A stretch of DNA of 64,000 nucleotides. Source: Rhodopirellula bahusiensis. Its GTDB lineage: Bacteria > Planctomycetota > Planctomycetia > Pirellulales > Pirellulaceae. Below, in pieces: positions 1-64,000 of the stretch (position 1 is its first letter; the number at the start of each line of letters is the position of its first letter). Made by a program: the position numbers and the translations under genes. The notes below the pieces were generated by a model, which saw only the letters and a list, made by a program, of their open reading frames with translations, had not been told where the DNA came from and did no database searches. The stretch lies in assembly GCF_002727185.1 (NCBI RefSeq), contig NZ_NIZW01000002.1:372001-436000 (forward strand), written 5' to 3'.

Positions 1-242
1 TGTATCCCACGTGAGACGCTTGGTGAGTCAAGCGTCCGGTCTCGAGAACGATTCCCTGCGATGATCGACGACGCACCTACCTCACCGCCCATGGGGAGGG
101 CCATGGGGCCCCTCTCACTGGAGTTTTGTTTCCCATTATGCCGACTTAGCGGTTGGCTGTGCCCCAGTTAGCGGGCTGGCTTCGCTATTCTGGAGCCCTG
201 AGCAAACGCAGAACGTGCATCCAAGCGTCGGAGTCAATGCTG

Positions 243-3200
243 ATGAGATCGTGGCTGACCAACAAATCGGGACGACAGCGTAGCGATCGAAAGTCCCGCA
301 AACGTATACGTGCCCAGCGTTACCGACGACAGCAGCTTCGGATGGAGATGCTCGAGGATAGGCGGGTGCTTGCGGGGCCAGGGCCAGAAGTCTTGTCAAT
401 CGTGCGAGCAGATGCGAATCCGACCAATGCAAATAGCGTTGCATTCACGGTGACATTCGACGAAGCCGTAGCTGGTGTTGACGCCTCTGACTTCGCGATT
501 GATGCGACTGGCCTTGCATTTGCCAGCGTCGATTCAGTTTCCGGAACCGGAGATACCTACACCATCGACGTGTTAACCGGATCGGGCCATGGTTCCCTAA
601 GCCTCGACTTGATCGACGACGATTCGATTGTTCGCGTCAGTGGCAATGGCAAGTCACTCAAAGGTAACCAGGATGGATCGTTCACTACCGGTGAGATCTA
701 CACGATTGACAAGTCGGCACCGGTCGCCAACAGCATCACATTGATCGGAACACCGACCGCATCGGCAGCAACGATCGAATACAACGTGACATTCAGCGAG
801 TCTGTCAACGGTGTCGATCAGAATGACTTCTCGGTGATTGCTAACGGTGTCACCGGAGCTGGTGTTAACTCCGTCAATGGGAATGGGACGTCGTATGTGG
901 TTGAGGTGTCAACGGGCAGCGGTCAGGGCACCGTCCAGTTGGCACTCAACGACAACGACACCATCGTCGACCTTGCGACCAATCCACTTGGCGGTGTCGG
1001 TGTGGGGTCGCAGCAGACCGGCCCCGTGCATGCGGTCGAACATTCGCCACCCTCGGTGGTTTCGATTACAGCTGTGCAATCAAGTCCGACCAATGCGGAT
1101 TTGGTCGATTTCACCGTCGTGTTTAGCGAACCCGTGCAGAGCGTCGGGTTGAATGATTTTACGTTGACGACGGGAGGTGGCATCACTGGCGCGATGCTGA
1201 CTAACGTTGTCGGCAGCACCGATACGTATACGGTCACCGCATCAACGGGGAATGGCGACGGCACAATTCAACTTGGGATTGCTGATCCTCCAACGATCAC
1301 GGATACCTCTGGCAGTCCCTTGCCAACAACGAGCCTGACCTCATCACCGGTCACAATTGACAAAACAGCCCCGGCATTTTTCAACATGTCTGCGCTGGAC
1401 TTGTCACCAACCAATCTTCAGGAAGTGCGTTATCGAATCACATTCGAAGAACCCGTTGTCGGCGTCTCGGTCAACAACTTAGAGCCACGCATTAGTTTCC
1501 CCGATCCGAATGATACCATTTCCGGCGTCTTTGTCGCTAATGTAACGGGGTCGGGTGACACGTATGACGTTTTGCTCAATACAGGGACCGGGACCGGCTC
1601 TGTCTCGCTGAGATTGAGTAATGATGGAAACTTTAGTGATCTAGCGGGCAACAGTCCCAATGCGATTAACGGTATTGGCTTGGTTTACCAGATCGACCGC
1701 ATCGCTCCGACAATCGAATCGGTCGTCTTGGAGGATCCATCGCCCACGAACGCAACGTCACTGAGTTTCTTGGTCACACTCAGCGAGAACGTCACGGCAT
1801 TTGGCCTGGGCGATATTGCAATCGACCAGACTGGCTTTCCGGATGCGATTGTGTCGTCAACCCAAAGCGTCTCGGGAACCCAGAAGCGAGTCCTGGTGAG
1901 TCCCGGGTCAGGTGAAGGTACGATTTCGCTTGACGTGATTTCTCGAAGCACCGCCACCGACTTTGCGGGCAACCAGTTGGTCACGCCAGCTAACGACTTT
2001 GAAGCCTACGTCGTCGACCGATTAGGTCCGCAGGTCGATTCGATCAGCCTGGTCGGGACATCGAACACCTCCGCCGCCAGCATCGACTTTGACGTCGTCT
2101 TCAGCGAGCCCGTAAGCAACGTCACCGCTTCCGACTTTGGCTTGGTGGGCACTGGGATCAGCGGCGCGTCGATTGCGAACGTTGTGGGGACCGGAGCCGA
2201 GTACACGGTGACGGTCAGCGCAGGCACGTTTGATGGAGCGATCGGACTGAATGCTGTCACAGGAGGAACGGTGACTGATGACTTCAGCAATCCGTTGGGG
2301 TCTGGTTTCACTGGTCCTGTCGCAACGATCGATCGAGCAGCACCATCGGTGCTTTCCGTCTCGGCTCCGGTATCCAGCACGAACGCGTCGACGATCGACT
2401 ACACGGTGCGGTTCAGCGAAACGGTCACCGGATTCACCGCGAGTGACTTGACGCTCGTGAGCGGCGGCGCGATCACGTCCGCGTCGATCAATCCGGTGAC
2501 CGGAAGTGGCGATACTTATACTGTCACGGTGAACACCGGCAGCGGCGACGGCACGATTGGTTTGGATGTCAACGCTGCGGCATCGATTGTGGATGCAGCC
2601 GGGAATTCGCTGGTCAGCGGGTTAAGCGGCGATGTGGTATCGATCGACAAAACGGTTCCCACCATCACAACGTTTGCATCCGCGACAGCACTGCTAACGA
2701 ACACCGACAACATTCTGTTTGACGTCGTGTTCTCCGAGCCCATCAATTCGTTCGATGTGAACGACTTGATGCTGACGACCACCGGTTTGGTCGGCGCTTC
2801 GATCGCTCAAGTCAGCGGCAGCGGAACGACGTACAGCATACGTGTTGAAACTGGCACTGGCGATGGAACCACACGTTTGTCGCTTGGGAACGCACCAACC
2901 ATTTTCGATCCCTCGGGCAACGCTGTCCCGGCAACGGCGACGCAGTCGGAACTGGTTACCATCGACAAAACCGCGCCGACGACGATGTCGATCAGCGGTG
3001 TGTCGCCAGCCAGTGACACGTTGACCAACGCGAGCACCATTCAATACGAAGTTGTGTTTGCAGAACCAGTCACGGGGATCACTCCGTCGGCGTTCTATCC
3101 GCACACCGATCAGACTGGCAACCTGAGCGGCCTGACGGTTTCCAACGTCAGTGGTAGTGGTGACACCTACACCGTCACCATTGATATCGGTGGTGGACAA

Positions 3201-6200
3201 GGTCCGTTGTTGCTGGGGATCGATAACCCAGCAGGCCTGATCAAGGACTTGGCAGGCAATTCGATTGCCTACATTCAGGGGGCCGGTACCAACTACATCG
3301 TCGACTTGATCGCCCCGGAAGTCGAGTCGATCACGCGTGCTTCCGCATCGCCGACGTCCAGTCAATCGCTTGATTTCAATGTCCTGTTCAACGAATCAGT
3401 TTTGAACGTTGATACGGGCGACTTTGAATTGGCGGTGAGCGGCGTCACCGGCGCGATGATTGACTCGGTTTCGGGAACAGGAGCTTCCTACGTCATCACC
3501 GTGACGCATACAGGTGGCAACGGAACGCTGGGATTGAATTACAAAGCTGCCAGTTCCGTCAATGACGCGGCCGGCAATTTGGTGAGCGGTGGAGTCACAA
3601 CCGGTGAGGTCTACACAATCAGTACGGCGTCGTTCAGCATCGTTGCGACAGATTCAACGAAGAGCGAAGGAGATGTCGGCACCACGCCGTTTACGTTCAC
3701 GGTCACCCGATCGGACGATACGACGGGAACGGCTTCGGTGGACTATTCCATCACGGGTTCAGGAGTTGACACCACTGACGCGGATGATTTTGGTGGAACC
3801 TTCCTCAGCGACACCGTGATTTTTGCTGATGGTGAAGCGACAAAAACGATCGCCATTGACGTCACCGGCGATGGAGACGTCGAGGCAGATGAAGGATTTA
3901 CCGTCACGCTGAGCAACCCGAGTTCACCAGCGACCATTTCATCTTGGACCGCTAACGGGACCATTGTGAATGATGATGTGATTCAAACGTTTGCTCCGGT
4001 CGTGACGCTGCCATCTTTGGCGGTGACTTTCGTTGAAGGCGATGGACCCCTGCTCGTCGATCCCAGTGCGACGGTTGTCGATTCGGATTCGCCTGATTTT
4101 GATGGGGCTGTGTTGACGCTGGAGATCACAAACAATGCCTCGGCCGATGATCAACTGTTGATCAACAACCAAGGAGCCGGCCCTGGGCAGGTCGGCGTTT
4201 CGGCGAACGTTATCAGTTATGAAGGCGTTGCGATAGCGACATTTAGTGGGGGTGCGGGGACGACGCCACTGGTAATCTCGTTCGCATCAGGAAGCACGCC
4301 AGGCGCGGCGCAGGCAGTTCTGCGAAACGCGCAGTACTCTAATGCCTCCGACTCGCCGTCGACTTTACCGCGTTTGATCACGGCGACAATCGTCGATGGA
4401 GACGGCAATCAAAGTACTGCAACGTCGGTCGAACTCGCCTTTGATTTTGCGATTGCAGTGAGCACGACCGAATTCAGCTCCATTCAAGGAGTGGGGCGAG
4501 ATGCGGCGGGAAACCTGTACGTGGGAGGTCGCTTTACCGGGACCGCAGACGTGGATCCGGGACCATCGGAAGTGCTGTTGACCAGCACGGCCGGTTCGCA
4601 GGACGCCTACATTGCCAGTTACACGTCTGCCGGAGTGTTGCGTTGGGTCCAGCAGTTTGGCGATACCGGAAGTGATGATGTGCTTGATATCGAGGTGACC
4701 GCGTCCGGGAACGTTTTCGCCGTGGGTGCGTTCGCGGGAACCGTCGTTTTTGACTCAGGCGCGGGCAGTGCAAGTTTCGTAGCCGATGGGCCTAGAGACA
4801 ATTATCTGCTGAGACTCAATAGCGATGGCGGTCTGGTCGCCTCGGGTTCCTTCGGTGGCGACACGTCGGACATTGCATTGGATTCCGATGGCAACCTAGT
4901 ACTGACCGGCAGCTACACCCGGACAGCGGACATCGATCCTAGTCCGGGGACCTTCTTTCTGCCGGATGCTGGTTCGACTGGCAATGGCAATAGCTTCTAT
5001 CTGAAGCTGAATCCCAACCTTCATTTCGTTTGGGCGAAATCCATCGAGCAGGTTGGCGGCACTTATCAAGTCGGCGATTGGGGGACTGCCATTGCGACTG
5101 ATTCATCCGGCAATGTGTATGCGTTGGGAGAATACCGAGCCAATTTTGACTTCGACTTCGGCCCAGAAACTTTTCAGCTCAGCACCTCCAGTGACACCAA
5201 TCCCGACATTTACTTACTGAAGTTGACGTCGATGGGCGACTTTGTTTGGGCGAATAGTTGGGGAAGCACCGAATTTGACGTTGGGCGTGCTTTGGCGGTC
5301 GACAAGAACGACAACATCGTCGTCGCTGGAGCATTCGGCGGTACGAACGTGGGCGGAACCACCGCGTCGACAGACTTCGATCCCGGCCCAGGCACCGATA
5401 TTCAGACGAGCGTCGGTGTGTACGACATGTTCGTTTCCAAGTTCGATAGCGATGGCGCGTTTCAATGGGCTCGTACCGCTGGCAGCACGGTCAACGAATC
5501 AGCGGGAACGATTGCGACCGATTCGCTGGGCAATGTCGTTGCCGGAGTTTCGTTTTACCGAGCGATCGATTTTGATCCGTCGGCGAATGTGTTTGAGATC
5601 GATCCAGTGGGTTCGGCTTCCGGATTTTGGGGGCTCTCGCCTGATGGTGATTTCCGGTTCGCATCGCATTTGGCACCGGAAGCATCCAGTGCGTACAACG
5701 GGCTGGGGGCTTTGAAGATTGATCAGAATGACTATCTGCTTGCCGCGGGCTATTTTTCTGGAGGAACGGATTTCGATCCCGGTGGCGGCACGTTCGCCAT
5801 TCCAGCATCTTCGGACGGAAGCTTTCTCTTGGGCTTGGATGTTGTTGGCCTACCCGCTAACCAGACCGTCAATGTTGTCGCAATCGATCCCGAGTTTGCG
5901 ATCGCCGCGACGGACGCCAGCAAGAACGAAGGTGATGCTGGCAGTACCGAGTTCACGTTCACTGTGACACGATCAGTTAATACGGAAGGGCCAGCGAATA
6001 TTGATTACTTCGTCACTGGGTCCGGGGCCAACCAAGCGAACGCGAGTGACTTCGGTGGTAACTTTCCCAGCGGCTCCGTCGAGTTTGCCGACGGTGAGAC
6101 GCAGCAGGTCATCACGGTCGATGTCAGTGGTGATTTAATGGTCGAAGGCGATGAATACTTCACCGTGGCGCTAAGCAATCCCAGTGTCCCGGCGACGTTC

Positions 6201-9200
6201 ACCACCGCGAGTGCTGACGGCGTGATTCTCAACGACGACTTTGCCGGGTTTGAGATTTCCGAGCCAGGTGAGATGTTTGCATGGTCAGGCTCCGGCGAGA
6301 CAGGAACGGATCCATTCGGCCTGCCCTTTGTTTCGTCCAACACGACAAGTTTCCCGAGTTGGGGAATGCCCGGATTCGGCACCGGTGTGGCCACCTTCCC
6401 GGCCCCCGGGTCGTTCGATGGATTCCGGGTCAGCTTTTCGGGATTACCAAGCGACGTCACGATCAATGAGTCGCACGGTAACACGGTGCTCAATGTTGAT
6501 CCGTTCTCTGCCAATGATCGTTGGAACAAAGAAGTAACTGGGAATAGCGTCTTGTTCACATCACCCGATCCGGTGACGAAGCGGCTCGATCAAGGTGACA
6601 GGATGTTTGTCAGCGTGATCTTCACGGGGGACTTCGACCCGACGGCACTGCAATTTGACGTCGAGTACCTCGACAGCACGAATCCGGTTGGAACCGTCGT
6701 CACGGAAGCCGGATCGACGGATACCTTCATGGTTGCATTGACGGCCCAGCCGGAATCAGACGTGGTCGTTGACGTGACCAGCGGAGATGTCGGGGAAGCG
6801 ACTGTCAATCGATCGACGCTGACCTTCACCAATCAGAATTGGAACGTCGCCCAGACGGTGATCGTCACTGGCATCGACGACGCTCTGATCGATGGCGACC
6901 AAAACACAGCCATCACTCTCTCCGTGAACGATCTCGATTCCGACGACCTGTTCGATGCACTGGCGGATCAATTGGTTGCTGTGACAACCATCGATGACGA
7001 AGTTGCAACGGTCGTTTCGATCGATGTCGCACCAATGCTGGTTGGCGAAGACGATAGCGAGACCATGGTCTACACGCTCTCGCGAACGGGTGATATGTCG
7101 GGAACGCTAACGGTGAATTTTACGACGAGTGGCAGCGCTTCTTCAGCCACGGACTATACGACAAGCCACACAGGAACCGTCACGTTTGCTGCTGGGTCGG
7201 CAACCGCGACCGTCACGGTCGACGCGACACCGGATTCGATCCCAGAGGGGAACGAGACGGTTGTCCTAACGATCGATCCTAACAATGACTACGTCGTTGG
7301 TTCGGCTGGTTCGGCGACCGGCACGATCCTCGATAATGACGATCCGGGTGTGGGCCAGTTGGTTGGGATCGACCTTGGTGAGAATAACCCGACCGACGAT
7401 TCGCCAACGAACTGGAACGCGTCGTTCTTGCTTAATTTCAGTCTGAATGACTTGATCGCGGAAGATGGACAGCCAACGGGCATCGATGTCGTTTCTCAGT
7501 TCAGCAGCGGTGGCGGAATCGGTAACACGATTCTGAACGCCGCAACGATACCTTCCCACACACAATCACTCTCCAAGATCGATGATGTGTACGTGGGCAC
7601 GGCCGGCGTTCCTTACGCGGCGACCTTCAGCGGTCTGGTAGCCGGAGCGTCCTACCGAGTGTATGTAGTCGCTCACTCGGGCGTGTTCGGGAACGGCAAC
7701 ACGCAAACGGTCACGATTGCCGGTGAAAGCGGAAGCGAGGTTTCCTTCACTCAAGTATTGACCTCCCAGAATCTTCACGTGAATGGTGAAAAGGGTTCGG
7801 ATCTCAGGGCACTGGAGTCGTATGCCGAGGTCGTCACCGCGAGTTCCAGCGGAGACATTACAGTCGATGTCACGCCGAATACCGGCGACAATGTCTCGTT
7901 AGCGGCGCTCGCGATCCAACAGATCTCAGGTTCAACGGAGCCACTGAGTGTTGCGATTGCCCCTGCTTCGATCTCAGAAAACGGCGGCAGCGCCACTGTC
8001 ACGATTTCTCGTGCTACAGACACGACCAACTCGTTGGACGTTGTGATTACCAACAGTGATCCGTCGGAAGCCTCGGTGCCCCTGACAGCAACGATCCCGG
8101 CCGGACAGAACTCGGTCGATGTGACTTTAAACGCGCTCAACGACACCGCGGTGGATGGCACACAATCAGTCACCATCACGGCATCAGTCGTCGGGGGGAT
8201 CGCCGACGGAATGCCGGGTTTGGACGACTCCTTCGGAACGTTCGGCAAAGCCGACACCCAGCTTGACTCGCAGTACCAACCGCCGCACGGAGTCATTGCC
8301 TCACTACCCGATGGCAAGATTCTCGCAGCTAGCGAGGCTAGCACGGAATTTGAACTCATTATTCAGCGTTTCAACGCAGACGGCTCGAGCGACACTTCGT
8401 TTGGCACCGGCGGCGTCGTTGTTCCAACTGTCGCGTCAGGAACCGCGCCGCTTGATCCAACTGAGCCATTTCCGAAATCGATCGAAGTCGCCCCCGATGG
8501 CAAATTCTACATCGGCGGTGTTTTGGCCAACGGAGCAGAGACGCCATTTCTAGCAAGATTCAATCCCGACGGTTCGCTTGATTCGTCATTCGGCGTCGGA
8601 GGCATCGCAGACCTAACGAGCGTTGGATTGGTATCCATTGAAGGAATGGACTTAACCGACGATGGAAAACTGCTCGTTGCTCTGAGTTCGAACAACTCAA
8701 GCCTGTTTCGAGCCATGCGAATCAACCCCGACGGTCAACTCGATGCTTCATTCGGAACTGCGGGCGTAGCTGGTTTTCCAAATGTGTTTTCCGAAGCCAT
8801 TGATGTTGCGTCACTTTCAAATGACAACTTTTTGTTGTTGGGTGATGACGGAAGAATGATTCGCGGTGACCAATTTGGCAACGTCGATCCGACGTTCGGA
8901 AACGAAGGCGAGGCATTCGTGCCCTTTACCTCGGCGACCAAAGTTTTCACAGACCTCTTGGTTGACCGCGAGGGCAACATCGTCATCGCGGGAACTGCGA
9001 CAGAGAGCTTTGCGGACGACTTTACTTTGGCTCGATTTAGTTCCGATGGAGTCCTCGATCCGTCGTTCGATTCAGATGGATTGGTCACCCTCGACGTCGC
9101 AGGTTCGGATGACTTTGCGACGTCTCTGGAAATCGGAATCGATGGAAAACTGTTTGTCGTCGGATACACGACACCCGTCGGAGGAAATCGAGCCGCTGTC

Positions 9201-12200
9201 GTGCGACTCAATAGCGACGGATCGCTCGATAGTACTTTCGATGGCGACGGACGTTTGGTCACCTCGCTGGGGAGCAATTCCTCACAACTGACTCTCGCGT
9301 CTGCGATGACTCCGGATGCCAGTCTGCTCGTACTTGGTGGAAACCTCTCGGACATTCAAATCGCGAAGATTTCTTCTGGAGTCATTCCATTTAGCGGATC
9401 ATCCAGTGTCGATGTAACGGACGACGATGCTTCGAGCTTTGATTTCGGGGACGCGCCGATCGGTTACCCGGTGACACTCGCCGACTCGGGTGCCAGTCAC
9501 GATGTGACCGCGGGTGGTCCTTTCCTCGGTTTCCTAGCGGACGCAGAACTCGACGGAGTGAATTCTTCAGAAGCCAAGTTTGACGAAGAAAATGGTTCGG
9601 ACGATGAAGACGGCGTGGTTTTCACTAGCGGCGTCGTCTTCGCCGCCGCTGACGCGACCTTGACCGGGACAGTCGTCGTGGAGCTGCAAAACGCTGACCC
9701 GTTATCTAACCGACTCGATGCTTGGATCGATTTCAATCGTGACGGTGACTGGGCGGATCCCGGCGAACAAATCTTTACCAGTTTTGATTTGGGAACAAGT
9801 GACGGCGGACAAGTCCTTAGCTTTGCGGTTCCGCAAGACACCGGTGACAACGTTGTCAGCGGGAACACGTATGCCAGATTTAGGGTGAGTACCCTTGGTG
9901 GACTTGGCGTCACCGGGACCGCGGCCGACGGAGAAGTCGAGGATCACCAGTTAACGATCGTTTCGGCCGCCCCTTTGATTGTCGACACGCTCACCGACGA
10001 AAGTGATGGAGATTTCTCGCCCGGTGACCTGTCGTTGCGAGAGGCAATCGAATTGGCCAACTTCAAAGCCGGTGCCGACACAATCGAGTTTGCGACCGCA
10101 CTATCTGGCGGCACCATCACGCTGACCGTCGATCAGCTGGAAGTAACCGACGATTTAACGATCACTGGTCTGGGATCGTCGAGCATGACGATCAGTGGTG
10201 GTGATGCTTTTCGCGTGTTTCAATCGCTGAACGTTGGTTCGTTTGAACTTCAGGGGCTGACGATCACCGGTGGACGTCCCAGCAATACGGGCAGCCCTAA
10301 CAGTGGTGCCGCGATCTTTTCATCGGGCGATCTTATGCTCACCGACGTCGTCATCACCGGCAACGTTGCCGGCGGATCACTCGGTGATGGCGGCGGAATT
10401 ATGCATAGCAACGGTGACTTGACCATCACCGACTCAGTCATCTCCAACAACACGACAACTGCGCCGTCGGCGTTGGGAGGCGGCATCCATTCGCTAGGAT
10501 CCAATGTCTTGATTCAAGATAGCTTGATCGATGGCAACGCCATGACAGGCGATTTGAGCGTCGGTGCCGGCGTTCTCGTGATCAATGGAAATTTGACGCT
10601 GACGCAGAGTACGATCTCAAGCAATATGTCGTCGGCCGACAGCGTAACCGGTGGTGGTGTGACGGTCGGTGGCGGCAATCTGACAATTCTCGGGAGTACG
10701 ATCTCAGGGAACTCCGTCACCGGCTCAGGTGGGGGCGTTGCGTTTGACGGGCTTGGCTTCACGGCGACCGTGACAAACTCAACGGTTTCGGGTAATAGTG
10801 CGGGCGTTTACGGAGGTGGCATCGCCAACTTCGCCGGTTCGTTCGATCTCAATCACAGCACCGTGACGAACAACTCGGCGCCAGCGGATAACGGCGGAGG
10901 TGTGGCCAGTTTCACCTCCTCTCAGACATCTGCGATCGTGACAACGATCTATTCCAGCATCATCTCGGGTAACGGCATCAGCGATGTGGATCAAATTGTC
11001 TTCGCCGGTCCTGCAGCCCCGTTGGATTCGGTGTTCAGCGACGGGTTCAATGTCATCGGAAACGGTACCGCCGTGCCCGACCGATTCACCGGGCCATCAG
11101 ACCAAACCTTTGTCGTCAATCCTGGTTTGAATCCCCTGGCTGACAACGGTGGTCCGACGCTGACGCACGCCGTACTGGCAAGCAGTCCGGCACTGGACGC
11201 TGGCGATACGACATCCACTGAAAACTTGGAGCAGCGTGGAACAGGTTTCCCGCGACTGTCTGGATCTAATGTCGACGTTGGTGCCTTTGAAAGAGATTCG
11301 ACAACGTTGCCACAATTCTCAATCACGGCGACCGAAGCCACGAAGCTGGAAGGTGATTCCGGCCTGACAAAGTTTACCTTCACGGTGACGCGAAGCGGTG
11401 ACACAAGCGGTGCGGCGAGTGTCGACTATCAGGTCTCCGGCAACGGAGCCAACGCGGCAGACGCGAATGACTTCACTGGAGTTTTGCCGGGAGGAACGCT
11501 CGCGTTTGACGATGCACAGGAATCCATGCTCATCACGATTGACGTCACAGGTGATGTGCTGGCTGAAGCCGACGAGGGTTTCCGCGTCACGCTAAGCAAC
11601 GCGAGTGCTTCGTCGACCATCGACGTCGCGACTGCAGACGGGATGATTCTGACCGATGAAGCGCCGGGGCTGACCGTCGATATCATCGCCGCTTCTATTT
11701 CCGAGAACGGAGGCTCGACGACGGCAACCGTCACCCGCAATACGGACACGACCGAGGAACTGATCGTGACGATTGCCGCATCCGATACCAGCGAGGTCAC
11801 TTTGCCGCAAACGGTCACCATCCCTGCAGGCCAAGCGACGTCCGCTCCGTTCGTGATCAACGGAATTGACGATGCCGTTGTTGATGGTACGCAGACGGTC
11901 ACAATCACCGCATCCACATCCACTGTCAGCAGCCTCGCACAGCAGTACGTTGACGATTTCTCCGGTCCAACCATTGACTCGTTTTGGAACGTGAGTGCCG
12001 GGATCCCCGATTCAACGATCACTCAGGTTGACGGTGCACTACGAATCCACAGCCCTACCGCTCCAAGTACCTTTGCCGACAGCAAAGTCGAAAGCGCCAC
12101 GATCTTCTCGGGTTCGGACTTTGAAGCCAGCGTTGACTTTCGTGTCCCCGAAGGAAACGCGATGGCTTGGCTCACCCTGGGCCGTCGTCCGCAGGGTCAA

Positions 12201-14339
12201 GGGACATCGCAAACGTATGGTTTGTACTTCTTTGGCGAGAACCATTATCGCGTCTGGCTACACAACGACGAATTCACCGGCCACAAGTTAGTACAGAATC
12301 GATTTGGTGACGAACAGACTCAGTGGCACCAGCTGAAATTGACCTACGATGCCGACACGATGACTGCAACCTCCTACATTGATGGCGTTGCAGTCAACAC
12401 TGAATCAGTGATCATGGATCGTGCCATTATTCGTCTGAACATGAAGGATGGAAACAATCTTGGTCCGACGCCAGCAACGATTGAGTTCGATAACTTTCAG
12501 TTCAGCTACGGGGCAGCCATTGCGTCAGGGAGTTCAACCATCGACGTGACTGATGACGACGTGGCAGAATTGGGACTTTCGATTGCTGACGCTGAGATCT
12601 CGGAAAATGGGGGCCAAACCACTGCGACGGTCAGTCGCAACACCGATACGACGAACCCGCTCACGGTGACAATTGCGACGAGTGACAACGGGGAAGCACG
12701 TATTCCACTTGCCGTGACAATTCCCGCAGGCCAAAGCGTGTCCGACCCGGTCCCTATCTCCGGCGTAGACGATCGGATTGTGGACGGAACCCAAACCGTC
12801 ACCATCACGGCGACCGCAACTGGTCACGCGGGCACCGACGGGACTGTTGATGTTACGGACGACGATATGCCACCTTCGGTCATGGTTGATATCATCGACA
12901 CGCAGCTCTTTGATGGAGACGACGCAAGCAACGTCACATTCACCTTCAGTGCTACAACAACCGACTTTGACGTCGGCGACGTGGTCGTGACCAACGGAGC
13001 GATTTCAAATTTCGACGGTAGCGGTACGACGTATTCGGCAACATTCACTGCCGTGGATGGATTCGATGGAACCGGAACCGTGTCCGTCAACGCTGGCAGC
13101 TATTCGGATGCGTTTGGCAATGCGGGATTAGCTGCCTCGGATTCGGTTGACATTGACACGCTCAATCCCGAGGTGGTCGTGGACATCGTCGATACGGTGC
13201 TCAATGAGAATGACAGTACATCCGTCGTCACGTTTACAATCAGCGAAGACGTCAGTGGCTTTGAGGCAGCGGACGTGTCGGTGTCCAACGGAACGTTGTC
13301 GGATTTCTCGGGAAGCGGGATGAATTACTCCGCGACCTTCACGGCGGATCCAACAGTGGACGGCATCGGGACCATCGACATCCCGTCAGGAAGCTTTACG
13401 GATACCGCGGGCAACTTTGGTAATGGGAGCTCAGATACCGTCGTGCTGGAGCGGCCGCCTCAAGCTCCCGAGGACATTCTTCTCGATACTGACTCGGTCA
13501 ACGAGAATCTAGACACCTCGGCAGCCGACCTGCTATTCGCAAACTTGTCCGCCGTTGACGCCGACGAGGATGACACGCACGGTTATGAGCTGGTCTCGGG
13601 GGTTGGCGATACTGATAACGGTCGTTTCCTAATCACGGCGGACCAACTGCTCCTCCGACAGAGCGAAGTGCTTGATCATGAGACTCAAGCAAGCTACTCC
13701 GTCCGTGTGCGCGTCACCGACGGTGCTGGCCTGGTATTCGAGAAGTCGTTGACGCTCGGGGTCAACAACCTTGTCGAGGTCACCAAAGAAGACATCACGG
13801 TAGGTGACGGCACGCCCCAGCGATCACGCGTGGAATCACTGTCCATCCAATTCGACGCTGAAGTAACAATTGCCCCGGGCGCATTCACCGTCATCAAACG
13901 CGGCCCAGACGGAGGCAACGTGGACGTCGCCTACATCACCCGTCTGGACGAAGACGGCCACACCATCGCCGACCTCACCTTCAGCGGAACCTTCGTCGAA
14001 TATGGTTCGCTAGTCGACGGAAATTACCAACTCACGATTGATGGAACTAAAATCGTGAGTGTAGACGGATTTGGATTCGATTCCGATGGCAATGGAGTTG
14101 ATGGTGACTCACTGAGATTCGGGGATTCTGCCACGGACGCGTTTTATCGACTGTTCGGTGATACTGACGGTGACAGAATCGTGACGTCACCTGACTTCAG
14201 CAGATTTGTTGACCGGTTTGGTATTCAGGTCAATGACCCAATCTCAGACGCATTGGACTTCGATCAAGACACGATTGTTTCATCGATCGATTTCAGCGAA
14301 TTCGTCAAAAGATTCGGATTTTTCTTCCCGTTCGAGTAG
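243..14339 (+). CDS. giant LEPR-XLL-type secreted repeat protein with dockerin-like C-terminus
   Basis: The ORF is open from a TTG at 153. I prefer ATG 243 (or 237) because GGAG lies 9 bases upstream and the basic N-terminus then leads straight into the planctomycete LEPR-XLL-type motif (LEDRRVLA, residues 37-44), thought to mark exported giant proteins. By base position: about ten tandem ~110-residue Ig-like repeats at 385-3630 (recurring SPTNA, VTFSEPV, GSGDTYTVTV, DKTAP); Calx-beta domains near 3634-3975, 5890-6235 and 11310-11660; SBBP/propeller-like repeats 4470-5880; delta-60 repeats 8216-9380; a GEVED-like acidic domain 9430-9960; a CSLREA motif near 9990 followed by a right-handed beta-helix to about 11290; a concanavalin-like domain 11945-12530; a cadherin-like domain 13450-13780; and two EF-hand-like dockerin segments (DTDGDRIVTSPDFSRF and DFDQDTIVSSIDFSEF) at 14155-14330. 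It is probably a calcium-binding surface adhesin or matrix protein. No enzyme domain was recognised. Confidence 0.9.
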   Translation: MRSWLTNKSGRQRSDRKSRKRIRAQRYRRQQLRMEMLEDRRVLAGPGPEVLSIVRADANPTNANSVAFTVTFDEAVAGVDASDFAIDATGLAFASVDSVSGTGDTYTIDVLTGSGHGSLSLDLIDDDSIVRVSGNGKSLKGNQDGSFTTGEIYTIDKSAPVANSITLIGTPTASAATIEYNVTFSESVNGVDQNDFSVIANGVTGAGVNSVNGNGTSYVVEVSTGSGQGTVQLALNDNDTIVDLATNPLGGVGVGSQQTGPVHAVEHSPPSVVSITAVQSSPTNADLVDFTVVFSEPVQSVGLNDFTLTTGGGITGAMLTNVVGSTDTYTVTASTGNGDGTIQLGIADPPTITDTSGSPLPTTSLTSSPVTIDKTAPAFFNMSALDLSPTNLQEVRYRITFEEPVVGVSVNNLEPRISFPDPNDTISGVFVANVTGSGDTYDVLLNTGTGTGSVSLRLSNDGNFSDLAGNSPNAINGIGLVYQIDRIAPTIESVVLEDPSPTNATSLSFLVTLSENVTAFGLGDIAIDQTGFPDAIVSSTQSVSGTQKRVLVSPGSGEGTISLDVISRSTATDFAGNQLVTPANDFEAYVVDRLGPQVDSISLVGTSNTSAASIDFDVVFSEPVSNVTASDFGLVGTGISGASIANVVGTGAEYTVTVSAGTFDGAIGLNAVTGGTVTDDFSNPLGSGFTGPVATIDRAAPSVLSVSAPVSSTNASTIDYTVRFSETVTGFTASDLTLVSGGAITSASINPVTGSGDTYTVTVNTGSGDGTIGLDVNAAASIVDAAGNSLVSGLSGDVVSIDKTVPTITTFASATALLTNTDNILFDVVFSEPINSFDVNDLMLTTTGLVGASIAQVSGSGTTYSIRVETGTGDGTTRLSLGNAPTIFDPSGNAVPATATQSELVTIDKTAPTTMSISGVSPASDTLTNASTIQYEVVFAEPVTGITPSAFYPHTDQTGNLSGLTVSNVSGSGDTYTVTIDIGGGQGPLLLGIDNPAGLIKDLAGNSIAYIQGAGTNYIVDLIAPEVESITRASASPTSSQSLDFNVLFNESVLNVDTGDFELAVSGVTGAMIDSVSGTGASYVITVTHTGGNGTLGLNYKAASSVNDAAGNLVSGGVTTGEVYTISTASFSIVATDSTKSEGDVGTTPFTFTVTRSDDTTGTASVDYSITGSGVDTTDADDFGGTFLSDTVIFADGEATKTIAIDVTGDGDVEADEGFTVTLSNPSSPATISSWTANGTIVNDDVIQTFAPVVTLPSLAVTFVEGDGPLLVDPSATVVDSDSPDFDGAVLTLEITNNASADDQLLINNQGAGPGQVGVSANVISYEGVAIATFSGGAGTTPLVISFASGSTPGAAQAVLRNAQYSNASDSPSTLPRLITATIVDGDGNQSTATSVELAFDFAIAVSTTEFSSIQGVGRDAAGNLYVGGRFTGTADVDPGPSEVLLTSTAGSQDAYIASYTSAGVLRWVQQFGDTGSDDVLDIEVTASGNVFAVGAFAGTVVFDSGAGSASFVADGPRDNYLLRLNSDGGLVASGSFGGDTSDIALDSDGNLVLTGSYTRTADIDPSPGTFFLPDAGSTGNGNSFYLKLNPNLHFVWAKSIEQVGGTYQVGDWGTAIATDSSGNVYALGEYRANFDFDFGPETFQLSTSSDTNPDIYLLKLTSMGDFVWANSWGSTEFDVGRALAVDKNDNIVVAGAFGGTNVGGTTASTDFDPGPGTDIQTSVGVYDMFVSKFDSDGAFQWARTAGSTVNESAGTIATDSLGNVVAGVSFYRAIDFDPSANVFEIDPVGSASGFWGLSPDGDFRFASHLAPEASSAYNGLGALKIDQNDYLLAAGYFSGGTDFDPGGGTFAIPASSDGSFLLGLDVVGLPANQTVNVVAIDPEFAIAATDASKNEGDAGSTEFTFTVTRSVNTEGPANIDYFVTGSGANQANASDFGGNFPSGSVEFADGETQQVITVDVSGDLMVEGDEYFTVALSNPSVPATFTTASADGVILNDDFAGFEISEPGEMFAWSGSGETGTDPFGLPFVSSNTTSFPSWGMPGFGTGVATFPAPGSFDGFRVSFSGLPSDVTINESHGNTVLNVDPFSANDRWNKEVTGNSVLFTSPDPVTKRLDQGDRMFVSVIFTGDFDPTALQFDVEYLDSTNPVGTVVTEAGSTDTFMVALTAQPESDVVVDVTSGDVGEATVNRSTLTFTNQNWNVAQTVIVTGIDDALIDGDQNTAITLSVNDLDSDDLFDALADQLVAVTTIDDEVATVVSIDVAPMLVGEDDSETMVYTLSRTGDMSGTLTVNFTTSGSASSATDYTTSHTGTVTFAAGSATATVTVDATPDSIPEGNETVVLTIDPNNDYVVGSAGSATGTILDNDDPGVGQLVGIDLGENNPTDDSPTNWNASFLLNFSLNDLIAEDGQPTGIDVVSQFSSGGGIGNTILNAATIPSHTQSLSKIDDVYVGTAGVPYAATFSGLVAGASYRVYVVAHSGVFGNGNTQTVTIAGESGSEVSFTQVLTSQNLHVNGEKGSDLRALESYAEVVTASSSGDITVDVTPNTGDNVSLAALAIQQISGSTEPLSVAIAPASISENGGSATVTISRATDTTNSLDVVITNSDPSEASVPLTATIPAGQNSVDVTLNALNDTAVDGTQSVTITASVVGGIADGMPGLDDSFGTFGKADTQLDSQYQPPHGVIASLPDGKILAASEASTEFELIIQRFNADGSSDTSFGTGGVVVPTVASGTAPLDPTEPFPKSIEVAPDGKFYIGGVLANGAETPFLARFNPDGSLDSSFGVGGIADLTSVGLVSIEGMDLTDDGKLLVALSSNNSSLFRAMRINPDGQLDASFGTAGVAGFPNVFSEAIDVASLSNDNFLLLGDDGRMIRGDQFGNVDPTFGNEGEAFVPFTSATKVFTDLLVDREGNIVIAGTATESFADDFTLARFSSDGVLDPSFDSDGLVTLDVAGSDDFATSLEIGIDGKLFVVGYTTPVGGNRAAVVRLNSDGSLDSTFDGDGRLVTSLGSNSSQLTLASAMTPDASLLVLGGNLSDIQIAKISSGVIPFSGSSSVDVTDDDASSFDFGDAPIGYPVTLADSGASHDVTAGGPFLGFLADAELDGVNSSEAKFDEENGSDDEDGVVFTSGVVFAAADATLTGTVVVELQNADPLSNRLDAWIDFNRDGDWADPGEQIFTSFDLGTSDGGQVLSFAVPQDTGDNVVSGNTYARFRVSTLGGLGVTGTAADGEVEDHQLTIVSAAPLIVDTLTDESDGDFSPGDLSLREAIELANFKAGADTIEFATALSGGTITLTVDQLEVTDDLTITGLGSSSMTISGGDAFRVFQSLNVGSFELQGLTITGGRPSNTGSPNSGAAIFSSGDLMLTDVVITGNVAGGSLGDGGGIMHSNGDLTITDSVISNNTTTAPSALGGGIHSLGSNVLIQDSLIDGNAMTGDLSVGAGVLVINGNLTLTQSTISSNMSSADSVTGGGVTVGGGNLTILGSTISGNSVTGSGGGVAFDGLGFTATVTNSTVSGNSAGVYGGGIANFAGSFDLNHSTVTNNSAPADNGGGVASFTSSQTSAIVTTIYSSIISGNGISDVDQIVFAGPAAPLDSVFSDGFNVIGNGTAVPDRFTGPSDQTFVVNPGLNPLADNGGPTLTHAVLASSPALDAGDTTSTENLEQRGTGFPRLSGSNVDVGAFERDSTTLPQFSITATEATKLEGDSGLTKFTFTVTRSGDTSGAASVDYQVSGNGANAADANDFTGVLPGGTLAFDDAQESMLITIDVTGDVLAEADEGFRVTLSNASASSTIDVATADGMILTDEAPGLTVDIIAASISENGGSTTATVTRNTDTTEELIVTIAASDTSEVTLPQTVTIPAGQATSAPFVINGIDDAVVDGTQTVTITASTSTVSSLAQQYVDDFSGPTIDSFWNVSAGIPDSTITQVDGALRIHSPTAPSTFADSKVESATIFSGSDFEASVDFRVPEGNAMAWLTLGRRPQGQGTSQTYGLYFFGENHYRVWLHNDEFTGHKLVQNRFGDEQTQWHQLKLTYDADTMTATSYIDGVAVNTESVIMDRAIIRLNMKDGNNLGPTPATIEFDNFQFSYGAAIASGSSTIDVTDDDVAELGLSIADAEISENGGQTTATVSRNTDTTNPLTVTIATSDNGEARIPLAVTIPAGQSVSDPVPISGVDDRIVDGTQTVTITATATGHAGTDGTVDVTDDDMPPSVMVDIIDTQLFDGDDASNVTFTFSATTTDFDVGDVVVTNGAISNFDGSGTTYSATFTAVDGFDGTGTVSVNAGSYSDAFGNAGLAASDSVDIDTLNPEVVVDIVDTVLNENDSTSVVTFTISEDVSGFEAADVSVSNGTLSDFSGSGMNYSATFTADPTVDGIGTIDIPSGSFTDTAGNFGNGSSDTVVLERPPQAPEDILLDTDSVNENLDTSAADLLFANLSAVDADEDDTHGYELVSGVGDTDNGRFLITADQLLLRQSEVLDHETQASYSVRVRVTDGAGLVFEKSLTLGVNNLVEVTKEDITVGDGTPQRSRVESLSIQFDAEVTIAPGAFTVIKRGPDGGNVDVAYITRLDEDGHTIADLTFSGTFVEYGSLVDGNYQLTIDGTKIVSVDGFGFDSDGNGVDGDSLRFGDSATDAFYRLFGDTDGDRIVTSPDFSRFVDRFGIQVNDPISDALDFDQDTIVSSIDFSEFVKRFGFFFPFE

Positions 14340-14345
14340 ATTGCA

Positions 14346-14999
14346 ATGCACTTAAATTGTTTTCGGCAAGTATTCATCGTTGCCGGCTTCGTTTGTCTTA
14401 TGACTCCGACAGCGAGTGCGGCTATCGTGGTACGTCTTGACTTAGACTTGACCACGGTAGGAATTCAAGACTCCGTCTCAATCAACGTCGGCGAGAATCG
14501 CTCGGTTCAAGCAATTATTGAACTTACCGATACATCGTCTTTGAGTAACTACAATTTTTCTGTGAGTTACGACGATGTCGCGCTTGATTTTGTGTCCGGT
14601 TCGGACGATGCGCCACCAGCGTATACGATTGATAATCCGTCGCTCCTGATAAGTTCTGAAGACGATGCCGGATCCGCACTGATCGATTTGATCGACGGTG
14701 CCACGCTACCGGGCTTAGGGCTTGCGGCTCCGAACCAATTCGTAGTTGCTGAGTTTCAACTTGGAGCAGAAATGGAAAGTCCGGGAGCGCAACTGCTTCC
14801 GGGAGTCGGCGGCTTAGGAAATGCGTTCTTCGATAATGGTAACGTTGACGTTACCAACGAGGTTCAGTTTTTTGGTGGCACGATCGAAATAACGGCTGTT
14901 CCTGAGCCCTCGTCAATAGCATTTATCAGTGCCTCGTTAGGCGCTTTTGCTTTGCGTCGTAGGCTAGCTCTAAACAAACATGTAGACAACGTTAGTTAG
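14346..14999 (+). CDS. cohesin-like PEP-CTERM sorting-domain protein
   Basis: This 217-residue protein starts six bases after the giant gene's stop, so the two are probably co-transcribed. The N-terminus is a signal peptide ending near TASA-A. The body looks like a cohesin or other choice-of-anchor beta-sandwich: a VSINVGENRSVQAIIEL strand, then YNFSVSYDDVALDFVSGS, and a late VVAEFQLGA strand. The C-terminus is a PEP-CTERM signal: VPEPSS, a hydrophobic helix, then RRR. Family knowledge says PEP-CTERM tails are processed by an exosortase, which places the mature protein outside the cell. Because the neighbour ends in a dockerin-like repeat pair, a cohesin-dockerin partnership is an attractive inference. 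The cohesin call rests on pattern only. Confidence 0.8.
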   Translation: MHLNCFRQVFIVAGFVCLMTPTASAAIVVRLDLDLTTVGIQDSVSINVGENRSVQAIIELTDTSSLSNYNFSVSYDDVALDFVSGSDDAPPAYTIDNPSLLISSEDDAGSALIDLIDGATLPGLGLAAPNQFVVAEFQLGAEMESPGAQLLPGVGGLGNAFFDNGNVDVTNEVQFFGGTIEITAVPEPSSIAFISASLGAFALRRRLALNKHVDNVS

Positions 15000-15845
15000 T
15001 CCCTGACCCCAACCGGCTGTGTCCAGGCTGTTGTTTTTGGTTGTCGAAGGAGGGGGCGTGGTGGTCGCTGGTGCTCGTGATAACCGCTCGGACGTAAAGC
15101 TCATTTTCAGTCATCGTGTATGAAGCTTGCGGACCTTCGACAGAACCGACGACCTTGCCGATTCTTGAGAGATCCTCGGCGTTTGACTCCTCGTGGAGAA
15201 GCGTGGCGATGAAATTTGTTCGATATTTTGCGCCGTCTTCATCGTTGATCTTGATCGATGGCGTTCGAGTCGATTCCTCCAAGGTGACGTCGTCGAGCAT
15301 GACGCCGCTTGACGCGTAGAAGTCGCCCTTTTTCATCGCTCGGATCAAGTGCTCCGGTGTCAGGTATTGGCTGAGAACCACCACCCAGCCACGGCCCGGT
15401 CGCGATCCCGGTTTGCAGTGGTACTCGTGGCTGTCATCGGAAGCCATTCCCATCATCGGAGGAACGTTCAATTCGGTTTGCCGGATCGCGTTGACGAGAT
15501 CCCAAATCCGCTCGACACCGGGATAATCGTCATCGCCGAGATGGTTGACTCCGGGGTGTCCGTTGTAGACCTCGAAGAAGCGTTCACTCACAATCGCAGC
15601 AAGATCCTCGTGCGAGATCGCATATCCAAAGTTTGGATCGTTCAAGTGCGGCGGAATTTCGCGACCGTGCGCCTTTTTTTGCGTTCTAGAATCGCTTGCA
15701 GATTGTTTTGCATCGCTTCGCGAACGGTCGCGGCGCCCGCCGGCGGAATCACTTCGGCCAGATTCGTTGCGTTGATGTGAACCGGTTTGCCTTCTGCCCT
15801 GTCGCTGATTTCTTCCGCCTGGATCAGAGGCCCTGATTTTCTCAC
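14992..15845 (-). pseudogene. 5'-truncated, frameshifted PHP-domain (metal-dependent phosphoesterase) gene remnant
   Basis: Two minus-strand reading frames (15845-15642 and 15645-14992) together encode the second half of a PHP-type protein: AEEISDRAEGKPVHINATN, VREAMQNNL, NDPNFGYAI, FFEVYNGHPGVNHLGD and MASDDSHEYH. The first ~120 residues, which should hold the HTHS metal-binding motif, are missing upstream. The frames are broken at an A7 run (T7 on the plus strand, 15672-15678); one extra A would join ...ERKKK to AHGREIPPHLNDPNFG. Near the 3' end a second shift is likely, because the alternative frame reads AWTQPV, the usual end of such proteins, whereas the open frame runs into unrelated residues. 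The 3' end overlaps the end of the cohesin-like gene tail to tail. I regard it as a decayed gene, though a sequencing error at the A-run could explain one of the lesions. Confidence 0.75.
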
Positions 15846-16007
15846 TGCGGTTGGTACAGAAAAGGGGAGCAGGTCACCTTCTGCGAATCTTCACTGGATT
15901 TGCATGGAACTCTGTGAGGAACGTTTGCAGCAACTTCATTTTCGATCGTCAGAATCCGCGGGACTTACATCGTCCCCCGTTCTTACCATCGAATTTGGAT
16001 CACTCTC

Positions 16008-19000
16008 GTGGCAAAACGATTTCTTTCCCGTCGTTCGAACCAACGCCGTCAGCACCTGCGTGCGGGATTGCAAGCACTCGAATCCCGCCAAATGTTGGCT
16101 TCTGATTTCTCGTTGCAACTGCTCCACGCCAGTGATTTGGAAGGCGGCGTCGATGCGATTTCGGATGCACCCCACTTCGCGGCGATCGTCGACTCGTTGG
16201 AAGCAGAAGCTCAAACCGAAGGGCGTGGGTCGCTGTTGGTTTCTGCCGGTGATAATTTCATCGGAGGCCCCTTCTTCAGTGCGTCAGGTGACGGCAGTCT
16301 GCGTGCTCCGTTGCAAGAGGCGGCTCAGAACACTTTCGGTGAAGCCGGACTGACCAACATCCGCGAAGATGGTGGTCGAGTTGATCTGTCGATCATGAAT
16401 TTGCTCGAGTTTGATGCCTCGGCTCTCGGGAACCATGAATTTGATTTCGGTACTGACACTCTCGGCGGACTGATCGGTACCGACATTCGCGGCGCGGGAC
16501 TTGGTGACGTGCGTTGGCTTGGTGCCCAGTTCCCTTACCTCAGTGCGAACCTGGATTTCTCCGGTGATCCAAATTTGGCGGGACTGTTTACCGCCGATGT
16601 TTTGGCAACCACAGACTACCAAGCGGATCTCGGCGATTTGGCAGCCACAGCGGCTCAACCCAAAATCGCTCCCGCAACCATCGCGGAAGTGGATGGCGAA
16701 TCAATTGCGATCGTCGGGGCAACAACGCAGTTGCTCAGTCAAATTTCGTCTCCCGGCGGAACGGTTTCCAACGCCGGTGGCACCAATGACATGCAAGCGT
16801 TGGCAGATGTTTTGAATCCGATCATCGCGAATATTGTTGATGGCGACGATGACATCGCGGGCAATGGCGATGACGTCAACAAAGTCATCTTGGTCAGCCA
16901 CCTGCAACAGATTTCGCTGGAAGAAGAGTTGGCCGGGTTGCTCAACGGTGTCGACGTGATCGTCGCAGGCGGGTCGGACACTCTGTTGGCTGATCCACAG
17001 GATACGCTGCGTGCGGGTGATGTCGCGGAAGGGACTTATCCGCTGCAAACTACCAACGCCGATGGCCACCCGACCATGATCGTCAGCACCGATGGCGAGT
17101 ACAGTTACGTCGGTCGTTTGGTTGTTGACTTCGATGTCGATGGCGTGCTTTTACCGGACATGCTGGACTCAACCGTCAGCGGTGTGTTCGCAACCGACGT
17201 AGCGGGCACCTTGGCGGTTACCGGCGAAACGGACATCGCAGACGCAATCGCGGGCAGCTTCAAAGCGACCGAAGTCAACAAGTTGGTCCAAGCCGTTCGT
17301 GGTGTCGTCACAGCAAAGGATGGTGAGATCTTTGGTGCGACGGATGTGTTCTTGGAAGGACGTCGTGCCGAGGTTCGAACGGAAGAAACCAACCTGGGTA
17401 ACTTGACCGCAGATGCCAACTTGGTCGCGGCTCGTCAATTGGACAGCACCGTAGCGGTGTCGATCAAAAACGGTGGCGGAATCCGAGCCGCGATTGGTTC
17501 GATCGATGGTTTGACGGGAGAAACCTTGCCCACGGCAGCCAACGCGGAAGCCGGCAAAGACGCGGGGGAGATCTCTCAGCTGGACATCGAAAACGCGTTG
17601 CGATTCGATAACGGTTTGACTGTGATGACGGTCACGGCCGCTGACTTGAAACGCTTGATCGAGCACGGCGTGGCAGCGACCGATGCGGCTGGCAATGCGA
17701 CACCGGGGCAGTTTCCACAAATTGGTGGGGCCCGGTTCAGCTTTGATCCGAGCCGACCAGAGCTTGTGCTCGACGCCAGTGCCAACGTCATTCAGGAAGG
17801 CGAACGTATTCGCAGCCTCGCGTTAGTTGATGACTCCGGTGAAACAATCGACGTTTTGGTTCAAGACGGCCAATTGATTGGCGACCCGAACCGAGCGCTC
17901 CGGCTCGTCACTCTCGATTTTCTCGCCGGTGTGTTCTCTGGTGGTTCGCCCATCGGTGGCGACGGCTATCCGTTCCCGGCGTACGGAACCGACATGGTTC
18001 ACCTCGACGGGGCTGGTTTGGCCGACGGTGCCTCAACCGTTTTCACCACCGGACGTGAACAAGATGCCTTGGCCGAGTTCTTGCTTTCAAACCACAATCC
18101 GGATGCCGGGACGACGGCTTTCCGCGACAGTGAAACATCACCGCTGCAGGACCAACGCATTCAGAACTTGGCTTTGACGCATGACACCATCCTGACTCCG
18201 TCGAGCATTGAGAGCTTCAAGATTTCAGTGGCGGGCACATTCAAAACGGGAGTCTTCGACGAGTCAGCCGCTGAGATCGTCGCTCACGACCCTGAATCAC
18301 AACGCGTGTTCTTCACCAACGCCGATGCGAATGAAATTGGCGTGCTGGACATCAATGATCCGAGCAACCCAACCGCTCTTTTGCCCATCACGTTCCCAAG
18401 CGGCACCGGCGGTGTGAACAGCGTCGCGGTTTCGGGCGGCATCGTGGCGGTGGCTGTGGCCGCGCAGGATCACACGAACCCCGGTGGCGTGTTGTTCTTC
18501 AGCATCGACGGTAGCTTGCTGGGCAGCGTGACCGTTGGCGCCCTGCCGGATTCTTTGACCTTCTCGCCAGACGGAATGAAAGTCGTCGTGGCTGGCGAAG
18601 GTGAACCGGATGACTTGGAAGACCCCAATCCAATGATCGATCCGATGGGGACGATCAGCGTGATCGACCTGGCACGATTGCGTCGAGATGGTTTCATCAC
18701 TTCCTTCGATGTCACGACGCTCGACTTCACCGCTTTTGATGGACAAGAAGACGCACTGCGAGCCTCGGGCGTTCGCATCTTCCCCGGTCGATCCGCTTCG
18801 CGTGATTTGGAACCGGAATACGCCAGCGTTTCGGCAGACGGAACTCGTGCTTTCGTCACGCTTCAAGAAGCCAACTCGGTCGCGGTGGTTGACCTCACCG
18901 TTCCCGCGATCATCGACATTCAACCACTCGGCGTGAAAGATCACTCGTTGCCGGGCAATGGCATCGACCCGAGTGACCGTGACGATGCGATCGCCATTGC

Positions 19001-21422
19001 ACCGCATCCGGTGTTTGGTTTGTACATGCCCGATGCAATCACGTCCTTTGACGTCGGAGGGCAAACTTACTATGCCACCGCCAACGAAGGCGATTCACGC
19101 GACTTTGACGAAGACCGAATCAAAGACATCGTCCTAGATCCGACCGCCTTCCCCAACGCGGCTGAATTGCAGGAAGACGATGCACTTGGTCGTTTGACGA
19201 TCTCAAACATCGATGGCGACACCGATGGCGATGGTGACTTTGACGAACTGTTCGCGTTTGGCAGTCGTTCGTTCACGATCTTTGACGCCGCCGGAAATGT
19301 CGTGTTTGATTCGGGCGACCAATTCGAACAAATCACGGCTCAATTGGTTCCGGAATTGTTCAACAGTGCCAACGATGAGAATGAGTTTGATTCCCGCAGT
19401 GATGCGAAAGGACCTGAACCCGAAGCCATCACCACCGGTGTGATCGGTGATCGAATGTACGCGTTCATCGGTTTGGAACGGACCGGAGGCGTCTTTGTCT
19501 ATGACATCTCGTCGCCCGCGGAAGCGACCTTCGTTCAGTACATCAACAACCGCGATGTCGAGGGGGCTTTCCCAGAAGACGCGGGTGATTTGGGCGTCGA
19601 GGATTTAAAGTTTGTCTCGGCGTCGGACAGTCCCAATGGTCAGCCATTGTTGATTTCGGCCAATGAAGTCAGTGGCACGGTGACCATTTTCCAACTCGGA
19701 CAATCGGTGTTGGATGTTGAACTGCGAGCGGTTGCCATTCCAACCGCACCGGGTTCGACTGAGCTGCCTGAAGCGATCTCGACCAGCCCCATCGGCGGCA
19801 CCTATTACGTCGAAGCCTGGGTGCAAGATTTTGACAATGAGTTCTCAGGGTTGGCCGGCGGACAGATCGATGTTCGTTACAACACGGACGTCGTGGATGC
19901 GGTGGACGTCTCGAATGACGACTATGACTTGCTGGCGTCTGGTTCGATTGACGACGCGGCGGGTTTGATCGATGACCTGGGCGGCGGAACGCTTCAAACT
20001 GGTCAAGGGCTGGCGCCGAATTGGGTGCGTCTGGGGTACTTCGAAGTCGTCGCAACTGCCGGCGGAACAGCGACCTACACCTTAGCACCTGGCGGGTTGC
20101 CGTTCGCACGGTTTGGCGGAGGCAACTTGTTGCCCGGTTCCGTCGACATGACTGATGTCGAAACAATTCAGCATGTCGAAACCGCGATGTTGGACATGGT
20201 TGTCGTCCGAGATGACAATCTGTTGAATTCGGATGGGCGATTGGACGAGCTTCCGGATTCAGTCGGATATGTTCACGAATGGGAAGCCTTCTCGACGGAG
20301 ATTTATTTGACGCCCGAAGCCGGTGCACCTTCGGTCGATGCGGTGGCGTTTGATCTGTTCTACGAAACGTCGTTGACAAGTGCGTTCAGCTTCGAACCGG
20401 CGGCGGGCTTCACTTTGGTTGGTGCAGCGAATGTGGACGATGCAAGTGGATCCGTGAGCGGCATTTCGTTGAACGCCGCATCGCCGATCGCGGCGGGTGG
20501 GCCGATTCTGCTTGGTCGAGTTCGATTCGCACCCGGAGTCAACGATGATGCACCGGTTGATGAGGCCACCAACGACATCGGACCGTACGATTTGGCTTTG
20601 ACGATCGACAACGCGACCGTGACGACTGGCAGCATCGTTGGCAGTGTCGGCGTGGGGCAAAGTCCCGAAACTGGAATGTGGGCGGTTCCTTACGACGCGG
20701 ACGACAGCGATCAAATCGATTTCGCTGACTTCTCCGTCTTCGCCGGTGTGTTTGGTTCGGTGGTCACCAGCCCCGACGACATGGCCGCTTGGGCCGATCT
20801 CGATGGTTCTGGCTTGGTTGACTTCGAAGACTTGGATTTGTTCGATGCCAACCTGGGTTTGACTTCGGCCGAAGGTGATCAGCTTCTATTCAGCAACGTT
20901 TACCCGACACCTGATTTGGCCGGTCCACCCGTCGCGATCGCATTTGCGTCGGCCGCGGGTCAGGAACGATTGGGGAGCTTTGGGCCCTTCAGCAATCAAC
21001 GCGCGCAGACAGACGTCAACAACGATGGCCAAACGAGTGCCCTGGATGCTCTGCTGGTGATCAATGCGTTGAATCAACCGAACGCGCAGATGTCTCGAGC
21101 GTTTCTGGACGTGAACGAAGATGGCACGACGACGGCGGTCGACGCCCTGCGAGTGATCAATGCTTTGAGCGACATTGACGACTCCAACGACGCGGCCCCA
21201 GCCAGTGAGCCAATCGTCGATTCGAGTGTGGATGTGCTCGATGCGGTGCTTGGACAAGTCGAACGCGAAGCTCGCAAGTTGTTGAACGTGTCTCCCGAAG
21301 CCTCGCTTGATTACGCCACGATCGGCCAAGTCGACTTGGATGCGGAAGACGATCGAGAAGAGCTGGAAGGCTTGCTCGAATCATTGTCGCTCGACCAAGG
21401 TCAGTTGCGTCTGATGTCGTAG
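16008..21422 (+). CDS. LEPR-XLL-type 5'-nucleotidase/metallophosphatase with choice-of-anchor-I propeller and dockerin
   Basis: The GTG start is chosen because a basic stretch and the LEPR-XLL-type motif LESRQMLA follow within 30 residues, as in the giant protein at 243. Residues ~30-340 are a calcineurin-like metallophosphatase (LLHASDLEGG, the GNHEFDFG metal motif, and VSHLQQ in the second metal region). Residues ~430-690 match the 5'-nucleotidase C-terminal domain (NLGNLTADAN, KNGGGIRAAI, FDNGLTVMTV). Residues ~745-1255 are a PhoX/choice-of-anchor-I-like beta-propeller (ATANEGDSRDFDED, SRSDAKGPEPEAI, GLERTGGVFVYD). Two cohesin-like sandwiches and two dockerin-type calcium repeats (DADDSDQIDFADF and DVNNDGQTSALDAL) close the protein. 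The predicted role is extracellular hydrolysis of nucleotides or other phosphoesters for phosphate scavenging. It is much longer than UshA (~550 residues). Confidence 0.9.
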   Translation: MAKRFLSRRSNQRRQHLRAGLQALESRQMLASDFSLQLLHASDLEGGVDAISDAPHFAAIVDSLEAEAQTEGRGSLLVSAGDNFIGGPFFSASGDGSLRAPLQEAAQNTFGEAGLTNIREDGGRVDLSIMNLLEFDASALGNHEFDFGTDTLGGLIGTDIRGAGLGDVRWLGAQFPYLSANLDFSGDPNLAGLFTADVLATTDYQADLGDLAATAAQPKIAPATIAEVDGESIAIVGATTQLLSQISSPGGTVSNAGGTNDMQALADVLNPIIANIVDGDDDIAGNGDDVNKVILVSHLQQISLEEELAGLLNGVDVIVAGGSDTLLADPQDTLRAGDVAEGTYPLQTTNADGHPTMIVSTDGEYSYVGRLVVDFDVDGVLLPDMLDSTVSGVFATDVAGTLAVTGETDIADAIAGSFKATEVNKLVQAVRGVVTAKDGEIFGATDVFLEGRRAEVRTEETNLGNLTADANLVAARQLDSTVAVSIKNGGGIRAAIGSIDGLTGETLPTAANAEAGKDAGEISQLDIENALRFDNGLTVMTVTAADLKRLIEHGVAATDAAGNATPGQFPQIGGARFSFDPSRPELVLDASANVIQEGERIRSLALVDDSGETIDVLVQDGQLIGDPNRALRLVTLDFLAGVFSGGSPIGGDGYPFPAYGTDMVHLDGAGLADGASTVFTTGREQDALAEFLLSNHNPDAGTTAFRDSETSPLQDQRIQNLALTHDTILTPSSIESFKISVAGTFKTGVFDESAAEIVAHDPESQRVFFTNADANEIGVLDINDPSNPTALLPITFPSGTGGVNSVAVSGGIVAVAVAAQDHTNPGGVLFFSIDGSLLGSVTVGALPDSLTFSPDGMKVVVAGEGEPDDLEDPNPMIDPMGTISVIDLARLRRDGFITSFDVTTLDFTAFDGQEDALRASGVRIFPGRSASRDLEPEYASVSADGTRAFVTLQEANSVAVVDLTVPAIIDIQPLGVKDHSLPGNGIDPSDRDDAIAIAPHPVFGLYMPDAITSFDVGGQTYYATANEGDSRDFDEDRIKDIVLDPTAFPNAAELQEDDALGRLTISNIDGDTDGDGDFDELFAFGSRSFTIFDAAGNVVFDSGDQFEQITAQLVPELFNSANDENEFDSRSDAKGPEPEAITTGVIGDRMYAFIGLERTGGVFVYDISSPAEATFVQYINNRDVEGAFPEDAGDLGVEDLKFVSASDSPNGQPLLISANEVSGTVTIFQLGQSVLDVELRAVAIPTAPGSTELPEAISTSPIGGTYYVEAWVQDFDNEFSGLAGGQIDVRYNTDVVDAVDVSNDDYDLLASGSIDDAAGLIDDLGGGTLQTGQGLAPNWVRLGYFEVVATAGGTATYTLAPGGLPFARFGGGNLLPGSVDMTDVETIQHVETAMLDMVVVRDDNLLNSDGRLDELPDSVGYVHEWEAFSTEIYLTPEAGAPSVDAVAFDLFYETSLTSAFSFEPAAGFTLVGAANVDDASGSVSGISLNAASPIAAGGPILLGRVRFAPGVNDDAPVDEATNDIGPYDLALTIDNATVTTGSIVGSVGVGQSPETGMWAVPYDADDSDQIDFADFSVFAGVFGSVVTSPDDMAAWADLDGSGLVDFEDLDLFDANLGLTSAEGDQLLFSNVYPTPDLAGPPVAIAFASAAGQERLGSFGPFSNQRAQTDVNNDGQTSALDALLVINALNQPNAQMSRAFLDVNEDGTTTAVDALRVINALSDIDDSNDAAPASEPIVDSSVDVLDAVLGQVEREARKLLNVSPEASLDYATIGQVDLDAEDDREELEGLLESLSLDQGQLRLMS

Positions 21423-21446
21423 GACTCACGACAATCGATCGCCACC

Positions 21447-21482
21447 AACGCCAGCGAGGCTCAGCTTCGCTGGCGTTTTTTA
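21447..21482 (+). terminator. intrinsic terminator after the 5'-nucleotidase-like gene
   Basis: A perfect 11-bp stem (AACGCCAGCGA with TCGCTGGCGTT) and a 9-base loop run directly into a T tract, 25 bases after the stop codon of the upstream gene. Confidence 0.85.
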
Positions 21483-21606
21483 GTGGCTGAAGATGTACAG
21501 GGAGAATGAATAGACCGGCTGCAGGACTAGTTCGCTGCCCCTACAATCAAGCGGGTGAATTTGAAGCCACTCTCTCTAATGCTTGTCGTTGCAAAAGGAA
21601 GTTGTG

Positions 21607-24582
21607 ATGCGTTGGGATCCAATCTCGTTTCTGAAGCCCGTTCAGTTCTTGTTCCTTCTTTTCATCTTGCCGAGCGTTGGGCGCTGCGAAGAAATTCCCG
21701 AGCCCGACTTCGACCAACCCACCGAATTTGTCGGATCGGTCGTTGATGCGGAGGGGCTCGCGGTTTCAAACGCTCCTGTCGAAGTCCGCTACTACGACGG
21801 TATCAACCCCCGGCAAACCGCGCAAACGGAGACCGATTCGGAAGGCAAGTTCCGGTTCCGCGTCAGGATCGGTGAGCCGGTATTCCGTCAAACTCTTTTC
21901 CGGACGAGCCATCCGGATGGATCCCAATTGACGTTTCACATGGTTGGACCCGAGCCAATCAAGGAACGTCCATATCCGGTGAAGCTCAAGCTTGAAAAGG
22001 CCGCTCGTGCAATTGCACGAGTCATCGACGGGGACGACAAACCCGTCGAGGATGCGAAGGTGCTGATCATGTTGGCAAACAATTATGGTTTGGATGGAAT
22101 GCCAACCGAAATGCCAGGAGAGTACGCGGTCCTGTACCCACCATCGTCGACCATTCAGTCCGTCATCGCTCGGAAGGACAAGCTTGGAGCAGATTTCAGA
22201 ACCTATTCTCTGCCCTATGAACTTCGAAGCGACAATAACGCGAAGGCACCTGAATTTCCTGAGGATGGTGAGACGCTTCGGCTTGACGGAACTCGTCCCG
22301 CGACGTTGAAGGTGGTCACTGGCAGCGGAGAGCCATTGCCCGGCGCCGATGTGTACCCATGGGTGTTAGGGAAGGAACCTGGCGTCGACCGAATCAGTCT
22401 TAGCGGCACCGATTCGTTCGTCCAGCAAACGAATGCGAACGGCTTGGTAGCCTTCGATTGGATGCCTCGCTGGCAGACGTCTCCTGTACCGTTAACGGTT
22501 TCGCTCGATGGATACGCACAACGACGTGCGATGTATTTGCCAAACTCCAATCACCAAGAGCTTTTGGTGGTCATGAACAAAACCGTTCCGATTCGTGGAA
22601 CAGTCATCGATGCTGAGGGAAAGCCGGCCTCAGGTATTCGAGTGATCGCTCGAGGAAGCGGGCACGCGCCCGATGGTGGAAGTGGTCAAGACATCTCCGC
22701 CGAAGATGGAACCTTTGAAATGTCGGTTCCCGGCGAGCAGATCTACTTGCTGACGGTTGAAGATGAGACATGGGTGACCGATGGCGTGCCCACGTTCGCG
22801 GTCAACAATGGATCCCCCGTCGAAGGCATCGAACTTCAGTTGCGTGAACCGACCGTTGTCTCAGGAACCGTCACTGATGTGAAAACTGGCGATCCAGCCC
22901 CCAGAAATCGATTGGTGGTCAATCTCGATGGAACACCGCTGAACGAACTCAAGAACGTCACAATCGTGAACCCCGAAAACTTAAATCGACATGTTCAACC
23001 GATGTACTATTTCGTCACGCAAACCGACGATCAAGGTCGCTATGAGTTGAAACTTGGAAACGGTGACTATCGAATTTCCCCCTCTCCTCCACGCACTCAC
23101 GTCGAATTTACGGTTGCGGGTGAGGAGTCTTTGACGGTCGACGCCACTACGGAAGTCATTCGCAAAGTTGAATTGACCGGAACCGTACGAAACAAGTCTA
23201 ATGGCCTTCCTATCGCGAATGCTCATTTGGAGGGCGTGCCCACTGAATTTCGAATTCGAGGCTGGCAGGCTCGCACCGGTCCCGATGGGAGATTCAGCGT
23301 CGAGACCGAGGACAGCTCGTTCTACATCCACACGAAAAACGAGGATGGAACTCTCGCATCGATCCTCATAGTTGAAAACACCTCTGACGCGGTCGACATT
23401 GAATTGCAACCAGTTGGGGCAGCTCATGGAGTGCTTCACCAACACGAATCCGACGCGCCCGCTGCGACGGAAGTTTTTCAATACGCTGTCCCAGTGCAAA
23501 ACCGGAACTTTAAAACTTTCAAGCCAAGTTTTGGCGGCACCGTCTTAACCGACGCGGAGGGTCGGTTCGTCATTGAAAACTTGGTTCCTGACCAAGAATA
23601 CAATTTGACGATGACGGGGAAGGATGGCCGGTCTAGAGGTTCGCTCGGCGAACTCGAAGTGGAAGCCGGTGAAAACAGAGATCTTGGCACTTTGAAAATG
23701 CCCGCTCCATACAAACCGTATGTTGCGCCAACACTCGATGATCGCATCGAGCGAGCGATGGCGGTCGAAGGGACGGCAATGGAACGTTTCAGCCGCGCGG
23801 TCCCGCGAGTTCAGAGTTCCAAACAAATGTTGTTGATCGCGGTGGGTACGATCAACGAACCTCGCCTGCACGACTTCATGCAGTGGCGATACGAGGACAG
23901 CGACTATCGCAAGGTTCGGGATGACTACCTGGTCATGGCGATATCAACCGAGAGCGATGAAAAAAAGGAACAAGCACGCGAGTTGTTGGACGAACTTGGG
24001 GTCAAGAACCTGGATCAATCCATTGAGTTTTCATTGGTGCTGGTCAACGCGGACGGCGAGCTCATCGAACATGTGTCTGGGAAAGACTTCATCGTCGAAG
24101 AGCAGCTTTCGAAGTCACACGTGATCGATTGGCTTGACTCGTTCCGTCCGGATCCGATTGACGCTCGAGAGCTACTGAAGACGACATTGGCTCAAGCCAA
24201 GAAAGAGAACAAACGTGTCATCGTTCAAGAAACGGCGACTTGGTGCGGGCCGTGCCACATGTTGTCCGACTTCCTCAGCGAACACCGCGATTGGGAAGCG
24301 GACTACCTGTGGGTGAAGATGGATCACCGCTACACCGGTGCTCGTGAATTGATGCAAGAACTTCGCGATGGGGCAGAGGGCGGCATTCCATGGTACGCAA
24401 TCGTTGATTCGGACGGCAAACGATTAGTAACTTCCAACCGAGAAAACGACGGCAGCAATATTGGCTTCCCATCCAGCGATAGCGGTCAGAAGCATTTGAA
24501 GCACATGTTGATGGAAACAAAGCTGAAGATGACCGAAGATGAGATCACGTCGTTTGTCGATCACTTGAATGACGACGAGTAG
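21607..24582 (+). CDS. exported carboxypeptidase-regulatory-like multidomain protein with C-terminal thioredoxin domain
   Basis: The frame is open from TTG 21583. ATG 21607 is preferred because AAAAGGAAG sits about five bases upstream and a signal peptide follows at once (hydrophobic FLFLLFILPSVG). The first ~700 residues hold several carboxypeptidase-regulatory-like/transthyretin-like beta domains (GSVVDAEGLAVSNAPVEVRY, GTVIDAEGKPASGIRVIARG, SGTVTDVKTGDPAPRNRL, LTGTVRNKSNGLPIANAHL). Residues ~735-845 look like a thioredoxin fold without cysteines, and the last ~130 residues are a thioredoxin domain with WCGPC (cysteines at 880 and 883). A periplasmic disulphide-linked or redox role is likely; no substrate can be named. 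It is flanked upstream by a strong terminator and downstream by an insertion sequence, so it appears monocistronic. Confidence 0.85.
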   Translation: MRWDPISFLKPVQFLFLLFILPSVGRCEEIPEPDFDQPTEFVGSVVDAEGLAVSNAPVEVRYYDGINPRQTAQTETDSEGKFRFRVRIGEPVFRQTLFRTSHPDGSQLTFHMVGPEPIKERPYPVKLKLEKAARAIARVIDGDDKPVEDAKVLIMLANNYGLDGMPTEMPGEYAVLYPPSSTIQSVIARKDKLGADFRTYSLPYELRSDNNAKAPEFPEDGETLRLDGTRPATLKVVTGSGEPLPGADVYPWVLGKEPGVDRISLSGTDSFVQQTNANGLVAFDWMPRWQTSPVPLTVSLDGYAQRRAMYLPNSNHQELLVVMNKTVPIRGTVIDAEGKPASGIRVIARGSGHAPDGGSGQDISAEDGTFEMSVPGEQIYLLTVEDETWVTDGVPTFAVNNGSPVEGIELQLREPTVVSGTVTDVKTGDPAPRNRLVVNLDGTPLNELKNVTIVNPENLNRHVQPMYYFVTQTDDQGRYELKLGNGDYRISPSPPRTHVEFTVAGEESLTVDATTEVIRKVELTGTVRNKSNGLPIANAHLEGVPTEFRIRGWQARTGPDGRFSVETEDSSFYIHTKNEDGTLASILIVENTSDAVDIELQPVGAAHGVLHQHESDAPAATEVFQYAVPVQNRNFKTFKPSFGGTVLTDAEGRFVIENLVPDQEYNLTMTGKDGRSRGSLGELEVEAGENRDLGTLKMPAPYKPYVAPTLDDRIERAMAVEGTAMERFSRAVPRVQSSKQMLLIAVGTINEPRLHDFMQWRYEDSDYRKVRDDYLVMAISTESDEKKEQARELLDELGVKNLDQSIEFSLVLVNADGELIEHVSGKDFIVEEQLSKSHVIDWLDSFRPDPIDARELLKTTLAQAKKENKRVIVQETATWCGPCHMLSDFLSEHRDWEADYLWVKMDHRYTGARELMQELRDGAEGGIPWYAIVDSDGKRLVTSNRENDGSNIGFPSSDSGQKHLKHMLMETKLKMTEDEITSFVDHLNDDE

Positions 24583-24807
24583 AACAGTTGTCCCCAGCTG
24601 TTCCGGTGCCAAGTTTGCTTTTGGAACGCATTTCACAAATCGAATGCATCCAAACGCTCTCTTAATCCGTTCGCCCTCGCAACAAGTTGCGAACCTCGCC
24701 TGTTGAAGAGGTCGTGCAGTTTTGAAGTGCCGTGCTCGGAAGGTTGAAATCACCCTCCTGAACGGAGAGGTCGTGCAGTTTTATTTCACCCTCCCTTTGG
24801 GAGGGTC
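24583..24807. repeat. repeat-rich intergenic DNA left of the IS element
   Basis: There is no gene here. Right after the stop is a hairpin (GAACAGTTG...CAGCTGTTC, one G-T pair). The 16-base word GAGGTCGTGCAGTTTT occurs twice (24708 and 24767), and its exact reverse complement lies right of the IS at 26201. A perfect ACCCTCCC/GGGAGGGT hairpin abuts the IS end. A matching ACCCTCCC/GGGAGGGT hairpin lies to the right near 26153. Confidence 0.6.
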
Positions 24808-24837
24808 TGAGGTGGCCTGGGTTTTGGGGGCCACGCG
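24807..24837 (+). repeat. IS3 element left terminal inverted repeat (31 bp)
   Basis: It is the exact reverse complement of 26052-26082. The first base is part of the flanking match by chance; the element proper starts at TG (24808). Confidence 0.9.
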
Positions 24838-24847
24838 TCCTCTTATT

Positions 24848-25720
24848 TTAGCAGGGGACGGTTGATTCGAATCTGGTCGGCGAAAGATAGCCGAGCGATG
24901 AATGAAGTCGCGATGTGTTGTAGTAGGCAATGAACTCTGTGAGTTCACTCAACGCCTCGCGATAGCTTTCATACTCGGTCATTTGCAACTCCGTCTTGAT
25001 CGTTCCAAAGCAAGATTCCATAAACGCGTTGTCGTAGCAGTCACCAGCTCGGCTCATGCTTTGACGCATCGAACTGCGTTGGATGATCGCTCGGTATTTC
25101 TTGCTTGCGTACTGACCGCCGCGATCGGTGTGGTGGATGAGATCTCTTGAAGGCTGTCGACTTCGAATCGCCTTTTGGAGCGTCTTGATCACGAGGCTAT
25201 CGGTCATATCCATTTCCAAAGACCAGCCGATGATCCGTCTGGAAAAGCGATCCATGAGGGTCGCCATGTAAGCGAATCCAGTTCGCACGATCGGAATGTA
25301 GGTGATGTCGCCTACCCACAAACGATTGACGCTCGTTGGCTCAGGCCGCTCAAGCAACAAGTTCTCATTGTAGCCCAGGGTGTGTCGACTTTCGGTCGTT
25401 CGCGGCTTGAACGATTTTGGCTGCAACGCCGATAGCCCCGCAATTCGCAGTAGTTTGGCGACCCTTTCACGTCCGATTGCAACTCCTTGTAGTTTCAGGT
25501 CTGCAGCGATCCGTCGGGCACCGTAGCGTCTGCGGTGTCGATGAAACGTGGTGATCACCATCGGCAGGACATCCATGTCGCTCTGTTCTCTTTGGCTTGG
25601 AGGTTCGCTTTGAAATCGCTGAAACGCGGATCGCGAGAAACCGAGGATCTCGCCGACTTCTCGCTGCGATGCAGTGCCATCGCGAATGATGCTCAGCGCG
25701 GCGGAGTAGAGCTGGCTCAC
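24848..25720 (-). CDS. IS3-family transposase OrfB (DDE integrase domain)
   Basis: The 290-residue protein starts at a GTG that overlaps the orfA stop (GTGA) in the -1 frame. It has an N-terminal HTH_21-type region (RRRYGARRIAADLKLQG) and an rve integrase core with the acidic triad in GDITYIP, HTDRGGQYAS and NAFMESCFGTIKTE, ending in YNTSRLHSSLGYLSPTRFE. All three catalytic residues are present and no internal stop is seen. Translation alone would give OrfB; frameshifting at the upstream A7 run would give OrfAB. Confidence 0.94.
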   Translation of the reverse strand: MSQLYSAALSIIRDGTASQREVGEILGFSRSAFQRFQSEPPSQREQSDMDVLPMVITTFHRHRRRYGARRIAADLKLQGVAIGRERVAKLLRIAGLSALQPKSFKPRTTESRHTLGYNENLLLERPEPTSVNRLWVGDITYIPIVRTGFAYMATLMDRFSRRIIGWSLEMDMTDSLVIKTLQKAIRSRQPSRDLIHHTDRGGQYASKKYRAIIQRSSMRQSMSRAGDCYDNAFMESCFGTIKTELQMTEYESYREALSELTEFIAYYNTSRLHSSLGYLSPTRFESTVPC

Positions 25721-26016
25721 TCGTTTCGGCCGAAAATGATCAAAGCTTTTTTTAAAACATCGCGTTCACGCTCGACCCGTCGCAGCTCTGCCTCGAGTTC
25801 GACGACGCGGCTATCGAGCACCTCGCCAACCGGCCCGGCCGACTCGACCTGTTGATTCTTCCACCGGTAAAGAAGGTTCGTTCCGGAGATCCCCAGACGC
25901 TCAACAATCGATTTTGCTGAGTGACCATCGAGCAACATGGCAACTGCATCACGTTTGAATTCGTCGGTGTAAGTACGTCGTTCAGGATTCGCTGAAGGCT
26001 TGGTCTTTCTGGGCAT
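25717..26016 (-). CDS. IS3-family transposase OrfA (HTH DNA-binding subunit)
   Basis: The 99-residue product has a helix-turn-helix of the transposase_8/IS3 OrfA type (RRTYTDEFKRDAVAMLLDG, then SIVERLGISGTNLLYRWKN) and a C-terminal leucine-zipper-like coiled coil (VVELEAELRRVERERDVLKKAL). Near its end is the slippery run A7 (T7 on the plus strand, 25747-25753) in the context TTA AAA AAA G. A -1 shift there bypasses the stop and continues into OrfB, giving the OrfAB fusion that acts as the active transposase in this family. ATG start with the usual IS3 OrfA length. Confidence 0.93.
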   Translation of the reverse strand: MPRKTKPSANPERRTYTDEFKRDAVAMLLDGHSAKSIVERLGISGTNLLYRWKNQQVESAGPVGEVLDSRVVELEAELRRVERERDVLKKALIIFGRNE

Positions 26017-26051
26017 CTGAGGTTCCTTGAGTTCTTTTCAGTTTAAGGACT

Positions 26052-26082
26052 CGCGTGGCCCCCAAAACCCAGGCCACCTCAG
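26052..26082 (-). repeat. IS3 element right terminal inverted repeat (31 bp)
   Basis: It is a perfect reverse complement of 24807-24837. The repeat lies 36 bases upstream of the orfA start, so it probably overlaps or adjoins the transposase promoter. Confidence 0.9.
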
Positions 26083-26472
26083 TCGGCCCGCTTCGGGCCG
26101 GGGAGGGTTACGCGCTGGTTCCGATGCTCGACCCTCCCCTCGCTTCGCTCGACCCTCCCAGGGGGAGGGTGATGATAAACGCTTGGCAACACAGCAGTTA
26201 AAAACTGCACGACCTCGCAGCGGGAGGGTCGGAATGCGAGCGTTCAGTGAGATTTCCGGGAGAGACAACCCGTGCTGCGATCTCATGCCCGGCCCTCACC
26301 ATCGCGTACGCCTGAACGGCGTCGCTTGACCTCTCCCCAAACTTCGTTTCGGGAGAGGTGCGTCATGCGAAACCCGCCAATGTAAGCAATGTCTAGGGGC
26401 CTTCCGGCTCGAGCTAGGAGCGACGTCCCCTCCGGGGCGCCAAGGTCGTCAGTCGGAGAGGAACGCACCCGG
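26083..26472. repeat. gene-free intergenic stretch with palindromic repeats
   Basis: No credible gene was seen. The stretch holds several hairpins: CGGCCCG/CGGGCCG just right of the IS, ACCCTCCC/GGGAGGGT near 26153-26171, the reverse complement of the left-flank word (26201-26216), and ACCTCTCCCC...GGGAGAGGT near 26328-26360. Short open frames here have no start signals or family resemblance. Confidence 0.6.
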
Positions 26473-26507
26473 CAAAAAAACAGCCCGAGAGAAAACTCTC
26501 GGGCTGC
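26473..26507 (-). terminator. intrinsic terminator of the Gfo/Idh/MocA gene
   Basis: On the minus strand a perfect 10-bp stem (AGCCCGAGAG with CTCTCGGGCT, 4-base loop) is followed by seven T residues. It lies about 55 bases beyond the oxidoreductase stop codon. Confidence 0.88.
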
Positions 26508-26561
26508 TGAAATGCTTCCGTTGGCGAGCCCTGCGTCAGGCTGCCAAAGAGTGGCTCATGC

Positions 26562-27914
26562 TCACGCGAACGGTGAGTACTTGCCTGGTGTTGGCGTTGG
26601 GTACTCGCCGTCTTCACCTGGCAGAGTTGGTGGAGTCGACTCGAGGGTGTACTCGTCGATTCCTGGGCAGAGGTCCTTGCCCTTTTCCATCAGGTCGTCC
26701 CATTTGACGATCTTGCCGGAGTAGCAAGCTTCGCGACCGAGGATGGCACAGAACGTTGATTTCGCTCCGTACTCGCCTTCGTTGTAGATCTCGCCACGCA
26801 TCAGAGCTTCGATCAAATCGTGTTGCTCTTGTTGGTGACCGTTCAGGCGTTTGCCCTCGAACGACCATTCGTTTTCGCCCATGATTTTACCCGATGGGTT
26901 GGCGGAACCCTTCGAGCCGATTGCGAATTCACCAACGTGGTTCCAACCGCCTGCCAGGTGACGGCCTTGGCTGTGCATCTTCGAACCGTCGGAGAATGTG
27001 TACTCGCAGAACGTGTGGTCGAAGATTTGCGACTTGGTCGCGTCTCCGCCCATACGTTGCTCGCGACCGCCCATGCCGTTGCACTCGACGGGATATTCGC
27101 CTTTGACCCAGCAACCGACGTCCAAGTTGTGGATGTGTTGCTCACAGATTTGGTCGCCACAGATCCAATTGAAGTGGTACCAGTTGTTGCACTGGAAAGC
27201 CATTTCGCTCTGGTCTTCGCCCTTGTTGCGATACCAGATGCCGCCACCGTTCCAGTAAACCTGTTGCGACAGAACGTCGCCGATCGCACCGTCATGAATG
27301 CGTTCGATGCACTGCATGTAGTGTGGCTCGTGACGACGCTGAAGTCCGATGCCGACCATCAGGTCCTTCTTCTTCGACTCTTCGACAGCCTTCAGAACTC
27401 GTTTGACGCCGGGAGCATCCGTCGCGACGGGTTTCTCCATGAAGATGTGACGTCCCTTGTTCACCGCGTACTCGAATTGTTGCGGTTTAAATCCAGGAGG
27501 AGTCGCGATCACAACCAAGTCACAATCAACGTCGATGGCAGCTTTGTAACCGTCCAAGCCGGTGAAGACGTTCTCGGGTGGAACGGCAACTTTGTCGCCG
27601 AACTTACGAGTCAAGCCTTTGATCGTGCCTTCTGCTTTGTTGCCGAATGCATCGGCCACGGCGACCAATTTCACGTTGCCCTTGGTGGACATGATGTTAG
27701 CGGCGGCTCCGGTGCCGCGACCACCACAACCGATCACGACGAAGCGAATGACGTCGTCACCAGCCGCATGTGCGTTTGGAATGGACACGCCAGCGAGAGT
27801 GCTGCCGGCCAAGGTCGTGCCAGCGATCAATCCAGAATCCTTGAGGAACGAACGGCGGCTCGCATCGAGTGTGCGGCTGGCTTCTTTGGAAACGGGTGGC
27901 TTCGGCTGTGGCAT
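26562..27914 (-). CDS. Tat-exported Gfo/Idh/MocA-family oxidoreductase
   Basis: The 450-residue product has a twin-arginine signal (RRSFLK at 20-25, a hydrophobic stretch, then AHAAG) and an NAD(P)-binding Rossmann fold beginning VVIGCGGRGTG. The family motif FMEKPVATD follows near residue 165, and the C-terminal half is a substrate-binding alpha/beta domain with HIHNLDVGCWV. AGGAAG lies eight bases before the ATG. Family members oxidise or reduce sugars and inositol-like compounds; planctomycetes carry many Tat-exported copies thought to act on polysaccharide-derived sugars. The substrate cannot be read from the sequence. It has its own terminator and appears monocistronic. Confidence 0.92.
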   Translation of the reverse strand: MPQPKPPVSKEASRTLDASRRSFLKDSGLIAGTTLAGSTLAGVSIPNAHAAGDDVIRFVVIGCGGRGTGAAANIMSTKGNVKLVAVADAFGNKAEGTIKGLTRKFGDKVAVPPENVFTGLDGYKAAIDVDCDLVVIATPPGFKPQQFEYAVNKGRHIFMEKPVATDAPGVKRVLKAVEESKKKDLMVGIGLQRRHEPHYMQCIERIHDGAIGDVLSQQVYWNGGGIWYRNKGEDQSEMAFQCNNWYHFNWICGDQICEQHIHNLDVGCWVKGEYPVECNGMGGREQRMGGDATKSQIFDHTFCEYTFSDGSKMHSQGRHLAGGWNHVGEFAIGSKGSANPSGKIMGENEWSFEGKRLNGHQQEQHDLIEALMRGEIYNEGEYGAKSTFCAILGREACYSGKIVKWDDLMEKGKDLCPGIDEYTLESTPPTLPGEDGEYPTPTPGKYSPFA

Positions 27915-28215
27915 CAGAGACTTCCTGTAGCAATACGTGTTGAACGGGTCCCGAGGGAATCAGAACGTCCGCGTGAGGTTGGAAAACTAGGCGGGAACCA
28001 CGACAGCTCGCCGAAATGACAGGCTCGTTTTCAACAATCAACCAGCGAGTCAAAAGATGGGGATCGGGCAAAATGCGTCGTGACAGAACGTGATTATACC
28101 CGAGAACGCACCCTGAGGTTCACGGAGTGGCAGGAATTGCTCGTCAAGTCTTCGGAATTGTGGACTAAAATGAAGACAAACGGATCTTTCCTTCCAACGA
28201 GAACAGAGCAGTGTC

Positions 28216-29202
28216 ATGCGGCGTTTTTTGATCGCTTCGGCCTTAATCTTTGGCGTCTTTGCGCCGACAGCAGACGCCCAACGACCCGTCGCCCGCTACC
28301 GTGGGGGACCGGGAGCGGGTTTCGGATTCTATGGACCTGCGTACCGGACGCCTGGCTATCTCGTTCCGCCCCCGTTTTTGCCGGGCCCTGTGGCGGTCGT
28401 TCCAGTCGGGCCGCCAACCGTCCGCCCTGGTTCCTATCGCGATCCACTGTATCGCTATCGAGGCGTCGCCCCAATCGGGCCGGCCATTGCGGTTCCGCCG
28501 TTCCCCCCGGCACCCGCGATCGTTGTCGCTCCGCCTGTTTTGGCGGCCCCATCAATTGGTGGGTTTGAAATCAACACACCGGGGTTCCGACTCAGCATTC
28601 CGGGGCCTCCGCCTTATCCGGTTGAAAGTGCTTATCCGGCCGAGGCTTCCTACCCATCGGATCCGGTGGTCGCCGCTTACCCGCCCACTCCCGGGCCAGC
28701 ATTTGATGTGGCGACGCAGTTGACCGAAGGCGTCGAGCGTCTCGCCGCATCGCTGAACACGATCGAGGACGGTGACATCTGGTGGGACTACCTGCAGATC
28801 GACGCGTTGCGACAAGTCACCGACAACTCTCAGGTCACCTCGGATGGTTCGATGACCAGCGAAGCTGCCGCGAAAATCGAGTCCGCCGCTCGGGCGTATC
28901 AAGGTGTCACGTCGAATGGACAACTCGGCAACATCACGAGGCTGGATGGGTTCGCCGAAACGAGAGACGCTTTGGTGGTTCTTTCGCAGTCGCAATCGAT
29001 TTTGTCCGAGTCAGCTGACGCACCCGTCGCGGCCCCGTTGCAAGCAACGTCGACGATGTCGAACGAGCCCACGTTGGCTCCGTCGCCCGATGAAGCGAAT
29101 GACGCGGATGTGTCGCAGCCAACCGACGAGTCGGATGAAGCCGACAGAAGTATTGAAGGCTCGGTCGAGGAATTGCCGGCACCGCCGAAGATCAAGATTT
29201 GA
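28216..29202 (+). CDS. exported proline-rich protein of unknown function
   Basis: The 328-residue protein has a clear signal peptide (MRRFLIASALIFGVFAPTAD). Residues ~25-165 are very rich in Pro, Gly, Ala and Tyr (YRGGPGAGFGFYGPAYR, PPPFLPGPVAVVPVGPP), probably disordered. A short, better-ordered segment at ~175-255 (LTEGVERLAASLNTIEDGD, IWWDYLQIDALRQV) may be helical. The tail is acidic and Ser/Glu-rich. The layout resembles small planctomycete wall or periplasmic proteins. I recognise no family and assign no function. A weak AGAG-type ribosome site precedes the ATG. Confidence 0.75.
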   Translation: MRRFLIASALIFGVFAPTADAQRPVARYRGGPGAGFGFYGPAYRTPGYLVPPPFLPGPVAVVPVGPPTVRPGSYRDPLYRYRGVAPIGPAIAVPPFPPAPAIVVAPPVLAAPSIGGFEINTPGFRLSIPGPPPYPVESAYPAEASYPSDPVVAAYPPTPGPAFDVATQLTEGVERLAASLNTIEDGDIWWDYLQIDALRQVTDNSQVTSDGSMTSEAAAKIESAARAYQGVTSNGQLGNITRLDGFAETRDALVVLSQSQSILSESADAPVAAPLQATSTMSNEPTLAPSPDEANDADVSQPTDESDEADRSIEGSVEELPAPPKIKI

Positions 29203-29269
29203 TCGATTGGTTGGATTAGGCGGCGCGAACAGTTGTTCGCTGTTTGGCCGCGTGTTGATGGCGAGGTGC

Positions 29270-29363
29270 ACGCCTCGCTTTGTTCCAAAGCATCGGTTGG
29301 GATGCCATGTGGAACATGGCCTACGAACGCATCGGGCCGATTGCCATGTGGGACATGGCCTAC
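29270..29363. repeat. dispersed intergenic hairpin repeat, two hairpin copies
   Basis: 29270-29324 matches 51786-51840 over 55 bases with three differences. It contains GCCATGT-GGA-ACATGGC, a 7-bp stem with a 3-base loop. A second hairpin copy, with loop GGG, follows at 29339-29363. See the findings for the compensated variant at 56754. Confidence 0.75.
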
Positions 29364-29381
29364 GTGCTTTGTGGGCGACGG

Positions 29382-30602
29382 TTACTTCTGCGTGGCAAGT
29401 TTTCGGAAGTAGGCTTCGATCGCTTCGCGGTAGTGGGTCGGTAGATCGCGGCTGATTTGTTGCAGCGATTCTTGACGTTCTGCGGGAGGCAGATTGCCCC
29501 AGCCGTTTTGATCATCGATCTTTTTGCGGTCCGCGTCGCCTTGTCCGCTCGCACCGGCAATGCGGCTGTCATCCATCGGTGACGCTTGGCCATCGGATTG
29601 GCCGCCGTTGCCGCTCGCACTTTGTTGTTGCTGCTGCTGTTGTTGCTGTTTCTGCTGCTCTTCTTCGATCTTGTCGATCAGCTTGGTGAGCTTGTCGATG
29701 ACTTCTTGTTCGCGATCCTTCGTCGCTTCATCAGCACGACCCAAGTCCAGGCGACGCGTGACGTCACTCATCAACCGAGAGATTTCGTCAAGCGAATCTT
29801 TCTTCAGCGGTTTGATGTCCGCGACCATCATCTCGGCGGTGCGAGCGTAACGAGCGGGAATTTGATCCTTGCGTTGCAAGAGTCGACGCAGGTCGGACAA
29901 TGAATCCTTGATCTTCAACTGAGCGTGGTAGCACGCACCGCGATAGAACAGCAGCGTCGCCGGATCGGGGCAGATCATTGGATCCACTTCAGCAAAGATT
30001 GGCAGGGCTTCGTCGTAGTAACGAGCACGCACCAATTCGCGGCCGATCCAAGTCCGCAGGGCGGCTCGCAATTCGTTGGGCATCGATTCCACGATCGCGT
30101 AATCGGGACCGTTGGGATCCATGGCTCGGGCAGTCGACAACAGGTCGCCATTCAGACGACGCATTAACTCCGACAGCACATCGAATTGTGCGGAAGCGGC
30201 GTCGACCCAAGCGTTCAACGGTTCGATGTCATCGCGTTGGACTCCGACCAAAAAGTGCTCGGTCGCTTGGTCCATGGAATCGGGAGCGACACCGAGAGTG
30301 TCGAGTGCGGCGCGGAGCTGCTCTGCCATCTCTTCCGAATCTCGCAGCGGCCAATCGGCGTCGCTCTTCAAACCCGTGTTGCCATCCGTTCCCGGATTGA
30401 GTGGCTGGGCTTCTGATTCAGGAATGATCTGGACGAAGGAAGACTGTGACTGGATGGAAGACGAATTCGCTGGACGGAAAGCTTCGTTGGCGGTCGAGAC
30501 AACGACACGGTCGGAGGTGAGCCCGATGTCGGCCAACACGGTCGAAGCCGAGAAGGAGGCCGGCGACAGTGTGAGCAGCGCAGCAGCGAAACGAATTCTC
30601 AT
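29382..30602 (-). CDS. exported Gln-rich planctomycete protein with TPR-like middle
   Basis: The frame opens at a TTG (30620), but ATG 30602 gives a proper signal peptide (MRIRFAAALLTLSPASFSAS). The middle of the 406-residue protein reads like helical TPR-type repeats (ELVRARYYDEALPIFAEV, LLFYRGACYHAQLKIKDSL). Then comes a coiled coil (EVIDKLTKLIDKIEEEQQ), a run of about ten glutamines, and a conserved-looking C-terminus (WGNLPPAERQESLQQISRD, YREAIEAYFRKLA). This end motif is familiar from planctomycete envelope proteins. It is the last gene of a minus-strand cluster, 37 bases after the 669-residue protein. The function is unknown; a scaffold role in the envelope is a guess. Confidence 0.8.
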   Translation of the reverse strand: MRIRFAAALLTLSPASFSASTVLADIGLTSDRVVVSTANEAFRPANSSSIQSQSSFVQIIPESEAQPLNPGTDGNTGLKSDADWPLRDSEEMAEQLRAALDTLGVAPDSMDQATEHFLVGVQRDDIEPLNAWVDAASAQFDVLSELMRRLNGDLLSTARAMDPNGPDYAIVESMPNELRAALRTWIGRELVRARYYDEALPIFAEVDPMICPDPATLLFYRGACYHAQLKIKDSLSDLRRLLQRKDQIPARYARTAEMMVADIKPLKKDSLDEISRLMSDVTRRLDLGRADEATKDREQEVIDKLTKLIDKIEEEQQKQQQQQQQQQSASGNGGQSDGQASPMDDSRIAGASGQGDADRKKIDDQNGWGNLPPAERQESLQQISRDLPTHYREAIEAYFRKLATQK

Positions 30603-30639
30603 CAGCAATGGTCCATTCAAGGTCGCGGGAGGTGGTTCC

Positions 30640-32649
30640 CTATTTGTTCCGCTCGGTCACCAAATCGCGTGTGATTTGATAAAGCCTATCTTGTCTTTGC
30701 GACAAATCGCGGAGCAATGGCAAGACATCTTCGGCAGAAGTTGCCTTGCCATCCATCAAACTAGCATAGCGATCCGTGGAGCCCTGGATGCGAGTTTGCA
30801 TCGTTCGGATCAATTTTAACTCGGCCAACTTTTGGACAAGGGGTTCTTCTCCAGAACCCGACGGTTGCCCCCCACCGTCGCCCTGTTGTTCCTGTTGTTT
30901 CTTTTTTTCCAGGTCACGTTGTGCCTTGGCTAACGCCGCAATCATTTCCTCCAACCCCGCCAAGATGTCGGTTTGAAGGCCCTGAGTGACCAAGTCAATT
31001 TTGCTTTGGCCCAATCGAGTCGACACGCGGACCGTGTCTTCCCGCAGTTGCGAAACCACTTCGGGGAACGCGACACTTGAGCCTTCTTCTCGCAGAAGCA
31101 GCATTGCACGGTCGGCTTCGAACGTGATTTTTTGCTCTTCAAACGCCAAGTCGCCGGCTTTCAAATCAGTCGCGCGATTGCGTTGCACTTCCGGTGTTTT
31201 TGCAAGTTGAACGGTTTGATCCAGCACGGCGGATTGCATCGCCGCCATCTTCCGCAAGCGAGCTTCCAGCTTGGCCAGTTCCCGTTCCATCTCTTCTTCG
31301 CGAAGTTGACGAAGGATCTTTTCCAGTCGATCGATCGCGCGACGCAGTTCTTCTTCGGCTTGTCGTTGTTGTTTGGTTGCTTCTTGGCGTTCGTTCTGAG
31401 CCAGCTTGTCTTGAGCTTCCTTCATTCGCTCGATCGCTCGCTGCAATTGCTCCTCGGCTTGTTCCTGAGGCGATTGCGGTTTGGGCGGTTGTTGCTGCGA
31501 AGATGACTGCTGTTGGCCGGACTGTTTCTCGCCTGACTGTTGCTGTCCGGATTGCTTTTCGCCGCTTTCCGATTGTTGCTCGCCGGAGGGTGATTGCTCA
31601 CCGTTCTTCTCACTCGATTCTTCGTTGGCGGGTTCGCCTTCGGAAGATTCGGAGGACTCCTTTTCACCTTCCGACTGTTCGTCGCTTGGTTGTTCACCTT
31701 CGGATTGCTTGCCTTGTTCGGAAGCTTCCTTGGGTTCGCCACCGTTTTCAGATTGGTTCTCGGAACCTTCGTTCTGCTTGCCGCTTTCACTTGGCTGATC
31801 GCTGCTGCTTTCTTCGCCGGGTTTTTGCTGAGCTGATTCTTGTTCGCTTGGATCCTTCTCGCCGGACTCCTGTTGCCCAGGTTCCATCTCGCTTTTGTTG
31901 TCGGACTCGCCGTCGGATGCCTTCTCAGTCGATTCTTTCGATTGGTTCTCGGCCGACTCGCCTTCGGCTGATTCGCCTTCCGAATCGTCCGATTCTTCTT
32001 CGAGTTCTTTACGAAGCTCTTCCGCTCGTTCGGCGATCGCCTTCTGTTCCTTTTCGACTTCGCTCATCTCGACACCATTTTCGGTGCGAGCCCGGACGCT
32101 GCGTTCATTGCGTTCGGTCAGGCGAAGTTGTTTGATCAATTCCGAGATGCGTTTCTTTTCGTCTCGAATACGTGAGCTTCGGTCTTCGCTCATCAACAGC
32201 TTCAAGATCGATTGCAGTTCATCGGTGGCTGACTTTTGGTCCGTCATCGCTTTGGATAGCTGACCGTCGCCGATCATCTTCCCCGCGCCGCGAAGTTTCT
32301 CCAGCACAAACCGTTCGCGAGACTGCTTGGCGACCCGGCGAAGCAGAGCCGAGCGTTCTGGGTTCTCGGTGGCTTCCATGTCAGCCAAACGAAGCAGCAA
32401 TTCCTCCAGTCGTTCGTAACGAGTCGCGACGCTTGATTGGCGAGACGCGAGCGTGGTGACTTCATCGCCGGAAGAAGCTTGGTTGCTGGCTTGCTGCGCA
32501 ACACTCGTTGAAATGGACAGAACCATCACGGTCGTCGCCAACACGCACGAACAAACCAATTTGACGGACCGACACCCAACCGCGAATGCGATGCGGCGAG
32601 ACTCGTTCGCGTGGTTCATGGGATTGGCGTTCATTGTTTGGCTTTCCAT
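30640..32649 (-). CDS. acidic low-complexity coiled-coil exported/membrane protein
   Basis: The 669-residue protein has an N-terminal hydrophobic helix (LVCSCVLATTVMVLSISTSVAQ), either a signal or an anchor. Coiled coil follows, then a ~170-residue low-complexity part made almost only of Glu, Ser, Gln, Gly and Lys (EKESSESSEGEPANEESSEK). After this come charged heptads (AEEQLQRAIERMKEAQDKLA, REEEMERELAKLEARL) and a further helical C-terminal part. Start codons at 32649 and 32634 are both possible. It lies between the DUF4175-like protein (69 bases upstream) and the Gln-rich protein. Such trios are common in planctomycetes near MoxR/Bat-type clusters. No function can be assigned. Confidence 0.8.
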   Translation of the reverse strand: MESQTMNANPMNHANESRRIAFAVGCRSVKLVCSCVLATTVMVLSISTSVAQQASNQASSGDEVTTLASRQSSVATRYERLEELLLRLADMEATENPERSALLRRVAKQSRERFVLEKLRGAGKMIGDGQLSKAMTDQKSATDELQSILKLLMSEDRSSRIRDEKKRISELIKQLRLTERNERSVRARTENGVEMSEVEKEQKAIAERAEELRKELEEESDDSEGESAEGESAENQSKESTEKASDGESDNKSEMEPGQQESGEKDPSEQESAQQKPGEESSSDQPSESGKQNEGSENQSENGGEPKEASEQGKQSEGEQPSDEQSEGEKESSESSEGEPANEESSEKNGEQSPSGEQQSESGEKQSGQQQSGEKQSGQQQSSSQQQPPKPQSPQEQAEEQLQRAIERMKEAQDKLAQNERQEATKQQRQAEEELRRAIDRLEKILRQLREEEMERELAKLEARLRKMAAMQSAVLDQTVQLAKTPEVQRNRATDLKAGDLAFEEQKITFEADRAMLLLREEGSSVAFPEVVSQLREDTVRVSTRLGQSKIDLVTQGLQTDILAGLEEMIAALAKAQRDLEKKKQQEQQGDGGGQPSGSGEEPLVQKLAELKLIRTMQTRIQGSTDRYASLMDGKATSAEDVLPLLRDLSQRQDRLYQITRDLVTERNK

Positions 32650-32718
32650 CCGCGGTTCACGTCGCGGGGACGCTTTCAGAAAACGAACCCAGTCGACCGC
32701 CCGCGTTCGCGTTGCTTT

Positions 32719-35220
32719 CTACTTGAACAGATCCTGGACCTGCTGGTTTCGAGTTTCTTCGGTTTCCTCGATCAATTCTTCCTGATCGCTGATTAACCCT
32801 CGGACCAAATCCAGAATTTCGTTGAAACTTTCTAGGTCAAGCATTTTTTCCAAGACGGCATTGAGCGACAGAAGGACCTCGTCGGTTGTAGCAATTGCCG
32901 CAGTCGCTGCGTCGGTCATCTTTGCGGGAGACGATTCGGCGGTGTCCTCGGACATCAGCACGCGTTCCATCGAAGTGATTTGACGCTGCAAACGTGGCAA
33001 GGGTTCCGTCACAACCGCGGACAAGGGGTCATGCACCCCAACTTCCAATCGTTCACGACGGTCAACCGAATCGACTCGGTTCTGCACCATTTCCAACAGC
33101 ATGTCCTCCAGCCCGACGACGATCCCGGCCAATTCTTCGGTCGATTTGGTCGTCTGCAATTCAGCTTGGCGAATCCGCAGTTGGACTCGTTGTCGGGCCC
33201 GCACGTCTTCTTCACCGTCAACTTCGTTGTCTTCGAGTACGTCGGACTCATCCGGATTGTTTTCCTCTTCCGGAGACTGGAGAACATCCAGTGCGTCGTT
33301 TTGAACCGCGGCCAAGCTTTGGCGCAGTCGCTGAGTCTCGTCGATGGCTTGTTCCAATCGCGAGCGGAATTCCAGTTCGCGTCGCTCCAGAGTTGCCAGC
33401 AGAGTTTCTGGAGTTACGACTTGAAGACGAACCACTTCGCCGCGAATTGAGTGGGGGGCACCCAGATTGAAACGGTCTTTGGCCGTCGTGAAAATCTGCA
33501 CGCTTGCTCCAGGAGCCAACCCACTGACGGTTCCGTCGTCGGTCAAGTCTCGCAAGTCGAACGTCCAATCGGCATTCCCATCGCGATCCATCTCGGGCGA
33601 AACCGTGTGCTGCTGCGGTTCCGCATTGATCGAGTCGTCCGGTTTGGCTTCGCTGCTGTTATCGGCGACGTTCTCTTCGGAGGCTCGGACGGCCATGGTC
33701 AGGCTCAACGATTCCACGCCGTAGTCATCCGTCGCGGTCGCTTGGATCGGCAGCATCGCGATTGGAGTGATCGACGAACCGATGCCCTTCATGGTCATCG
33801 ATGTCTCGGGGACTTGGTCGCGAACGACGCCGATGAAGTATCGATACGAGGCTTGGGCTGAGATACCGGTCTCGTCTTTGGGAACCAAACGCACGGACGT
33901 GGGTTCTCGCAAATCCGTTACGGACCACTCAAATGACATTCGATCGTCCGCGATCTTGACGACCGGTTCGGCGGCTTCGTTTTCACTGTCTTCGTTCACG
34001 TCTTCGGACGTCGTGGAGACATCCACTGCGCCGAGCGGTTTGCTGCTTGTTCCACGAAGCGTCAACGAACTGCCTTCGCGAATTCGGAAGCCAGCTTGGT
34101 ATTTCAAAATTTGATCGGACGAATCAGGCGAGGCACCGCCGGCGTCGAAGATTCGCAAGTAGTCCGGGTAGCGAATCGCCAGTTCCATGTCCGCGATCGC
34201 GGGCGGGTCGACGGCTTCGATTCGATAGTCGAGCAAGCGATCGTCCAAGCCACGAATCGTCATCGTGACGGACTCGGCGAGTGACGCCAGCGGCGGGCCA
34301 TCCAGCACGAATGATTGGTAGCCATCTTGGATCCGACCGACTCGTCGAAGGTTGCTTTGACCTCGATTGCCGGAATCATCCACATAAGAAACGGTGCAGA
34401 TCTCCGGCACGGTGTGCCCGAGTTCTTCCGTTGCGGCGCGAATGCGAAGCGTCGTGCTACTGCCACGAGCCAACCTCAGCGTCTTGTCTTCGAAGGACAG
34501 CAGCTCGGTGCCGACTTCTTCGGTTTCATCCGCGGTGATGATTGGCGACTCGACGCCGATCATTTCGAGCTCGGCTTTGCGCGGCCAAGGTGAATCCGAA
34601 AACAACGACAACCGTCCAACCGCTCTGGCAAATGTTTGCGGGCTGGCAATCGCCATCACCAACGCCGCCAGCAACAACGGAACGACCAGCATCAACTTGC
34701 GACGGATCGGCTCCCATCGGAACACTCGCCCAAATTCGACTTGGTCCACCGCCGCGGCGGCTTCTTGGTGAACATGTTGCAGAAGGACAGGACTGTGCGA
34801 ATCGTGCGAACGATTTTGTTGAGTCAGTTGGACGGCGGTGACCAGGCGTCCGCCGAGACTTGGGTGATGACGTTCTATCAGCAACGCCAATGAGTCATCG
34901 GGCAATTCGCGATTGAGTCGCCCCCACAACCATTTGGCCAGGATCACGACGACCAAGACGGCGACAACAAACAGAACGACCGCACGAGCCGAACGAGGCA
35001 TTTCGCTGCCGCCGATCCGAACCGGCAGATAGTCGACGGCGAGTGCCACCCAAAAAACGACCAGCACGAGCGCCGCGATCGCGAGCAGCGAATCCCAAAC
35101 GATGTAGCGCCGCACCCGGTCTCTTAGTCGTGACAATAAATCACGAAGCCCCGGATCCAACGATTCAGTACGACCCATCCGATTCCCAATTCGATTTGTA
35201 CGTGTGTCCGTCGTCCCCAT
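32719..35220 (-). CDS. DUF4175-like large membrane protein
   Basis: The 833-residue protein has three N-terminal membrane segments (IVWDSLLAIAALVLVVFWVA, VVLFVVAVLVVVILAKWLWG and LMLVVPLLLAALVMAIA). Between the second and third comes DDSLALLIERHHPSLGGRLV, a phrase typical of DUF4175-like proteins. A long periplasmic beta-rich region follows (~200-560), then a coiled coil (ERRELEFRSRLEQAIDETQR) and helical C-terminus. ATG 35220 is used; ATG 35178 is also possible. It starts 137 bases after the Pup-ligase-like gene and precedes two helical exported proteins, so the cluster may be one transcription unit. The domain name rests on pattern recall; the function is unknown. Confidence 0.8.
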   Translation of the reverse strand: MGTTDTRTNRIGNRMGRTESLDPGLRDLLSRLRDRVRRYIVWDSLLAIAALVLVVFWVALAVDYLPVRIGGSEMPRSARAVVLFVVAVLVVVILAKWLWGRLNRELPDDSLALLIERHHPSLGGRLVTAVQLTQQNRSHDSHSPVLLQHVHQEAAAAVDQVEFGRVFRWEPIRRKLMLVVPLLLAALVMAIASPQTFARAVGRLSLFSDSPWPRKAELEMIGVESPIITADETEEVGTELLSFEDKTLRLARGSSTTLRIRAATEELGHTVPEICTVSYVDDSGNRGQSNLRRVGRIQDGYQSFVLDGPPLASLAESVTMTIRGLDDRLLDYRIEAVDPPAIADMELAIRYPDYLRIFDAGGASPDSSDQILKYQAGFRIREGSSLTLRGTSSKPLGAVDVSTTSEDVNEDSENEAAEPVVKIADDRMSFEWSVTDLREPTSVRLVPKDETGISAQASYRYFIGVVRDQVPETSMTMKGIGSSITPIAMLPIQATATDDYGVESLSLTMAVRASEENVADNSSEAKPDDSINAEPQQHTVSPEMDRDGNADWTFDLRDLTDDGTVSGLAPGASVQIFTTAKDRFNLGAPHSIRGEVVRLQVVTPETLLATLERRELEFRSRLEQAIDETQRLRQSLAAVQNDALDVLQSPEEENNPDESDVLEDNEVDGEEDVRARQRVQLRIRQAELQTTKSTEELAGIVVGLEDMLLEMVQNRVDSVDRRERLEVGVHDPLSAVVTEPLPRLQRQITSMERVLMSEDTAESSPAKMTDAATAAIATTDEVLLSLNAVLEKMLDLESFNEILDLVRGLISDQEELIEETEETRNQQVQDLFK

Positions 35221-35357
35221 CGTACCAATGATCCACGAACCAGCCTATCGCGTTGGAAATTCGATACGGTGGAGTCTTTGGGCCTTGCTGACGCGGCGGG
35301 TTGTGACGGGGGGCGGAGTCGGGACCCAGTCGTTGAGGTTTCGGAATTCGAAATGCA

Positions 35358-37205
35358 TCAGTTCGATCGGCGAGGCTTCTGGCGGGAGCTGACTCGTTGG
35401 CCATAATAGATCACTGTGCGAATGCCCTGACGGTGACCCACCAAGGCTCGATCCCAATCCGTTCGCATCGTCGGTCCACCAGCCACGGAGACCTCGCCGG
35501 CGAATTCACGAATCATCCATCCACGTTGAGCTGCGGGCGAATCAGCCGGTGCGTTGCGGCGACGCATCTGGATGTCGTCGCCATCGACCAATTCACGTTC
35601 GCTGTGATCGGCGATGAAGCGAGCGAAATAACCGTCTTCTGACAGCTCGTGGTAGCGAAGATCGATCTTCTTCCGCGAGATCCAAGACGCATGCTCACCC
35701 GCCATGTCGCCGACGGCTTGGTCCAGCATCCAACGTTTTCCCAGCCAATCGATTCGACCGAGTCCTTGTGCGGTTTGATTGCCATCCTTGCGGAACTGTC
35801 GCACCAACCGAATCGACTCGGCCCAGTGCTGAAGTGCACGATCGGCTTCGTCCCATTCCGATGTTTGTCTCGAATGCTGTTGCTGATCACGGACGAACTT
35901 CTCTGCCGCACGATAGTATTTCGTTTGCATCTCCAGCGAAGTCATCTCACCGTGGCTGGTAGGAACCCGGCGAAGCAAGTTCCAATCGCGATTGAAAACA
36001 TGCAGGGCTCGAATTGGACGACGAAGTTTGGGCAAGTCTTTGGTTTGCTTGGCTTCGATCATATCCAAAACCAAAGCCACGCTGCCGACCTTGGCCCACT
36101 GAGCAAGATCGCTGAGGTTGGAATCGGACAGTCCGATTTGCAGTCGTTGTCTGCGTTTCAACAGTTGTCCTGTCTCTGCGATCGAACGCCAAGAACGACC
36201 ACACAGCTTGGACAACCAGTGTCCGTAAACGAAAATTGGACGTTCGCCGTTGAAGCCACCCATGTCGGCAACCCGATCGACTCCCAACGCTTTGCCCGAC
36301 AAAAAAAAGCAACCGTCATGGTCCAGGTGGCCGGTCCCCATGATCGCGACTCGCGACACGAGCAAGCCGGTCAAGTAGCGACGCTGAGATCGAAACGCGA
36401 GATGCGAACCGATCACTCGCAGCGACATCACCAGCGGAAGGTGAAGCATTCGCAGCGAGGTGATGGACAACCACTGAAACCATCTCGGCAAAGCAACGAA
36501 GCTCTGCTCCGAATCGTTCGTGTCAACACGCTCGTGTTGGCCTGGTTGACTGTCAGTGCCGTGATCATCGCGACGAATGATCGAAGAGGCTCGTTGGCAC
36601 AATTGCTGAATCAATGAAGCGACAACGATTGCGACAACAACAGGGAACGACAGCAGCACGCAAGCGATCTGCAATGCCCAAACAAAACAAATCGCGATGC
36701 GATACGTCAGCAAACCGAAACCGGTCGCGACGTCGGTCTCGTAGTTCTCTTGGCACCCATATAAATGGCCGGCCGCGTCGCAGCTGTTCTTCAGGACACG
36801 AAGCCGATCCACGTTTTGATCGGCCGACCACTGAACTTCGCGTGAAGCGTCTCGCATGATCTCATCGATCGCGCGTTGGCATGCCACCAGATCGCTCGGG
36901 CGATAAACTTCCGGAGTGGCCATTTCGACCAGCCCGCCCGGTCCATCGCGGAACGCGAGGTGAGTTTCCAGGTTGATCGCGGAGCCGTTGGCCAGAAATC
37001 GACGGTCACCGCCGTCCAGTCCTTCCACCGCGGGCATATGCCGGCAGATGGCGTTTCGCAGAGCCACGTAGACCTCACGTGCCGAAACTTCCGACTTCAG
37101 CGAACCGTCACTCGGTTCGATGAAGGTCGCGAATTCGGTTTCCATTCCCATCAGTCGCCGACACAGACGCTGGTGGATGGCAATCTTCGCTGATGGCTGC
37201 GTCAT
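35358..37205 (-). CDS. Pup ligase/depupylase (PafA/Dop, PafA2) family protein with membrane insertion
   Basis: The 615-residue protein carries the carboxylate-amine-ligase-like motifs of the PafA/Dop family in order: GMETEF (20-25, metal/ATP glutamates), FLANGSAINLE (70-80), EMATPE (94-99), LKNSCDAAGHLYGCQENY (138-155, compare KNN-D-G-SYG-HENY), LVSRVAIMGTGHLDHDG, RLQIGLSDSNLSDLAQWAKV, VALVLDMIEA, DWLGKRWMLD, DLRYHELSEDGYFARF and AAQRGW. Between the HENY-like and LVSR motifs about 110 extra residues are inserted, with a strong hydrophobic stretch at 170-200. Canonical enzymes (~480-500 residues) lack this. The conserved acidic residue after the GAR-like motif appears as Glu80 here. It starts 27 bases after the Pup-like peptide gene. 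The likely role is ATP-dependent isopeptide ligation (or removal) of that peptide. Confidence 0.85.
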   Translation of the reverse strand: MTQPSAKIAIHQRLCRRLMGMETEFATFIEPSDGSLKSEVSAREVYVALRNAICRHMPAVEGLDGGDRRFLANGSAINLETHLAFRDGPGGLVEMATPEVYRPSDLVACQRAIDEIMRDASREVQWSADQNVDRLRVLKNSCDAAGHLYGCQENYETDVATGFGLLTYRIAICFVWALQIACVLLSFPVVVAIVVASLIQQLCQRASSIIRRDDHGTDSQPGQHERVDTNDSEQSFVALPRWFQWLSITSLRMLHLPLVMSLRVIGSHLAFRSQRRYLTGLLVSRVAIMGTGHLDHDGCFFLSGKALGVDRVADMGGFNGERPIFVYGHWLSKLCGRSWRSIAETGQLLKRRQRLQIGLSDSNLSDLAQWAKVGSVALVLDMIEAKQTKDLPKLRRPIRALHVFNRDWNLLRRVPTSHGEMTSLEMQTKYYRAAEKFVRDQQQHSRQTSEWDEADRALQHWAESIRLVRQFRKDGNQTAQGLGRIDWLGKRWMLDQAVGDMAGEHASWISRKKIDLRYHELSEDGYFARFIADHSERELVDGDDIQMRRRNAPADSPAAQRGWMIREFAGEVSVAGGPTMRTDWDRALVGHRQGIRTVIYYGQRVSSRQKPRRSN

Positions 37206-37232
37206 GAGTGGAACGGGCGTTTGGGGCCGGAA

Positions 37233-37442
37233 TCATTCGCCGTCGTGGTGCGTGTTCGCTCGGTGAACGTACGTCGCCGCATCCTCGCGGGCGTCCAAGC
37301 TGATGGATGACGCAAATGCTTGCAGTCCCGCCTTGTCGTTGTCCGGCGACTGCGGCGCCGAGGGCTCGACTGGCAACGGACGCGGAAGGTGGGGCCGGTT
37401 TCGCGGTGGAGCAGCGTTTGGCTGCGTTTCAGTGACATTCAT
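37233..37442 (-). CDS. Pup/UBact-like small modifier peptide ending in Gly-Glu
   Basis: This 69-residue peptide sits 27 bases upstream of the Pup-ligase homologue on the same strand. ATG at 37442 has GGAAGG about ten bases upstream. It fits the modifier type: 60-70 residues, a Pro-rich N-terminal half that should be disordered (APPRNRPHLPRPLPVEP), a short helical-looking segment (AGLQAFASSISLDAREDAATY, residues 38-58, quoted as start AGLQAF and end DAATY), and a C-terminal Gly-Glu (HHDGE). Pup-Glu and UBact end likewise in a Glu that can be ligated without deamidation. The usual Gly-Gly is replaced by Asp-Gly, and the canonical UBact arginine-rich end is not kept. Only one lysine (K37) is present. 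The assignment rests on size, ending and operon position. Confidence 0.65.
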   Translation of the reverse strand: MNVTETQPNAAPPRNRPHLPRPLPVEPSAPQSPDNDKAGLQAFASSISLDAREDAATYVHRANTHHDGE

Positions 37443-37467
37443 ATTGAGAAGACCTTCCGTTCGACTT

Positions 37468-37623
37468 TCAGAACGATTCCATTTGCTCGGGCCGCGTTGA
37501 TCGGATGATCATCACCGCCATCCGATTGATGGGCAGTGCGCGGTGTTTCGCGTTGACTCCTTCGGTGCCATCCATTTGGCCACCTTGGTCACCATGGAGC
37601 AGCAACGCGGTCGGTGTCGTCAT
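37468..37623 (-). CDS. 51-residue small ORF heading the Pup-like operon
   Basis: ATG 37623 has a textbook ribosome site, AGGAG with 7-base spacing, the best in this operon. The peptide begins MTTPTALLLHGDQGG and ends STRPEQMESF; its stop is 25 bases before the Pup-like ATG. No signal peptide, membrane helix or known motif is apparent. It may be a leader peptide that couples translation, a real small partner, or a target/adaptor of the tagging system. It overlaps an opposite-strand open frame that I do not believe is coding. Not assigned to any family. Confidence 0.5.
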   Translation of the reverse strand: MTTPTALLLHGDQGGQMDGTEGVNAKHRALPINRMAVMIIRSTRPEQMESF

Positions 37624-38079
37624 TCTAACACTCCTGCGGCGTCAGAATTTCCCGATCGCGGGCAAATTCACTTGGTTGATTAGAAATAGCTGGATGGCGT
37701 CTGGTGGCCGAACGACTCTCTCGGCCCCAATTGGGCCTGTCAGCCGGCAGGCAGAGGTCGTCGGGGCTGTCAGCCGTTCGGCGTTAGCCGCGGTTCCCAC
37801 GCACAATCGGGGCGACTGCTCAAACGGATCAGGGGATGAGGCCCAATCATTCCTATTTACCTACTCTGAACGTTCAATGACGCTCGATCCACCGGCTCTG
37901 CTTCGAGCAATTTCAAAGCCACGATTCGCCACTCTTCCTCTGACGAACAAATTTTCCGGGAAACTTTTTTTGGAATTCCGAAATTATTTTTTTCTCTCCC
38001 GCAAAATTTTGTGGAATTTTTTACGCATCGGGATCGCTTCCGAGCTCTCTCGGGGGATCCAGAGCCATCGCGACGGCCC
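37624..38079. other. gene-free region between the Pup-like operon and tRNA-Thr
   Basis: I see no credible gene. The region includes a palindromic-looking segment near 37762-37800 (AGCCGTTCGGCGTTAGCCG), a TGAACGTTCA palindrome near 37869, and an AT-rich segment at 37948-38032 with long T runs and palindromes (GGAATTCC, CAAAATTTTG). The last could hold the promoter of the minus-strand operon or an upstream element for the tRNA. No convincing -35/-10 pair was found for the operon. Confidence 0.5.
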
Positions 38080-38109
38080 TTGACGTTTTGGCCCAAACGC
38101 CCGTATTCT
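38080..38109 (+). promoter_or_regulatory. sigma-70-type promoter of tRNA-Thr
   Basis: TTGACG (38080-38085), 18-base spacer, TATTCT (38104-38109). The tRNA 5' end is 12 bases downstream of the -10, leaving almost no leader. AT-rich DNA upstream could serve as an UP element. Confidence 0.6.
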
Positions 38110-38120
38110 CTGGAAAAGTC

Positions 38121-38194
38121 GCCAGCGTAGCTTCAATTGGCAGAGCATCGCATTCGTAATGCGAGGGTTGCCGGTTCAAATCCGGCCGCTGGCT
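38121..38194 (+). tRNA. tRNA-Thr (anticodon CGT)
   Basis: All arms fold: acceptor GCCAGCG/CGCTGGC, D-arm GCTTCAATTGGCAGAGC, anticodon stem TCGCA/TGCGA with loop TTCGTAA (anticodon CGT, reads ACG), a five-base variable loop, and T-arm GCCGG/CCGGC with loop TTCAAAT. CCA is not encoded; T follows at the discriminator position. A CCA-adding-type enzyme is encoded at 51853. Confidence 0.95.
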
Positions 38195-38393
38195 TTGATT
38201 GGCAGAAAAGTTTTTTACTTTTTTGCCACCGAGTGTCGGGCGAATTTTGCATCACATTGATTGTGATTCAGATTCCTCGGCAAAACACTGGCCTGCAGAG
38301 CACAATCCGGCAGGGCAGCGCGCCACCTGACTCTTTATCCCTCCTTTCGGATCGCTGTGCGAGCGAGCCGAAGTTACCCCGGACAAAACGAAG

Positions 38394-39725
38394 ATGAGCG
38401 AAGTCGAACTCGAAGTTCTCGACCTGAAGCAAATGGTTCTGGCGAGCAACTCGTTCGGCCCCAGCGACGTCGCCGAAATTCGGCAGGCGATCACCGAAAA
38501 CTACGGACACTTCGGTGAACTGCGCGACGCGGTCAACGAAATGGAGCAGGACGACGCCCTGACTCCCGCCGGCAAAACCAAAATGGGTGTTTGCCAATTC
38601 ATGCTGGGCCGTTTCAAAGACGCGTCGGAGACTCTCTCCGCCGCCGACGGAAGCGCGATGGCGTTGTTCTACAACGCTCGTTGCCAATTTGAATTGTCGA
38701 GCTTTGATGGGGCAATCGAAGGTTACGAACAAGCCAAAACGTCGGGCTACAACGAAGACCAGTGCAAAATCGGTATCGCCGAAGCCAAGCGTTACCAAGG
38801 CAAGATCGAAGAAGCGATGGCGATCTTGGACGACATCTTCGGCCCCGCCGAACAAACCGCGGACTACATGTACCAACGTGCGGCAACCGCCGCTCAAATC
38901 GGTGGCCGGATGGAAGAAGCCATCAATTTGTACCAACGTGCGGTTTCGACTGACGAAAACCACGCAGGTGCCTTGTTTGGTTTGGCTCTCGAAAACGACC
39001 GCTTGGGCAACGACGACGAAGCTCTTCGTTTGTACGAGCGTGCCGCGAAAGCATTTCCGACCGGCATCGGTGCCCTGATCAACTTGGGCGTGATGTACGA
39101 AGACAATGGGCAATACGACAAAGCCCAGCTTTGCTACAAGCGAATTCTGGATTGCCACCCCGATCACCCTCGGACGCAGCTGTACATGAAGGACGCTTCG
39201 GCGACCGGAAACATGCTGTACGACGAGGAAGCCCAACGTCGCAACGATCGTTTGGCTCAAACGTTGAACATGCCTGTTGCAAACTTTGAACTCAGCGTTC
39301 GAAGCCGCAACTGCCTGCAAAAGATGGGCATCGAAACGATTGGCGACCTGACCCGCCACAGCGAACAAGAGTTGCTTTCGAGCAAGAACTTCGGCGAAAC
39401 CAGCTTGGTCGAAATTCGCGAAATGCTGTCGCAAAAAGGTTTGTCGCTCGGCCAGTTCGCTGGTGAGAAGAAATCCAACGACCCGCCTGTCGACACTTCG
39501 CACATGTCGCCCGACGAACAAGCGTTGCTGGAGCGTCCCATCGCGGACCTCAACCTTTCCGTACGTGCTCGCAAGTGCATGACTCGATTGCAAATCAACT
39601 CCATCGGTGAGCTGATCCGCAAGACGGGCGACGACATGCTCGAGTGCAAGAACTTTGGGGTGACCAGTTTGAACGAAGTTCGCGAAAAGCTGGGTGACCT
39701 CGGATTGAAAATGCGGGGCGACTGA
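38394..39725 (+). CDS. TPR protein with two RNA polymerase alpha-CTD-like domains
   Basis: The 443-residue protein has TPR-type repeats over residues ~50-260 ([60 protein letters not shown]). Two helix-hairpin-helix modules of the RNA-polymerase alpha C-terminal type follow: ~280-350 ([39 protein letters not shown]) and ~375-441 ([37 protein letters not shown]). It has no alpha N-terminal domain, so it is not RpoA itself. Family members are found across planctomycetes. By analogy the alpha-CTD modules could bind DNA UP-like sites or transcription factors. It is five bases upstream of tgt, so both are likely co-transcribed. Confidence 0.88.
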
Positions 39726-39730
39726 CCCGC

Positions 39731-40849
39731 TTGTTTCGCTATGAATTGATTGGCACCGATGGAGGTGCCCGGCGCGGTGTGTTCCATACGCCGCGCGGAC
39801 CGGTCCGCACGCCTGGCTTCATGCCGGTGGGCACGCTTGGGACGGTCAAAGGCCTGACGATTGATCAAGTTGCCGCCACCGGTGCGGACATGATCCTCGG
39901 CAACACGTATCACCTTCGTTTGCGTCCGGGGCATGAGACGGTTGCTGCTCTCGGCGGGCTGCATAAAATGTGTGGCTGGGACGGCCCGATCCTCACGGAC
40001 TCGGGTGGGTTCCAGGTCTTCTCGCTCGGTGCGATCAATAAAGTCACCGAACATGCGGCGACATTTCGTTCGCACATCGATGGCGCAAAGATCGAACTGA
40101 CGCCTGAGCATTCAATCGAGATCCAGCAGGCTCTCGGTAGTGATGTGGCGATGGTTTTGGACCACGTCATTGCGCTCCCCGCACCGATGACCCAAGTCGA
40201 AGATGCGCTCGCTCGTTCGATCCGCTGGGCCGCGCGATGTCGCGTCGCGGCTGATCGAGAGGACCAGGCTCTATTTGCGATCGTGCAGGGTGGTTTGGAC
40301 CGAACGCTTCGTCAGCAGTGTGCAACGGAGTTGGCCGCGATGTCGTTCGAAGGCTACGCCGTTGGTGGTTTGTCGGTGGGCGAGCCTCCCGAGGACATGT
40401 ACACGACGACGGGGTTCACGACGCCGCATTTGCCGGTGGACAAACCACGGTATTTGATGGGCGTAGGCACTCCGCGTGACTTGCTGGAAAACATCGCTCG
40501 CGGGATCGATTTGTTCGATTGCGTCATGCCAACCCGAAACGGCCGCAACGCTCTGGCGTTCACTGACGAAGGACCGCTGAAGCTTCGCAACGCGGTTCAC
40601 AAGCTGGACACTCGGCCGCTGATGGAAGACTGCCCGTGTCTGGCCTGCCGGCACAGTCGCGGGTATCTGCGTCATTTGTTTGTTGCGGGCGAGATGCTCG
40701 GACCCATTCTGCTGTCCCATCACAATCTGATGTACTACGGTCGTTTGATGCAGGCAACGCGCGACGCGATCGAAGCGGGCGAGTTTGAGGCGTTCAAAAA
40801 TGCCAAGTTAGCGGGCTGGGGACACGAACCGTTCCACGAGTCGGTCTAG
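39731..40849 (+). CDS. tgt: queuine/tRNA-guanine transglycosylase
   Basis: The 372-residue enzyme exchanges guanine 34 of GUN-anticodon tRNAs for the queuosine precursor preQ1. The sequence has [27 protein letters not shown], the catalytic [11 protein letters not shown] (Asp90), [29 protein letters not shown] (second catalytic Asp and tRNA U-G-U recognition) and a C-terminal zinc site CPCLAC...H. The start is a TTG at 39731, five bases after the TPR/alpha-CTD gene, with translational coupling likely. Length and motif order are normal for bacterial Tgt. Confidence 0.97.
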
Positions 40850-40994
40850 CAGTTCAGCTGACCGCCATTATGGGGGGCTTCGTCCGTACGATGGACTTCC
40901 AAGTCCGTCGGTCCAAACAGTTGCCGGACTCGCCAGAATTCGGACGGGAATGGGAGCACCGAATTCGGCTAAATGACCGGAACTAATTTTTCGC

Positions 40995-42266
40995 TCACGA
41001 CTCGTCGAGATCGTCGTTTCGCAGAACGCTGTCACCAGCCGACAGGCTCCCGTCGGCCAGTTTTTGCTTGATCTTTTCTCGAGTTGCCATCAAGCGTTCC
41101 GTGCGTTCTTCGTTCTTGGCTTCGCGACGTTTGAGTTTCGCGTAGCGTTTTTGGATGCCCTTTTCGGCGGCTTCCAATTCTTCCATGCGATGCTTCAGGT
41201 CGGCAGACAGCTTCGCCGATGTGGAATCCGGTGTGGCATCGTTGCCCATGGATGTCATCACGCCGGACAGCGACGCATCGTCGTCCTCGTCTTCGGCGAA
41301 TTCACCAAGCCGTTTGCGACGGATCCAGTCGGGTGAAACGAAGATCCCGTTGGCTCCGATCATCATGATCCCGAACGTCATCATCCCCAGGAACAACGCG
41401 ATTCCGCCGTGAACGGCAACGGCGACGGTCAGCGTGATTCCGCGAGTCAATCGCGGCCAGATGAGCGCACAGTAGAAGATTTCCCAGAACATCGTGAGGT
41501 GTGATAACGCCGTGAAAACCGTTGGGAAACGGCCCAGGAACGTCAGGTCGAACGATTGGTATTCGTAGTTGGCAATTGCGAACCAGACCGCTGTTCCGTC
41601 CCACCACAATTCGCCCCGAGCTTTCGCGAGTCCGCCAAACAGATAGATCACGCAAAGGTGAACTTGCAGCAACCGGGTCGCCACATTGACGGCGACGGTT
41701 TTCTTGTCAGCTGGGAAAAGCCAGGCTTTCCATCCGGTCAGAGTTTTTTCGCCATCGTTCGTGAACCGGCGTCGCAGTTTCGCATCGATCGACCAAATGG
41801 CTCCGCAGGGGACAAAGGCCAGATACATGACGCAGTAGGTGACAATTTGGTCCAAGCCAAAGAGGCTGCCGAGCAACCGATGCACCAACATCAATTGCAG
41901 GAACCACGCCAAAGGACCGGTCAGGCGAGTCAAGAAGCCGACCATGAAGCTGGCCGTGACCAGGATCGTTGCGAGGTGGTTGAGCCAAAGAACCGTCGGG
42001 TTATCGACCAACCAAAGATACGACCATGCGGCGGTGCGTTCCCCGAGCGTTCCGTCATGCAGTCGCGCGCTGGTTTCGTTGTCAATCCAAGCCTCGGTGC
42101 CGACGAATGATGAGAAGTCGGTGGCAAGAACCAGATGCGAATACAACAGCATCGCACCCGTGATGATTCGCAACACGGCGAGCGTGTCGATGTTCCGAGG
42201 CGTGAACCAAAAACGGTCCCAGCTATCGAGGCAGGACAAAGCGTATTGTTTGAAGGAATCGACCAT
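40995..42266 (-). CDS. HTTM-domain (vitamin K-dependent carboxylase-like) membrane protein
   Basis: The protein is about 423 residues. ATG 42266 shares its A with the stop of the upstream gene (TGATG); a GTG one codon earlier is possible. Several membrane helices are present (VLRIITGAMLLYSHLVLA, HLATILVTASFMVGFLT, VTYCVMYLAFVPCGAIWS, LTVAVAVHGGIALFLGMMTF). The motif order R-I-G (LRIITG), GFLTR and HL-L-VIYLFGGLAKARGELWWDG fits the HTTM family, related to gamma-glutamyl carboxylase. The C-terminal ~100 residues form a charged coiled coil (MEELEAAEKGIQKRYAKLKR), an addition to the family domain. The bacterial role is unsettled; it is coupled to the upstream single-helix protein. Confidence 0.85.
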   Translation of the reverse strand: MVDSFKQYALSCLDSWDRFWFTPRNIDTLAVLRIITGAMLLYSHLVLATDFSSFVGTEAWIDNETSARLHDGTLGERTAAWSYLWLVDNPTVLWLNHLATILVTASFMVGFLTRLTGPLAWFLQLMLVHRLLGSLFGLDQIVTYCVMYLAFVPCGAIWSIDAKLRRRFTNDGEKTLTGWKAWLFPADKKTVAVNVATRLLQVHLCVIYLFGGLAKARGELWWDGTAVWFAIANYEYQSFDLTFLGRFPTVFTALSHLTMFWEIFYCALIWPRLTRGITLTVAVAVHGGIALFLGMMTFGIMMIGANGIFVSPDWIRRKRLGEFAEDEDDDASLSGVMTSMGNDATPDSTSAKLSADLKHRMEELEAAEKGIQKRYAKLKRREAKNEERTERLMATREKIKQKLADGSLSAGDSVLRNDDLDES

Positions 42267-43069
42267 CACGAGGCGTCCTCCGTTGCGGCGACAGGTTGAT
42301 TCGATTCGCCTGTCTCAGTTTCCTCATTCGAATCCGTTTTGCGTTCACCGTCTGGGACGGGAACCGGTTCGGAGTTCTTCGGATCGATTGGAATCGCGTT
42401 TTCGGCATCCGGTTGCGGCAATGCTTCCGCGGTACCGAGCAAGCCCTCCAGCGTGATGGGGACATCGGGCAGTTCGACGTACGATCGCTCGTCGGTCAGC
42501 GACAGGTCTTCTTGGGTGAATAGCACGAAATCCGGAATTTGATGTTCGAGACGCACGATCTCGACATCCGATTTGCCGGTTGACTGCAGGTGTCGCACCA
42601 TCGAATCGGCGATGCGTTCGTATCGTTTGCGTCCCAGGCGAAGCGTTTGCAATTCTTCGGGGCTGAGTTCGGGACCGATCAGCTGGCTGACTTCGAGCGG
42701 CAGGGCGGGTTGGTAAGAGTCATTGAGAAACTCGGCCAGCATGAAATGGCGATGGTATTTCAGGCGTGGCCATTGCTCGTCGAGATCCGGGAAAACCTGA
42801 GTGGTTTTGCCAGCATCCGAGGTCGCAAGAACCAGGTGGCTGGGACCGGGATCGGGAGCGAAAAACGCGTAGCCGCGATCCATGTAGAGCCACTGCGCCA
42901 TTGGGGAAATCACCTTCAGCAACGCTCCGACCGAGGGCGAGAGGCCGCGAGCACCCCGTGCCTGAAACGCCAGCGGCGGCAGGATCATCGTCAGCAACAT
43001 TCCAATCAGGAGGAAGTTGTTAACGATACGCTTGCGAAGTGATGGCGGCGGGGAATCGGGCTGAGACAC
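42266..43069 (-). CDS. membrane-anchored partner of the HTTM protein, function unknown
   Basis: The open frame extends to a TTG at 43177, but GTG 43069 gives a compact basic N-terminus followed at once by a membrane anchor (NNFLLIGMLLTMILPPLAFQ), so I prefer it; the start is uncertain. The ~267-residue product has a soluble domain with WLYMDRGYAFFAPDPGPSHL, RLKYHRHFMLAEFLND and LGRKRYERIADSMVRHLQ. The tail is acidic and disordered. The stop codon overlaps the start of the HTTM gene, so the two proteins are co-translated and probably act together. Similar pairs are seen with HTTM proteins in other planctomycetes, as I recall; not checked here. Confidence 0.75.
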   Translation of the reverse strand: MSQPDSPPPSLRKRIVNNFLLIGMLLTMILPPLAFQARGARGLSPSVGALLKVISPMAQWLYMDRGYAFFAPDPGPSHLVLATSDAGKTTQVFPDLDEQWPRLKYHRHFMLAEFLNDSYQPALPLEVSQLIGPELSPEELQTLRLGRKRYERIADSMVRHLQSTGKSDVEIVRLEHQIPDFVLFTQEDLSLTDERSYVELPDVPITLEGLLGTAEALPQPDAENAIPIDPKNSEPVPVPDGERKTDSNEETETGESNQPVAATEDAS

Positions 43070-43397
43070 TGGAATTTTGCAGTCCCGAGAGAGTACTGAG
43101 GCGGACGGGTGGCGGTCGAAGGGCCGTTTTCGCAGTCTTGGTTTGCTGAGTTTCACCACGTGCTTCACGCGGGGCAAATGGCGAGCGAATTTGGGTACTG
43201 CTTCGATTTTCGCCCAACCTTAATCCGTCCGCATCCCGTGTACAGGCGACGGCTTTTGACGCCCAAATTCGAGCGGAGGCGATTCGCCCGCAGAATTCAT
43301 CTTGGTTTGGAGACCCGATTTTAGGCATAAGCATCTAATCGACGAGAATCGTTTCGTCGCCAGCCTATTCAATTGCTCCAATCTAATCAGTCATCGA

Positions 43398-46300
43398 ATG
43401 CGTCAGGATTCCCGACGATCGCTGTTGTTGTGGCCAATCACGGCATCACTTGCCGTCCTAGCGACCACCACAACGCCTTACTTTCTGAACTCGACCGGTT
43501 TGCAAGAACCCGGCGGATTGTTCGCCAAGTTCGGTTTCGGAAGATCGGTCGATGCGCGCTCGGAGGTCCACTCCGACCGGAAGATCGAGTCGTTTGCTTC
43601 GGATCGAAACGGCGATTCGTCAACCGGCGGGATTGGATCCGGAAGCTCCACCAATGGCTTTTCGCCCTCGAGTCGTCACGGATTTGGAGCACCCGAACCT
43701 CTCGCGCCACTGAATCATTCGGAACCGAAACTGTCTCAGACGCCAGCGGAGGACGCCCACCGTCCTGATCGTGGGGCTCGGGGATTGTCGATGCCGGAAC
43801 GATTGGTCAGCGATGTGTCTGATTCGCCCGGAACGCTGCAGGCTCCGGTCGTCGACCTTGAAACGGAACTGGCAGGTTTTGCTGAGGCCTCAGAACCGAA
43901 GCCGGTCATCGAACAAATCACAGCAGCCGTTCCGGCATCGTTGTCTCCCGGATTGGAGGCACCCGCCCAGGAACGGCCCGAATCGATCTCATTGCCCACC
44001 GAGATGTTCCACACCAAATTGGACGAAGGTTCCTCCGAATCCAATTCGCTGATCCCCGATTCGGTCGCGGTTCTGGCGAAGCCCAGCGTTCCCGCGGACG
44101 ATGTTCCGCAATTGAATTTGGATCTGCCTCGTTTCGTTCGCCCGCCAGTTGTCTCGCCCGCCGACAACACGAACGCGGCGAAGAGTCATCACCCGACCGG
44201 ATGGCCACTGGCAAAGCAACTGCGAGTCGAATTGTCGGAGCTTTCTTCTCACGCGAATTTGGCTCTGGATTCCAATGAAGAGTTGAGCGATGTGTTGCTG
44301 ACGTCGGTCGACATCGAACAAACCGATTTGAAGACAGCTCACGACGAGATGCTGCGAATGGGAAACCAATACAGCGGATCCACCTCGTCCGAAGAAGCGA
44401 TGCGTCGTCAGGCGACTTCGATTGTCATGGGACGTTGGGCGGAAGAAGTCGATGAACGTTTGACTGAGCTTCGCCAACTGGCTCGATTGGGCGAACAGGA
44501 CGCCGGGCCGATTCTGCGTGAGCTATCGTCGTTGGCAGCCGCAGGATTGCAATTGGCCGAACGAGCCCCTGAACGTGATCAGCAAGTTCGTTGGCTGCAA
44601 GCGTCTCATTCGTTGGCACGTCGCACCAGCGTGTGGGCATCGATCTGGCAACTGGCTCGCGGGCACGCGGATTCATTCGAACCGTCCGGCACGTTGCCAA
44701 ACGAAACGCTGACACTGCACAGTCAGAACAAGGTGCACGAACGGTTTGATGTGCACCAACTGATTCGCGATGTGCGTGAGCAGTTGCCCGAGACCGGCGA
44801 TCCGAATGGCTGGGCAACTTTCTTATTGCTCGACAAAATTCAAACGCTGGCGTCCTCGGACGACATGGATGAGCGAGCCCTTACCGCTCAGCGGTATCTG
44901 TCTCGAATCACGTCGCAACGATTGGCACCGGAACACGATTCGTGGTTGAACCAGGCTGCACTTCAGCAATTGACCGAAGCCATGAAGACCTGGAGTGCGA
45001 TGCCGATTGACTACGTCGCACTGCTGCAAGATTTGGAAAGAGCCGAAGCGGACTCGATCGACTTGGCGGCCGTGAAGGTCACCAACGCGTTTCAGTCGCT
45101 GCGTTTTTCCGATGACGCTCACGCGGCGCGAGTCGCCAAAGCGATCGACTTGAACTACCGAAATGCGAACGTTCGGACAGCGATCTCAGCCAAGCTGATC
45201 GAGCGGTTAATCCCTTCCGTTCCAGATCGCTCGTCGCCCATCGCGACTCAAATTGCCGGCACACCTGTGCGAGGAACCAGCAACGTCAGCACCGCGATGA
45301 ATCTGCGTTTGAATCCGTCGCCCGGTCAGTGGAGCATTGATTTGCTGACTCGCGGGGACGTTTCGACGCAAAGCCGTGCTCAACAAAGCGGCGTGACCGT
45401 TCACTCCAATGGCTGGGCCGAGTTCGATGCGTCGACGCCAATCCGCATTTCGCCGACCGGTCTGATGGTTGGCGGCACCGAAGTTCAAGTCAACGCGAAC
45501 AACCGTTTGCAACGAATTGATTCGAAGGTCAACGAATGGCCGCTGATTGGGTCGTTGGTGCGTGGCATCGCGGAAAAGAAATACCAAGAAACCAAGTCGT
45601 TGGCCAACCAGCGGACGCGGCAACAAATCCGAGACGAAGTTTCAAACCGGACGCAATCAGAGCTGGGAACACAAACGACAAAGGCGGAAGAGAAGTGGGA
45701 TGACCTCGTGCTCGGTCCGCTCGGACGTTTGGAGTTGTCGCCGACAGTGATCGACTTGGAAACCACATCGGAACGTTTGATTGCTCGTTACCGCTTGGCG
45801 GGCGATTGGCAATTGGCCGCCCACACGCCTCGCCCGCGAGCCTGGAATGACAGTTGGTTGAGTTTGCAGATGCATCAATCTGCGATCAACAACACCTTGG
45901 AGCAGATCCTTCCTCGTGGCGAAGTCAAAACCTTCGATCAGCTTTACACCGACACATTTGCCTTGTTCGGAAAAGAAGGTGCGGCGTTGCCGGAAGAGGT
46001 TCCCGGTGAGGCAGAGATCGCGTTTTCACCGACGCGTCCGATGACGATCGAAATCGAAGACGGCAAGATGTGGCTGACATTGCGTGTGGTTCGATTGAGC
46101 CAACCGGGCAGTCCGAAGCTGACCCGATTCATTGTTCGTGCGGCCTACAAACCAGAGATCGATGGTCTGAACGCGAGGTTGGTTCGAGACGGGCATTTGC
46201 GAGTCAGCGGGCCCGGAATGTCGATGCGACAACGGCTGCCGATTCGAGCCGTCTTCAACAAGGTCCTTGCGGAGGATCGTGTGATTCCGTTGACGACGCC

Positions 46301-46424
46301 GAAGTTGGTCGAGCATCCTGCGATGCAAGACTTGGTGGTCAGCCAATTGGAACTTCGCGACGGATGGTTGGCTCTCGCCCTGAGCCCCGAAGCCGCACCG
46401 AGCGTCGCAACCCGACCAAGGTAA
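43398..46424 (+). CDS. large exported protein of unknown function
   Basis: ATG 43398 starts a basic N-terminus (MRQDSRRSLLL) and a hydrophobic signal/anchor (LWPITASLAVLATTTTPYFL); the frame extends further upstream without a good start. The 1,008-residue protein has a low-complexity, Ser/Pro/Glu-rich first third, then a largely helical middle (~300-650) and a mixed C-terminal part with a helical element (KEKYQETKSL-like, KKYQETKSLANQRTRQQIRD) and beta strands. It reads as a typical planctomycete-specific periplasmic protein. I recognise no domain. It stands alone between divergent and convergent neighbours. Confidence 0.8.
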   Translation: MRQDSRRSLLLWPITASLAVLATTTTPYFLNSTGLQEPGGLFAKFGFGRSVDARSEVHSDRKIESFASDRNGDSSTGGIGSGSSTNGFSPSSRHGFGAPEPLAPLNHSEPKLSQTPAEDAHRPDRGARGLSMPERLVSDVSDSPGTLQAPVVDLETELAGFAEASEPKPVIEQITAAVPASLSPGLEAPAQERPESISLPTEMFHTKLDEGSSESNSLIPDSVAVLAKPSVPADDVPQLNLDLPRFVRPPVVSPADNTNAAKSHHPTGWPLAKQLRVELSELSSHANLALDSNEELSDVLLTSVDIEQTDLKTAHDEMLRMGNQYSGSTSSEEAMRRQATSIVMGRWAEEVDERLTELRQLARLGEQDAGPILRELSSLAAAGLQLAERAPERDQQVRWLQASHSLARRTSVWASIWQLARGHADSFEPSGTLPNETLTLHSQNKVHERFDVHQLIRDVREQLPETGDPNGWATFLLLDKIQTLASSDDMDERALTAQRYLSRITSQRLAPEHDSWLNQAALQQLTEAMKTWSAMPIDYVALLQDLERAEADSIDLAAVKVTNAFQSLRFSDDAHAARVAKAIDLNYRNANVRTAISAKLIERLIPSVPDRSSPIATQIAGTPVRGTSNVSTAMNLRLNPSPGQWSIDLLTRGDVSTQSRAQQSGVTVHSNGWAEFDASTPIRISPTGLMVGGTEVQVNANNRLQRIDSKVNEWPLIGSLVRGIAEKKYQETKSLANQRTRQQIRDEVSNRTQSELGTQTTKAEEKWDDLVLGPLGRLELSPTVIDLETTSERLIARYRLAGDWQLAAHTPRPRAWNDSWLSLQMHQSAINNTLEQILPRGEVKTFDQLYTDTFALFGKEGAALPEEVPGEAEIAFSPTRPMTIEIEDGKMWLTLRVVRLSQPGSPKLTRFIVRAAYKPEIDGLNARLVRDGHLRVSGPGMSMRQRLPIRAVFNKVLAEDRVIPLTTPKLVEHPAMQDLVVSQLELRDGWLALALSPEAAPSVATRPR

Positions 46425-46453
46425 GCACGCTTCCAAATTTCTGAGTTTCAATC

Positions 46454-46517
46454 GTCCTGTGGTCCTGTGGTCCTGTGGTCCTGTGGTCCTGTGGTCCTGT
46501 GGTCCTGTGGTCCTGTG
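46454..46517. repeat. perfect 8-bp tandem repeat, eight copies
   Basis: GTCCTGTG is repeated eight times without a mismatch (64 bp), 30 bases after one gene's stop and 22 bases from the end of the converging gene. The unit length is not a multiple of three, so it is not a coding repeat. Likely a slippage-prone intergenic microsatellite. Confidence 0.95.
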
Positions 46518-46539
46518 ACCCTTTCCCACTCCCCACCAC

Positions 46540-46953
46540 CTACATCATTTGCATGTAGCAGGCGGCGAACAGGGCCGAGTGAGCGATCAGGCAAACGACG
46601 GCCCCGATGGCTCGGGATGAGAACATTCCCAGGATCGAAAGACCGCAACCCAGTCCCGTGACCAGGATTCCTCCGGCCGGGAACAGTCGCCAGCAGGCAA
46701 TCGAGAAAACCAGCACGATCAATGCTGCGACGACGCTCGATTGCAGCATGCCCGATTCGGGAACCCAGACTTCTTCTTGGAAAACGGGATACGCGGAGGC
46801 CAGGGCAGGTCGGTCCGTTCCAGCCGCGAATGGGCTGCCTCGCCGGATTTCAGTGGACTTCGCGGCCGATTGAATTGGCGAGGTCTGCGGTTCAGTTTGC
46901 GCCTCGGATGGGGCCTGATCCGAAGGAGTCGACGAAGGGTTCGGTTCACTCAT
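46540..46953 (-). CDS. small membrane protein, unknown
   Basis: ATG 46953 gives a 137-residue protein (an in-frame upstream ATG at 47052 would add 33 residues and run into the promoter region of the divergent gene). The N-terminal half is Pro/Ser/Gln/Glu-rich and probably disordered (SSTPSDQAPSEAQTEPQTSP). The C-terminal ~65 residues form two or three membrane helices (VVAALIVLVFSIACW, GGILVTGLGCGLSILGMF, AIGAVVCLIAHSALFAACY). Function unknown. It is divergent from the PVC haem-protein gene. Confidence 0.7.
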   Translation of the reverse strand: MSEPNPSSTPSDQAPSEAQTEPQTSPIQSAAKSTEIRRGSPFAAGTDRPALASAYPVFQEEVWVPESGMLQSSVVAALIVLVFSIACWRLFPAGGILVTGLGCGLSILGMFSSRAIGAVVCLIAHSALFAACYMQMM

Positions 46954-47036
46954 TGAAACGGCAACTTCGGGCTGGAGACCAAGAAGGTTGACATGCAAAT
47001 ATTCGGCTGGAATGCCAGATGCTGGACGGTTAATCC

Positions 47037-47066
47037 TTGTCCATCTTTCCAAGCCCCAGTTATTCT
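47037..47066 (+). promoter_or_regulatory. candidate sigma-70 promoter of the PVC haem-protein gene
   Basis: TTGTCC (47037-47042), 18-base spacer, TATTCT (47061-47066). The predicted start of transcription is near 47073, which fits ATG 47091 and excludes the upstream TTG at 47037 as a start codon. Confidence 0.4.
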
Positions 47067-47090
47067 ATACATACCGCACGCCGCCGCCCA

Positions 47091-50000
47091 ATGAGGTCTC
47101 TTATCAGCACTATGTCGTCGCCAATCCACTCCCCGTCCCCCTCGTTTCACTGTTCTTTGCGTCGTTCGCGGCGTCCTTCCCGATTCACTCAGTGGGTGGC
47201 TGTTCTCAGCCTATCGGTCGCTGCGCTGCCACTGTCTGCGATTTTGCCTGGTTTCGAATCGACCAAATTGGTGAGTGCCGCGGAACCCGCGACCGCGTCC
47301 GTGACGACAACCAAACCGGAAGCCTTGCCGCCTGAAATCGCGGAAGCTTCGGAGGAAGCAGCTCAGGCGATGGCGGGCTTCAAAATCCCCGACGGGTGGA
47401 AGATTCGACTTTTCGCCGCGGAACCACAAGTCGCCAACATTGTCGCATTTGGAGTCGATTCGCAGGGCCGAGTCTACGTGTGCGAAAGCTATCGCCAGAA
47501 TCGCGGCGTGACAGACAACCGAGGTCACGACGACGAATGGTTGCTGGCCGATTTGTCAGCGGAAACGGTTCAGGATCGCATCGATTATCACAAAAAGTTG
47601 CTCGGTGAAGCCGCGATCACTTACGCGCAACACGACGACCGAATTCGCCGACTGGTCGACACCGATGGTGATGGTGTCGCGGATGAGTCCATTGTTGTCG
47701 CCGATGGATTCAACGGATTGGAAGAGGGAACCGGAGCGGGCGTGCTGATCAACGGTTCCGATATTTACTACACCTGCATTCCCAAGTTGTGGAAATTGAC
47801 CGACGCGGATGACGATGGCGTCGCGGAAGATTCCCAGGTGCTATCGGATGGCTTTGGCGTTCGAGTGGCTTTCCGTGGGCATGACATGCACGGTTTGATC
47901 CGCGGCTACGACGGGCGTCTTTACTTTTCGATCGGCGACCGTGGTTACCACGTCACGACCGCCGAGGGAAAGCTGCTGTCCAATCCTGCCGTGGGTGCGG
48001 TCTTTCGATGCGAGATGGATGGCAGCCAGTTGGAAGTCTACTGCAATGGTTTGAGAAACCCGCAGGAGTTGGCATTCAACGACATCGGCGACTGGTTCAC
48101 CGTCGACAACAACTCGGACAGCGGCGACAAAGCTCGTTTGGTTCACTTGTTGGAAGGTGGCGACACGGGATGGCGAATGCACTACCAGTACTTACCCGAT
48201 CGCGGACCATTCAATCGACTGAAGATCTGGGAGCCACACCATAACGAACAACCGGCTCACTTGGTTCCGCCGATCATCAACTTCACGGACGGTCCATCGG
48301 GGCTGGCGTTTTATCCGGGCACCGGGTTTGGCGACCAACTCGACAATCAGTTTCTGATCTGTGACTTCCGAGGTGGCCCGTCCAACAGCGGAATTCGATC
48401 GTTCTCGGTCGACCCCGACGGTGCCTTCTACAAAATGGGAGCGGACGACCAACCGATTTGGAACATTTTGGCCACGGACGTTGCGTTCACTCCTTCGGGT
48501 GAGCTCTTGGTCAGCGATTGGGTCGACGGTTGGGATGGGCTGGGCAAAGGCCGGCTTTACACGTTGAGTGATCCCGCCCAGCAAGACACGGACATCGTTT
48601 CCGAAGTCAAAGAATTGCTCAGTGGCGATATCGCAGCCACCTCGGTCGAGGATCTCACGAAACAATTGCGTCATGTTGATCGACGTGTTCGTCTGAACGC
48701 TCAGTGGGAACTCGCCAGTCGTGGTGAGACGAAACCGTTGATGGAAATCGTTTCGGCGACGGACTTGGACGCTCGTTTCCGCCTGCATGGATTTTGGGGA
48801 TGCGAACACGCGGTGCGTTTGGATGAATCAAAACGTGCGGATGTGTTGGCTGCAAACCGAGAATGGCTGACCGACACCGATCCAATCATTCGCGCGGCGG
48901 CATGTGCGTTGGCCGGCGACCAGAACGACGCTGAATCGATTGCCAAGGTCAGCGAATTGCTGTCGGACGAGTCGGCTCGCGTGAAATACTTTGCCGCGAT
49001 CGCTTTGTCGGAATTGTTCACTGCTCAGGCTGACAAGACGACTCCGAGTCCGCAGGCACTTGGAAGTGTGCTGCAAATTCTTGAGAAGAATGACAACGTC
49101 GACCCGGCACTTCGTCACGCTTGCACGTTGTATTTGCGACGAGTGGCAACGGAAGACGTGCTCGCCAGTTTGGCATCGCATGGCAACGTCCCAGTCCGAC
49201 GTGCGGCGATTGCTGCTCTTCGAGGTCAAGGCAGCGAGAAAGTGACCGCGTTCTTGTCCGATGCAAATGCGTTGGTTTTGGCTGAAGCTGCGTTGGCGAT
49301 CCACGACCGGCCCATCCCGGCTGGCGTCGACGAGTTGGCTCAGCTGATTTCGGTCGCGGATCTGCCGCTGAATTCTGAGGCGCTGCTGCGTCGCGTTTTG
49401 GCCGCCAACTACCGCATCGGCACCGCAGATTCCGCCGCCGCACTGGCCGCCTTTGCCGCGTCGGGTGAGAAACCCACTTGGGCTCGGATCGAAGCGATCG
49501 ACATGTTGGCAAACTGGACGTCGCCCGATCCGCGAGATCGTGTGACGAACGAGTATCGGCCTTTGGAGAACCGTCCTGAGATCATCGCTCGCGAAGCCCT
49601 CGCCAAGCACATCGAAGTCTTGATGATCACCGATCAAAAGGTTCGCGAAAAGGCGATCGATGTCGGGTCGACATTGGGGATCAAGAAGATCGCCCCACAG
49701 CTAATCGCTCGATTGCAAGATTCCCAGTCACGTCCAGCGTTGCGAGCGTCCGCGCTCACCGCATTGGCTCGTTTGGAATCGGCTCAAGCCGTGCAGATCG
49801 CTCGGACAATTGATTTGGAGCAACCGACCCAGTTGGTCACCTCGGCTCTCTCGGTGTTGGGGAAGCATGATGGACCCGCGTCGGTTGACCGCTTCATCGC
49901 CGCGACGGCGACCGAAAGCCAACTTGTCCGCGGGCTCGCTTGGGATTTGTTGGCGGAAGTGGAATCACCGGAGTCCGTCCAGCACATCAAGAAAGGCGTC

Positions 50001-50615
50001 AACGCTTACCTGGAAAACGATCTTCCCGCCGACGTTCAATTGAACTTGGTCGAAGCCGCGGCAAAGCGTTTGCCTCAGGAATGGAACGCGAAGATTGTGG
50101 CTCATCGTGAGAAACTGGCGTCGACCGAACCGCTGGCGAAATGGATGGATTCGTTGCACGGTGGTGACCCTGAAAAGGGAGCCACGTTGTTCTTTGGCAA
50201 AACTGAACTCTCGTGCGTGCGTTGCCACAAAGTCGACCGAGCGGGCGGCGAAGTCGGGCCAGCGCTCACGACGATCGGAAAGACTCGTGACCGCCGAACG
50301 TTGTTGGAGGCGATCGCACTTCCGGATGCAAAGATTGCGGAAGGGTTCGAGACCGCGGTGATTGCGGACGAGGACGGACAAGTCTTCACCGGGATCGTTG
50401 CTGCTGAAACCGACGACGTGATTGATTTGATCGCCGCGGATGGATCACGTAATCGAATCGAGAAGGACTACATCATCGCTCGGAAGAAAGGCAAATCATC
50501 GATGCCGGCAGGATTGACGGAGCAGATGACTGCTCGCGAGCTACGTGATTTGGTCGCTTACCTAGCCAGCCTTCAGGTCGATCCGCGAGCCGGCGAAGAA
50601 GAAGGTCACGAGTGA
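47091..50615 (+). CDS. PVC-type haem-binding CxxCH protein (sorbosone-dehydrogenase-like propeller, HEAT repeats, cytochrome c)
   Basis: ATG 47091 opens a 1,174-residue exported protein (basic N-terminus, hydrophobic WVAVLSLSVAALPLSAIL). Residues ~80-500 form a glucose/sorbosone-dehydrogenase-like beta-propeller (VDSQGRVYVCESYRQNR, YCNGLRNPQELAFNDIGDWF, DVAFTPSGELLVSDWVDGW). Residues ~500-980 are HEAT-like repeats (DRRVRLNAQWELASRG, VRRAAIAALRGQG). The C-terminal ~140 residues are a class I cytochrome c with CVRCH as haem site and a distal Met candidate in KSSMPAGLTEQM. This architecture is specific to Planctomycetes and Verrucomicrobia. It is thought to be a periplasmic sugar-oxidising or electron-transfer enzyme. 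A strong terminator follows. Confidence 0.93.
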   Translation: MRSLISTMSSPIHSPSPSFHCSLRRSRRPSRFTQWVAVLSLSVAALPLSAILPGFESTKLVSAAEPATASVTTTKPEALPPEIAEASEEAAQAMAGFKIPDGWKIRLFAAEPQVANIVAFGVDSQGRVYVCESYRQNRGVTDNRGHDDEWLLADLSAETVQDRIDYHKKLLGEAAITYAQHDDRIRRLVDTDGDGVADESIVVADGFNGLEEGTGAGVLINGSDIYYTCIPKLWKLTDADDDGVAEDSQVLSDGFGVRVAFRGHDMHGLIRGYDGRLYFSIGDRGYHVTTAEGKLLSNPAVGAVFRCEMDGSQLEVYCNGLRNPQELAFNDIGDWFTVDNNSDSGDKARLVHLLEGGDTGWRMHYQYLPDRGPFNRLKIWEPHHNEQPAHLVPPIINFTDGPSGLAFYPGTGFGDQLDNQFLICDFRGGPSNSGIRSFSVDPDGAFYKMGADDQPIWNILATDVAFTPSGELLVSDWVDGWDGLGKGRLYTLSDPAQQDTDIVSEVKELLSGDIAATSVEDLTKQLRHVDRRVRLNAQWELASRGETKPLMEIVSATDLDARFRLHGFWGCEHAVRLDESKRADVLAANREWLTDTDPIIRAAACALAGDQNDAESIAKVSELLSDESARVKYFAAIALSELFTAQADKTTPSPQALGSVLQILEKNDNVDPALRHACTLYLRRVATEDVLASLASHGNVPVRRAAIAALRGQGSEKVTAFLSDANALVLAEAALAIHDRPIPAGVDELAQLISVADLPLNSEALLRRVLAANYRIGTADSAAALAAFAASGEKPTWARIEAIDMLANWTSPDPRDRVTNEYRPLENRPEIIAREALAKHIEVLMITDQKVREKAIDVGSTLGIKKIAPQLIARLQDSQSRPALRASALTALARLESAQAVQIARTIDLEQPTQLVTSALSVLGKHDGPASVDRFIAATATESQLVRGLAWDLLAEVESPESVQHIKKGVNAYLENDLPADVQLNLVEAAAKRLPQEWNAKIVAHREKLASTEPLAKWMDSLHGGDPEKGATLFFGKTELSCVRCHKVDRAGGEVGPALTTIGKTRDRRTLLEAIALPDAKIAEGFETAVIADEDGQVFTGIVAAETDDVIDLIAADGSRNRIEKDYIIARKKGKSSMPAGLTEQMTARELRDLVAYLASLQVDPRAGEEEGHE

Positions 50616-50691
50616 TAATCGCGATCGATTGAGAGCGTGCACTGTCGCAGCGGCGTCGCACGCGGTCCCTCTTCCAAATGAGTTAGAATCG

Positions 50692-50730
50692 GCACCGAGG
50701 AGCAAGTGTTCCTCGGTGCTTTTCTTTTTC
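50692..50730 (+). terminator. intrinsic terminator after the PVC haem-protein gene
   Basis: A perfect 10-bp stem (GCACCGAGGA with TCCTCGGTGC), 8-base loop, then TTTTCTTTTTC. It ends about 15 bases before the next gene's start, so the 50745 gene needs its own promoter or read-through. Confidence 0.85.
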
Positions 50731-50744
50731 AAACGGAGGTCACG

Positions 50745-51230
50745 ATGAAGACTTGGCTTGGACTGGTCGCGATTTTGGCTGTCACTGCGACGTCTGCAAC
50801 AGGAACAGAACCGCTGCCACCGGAAGGGTGCTCCCGCGTCAAACTGACATTTGCCTTGCCTCCGAATGCCCCGCCAACAACCAATCAGCCGATGACCAAC
50901 GTCGGCGGCATGGTTCTTCCCATCGATTCCGTTCGGCCGATTTCAATCTTTGTGGATGGCAAGTTCACGGGGCACGCGATGGGGTCGCCGTACTTTCCCA
51001 CTCGGCCGGACATCCATCTGAGAGCGGGTGATCACGAGTTTGAGTTCAAGTGCGATGGTTTTGCACCCGTCAAAATCAAACTCACGGTTCTGGGAAACCA
51101 ATGCACGCAGCATCTGATCGTGAAAATGCTGGAAGAGGCGGAGAAGAAAACGGCTGAGTCACGGAAACCCGCGGGCACTGCAGTCCAGTTCGTCGGCAGT
51201 CGCAATGCCCAGATCGAGAATGCAAAGTGA
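50745..51230 (+). CDS. small exported PEGA-like protein
   Basis: ATG 50745 is chosen because CGGAGG sits seven bases upstream and a signal peptide follows (TWLGLVAILAVTATSATG). An upstream in-frame ATG at 50706 lies inside the terminator hairpin. The 161-residue product has a PEGA-like segment (ISIFVDGKFTGHAMGSPYF, IHLRAGDHEFEFKCDGFAPV) and a charged tail. PEGA domains are small beta sandwiches of the cell surface. The role is unknown. It sits directly after a terminator and before a VOC protein. Confidence 0.75.
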   Translation: MKTWLGLVAILAVTATSATGTEPLPPEGCSRVKLTFALPPNAPPTTNQPMTNVGGMVLPIDSVRPISIFVDGKFTGHAMGSPYFPTRPDIHLRAGDHEFEFKCDGFAPVKIKLTVLGNQCTQHLIVKMLEEAEKKTAESRKPAGTAVQFVGSRNAQIENAK

Positions 51231-51264
51231 GCCGGAACAAATCGCTCTCTAACGGGCTTCTCGA

Positions 51265-51687
51265 ATGAGCGTCGTCACCACATTGAATTTTGGTGGCCGA
51301 ACGGAAGAGGCGGTCGAGCACTACCGAGCGGTGCTCGACGCCGACGTTCTGATGCTAATGCGTTTTCGCGAATGTCCGGACCCGTCGTTCTCGAAGCCTG
51401 GGTTCGAGGACAAAGTTTTTCACGCGACGATTCGCATTGGAACGACGGAGTTGATGGGCAGCGACGTGGGTTGCGAAGATCCCGATGCGAAGACGCATTT
51501 CGCCGGATTCGCATTCGCCGTCCGAGCTGAATCGATCGAGAACGCGGAACGCCACTTCGCTGGATTGAGCGAGCAGGGCCGAGTTCTCTTGCCGCTCGCA
51601 GAAACCTTTTTCGCGACGCGATATGGAATCGTGAAAGATCGATTCGGCGTGTCGTGGAAGATCACCGTGGCGGGTGAAGCAGAATAG
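51265..51687 (+). CDS. VOC/PhnB-like glyoxalase-fold protein
   Basis: The 140-residue product has the single-repeat PhnB-like glyoxalase/bleomycin-resistance fold: TTLNFGGRTEEAVEHYRAVL at the start, FHATIRIGTTELMGSD in the middle, and a C-terminal half with FAFAVRAESIENAERHFAGL, LPLAETFFATRYGIVKDRFG and VSWKITV. PhnB-type proteins bind small ligands and often have no proven activity. The length is normal. The upstream neighbour is 34 bases away on the same strand. No operon partner suggests a substrate. Confidence 0.88.
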   Translation: MSVVTTLNFGGRTEEAVEHYRAVLDADVLMLMRFRECPDPSFSKPGFEDKVFHATIRIGTTELMGSDVGCEDPDAKTHFAGFAFAVRAESIENAERHFAGLSEQGRVLLPLAETFFATRYGIVKDRFGVSWKITVAGEAE

Positions 51688-51702
51688 AACAGAAGCAAAG
51701 TA

Positions 51703-51723
51703 GAACATTTGTCTCAAATGTTC
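51703..51723. repeat. post-stop intergenic hairpin
   Basis: GAACATTTG, TCT, CAAATGTTC: a perfect 9-bp stem with a 3-base loop, 16 bases after the VOC stop codon. No T tract follows. It resembles the hairpin right after the stop at 24582 with changed, still paired bases. Confidence 0.65.
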
Positions 51724-51785
51724 CGACGGGCGGTGTCGTGCGCCGTGCCACGTGAGTCAACGACTCGGCGATAGCGTTTGGGCGG

Positions 51786-51840
51786 ACGCCTCGCTTTGTT
51801 CCAAAGCATCGGTTGGGGTGCCATGTGAGACATGGCCTAC
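51786..51840. repeat. dispersed intergenic hairpin repeat copy
   Basis: It matches 29270-29324 over 55 bases with three differences, all outside the paired stem (GCCATGT/ACATGGC) except in the loop. It lies between convergent genes. Confidence 0.8.
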
Positions 51841-51852
51841 CGGTGGTTGGCG

Positions 51853-53115
51853 TCAGGGTTTGTCTTGGAGGGCTCGCTGCAGGGCGTCTTCACGCGAAGT
51901 GAGTTTGCCATCGAGTTGGTCTTCGCGAATGGATTGCAGAATGGATTTGAACTCGGGCCCGGGACGCATCCCGTTGGCGATCAAGTCCGCTCCCGTGACG
52001 AACGGAGCTGGATTCAGTTCGTTGGGATCGCCGGACAAAGCTCGTGCCGCTCGAGCGACTCCGCGTGACTTGGGTGCCAACGCTCGCGCGGTCGCGACGA
52101 TGGTTTCCGCATCGTCGTCGATCAAGATCGGTTGCAAACGTGACCACGCCAGCCCATCGCACTGGGTGATCGTTTCGGCGTGAGTCAGTGCGGCTTCGAT
52201 GGAGCGTCGTTCGGCGACGGAAAGCTTCCAGTCGTCAAAAATCAAACGCAGACTGTGCAGCGTGTCGCCGGGCAGATGAAACAATGCGATCGCCATCGTG
52301 ACTTCGAAGGATCGATGCTTGGTCGCCTCGGTCGCTTTGGAAAAAGCGGTCCAGTTCATCGTTTGCAGCCCAGGCCAGATCTGCAGGGCCAACCCGGTGT
52401 CCACCAGCGTTTCCAGTCCGACGTCGACCGCGGGAGCCGTCATCACGCGACGCATCTCGGCTCCGATGCGTTCACCGCTGACGACGCTGATGTCGCTGGC
52501 GTGATTCTGGATCGCCGCGAAGGTTTTGTATTCGATCGCGAAACCGAGCGTCGTCGCGAATCGGACCGCTCGCAACATTCGCAGTTTGTCTTCGTCGAAA
52601 CGCTGGACGGCCTTGCCGATCGTTCGCAGTCGGCCATTCGCCAGGTCTTCGATGCCGCCGACGTAGTCGATGACTTTGGACTCGAAGAGGTCGTAGAACA
52701 TCCCGTTGATCGTGAAATCTCGCCGCAACGCGTCGGCTTCCGCGTCCCCGTATGTGACGCTGTCGGGGCGACGTCCGTCGGAATAATTGCCGTCGGCGCG
52801 GAAGGTCGCGACTTCCGTCGGCATCAGTTTGCCGCTGGTTTCACTGGACGCCGCGGATCGCTGCGGCAGCACGCCGATGACGCCGAAGGATTCCCCAAAC
52901 GCCAGCGTGTTTCGCTTGCCAAAGACCTCTCGGACGGATTCGGGAGTCGCATCGGTGGCGACGTCGAAGTCCTTGGGTTTGCGACCAAGCAACGCGTCGC
53001 GGACGCAGCCGCCCGCCAAGACGGCGACGAATCCAGCGTCTTTCAGTGCGGTGATGATGCGAACCGCTTCGGCAGCTTCTGGCGAATTCAGGGTTTCAGT
53101 CGGGAATTCTGGCAT
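51853..53115 (-). CDS. tRNA nucleotidyltransferase/poly(A) polymerase family protein
   Basis: ATG 53115 is chosen because the class II nucleotidyltransferase head follows directly, with GGCVRDALLGRKPKDFDVAT (signature and DxD-type metal site). An ORF extension upstream lacks similarity. Further motifs are FRADGNYSDGRRPDSV, RRDFTINGMFYDLFES and EDKLRMLRAVRFATTLGFAI (the ERhxR-like template motif). The C-terminal part is an all-helical domain that is degenerate compared with classic CCA enzymes. The 420-residue product either adds or repairs CCA ends (the tRNA-Thr in this window lacks encoded CCA) or acts as a poly(A) polymerase. Class and motifs cannot separate these. Confidence 0.9.
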   Translation of the reverse strand: MPEFPTETLNSPEAAEAVRIITALKDAGFVAVLAGGCVRDALLGRKPKDFDVATDATPESVREVFGKRNTLAFGESFGVIGVLPQRSAASSETSGKLMPTEVATFRADGNYSDGRRPDSVTYGDAEADALRRDFTINGMFYDLFESKVIDYVGGIEDLANGRLRTIGKAVQRFDEDKLRMLRAVRFATTLGFAIEYKTFAAIQNHASDISVVSGERIGAEMRRVMTAPAVDVGLETLVDTGLALQIWPGLQTMNWTAFSKATEATKHRSFEVTMAIALFHLPGDTLHSLRLIFDDWKLSVAERRSIEAALTHAETITQCDGLAWSRLQPILIDDDAETIVATARALAPKSRGVARAARALSGDPNELNPAPFVTGADLIANGMRPGPEFKSILQSIREDQLDGKLTSREDALQRALQDKP

Positions 53116-53263
53116 CGTTGGGTGGCGTTTCGAGGGGCGAGGCACGACGATTTCACGCAGCGTCGTGCCGCTAGAGTTTCGAAAAGACGCTACCATACCC
53201 AGGCGTTTGATTCTCCCGATCATCGCTCGCCCATTTCATTTTCTCGCACGTTCGATCGCCCTC

Positions 53264-53701
53264 TTGTCTTCCGATTCCGCCTCTTCGCCTGACCGATTCA
53301 CCGACGCCGAATTGGTTGCGTTTCTGGACGAACAGCTCGAGCCTTCGCGGTCGTCCGAGATTGAGCAGGCGGTACGGGAGGACGAAAAACTGCGTCAGCG
53401 GCTGATTCAGCTGCGAGGCCAAGATGTTGCTGGGTTGCACACAATTGGTGCGATTTGGCGTCGCCAGCAGCTTTCTTGTCCCGACCGTTCGGTACTGCAG
53501 GCTTACGTCGCCAATCAATTGGAACCCGAGATGGCGGACTATGTTCTGTTTCACCTGACCGAAATTGGGTGCCGCGTTTGTCGGGCCAATTTCGACGATT
53601 TGAACCAGCAACTCGCTCGCGGCCGATCGGCGGAAGAGGCCGCGACACGGCGGCGGCGAATGTTCCAAACCAGTGCCGGTCATTTGCGTCGACACGACTG
53701 A
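53264..53701 (+). CDS. small zf-HC2/anti-sigma-like cytoplasmic protein
   Basis: The start is not certain; TTG 53264 gives a ~145-residue product, and another in-frame TTG lies at 53207. Helices read TDAELVAFLDEQLEPSRSSE and IEQAVREDEKLRQRLIQL, then a segment with CPDRSVLQAYVANQLEPEMA and YVLFHLTEIGCRVCRANFDD. The spacing of His and the CxxC pair resembles the zinc-binding anti-sigma (zf-HC2) helix pattern. No membrane segment is seen. It is divergent from the nucleotidyltransferase gene. An anti-sigma or serine/threonine kinase-linked role is a guess. Confidence 0.65.
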   Translation: MSSDSASSPDRFTDAELVAFLDEQLEPSRSSEIEQAVREDEKLRQRLIQLRGQDVAGLHTIGAIWRRQQLSCPDRSVLQAYVANQLEPEMADYVLFHLTEIGCRVCRANFDDLNQQLARGRSAEEAATRRRRMFQTSAGHLRRHD

Positions 53702-53814
53702 CCGCTGGGACGTTTGCTGAGCGTGTCGATCCGATGGCACTGCGAGACGTCTTCGCGAGGCCGCAAACGGTGCGAAAACCCCGTGATTTTGCCGGTTTCA
53801 GACGCCTTGACTGA

Positions 53815-53843
53815 TTGACCTAACTACGTGTGCCAAATACGCT
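53815..53843 (+). promoter_or_regulatory. candidate sigma-70 promoter of ppdK
   Basis: TTGACC (53815-53820), 17-base spacer, TACGCT (53838-53843). The -10 is imperfect. The leader to ATG 53899 would be about 50 bases. Confidence 0.35.
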
Positions 53844-53898
53844 TTGCGGCCAAACGTTCTTTTGATTTCCAAACCCCACACAGGGATTGACAGCGACG

Positions 53899-56559
53899 AT
53901 GGCAAAAAAAGACAAGATGGTTTACTACTTCGGTAAAACCAAGACCGAAGGAAAAGGCGGAAGCAAAGCCATCCTGGGCGGTAAAGGCCTGAACCTGGCC
54001 GAAATGACTTCCATCGGACTGCCGGTCCCTCCCGGGTTCACGATCACCACCGAAGTTTGCGATGGCTACTACAAAGCCGGCAAGAAACTTCCCAAGGGAT
54101 TGATGGACGAAATTCAGGACGCCGTCAAAATCCTGGAAAAGGAACTCGGCAAGAACTTCGGCGACAATGAGAACCCATTGCTCGTCAGCGTCCGCTCCGG
54201 TGCCGCCGTCTCGATGCCCGGGATGATGAACACCATTTTGAACCTCGGTTTGAACGACGAAGCCACCGAAGGTTTGGCCAAGGCGACCAAGAACGAGCGT
54301 TTCGCTTACGACGCTTATCGCCGCCTGATCAACATGTACGGCGACGTCGTCATGGGACTGCACCACGAGCAGTTCGAAGCTGCGTTTGACAAGGTCAAGA
54401 AAAAACACAAGGTCACCGAAGACACCGAAGTTCCCGCCGAAGGTTTGCGTGAACTTTGCGAAGCTTACAAAGCGGTCTACAAGAAGGGCACCGGCGAAGA
54501 CTTCCCTCAAGACCCCATCAAGCAACTTCAGTTGGCCATCGAAGCCGTCTTCGGCTCATGGAACGCTGACCGTGCGATCAGCTATCGCCGCATCGAATCG
54601 GCCAAGGGCAACACCGAGATCAACAACTTGATCGGTACCGCAGTCAACGTCCAAGCCATGGTTTATGGCAACATGGGCGACGACTCGGGAACGGGCGTTG
54701 GTTTCACCCGCGACCCCAACACTGGACAAAACAAGTTCTACGGTGAGTTCCTGATCAACGCTCAGGGCGAAGACGTTGTCGCTGGTATCCGTACCCCACA
54801 ACCTGTCGCTCAAATGGCGAAGTGGGACAAAGCGGCTCACAAAGAGCTGATGGAAATCAAGAAGAAGCTTGAGGACCACTACACCGACATGCAGGACATC
54901 GAGTTCACGATCGAGCGTGGCAAGTTGTTCATGCTGCAAACTCGAAACGGCAAACGAAACGGCATCGCGGCCGTGAAGATCGCTTGCGACATGGTCAAAG
55001 AAGGTTTGATCACCGAGAAGGAAGCTGTCCTTCGCGTTCCTGCATCGGACCTGACTCACTGCTTGTTGCCATCGTTCAAACCCACCGCTCGCAACGCGGC
55101 CGACGTGTTGTGCCGTGGTCTCAACGCATCGCCAGGTGCCGCGGTTGGTAAGTTGGCCTTCACCGCGACGGAAGCTCGTGAGCGTTTCGAAGCTGGCGAA
55201 AGCGTCATCCTCGTTCGCCGCGAAACCAGTCCCGAAGATGTCGAAGGCATGTCGGCTGCGGTTGGTATCTTGACCAGCACCGGTGGAGCAACCAGCCACG
55301 CTGCTGTGGTTGCTCGCGGTTGGGGCAAGTGCTGCGTCGCTGGTGCCAGCGAAGTCGAAATCAACGAAAAGGGCAAGACGATCACGGTTGGCGGACGCAA
55401 GTTCACCGCCAAGGACACGATCAGCCTGGACGGCACGACCGGCGAAGTGATGGCCGGCGAAGTCGAAACCCAAGAGCCCAAGTTGTCCGGCGATTTCGCC
55501 AAGTTGATGAAGTGGGCCGACGAGTACCGTCGTCTTTCGATCCGCACCAACGCGGATTCGCCCGCCGACAGCAAACGTGCTCGTGACTTCGGTGCTGAAG
55601 GCATCGGACTGTGCCGCACCGAGCACATGTTCTTCGAAGCCGATCGCATCATCCACATGCGTGCAATGATTTTGGCTGAAGACGAAGATGCACGTCGTGC
55701 CGCACTGAAGAAGTTGTTGCCATTCCAACGCAAAGACTTCGAAGGCATCTTCAAAGCGATGAAGGGTTGCCCAGTGACCGTTCGTTTGCTGGATCCACCA
55801 TTGCACGAGTTCTTGCCTCACGAAGCAGCTGCTCAAAAGCAAATGGCAGAAGAGTTGGGCGTCAAACCCGCGGAAATCAAAAAGCGTGGTGCGGCTCTGC
55901 ACGAGTCCAACCCCATGCTCGGTCACCGCGGTTGCCGTCTCAGCGTGACGTACCCCGAAATCCTGGAAATGCAGGTTCAAGCGATCGTCGAAGCAGCTAT
56001 TAGCTGTGCCAAGAAGAAGATCGACGCTCAGCCTGAGATCATGATCCCGTTGGTCGGTACCGCCGCTGAACTTCGTATCTTGCGTGAAAAGGTCGAAGAA
56101 ACGATCGAAGCCACCAAGACCGCCAAGAAGTTCGAAGGCGAGCTGAACATCTTGATCGGTACCATGATCGAGATTCCTCGTGCCTGTTTGACCGCAGACG
56201 AAGTTGCCGAGCACGCCGACTTCTTCAGCTTCGGCACAAACGACTTGACCCAAATGACGTTCGGTTACTCCCGCGATGACGTCGGCGGATTCCTGCCCGA
56301 TTACATTGAGGCAAAGATCGTTCCGGTTGACCCTTTCCAATCGCTGGACACCAGCGGTGTTGGTCAGTTGGTTGAAATGGGCGTCACCAAGGGCCGTAGC
56401 ATCAAGAAGAAGCTGAAGGTTGGTATCTGTGGCGAACACGGTGGTGACCCAGCCTCGATCGATTTCTGCAACTCGGTTGGACTGGACTATGTTTCGTGCA
56501 GCCCATTCCGCGTGCCAATCGCACGTTTGGCCGCAGCACAAGCTGAATTGAAGTCGTAG
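53899..56559 (+). CDS. ppdK: pyruvate, phosphate dikinase
   Basis: ATG 53899 (MAKKDKMVYYFG) is preferred over the TTG at 53887. The 886-residue enzyme interconverts pyruvate, ATP and Pi with PEP, AMP and PPi; it serves gluconeogenesis or PPi-linked glycolysis in the cytoplasm. The ATP-grasp domain begins GGKGLNLAEMTSIGLPVPPG and includes VSVRSGAAVSMPGMMNTILN and GDDSGTGVGFTRDPNTG. The swivelling phosphohistidine domain has GGATSHAAVVARGWGKCCV. The C-terminal PEP-binding TIM barrel has GLCRTEHMFF, FGTNDLTQMTFGYSRDD and the catalytic Cys in GICGEHGGDP. All key residues are present and length is standard. Terminator follows; monocistronic. Confidence 0.97.
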   Translation: MAKKDKMVYYFGKTKTEGKGGSKAILGGKGLNLAEMTSIGLPVPPGFTITTEVCDGYYKAGKKLPKGLMDEIQDAVKILEKELGKNFGDNENPLLVSVRSGAAVSMPGMMNTILNLGLNDEATEGLAKATKNERFAYDAYRRLINMYGDVVMGLHHEQFEAAFDKVKKKHKVTEDTEVPAEGLRELCEAYKAVYKKGTGEDFPQDPIKQLQLAIEAVFGSWNADRAISYRRIESAKGNTEINNLIGTAVNVQAMVYGNMGDDSGTGVGFTRDPNTGQNKFYGEFLINAQGEDVVAGIRTPQPVAQMAKWDKAAHKELMEIKKKLEDHYTDMQDIEFTIERGKLFMLQTRNGKRNGIAAVKIACDMVKEGLITEKEAVLRVPASDLTHCLLPSFKPTARNAADVLCRGLNASPGAAVGKLAFTATEARERFEAGESVILVRRETSPEDVEGMSAAVGILTSTGGATSHAAVVARGWGKCCVAGASEVEINEKGKTITVGGRKFTAKDTISLDGTTGEVMAGEVETQEPKLSGDFAKLMKWADEYRRLSIRTNADSPADSKRARDFGAEGIGLCRTEHMFFEADRIIHMRAMILAEDEDARRAALKKLLPFQRKDFEGIFKAMKGCPVTVRLLDPPLHEFLPHEAAAQKQMAEELGVKPAEIKKRGAALHESNPMLGHRGCRLSVTYPEILEMQVQAIVEAAISCAKKKIDAQPEIMIPLVGTAAELRILREKVEETIEATKTAKKFEGELNILIGTMIEIPRACLTADEVAEHADFFSFGTNDLTQMTFGYSRDDVGGFLPDYIEAKIVPVDPFQSLDTSGVGQLVEMGVTKGRSIKKKLKVGICGEHGGDPASIDFCNSVGLDYVSCSPFRVPIARLAAAQAELKS

Positions 56560-56600
56560 TGAATCGAGCCGAATTGGCACCATTCAACGAATGATTGATG

Positions 56601-56645
56601 GGCCGCGAGACCGGAGAAGCCCTCCGCCTCGCGGCCTTTTTTTTG
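56601..56645 (+). terminator. intrinsic terminator of ppdK
   Basis: A 9-bp perfect stem (GGCCGCGAG with CTCGCGGCC) followed by nine T residues, about 40 bases after the ppdK stop. Confidence 0.9.
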
Positions 56646-56686
56646 TGCGTGGGCAGCAGGCCAGGTCATGACTTGGGATCGACGCC

Positions 56687-56775
56687 GATGCTTTGGAGCA
56701 AAGCGAGTCGTGACATTGAAACACAAGACGGCAATCACTCGTCTGGTCACCATTGCCAGGTGGAACCTGGCCTAC
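56687..56775. repeat. dispersed intergenic repeat, rearranged copy with compensated hairpin
   Basis: 56687-56711 is the reverse complement of the first module of the 29270/51786 repeat with two mismatches. 56754-56775 is the hairpin module in variant form, GCCAGGT-GGA-ACCTGGC, where both sides of the stem changed together. Confidence 0.7.
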
Positions 56776-56855
56776 TGGCTTCGTTACCGTAGAATTTAGA
56801 CGGCGACAAAGCACGGACGCCTTCCAACAACTCTCCATCCCAACCAGTCTGCCAC

Positions 56856-58058
56856 ATGCCACGCCGCCGAGTCCTGCTGATGGCCAGTTCGATGCGTGGC
56901 GGCGGAAGCGAACTGCAAACCGCGATGCTGGCTCGGCATCTTGAACGCGAACGATTCGACGTGCACTTGTATCTGACCCAGGCCGTCGGCGATTTGCTCG
57001 CGACGATCCCGGGCGACGTCGAAATTCATCATCCGCCCGAGTCATTTCCGACCCGGTGGACGGATCGAATTCCCGGTGGACTGCTCAAGCGACAAGCGGA
57101 ATGGTTCCGGGATCTGGTCCAGCGAACGGACACTGACGTGATCTATGACCGGACCTTTCACATGACGCTGATCGCCGGCCATCCGGTGCTCGAACGCGGA
57201 TCATCGTCACGTCGTTGCCCACGAGTTTCAACGATTGTCAGCCCGCCCGAGGTTGCATTGCCGTTGGTCGAAAAACGATTCGTCTGGTTGAAGCGTCGGC
57301 GTCTGGCGGAAGCCTATCGGCGGAGTGCCGCGGTGGTCACCGTCAGCGAAGTGGCTCGCCAGTCCGCGATTCACTACTACGGGTTGCCGGAATCGCTGGT
57401 GCAAACGATCCGCAATCCGATCGATGCCGATGCGATTCGGCACGCGGCGGGATCGGATTCAATCGACCGCGAACCGGACGAATGCCTGCGATTGGTCGTT
57501 GTTGGCCGGATGACGGAGGAGAAGGGGCACGCAACGTTGCTGGATGCGATCGCATCGTTGATGAAAAATTGGCCTGAGAGCGTACCTCCACTTCACTTTC
57601 GATTCATCGGCGACGGCCCACTTCGCGGAGGTTTGGAGTCTCGGTGGAAAGACATGGTGTTGGCGGCAGGACCCAAGGACACAATTCACCGAGTCGAATT
57701 TGCCGGAGCGATTCAGCCGGCTCATTCCGAAATCGCTGGGGCGGATGGGCTGGTGCTGCCGTCTCATTTTGAGGGACTGCCCAATGTTGTGCTGGAGGCG
57801 TTCGCGTTGCAGACCCCCGTCGTGGCGACGCGGGCGGGAGGAACTGTCGAGCTGCGGGGGTCGGAGGAGCGTCCCACGTGTCATTGGGCCGAACCTGGAG
57901 ATTCCGGCTCACTGGCAAAAGCCATCCGCGAATTCGCAGAGCAGGCTGAGCAGCGAAGGTTGCACGTTCTCAACGCCAGTCAGTTTGTGCGTGAAAACCA
58001 CGATCTGAGTACCGCAGTGGAACGAGTCAGCGAGCTGCTAATGCGAGCTGGAGCGTAG
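56856..58058 (+). CDS. GT4-family glycosyltransferase
   Basis: The 400-residue protein has a GT-B fold. The N-terminal Rossmann part starts VLLMASSMRGGGSELQTAML. The C-terminal nucleotide-sugar part has RLVVVGRMTEEKGHATLLDA, FRFIGDGPLRGGL and the GT4 signature LPSHFEGLPNVVLEAFALQT followed by PVVATRAGG. In the signature the first E of the E-x7-E pair is in FEGLPNVVLE. Family members transfer a sugar from an activated donor to lipid, polysaccharide or protein acceptors. No surface-polysaccharide neighbours help assign it here; it is flanked by ppdK and a promoter-led unit. Confidence 0.92.
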   Translation: MPRRRVLLMASSMRGGGSELQTAMLARHLERERFDVHLYLTQAVGDLLATIPGDVEIHHPPESFPTRWTDRIPGGLLKRQAEWFRDLVQRTDTDVIYDRTFHMTLIAGHPVLERGSSSRRCPRVSTIVSPPEVALPLVEKRFVWLKRRRLAEAYRRSAAVVTVSEVARQSAIHYYGLPESLVQTIRNPIDADAIRHAAGSDSIDREPDECLRLVVVGRMTEEKGHATLLDAIASLMKNWPESVPPLHFRFIGDGPLRGGLESRWKDMVLAAGPKDTIHRVEFAGAIQPAHSEIAGADGLVLPSHFEGLPNVVLEAFALQTPVVATRAGGTVELRGSEERPTCHWAEPGDSGSLAKAIREFAEQAEQRRLHVLNASQFVRENHDLSTAVERVSELLMRAGA

Positions 58059-58253
58059 CTCGGCTTTGCTTTCGCTGGGAGCGATGTGCTTGAGATGACG
58101 GCGTTGTGCATCTCGCGTTGCGATCGTTCCACGCCGATGCCGATTCGCCACGCTGGTCGGTTTCAGTCTGTGGCGGGGTATGAACGTCGTCGAATAGCCG
58201 TGCGTACCCTCACAATCGCTACACTTTCCTCTGATTTAGTGGGTGTCGTCAAT

Positions 58254-58267
58254 TGAAACGCGTTTCA
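58254..58267. promoter_or_regulatory. 14-bp perfect palindrome, candidate operator
   Basis: TGAAACGCGTTTCA, centred on CpG, is a perfect dyad 10 bases upstream of the -35 box of the following promoter. The form resembles LacI/GalR-family operators. No such regulator is encoded in this window. Confidence 0.45.
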
Positions 58268-58277
58268 GGCAATTTTG

Positions 58278-58307
58278 TTGACACTCATTTTTGGGCGTAA
58301 CTATACT
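58278..58307 (+). promoter_or_regulatory. strong sigma-70-type promoter
   Basis: TTGACA (58278-58283), 18-base spacer, TATACT (58302-58307). It lies about 49 bases before ATG 58356 and is the best consensus match noticed in the window. Confidence 0.7.
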
Positions 58308-58355
58308 TTGGAATGAAATTCCCGACCTCTTTTCTCCATCCGGAACCGACCACCC

Positions 58356-59192
58356 ATGACCCTACTCGGGAAATCCTTTTCGGTCATAATCCTGCTATTA
58401 AGCGGGGTTTTTATGGTAATGGCACTCGCCGTCAATGCGTCCCACCGCAACTGGCGTGATGTCGTGCTCGGACCTACGGGTTTGAAGGCCCAGATCGAAA
58501 CCATCGCACGCACCAACGAACAACTTCGTGATTCAAGAGCACGCACGCAAGCGTCCTTGGATCGCGAACAAGCCGCTCGTCGGACCGCCTTGGCAGCCCT
58601 GCAAACCCAACTGGATCAGTTGGAATCGCAGTTGCGTGAGAGCGAGTCGACCGTGCAGCAGTTGCAGGCGAAAAGCACTGAACTGGCCCAGATCGACCGT
58701 GCTCGTGCGGAAGAGTTAGAAAAAATCACAGCGGACAATACTCGATTGCGAGAGCAAATCCGCACCGAGCAACAAGACCGCGACACCTTGTTCGCACGCA
58801 CGTTGGAATTGACTGACCAAATGAACAGCCTTCGCGGCGTGGTTCAGTTGCAACAAGATCGCAACGACCAGCTGCACGGCCAAGTGACGCGATACAAAGA
58901 AGTCGTCGACGCCGCTGGGTTGAACATGAACGACCCACTCGATGGTGCTCCGCCGGAACGCAACGGCACCGTCTTGGTCGTCAACCGTCCTCGCAAGTTG
59001 GTCGAAGTTTCGATCGGCTATGACGATGGGCTTCGCAACGGTCACTTCTTGGAAGTCACCCGAGGTGGCCGCTATGTGACTCGTTTGAAAGTGCGTGATA
59101 CGGAACCGGATCGTGCGGTTGCTGAAATCATGCGTGACTACAGTGAAGGCGTAGTGGAGGAGGGCGATCGTGTCGACACTTCCATCGAATGA
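58356..59192 (+). CDS. membrane-anchored coiled-coil protein
   Basis: The 278-residue protein has one N-terminal membrane helix (FSVIILLLSGVFMVMALAV), then about 140 residues of continuous coiled coil (LKAQIETIARTNEQLRDSRA to LRGVVQLQQDRNDQLHGQV). A small C-terminal beta domain follows (GTVLVVNRPRKLVEVSIGYD, GHFLEVTRGGRYVTRLKV), like the SH3/FlgT-C-type barrel. It overlaps by 23 bases with the next gene, so the two are co-translated. The shape suggests a periplasm-spanning tether with a terminal binding domain. No motif assigns a function. Confidence 0.85.
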   Translation: MTLLGKSFSVIILLLSGVFMVMALAVNASHRNWRDVVLGPTGLKAQIETIARTNEQLRDSRARTQASLDREQAARRTALAALQTQLDQLESQLRESESTVQQLQAKSTELAQIDRARAEELEKITADNTRLREQIRTEQQDRDTLFARTLELTDQMNSLRGVVQLQQDRNDQLHGQVTRYKEVVDAAGLNMNDPLDGAPPERNGTVLVVNRPRKLVEVSIGYDDGLRNGHFLEVTRGGRYVTRLKVRDTEPDRAVAEIMRDYSEGVVEEGDRVDTSIE

Positions 59193-59376
59193 TGCACCCA
59201 CAGGCAAACAACCACCAAGTGTTTACACGGTGATGTTGTTGCTGGCGATGTTGTTCATGTTGATCGCGGTCATCGCGATGTTCGTTGAACTGAATCGCTG
59301 GGGACCCGACTATTACAAAACCAACACGGCTCGTCCGACCGTGATGCTGACGACGAGCAGCCCCTTCATCGGCTGA
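59170..59376 (+). CDS. 68-residue single-pass membrane protein
   Basis: The GTG start overlaps the 3' end of the coiled-coil gene. A hydrophilic head of ~17 residues is followed by one strong membrane helix (VYTVMLLLAMLFMLIAVIAM, residues 18-37) and a short polar tail ending in SPFIG. It is a conserved-style small partner; the overlap makes an obligate pair plausible. GGAGGGCGATC lies upstream of the GTG and can serve as ribosome site. Terminator follows. Confidence 0.75.
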   Translation: MSTLPSNDAPTGKQPPSVYTVMLLLAMLFMLIAVIAMFVELNRWGPDYYKTNTARPTVMLTTSSPFIG

Positions 59377-59403
59377 TTCGTTTTCGCAACGAACAATTCA
59401 TCT

Positions 59404-59435
59404 CACCCAGGCCTCGTGCTTGGGTGTTTTCGTTT
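59404..59435 (+). terminator. intrinsic terminator of the coiled-coil/small membrane protein pair
   Basis: CACCCAGGC pairs with GCTTGGGTG (one G-T), 5-base loop, then TTTTCGTTT; 27 bases after the stop. Confidence 0.8.
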
Positions 59436-59535
59436 ACGGTCAGGCCAGTCGCTTGGCATTCGCCATGGTTACCACGTTTGACCGCTGCTATCGCCAGAAC
59501 CGCTGATCAGACTTTGCTCGCTCGTTCGAGCAAAC

Positions 59536-60777
59536 CTAGTTCGACTGGTTCGGGTCGACACCCGTCGGATCTGGCGAACCCGTGATGGCTTCCAGCAACC
59601 GGTGAGTCAACTCGGGTGACTTCTTGTTCTTGGGTCGCGACGCGTCGGTGGGCCAGTGAGTGACCGCCGCCACGCCACCGATCGACGCATCTTCCAGTCG
59701 AATGGTACCACCGCAAGAGAGCACCAATTTGCGGACCATGGCCAAACCCATCCCGCCTTTAACGCTGTTGCGGCCTTTGCCAAGCGTCTCGAACATCCGA
59801 AACACGCGTTCGCGGTGTTCCTCTGCGACGCCGCCACCATCATCTTCGACGATGACTTGGGCGGTACCATCTTCCGCGAGTCCGCCGCGAACGATGATCT
59901 TTCCCGTCGGGCCAGGGTGATGTTTGATGGCGTTGTCGATGAGGTTCACCATCACTCGCATCACCGGCGAAGAATTCCCGATGATGGTCGGCAGGTCGGA
60001 GTCCAGCCGCACTTCAAAGTTTTCAGGTGCTTCGACGAACGCGATGGCTTCGGAAACGATTTGATTCAGATCAACAGGTTCGGTCGATGTGTAGCTTTGA
60101 TCGATCCTCGCGTAGGCAAGCAAACCGTCCAGCAACGCTTGCATGCGTTCGATCTGTTTGCCCATCGTCGAGCAGTGTTCCAGCACCGACTCGGGCACTT
60201 CCATCCCGGCTTCCTCGATGTCATCGCGAATCCAAGTGGCCAGGTTCTGCAAGCCTCGAAGTGGTGAACGGAGGTCGTGAGACGCAACGTAAGCGAATTG
60301 CTCCAGTTCTTGATTGCTTCGCTGCAAGGATTCGTTGACTTCGATGCTGCTTTCCAACGCCGCATCGAGTGCTTGCTCGATTTCAATTCGCCGGGTGATG
60401 TCTTGGTGGGTCCCGATCATTCGGACCAAGTCGCCGTCATCGTCGTAGATGAAATCGCCAATCGATTCGATCCAGCGATACTCGCCGTCAGAATGCTGCA
60501 GGCGGAAGACGTTGAAGTAATCCTGCGGAGTCCCGCTGGTCACCGTCGACAGCTGAGTCAATGCTCGCTCGTAATCATCCGGGTGCAGCCGATCTTTCCA
60601 GCTTTGAAGAGTCCACGTGTAATCCGGTGGAAGCCCGAGTTGATTCAGGAGCTCTTCGGACACTTCGACGTGGGTCGATTTGACATCGAACACCCAATAG
60701 CCAAGCTTCGCGGTTCGTGTGGCGATGCGAAACCGTAGGTTGGTTTCTATCAGTTGTTTTTCAATGTCCGTCGTCAT
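59536..60777 (-). CDS. PAS-domain sensor histidine kinase (cytoplasmic, orphan)
   Basis: The 413-residue protein has no membrane helix. Residues ~10-135 are a PAS/PAC domain (FRIATRTAKLGYWVFDVKST, LHPDDYERAL, RWIESIGDFIYDDDGDLVRM). Next is the dimerisation/phosphoacceptor helix with the His in SHDLRSPLRGL, then a HATPase_c domain with the N box (NLIDNAIKHHPGP), G1 (VEDDGGGVAEE), F box (VFRMFETLGK) and G2 (GGMGLAMVRK). No response regulator gene is next to it, so its partner lies elsewhere. The gene is divergent from the RraB-like gene. Confidence 0.93.
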   Translation of the reverse strand: MTTDIEKQLIETNLRFRIATRTAKLGYWVFDVKSTHVEVSEELLNQLGLPPDYTWTLQSWKDRLHPDDYERALTQLSTVTSGTPQDYFNVFRLQHSDGEYRWIESIGDFIYDDDGDLVRMIGTHQDITRRIEIEQALDAALESSIEVNESLQRSNQELEQFAYVASHDLRSPLRGLQNLATWIRDDIEEAGMEVPESVLEHCSTMGKQIERMQALLDGLLAYARIDQSYTSTEPVDLNQIVSEAIAFVEAPENFEVRLDSDLPTIIGNSSPVMRVMVNLIDNAIKHHPGPTGKIIVRGGLAEDGTAQVIVEDDGGGVAEEHRERVFRMFETLGKGRNSVKGGMGLAMVRKLVLSCGGTIRLEDASIGGVAAVTHWPTDASRPKNKKSPELTHRLLEAITGSPDPTGVDPNQSN

Positions 60778-60873
60778 GTTGGAAAATGTATCACAACCCC
60801 GAGGTCAACGGGGCCACATCGGTACAGATAGTCGGTTCTGGCGGGCCGATTCGAATCTGCTAATCTGACGAGA

Positions 60874-61617
60874 ATGAACACACCTTCGAATGAGCCTGAC
60901 TTGGCATTTGACATCGACGCCCTCTTCAACCACCTCGTGGAGGAATTGGAAGTCGATTTGTCAGTCCCGATGGATTGGACTTTCACTTTGCGTGGGGTCG
61001 AAATGGGGCAACTCAAATCGATCGCTGAAACCCTGGATGACTATCAGTGCGAGCTGGAAGAATCCGTGGAGGAGATTGACGAGAAAGGCCGTTTGTCACT
61101 GGGCCGACCGATGTTGAGCGTGGTCAAAACCGGGGCTTTGATGCCCAGCGAAGTGAAAAAAATCGCTGATCAAATGAGCCAAATCGCCGAACGCACCGGC
61201 ATCGAATATGAAGGTGTGGAGGTGTTCGATGCGATTGATGACGACGAGCTGTTCGATTGGCTGAGTTTAGACGAAGCGGTGTGGCGACTTCGGCACTTCA
61301 GCGACAGCGGATTGAATCCCGGAGAAGAACTGCCTTGGGTGTTTTTGTTGATGGGCGATTCACTGGAGCAAATGCAGAAGCTCGCGGAAGCTTTGGTCAC
61401 GGGCGGTTTTGAGAACAGCCAGTCGGATGAAGACCCGGATGAAGAAGGCCGGTACGGCGTGTTCGTGTTCCAGGAAGGCAGCAACGACGAAGAACGCTTG
61501 GTCGCCGCTCACCGACAAATCGTGAAAATCGCGAAGGATCACGAAGCCACGTTCGAAGGCATTCAGTTCCTGTCGGAAGAAGACTTCGTCGACGTCACCC
61601 TCGATCTGGATGTCTGA
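60874..61617 (+). CDS. tandem RraB-like domain protein
   Basis: The 247-residue acidic protein appears to hold two similar alpha/beta domains. Each has a strand, then helix phrase (GVEMGQLKSIAETLDDYQCE and GDSLEQMQKLAEALVTGGFE), a strand, and an end phrase with helix plus glycine-bearing turn (SEVKKIADQMSQIAERTG then IEYEGVEVF; RQIVKIAKDHEATFEGIQF). The pattern recalls RraB, an inhibitor of RNase E, in which GYDGW ends the fold. In a planctomycete the target cannot be assumed to be RNase E. It is a single gene divergent from the histidine kinase. The assignment rests on pattern only. Confidence 0.65.
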   Translation: MNTPSNEPDLAFDIDALFNHLVEELEVDLSVPMDWTFTLRGVEMGQLKSIAETLDDYQCELEESVEEIDEKGRLSLGRPMLSVVKTGALMPSEVKKIADQMSQIAERTGIEYEGVEVFDAIDDDELFDWLSLDEAVWRLRHFSDSGLNPGEELPWVFLLMGDSLEQMQKLAEALVTGGFENSQSDEDPDEEGRYGVFVFQEGSNDEERLVAAHRQIVKIAKDHEATFEGIQFLSEEDFVDVTLDLDV

Positions 61618-61673
61618 CCGAAGACCGGTGGGCGTCGTGGTCGGATGTCGCGTCTCGCGATTGCGAACGCGCA

Positions 61674-61708
61674 TAAAAAAACGTGCGAGGATAGAAATCC
61701 TCGCACGT
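61674..61708 (-). terminator. intrinsic terminator of the BBP7-like gene
   Basis: On the minus strand a perfect 12-bp stem (ACGTGCGAGGAT with ATCCTCGCACGT, 4-base loop) is followed by seven T residues. The plus-strand side lacks a T tract, so it serves the minus-strand gene. Confidence 0.9.
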
Positions 61709-61824
61709 CTCGATTCGCTTTCGCCGAGCAGTCTCCGACTTGGAACCCCGGACAGTTATCAAACCGGAGTCCACCCGGCAGAACCTACCGCCTATCAGGA
61801 ACAGAAGTTCCTGCCGAGTTCAGC

Positions 61825-63333
61825 TTAGAAGTCGATGACACAGCCCAAGTCGATGCCGTGGGTGTACAAGGAACTGTCCTTGCGTTCCGAGGCTGGTTGA
61901 GCCAAGGCTGCTGGTGGTGTTGTGATTGCGTCACCATTGTAAACATTGTTGATGTTGTCGCCGGCCAGCAAAACGTCATCCCAGTAGATGAAGCTGTAGC
62001 CAACGGACATCGAAACGTTGGGACGGAACTGGTAAGCCAGCTTCACGTTTGCTTCGGGTGCGAAGGTGAACTTGTCTTCGTCCAGTGCCGTCGTGTTGAA
62101 CGTGTCGCCCATAGCGAGCACACCGCCATTGGTCGAATCGGTTGGAACGCCACCGGTGGTGAACGTTCGCACGCCCGAGCCACGGTAGATTTGTTCCATG
62201 TTGCCCAAGTGAACCTTGGTCAACGTTTTGAAAGACCACTTGCCACGGTTGATCTGACTTTCGAAACCGATTTGACCACCGAAGAATCGGTTCTCGGTTT
62301 CGATCAAGTCACTGATGTCAGTTTGGTCGCCGATGAGGCCACCGATGGCAGCCGTTGTTTGGATGCTGGTGCTGTTGACACTCAACGTGTCGTCGATACC
62401 GAAGTGCGAGAAACCACCGATCAGATCGGTGCGGAATCCTGAACCGCTGAGCATTTTCATGCGAGCGTAGGCTTCCGCAGCATAGATATCGAGCGAGCTC
62501 TCGGCTGTGAACGAGCCTTCGAAGTCATCGCTACCGGCGACTCCGGTGTTCGCAATCAGAATACTGTTTTCCGACGGGATGTTGGTGTCGTAGAACGGGC
62601 GACCAAACGAGTTGGCTGTACCGTCAACGATTCCACCCGAGCTGGCGTCTTCGCTGCTCTCACTGAGCCACCAGAAGCGGCCGCCGACGCCGAAGTCGTC
62701 ACTCAGGTTTTTTCCGAAGTCGAGACGGAATCCGGCCGACAAGTCGCCACCGATCGCTTCGTCACCACCGAACACGCTGGTTGTTCCAGCGATATCACGT
62801 TCAGGAGCCGCACCAGCCGCGTTTTGAGTGATCAACGGCGTGGTCGAGCGAGCTTGGGTGAACCAAAGCAAAGCTTCTGCCGTCATCCACATGTCGGTCT
62901 TTTGCAGCATTTTGCGACGAGGTCGCTTGCTGCATTCGCCACAGCTTCCGCCGCAAGCCGATCCGCAACTGCTGGCCATTTCATAGCTGCTGTTGCCGCA
63001 ATCGCCAGTGCTGCATCCGCTGCCGGTGCTCATCGCATAGGGATCATTCATCATTGGGGCAGGCGTTGGAACGCTGCTTCCTTGATGATCGCCCACGAAG
63101 GCCACTGGCTGAAGCGATTGAGCTTCGTCGCCGTAGAACGATGCCGCCATGTTGTCCGCGGAATAGTCGACATCGTCATAAACGATCTCGCCTTCTTCTG
63201 CGGTCACAGGTGCAGCACCGGTGTAGTACTGATTGATGTTCGAGTTGCCTTGATCCGCCGCCGAGGCGGATCCTGCTGACAGCATGGCTGCCAAAGCGAG
63301 CAACTTCCATTTCGTCGTTTTTTTCGTTTCCAT
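61825..63333 (-). CDS. BBP7-family outer-membrane beta-barrel protein
   Basis: ATG 63333 (METKKTTKWKLL) with signal peptide ending ASAAD is chosen over an upstream ATG at 63369 that would add a non-signal-like stretch. The ~502-residue protein has an acidic linker, a Cys/Gly/Ser-rich segment at ~120-155 with eight cysteines (CSTGDCGNSS, CGSACGGSCGEC) followed by a basic patch RPRRK, then the BBP7 hallmark DMWMTAEALLWFTQARSTTP. The rest is a beta-barrel of alternating strands (FGVGGRFWWLSES, FRTDLIGGFSHFGI, VSMSVGYSFIYWDDVLLAG), ending in LGCVIDF with terminal Phe, as in outer-membrane porins. This is a major planctomycete surface family, probably a porin. Confidence 0.9.
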   Translation of the reverse strand: METKKTTKWKLLALAAMLSAGSASAADQGNSNINQYYTGAAPVTAEEGEIVYDDVDYSADNMAASFYGDEAQSLQPVAFVGDHQGSSVPTPAPMMNDPYAMSTGSGCSTGDCGNSSYEMASSCGSACGGSCGECSKRPRRKMLQKTDMWMTAEALLWFTQARSTTPLITQNAAGAAPERDIAGTTSVFGGDEAIGGDLSAGFRLDFGKNLSDDFGVGGRFWWLSESSEDASSGGIVDGTANSFGRPFYDTNIPSENSILIANTGVAGSDDFEGSFTAESSLDIYAAEAYARMKMLSGSGFRTDLIGGFSHFGIDDTLSVNSTSIQTTAAIGGLIGDQTDISDLIETENRFFGGQIGFESQINRGKWSFKTLTKVHLGNMEQIYRGSGVRTFTTGGVPTDSTNGGVLAMGDTFNTTALDEDKFTFAPEANVKLAYQFRPNVSMSVGYSFIYWDDVLLAGDNINNVYNGDAITTPPAALAQPASERKDSSLYTHGIDLGCVIDF

Positions 63334-63598
63334 TGGTACTCTCGTGTAGTCCGGGAACACGGGATTCATCTGGTTAACTGTTTCGACCAGATTCAGCGGA
63401 CCATTCAGAACCAGCCCTACCCTAGGAACAGCCGACGCAGATTGCCTGTTTTGAACCCCACCTGTGGTACAAGTTCTCTATCTTTCCTCAAAGTCAGATA
63501 AAATGGTGTTTCACGGCGATTGGAGGTCGCTCTACGCGCGCTCTCGTGCGTAAAAATGGTAATTCTTTGCCTCGCTTTTCTTTCCGTTGGCCCGCTCG

Positions 63599-64000
63599 AT
63601 GTCCGAATCTTCCGCTCGCGAAACGACCAACCCAAACGAATCGGTTGAATCTGGTACCCAGGTAGGTGATTCCGCTTATCAGCAACCCGAACCGGATCCA
63701 AATTGGAGTCCGCCGGATCCCGTTCTTTCGGAAGCCACTCTGCTCGACCCATTGGCACCGAACGAGCCGTTGGAAGAGGCGGACGCTGATGCAGCCGCTA
63801 CAAAGCAGGCGGTTGCACGCCGATCCAGCGACCCTTCGGCCAACAAGAAGAAATGGACCAAGGCGTCGAATTGGCGACCGCGAATGGTCCGATGGCAGCG
63901 CCAGTTGGCTCGCGTCAACGCTTTCGAAGACACGCTGCAATCGGAAGACGACGTCACATTGCGAAAACGCAGTTTGGCTCTTCGTTACCGCGCGATGGCG
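63599..64000 (+). CDS. secA: preprotein translocase SecA-like, 5' part only
   Basis: The frame runs open to the window end (134 codons, no stop). A long disordered N-terminal extension of ~90 residues (Pro, Glu, Asp-rich, MSESSARETTNPNESVE) is followed by WRPRMVRWQRQLARVNAFED and then SEDDVTLRKRSLALRYRAMA. The last part resembles the SecA N-terminal helix (asparagine-led INxLE, xDxELRxRTxxxR). SecA is the ATPase that drives export through SecYEG. The long N-terminal extension is unusual. The rest of the gene lies outside the window, so the call is partial. Confidence 0.6.
   Translation, partial: MSESSARETTNPNESVESGTQVGDSAYQQPEPDPNWSPPDPVLSEATLLDPLAPNEPLEEADADAAATKQAVARRSSDPSANKKKWTKASNWRPRMVRWQRQLARVNAFEDTLQSEDDVTLRKRSLALRYRAMA

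Follow-up and report, generated by a model that had tools for sequence, protein, structure and literature searches.

A Pup-type modifier and a putative membrane-type Pup ligase encoded side by side in Rhodopirellula bahusiensis

Two adjacent genes of Rhodopirellula bahusiensis, one for a 69-residue Pup-type modifier and the other for a Pup ligase-family enzyme carrying a hydrophobic insert, very probably encode a pupylation system of the membrane type, from which we infer its reaction, membrane location, substrates, outcome and independence from the proteasome. Pupylation is best known as a proteasome route, and in 108 of the 241 family genomes analysed here the tag motif accompanies a PF03136 enzyme. 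The pair is common in the family and its two genes are sometimes far apart.

The sequence-only reading of this DNA had presented the pair as a divergent version, but the kind is not new: a Pup together with a Pup ligase bearing transmembrane (TM) segments had already been described in Rhodopirellula (Iyer, Burroughs and Aravind 2008, PMC2588565). What is added here to the 2008 description is the co-occurrence of tag and enzyme, the selection on the tag, a clade-specific DGE end and the existence of displaced tag genes.

The locus and its genes

The features found in the window (the whole stretch of 64,000 nucleotides of R. bahusiensis DNA that was analysed) are collected in Table 1. The three same-strand ORFs proposed from the sequence were all present at their proposed positions, with gaps of 25 bases between the 51-residue and the 69-residue ORF and of 27 bases between the latter and the enzyme. 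Signals in a promoter and terminator scan were near shuffle level.

Table 1. Features of the tag/enzyme locus, in window coordinates
Feature	Position	Strand	Basis or remark
Pup-type modifier, 69 aa, ends Asp-Gly-Glu	37233-37442	minus	stop included
Conserved tail of the modifier, last 12 codons (YVHRANTHHDGE)	37236-37271	minus	pS/pN over six congeneric genomes
Pup ligase-family enzyme (PF03136), 615 aa	35358-37205	minus	
Enzyme insert, residues 162-289, hydrophobic, helical, likely membrane anchor	36339-36722	minus	unmatched in PafA/Dop
Glu80 codon of the enzyme	36966-36968	minus	alignment with PafA structure
51-aa ORF, probably leader or untranslated region	37468-37623	minus	
Membrane protein of 833 aa, following the enzyme	32719-35220	minus	neighbour, probably no dedicated partner

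The 51-residue ORF, which had been put forward as a third component, was rejected as such: its stop codon is not shared by the four other congeners aligning there (G130, G207, G209 and G212), no match was found in congener G208, and conservation lies mainly in the short C-terminal stretch RPEQMESF. To judge from these alignments, it is probably a leader or an untranslated region.

The 833-residue membrane protein was likewise rejected as a partner. A homologue of 62-64% identity is kept in all seven congeners lacking the pair, where other large genes precede it, so that its link to the pair looks historical; in these seven genomes its vicinity yielded no tRNA-Thr and no TPR gene. The latter gene (window 38394-39725) encodes a 443-residue protein that combines TPR repeats with C-terminal domains of RNA polymerase alpha and which across five congeners is 97-99.8% identical, the adjacent 372-residue gene being 97-98.7% identical, versus 76-84% for the enzyme. 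Around the enzyme, no conserved neighbour other than the peptide stood out in a survey of 75 placed loci (six more, with no ORF assigned, were omitted, and small clusters were not all named), the widest other cluster comprising 14 of the 75 loci at scattered places.

The modifier peptide

The 69-residue peptide, whose translation ends in THHDGE, is a real gene. Its relatives were collected from 86 ligase-bearing loci, some of them redundant, by choosing adjacent same-strand ORFs that end in Gly-Glu or Gly-Gln and loosely fit a Tyr/Leu spacing pattern. An adjacent peptide was obtained in 54 of these loci, giving 50 distinct C-terminal 50-mers, and all 50 distinct peptides end in Gly-Glu and none in Gly-Gln, the selection having allowed either; their consensus is L..I..D......YL.e..vp.GGE, and GGE is the commonest end. 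The other 32 loci comprise the displaced clade treated below, cuts at contig ends and two loci (L075 and L079) in which the open frame of the enzyme overlaps the peptide with its upstream part. Moreover, a profile search of a protein database with the DGE peptides, free of any ending filter, yielded 42 rows including that of the window, every one ending in Asp-Gly-Glu. The relatives' peptides thus support the proposal of a protein-tagging pair with a small modifier and a conserved Gly-Glu end.

Synonymous-biased substitution, which the sequence-only reading had named as a check, was also found. Summed over pairs in six genomes of the genus, pS is 0.48 and pN 0.023 for the last 12 codons, and 0.53 and 0.22, respectively, for the last 31; conservation is confined to about the last 30 residues, the N-terminal half being variable. 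The expectation that similarity searches would miss the peptide was borne out in part: it matched no Pfam or NCBIfam family, and its named database relatives are hypothetical proteins, none of the relatives having a Pfam domain, but a profile built from relatives does detect it. The AF2 model of the tag, made with 42 relatives, predicts a coil, helices at residues 33-53 and 55-64 and a tail (pLDDT 72.0, pTM 0.35), similar to the bihelical unit with extended tail described for Pup (Iyer et al. 2008, PMC2588565).

The Pup ligase-family enzyme

The enzyme reaches 263 bits against the Pfam Pup_ligase family and matches the NCBIfam PafA and Dop models with scores well below their curated cut-offs. 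All four PafA/Dop motifs quoted in the earlier reading were located in its translation, and the five solved chains matched by its sequence at E 0.1 are all Dop or PafA. No other PF03136 match occurs in the source genome. The nearest database enzymes are 76-83% identical and all belong to Rhodopirellula where a species is named. In a genome recorded as Rhodopirellula maiorica SM1, the ligase gene was seen split into two frames (L012/L086, 2175-4060), through either a sequencing error or decay.

Glu80, invariant in 57 aligned rows, aligns with the PafA Asp in 4b0t (Asn in 4bjr). Glu takes the place of this Asp in 67 of 68 enzymes, so the activity may differ. The span from the G of GMETE to the E of EMATPE, counted by hand, is 74 residues in the window enzyme, 56 in PafA and 93 in Dop, and the extra loop residues of the window enzyme are partly located after Glu80.

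As regards the insert, hydropathy windows were found at residues 157-207 and, in the family mean, 243-271, and the AF2 helices span residues 162-212, 241-269 and 272-289. Together, both predictions suggest a hairpin of long helices as against four clear TM segments, and the hydrophobic insert is likely to be a membrane anchor.

Joint occurrence of tag and enzyme

Searches of all 241 genomes of the family gave 120 positives with PF03136 and 111, at E 0.01, with a peptide profile of 56 rows and 35 columns. Enzyme and tag motif were both present in 108 genomes, the enzyme only in 12, the motif only in 3 and neither in 118 (Fisher p 3.6e-50, uncorrected for phylogeny), so that the motif occurs in 108 of the 120 genomes with the enzyme family versus 3 of the 121 without it. 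For the 92 genomes that did not belong to the first sample of 149, the corresponding counts were 42, 5, 2 and 43, and they became 41, 5, 2 and 43 of 91 when G207, whose own peptide is in the profile (as L002), was left out. Within the window's genus, both are found in 6 of 13 genomes and neither in 7. The presence and absence of tag and enzyme largely coincide. In a sample of 392 genomes of the phylum, PF03136 was present in 38.

Among the enzyme-only genomes, G010, G074 and G163 carry upstream a divergent peptide, ...YLGQVN[SA]RQSGE (E 0.28-0.37, recognised by eye), the sole locus of G122 is UBact-like (L087), and the loci of G089 and G126 are fragmentary or cut at contig ends; no peptide was found in five enzyme-bearing draft genomes (G116, G221, G222, G224 and G237). 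The single PF03136 gene of enzyme-only G108 is of another kind, with a GLEHE motif (L090, 4277-6093, minus strand); its upstream ORF ends in CLSGE, and no Dop or ATPase was recognised nearby by eye. As for the motif-only genomes, G093 and G186 show weak partial matches, and G226, a draft 86% complete, contains a real tag (...RSDTGHDGE).

Some genomes hold more than one ligase. Two PF03136 genes and two tags were seen in G234 (contigs C32, C97 and C64), one pair together and one apart, and three genomes of one genus (G103, G006 and G072) have two TM-type ligases each, every one with its own adjacent tag. At the paired loci L040/L041/L044 and L046/L048/L049, one tag ends in DGGE and the other in QQGE.

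Displaced tags and the enzyme tree

The closest enzymes outside the genus are 41-47% identical to that of the window, the named genera among them including Stieleria, Rubripirellula, Roseiconus and Novipirellula, and many have no adjacent peptide. When 18 genomes with the enzyme but no adjacent tag were searched with a 40-row peptide profile, a full-length tag was found elsewhere in 16, in 15 of them at E 0.017 or better; that of G148 gave E 0.26, and 1e-10 with a later profile containing its own peptide. No tag was found with the 40-row profile in G116, nor in G126, where the enzyme begins at a contig end. The idea of a Stieleria/Rubripirellula-type clade having the enzyme without the tag was rejected on these 16 of 18 genomes. 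All 16 fetched stretches have a displaced tag ending in DGE (taken as the top profile match among those that end in Gly-Glu or Gly-Gln), and in 4 of the 16 genomes a homologue of the 833-residue membrane protein, recognised by eye, lies 1.3-1.5 kb from it.

According to a hand-entered count, enzyme and peptide lie apart in 34 genomes. Eight of these have both on the same contig, at least 0.59 Mb from each other (G055, G087, G138, G148, G213, G214, G231 and G233), and for the other 26 the draft assemblies place them on separate contigs, a weaker sign of separation. The view that the peptide always lies just upstream of the ligase therefore holds for many relatives and fails for one clade, where the tag gene is located elsewhere. 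Databases list the displaced tag genes as hypothetical proteins, and a search limited to the vicinity of ligases overlooks this part of the system.

In a tree of 71 enzymes, from which redundant, split and cut loci had been dropped, the DGE enzymes together with two AGE enzymes form one clade (23 rows, support 100/100). The 15 displaced rows form a single clade (100/99) nested within it, so that a single displacement event is probable. A group supported at 81/89 holds most GGE enzymes (30, with two cut loci), though not L041 and L058, and in the rest of the tree Gly-Glu is preceded by Q, Y, N, E, V, S or C. The root of the tree is unsure, because the three canonical-type rows stand on very long branches.

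Proteasome components and UBact-like loci

The 20S beta model (TIGR03690) gave no match over its curated cut-off in any of the 241 genomes, nor in any control genome, and weak matches came from four genomes of another genus. Mpa/ARC (TIGR03689) was found in none of the 241 at E 1e-100, with five candidates scored per genome and Corynebacterium glutamicum as positive control, in a search that also missed the AAA ATPase of locus L089 (G009). Both absences apply to the actinobacterial type only, and other partner ATPases or proteases may be present. With 108 of the 241 genomes carrying both tag and enzyme and none a 20S beta subunit over the cut-off, the question left over from the 2008 paper, namely the role of pupylation where no proteasome is linked, is directly testable in cultured species.

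The single PF00227 match of the source genome lies on contig C9, and the tag/enzyme pair on C2. The PF00227 protein (L015, 653-2259) stands beside a transglutaminase-like gene, which resembles the Anbu arrangement.

A UBact-like cluster was observed in six Pirellulaceae genomes (L089, 5907-13180, minus strand; L087, L088, L091, L092 and L093). In it, two PF03136 enzymes are accompanied by an AAA ATPase (checked against Pfam for L089 only), with a peptide ending in RRNxSGQ in five of the loci, L093 being cut before the peptide. All three loci scanned (L089, L092 and L093) contain a protein with a weak Prok-JAB match below the Pfam cut-off, and it would be unusual for a Pup-like locus to include a JAB-type protein. 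The sequence-only reading had called the pair a candidate of Pup/UBact type; UBact membership was rejected, since the source genome has a single PF03136 gene and the tag ends in THHDGE, not RRNxSGQ, and UBact-like loci exist separately in some relatives.

Proposed mechanism and alternatives

In the proposed mechanism, the tag would be a Pup-type modifier with a variable N-terminal half, two predicted helices and an extended tail ending in Asp-Gly-Glu, and the enzyme a Pup ligase of glutamine-synthetase fold, anchored through its insert at the cytoplasmic face of the membrane. The enzyme would use ATP to phosphorylate the C-terminal Glu of the tag at its gamma-carboxylate, and the activated Glu would then be transferred to a membrane-proximal protein at one of its lysines. 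As the tag already ends in Glu, a deamidase would be unneeded, and the fate of the tag would be independent of the 20S proteasome. A further proposal, tentative though possible, is that one enzyme both attaches and removes this ...LRSNTxHDGE class of Pup, which would act as a proteasome-free, membrane-tethered and reversible regulatory mark on membrane-associated proteins, and that in one large clade this is a dispersed two-gene system and not an operon.

The tagged proteins could, alternatively, be degraded by FtsH, Lon, Clp or an Anbu-linked machine in place of the 20S proteasome. The actinobacterial Pup does serve degradation (PMC2588565) and the source genome carries the Anbu-like PF00227 protein beside its transglutaminase-like gene; nevertheless, no protease or ATPase stood out among the neighbours in 75 loci (small clusters being partly unnamed) and the tag is variable outside about its last 30 residues, so that a degradative role appears doubtful. 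A different chemistry would be peptide maturation, in which a small amine or amino acid is joined to the C-terminal Glu and no protein is conjugated. Members of the wider fold family (GCS2/YbdK) work on small molecules, but the sequence and fold of the enzyme are far nearer to PafA/Dop than to GCS2, which makes this improbable.

It is very improbable, moreover, that the enzyme is a depupylase or deamidase only, being the sole PF03136 enzyme of a genome whose tag already ends in Glu. In favour of such a role are the database names of relatives, some of them 'Depupylase' or 'Pup deamidase/depupylase' (many others are PafA2 family), and the enzyme model, whose structure score is closer to Dop than to PafA and whose best structural match is Dop; PafA of M. 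tuberculosis also has depupylase activity (PMC5358908). Finally, the absence of the pair from 7 of 13 genomes of the genus would be compatible with a decayed or non-functional relic, an explanation rendered barely credible by the purifying selection on the tail, the invariant motif residues and the joint presence and absence of both genes. Conjugation of the tag by a membrane-type Pup ligase is the preferred reading.

Comparison with known systems

UBact-type systems are reportedly a non-actinobacterial relative of Pup with a PafA-like enzyme, a description attributed to Lehmann et al. 2017. UBact is defined by the presence of Dop, PafA, an ATPase and the UBact gene in one locus. The source genome differs in having one PF03136 gene, and the UBact-like loci of its relatives are not at the window's locus.

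With the actinobacterial Pup-proteasome system (Pup, PafA, Dop, Mpa/ARC and 20S), the window pair shares the PF03136 fold and motifs, as well as a tag with two helices (predicted here) and a Gly-Glu/Gln end. It differs in the single PF03136 enzyme of its genome, with no separate Dop, in the membrane insert and the Glu for Asp of this enzyme compared with PafA, and in a tag that already ends in Glu, making deamidation unneeded; furthermore, no 20S beta or Mpa/ARC exceeded the curated cut-offs in the 241 genomes. A single-copy homologue of both PafA and Dop from some Planctomycetes serves as an outgroup in a 2020 study (PMC7947786), whose passages on it mention neither a tag peptide of planctomycetes nor a membrane insert.

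The closest counterpart is the TM-type pair that Iyer et al. (2008; PMC2588565) described from Rhodopirellula and Plesiocystis, in which Pup occurs with a Pup ligase whose insert has four TM segments. A membrane-protein gene adjoins that pair, proteasome genes are not linked to it, and its proposed role was the modification of membrane proteins. In their reply to a referee, the same authors stated that the Pup of Rhodopirellula was unannotated and that a Pup gene neighbours PafA wherever PafA is found (PMC2588565). Additional file 1 of that paper, the Pup alignment, may already show the Rhodopirellula Pup with its DGE end. No work treating displaced Pup genes or the DGE clade was found in the literature, subscription papers being mostly outside the coverage.

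The window pair shares with the 2008 pair a Pup ligase (PF03136) with its catalytic motifs, a hydrophobic insert after core strand 4, an adjacent Pup of 50-90 residues ending in G[EQ] (69 residues and DGE in the window), the genus, the membrane-protein gene as a neighbour and the lack of linked proteasome genes. It is very probably the orthologue of the Rhodopirellula pair, because the genus is the same, the nearest enzymes are from Rhodopirellula, and congener G130 has an enzyme 84% identical to that of the window together with a peptide ending in YLHRANTHHDGE. The insert, described as four TM segments in 2008, fits a hairpin of long helices in the window enzyme by hydropathy and AF2. Beyond the main text of 2008, tag and enzyme lie apart in 34 genomes, the DGE end marks one clade, and the membrane-protein neighbour is retained in genomes without the pair.
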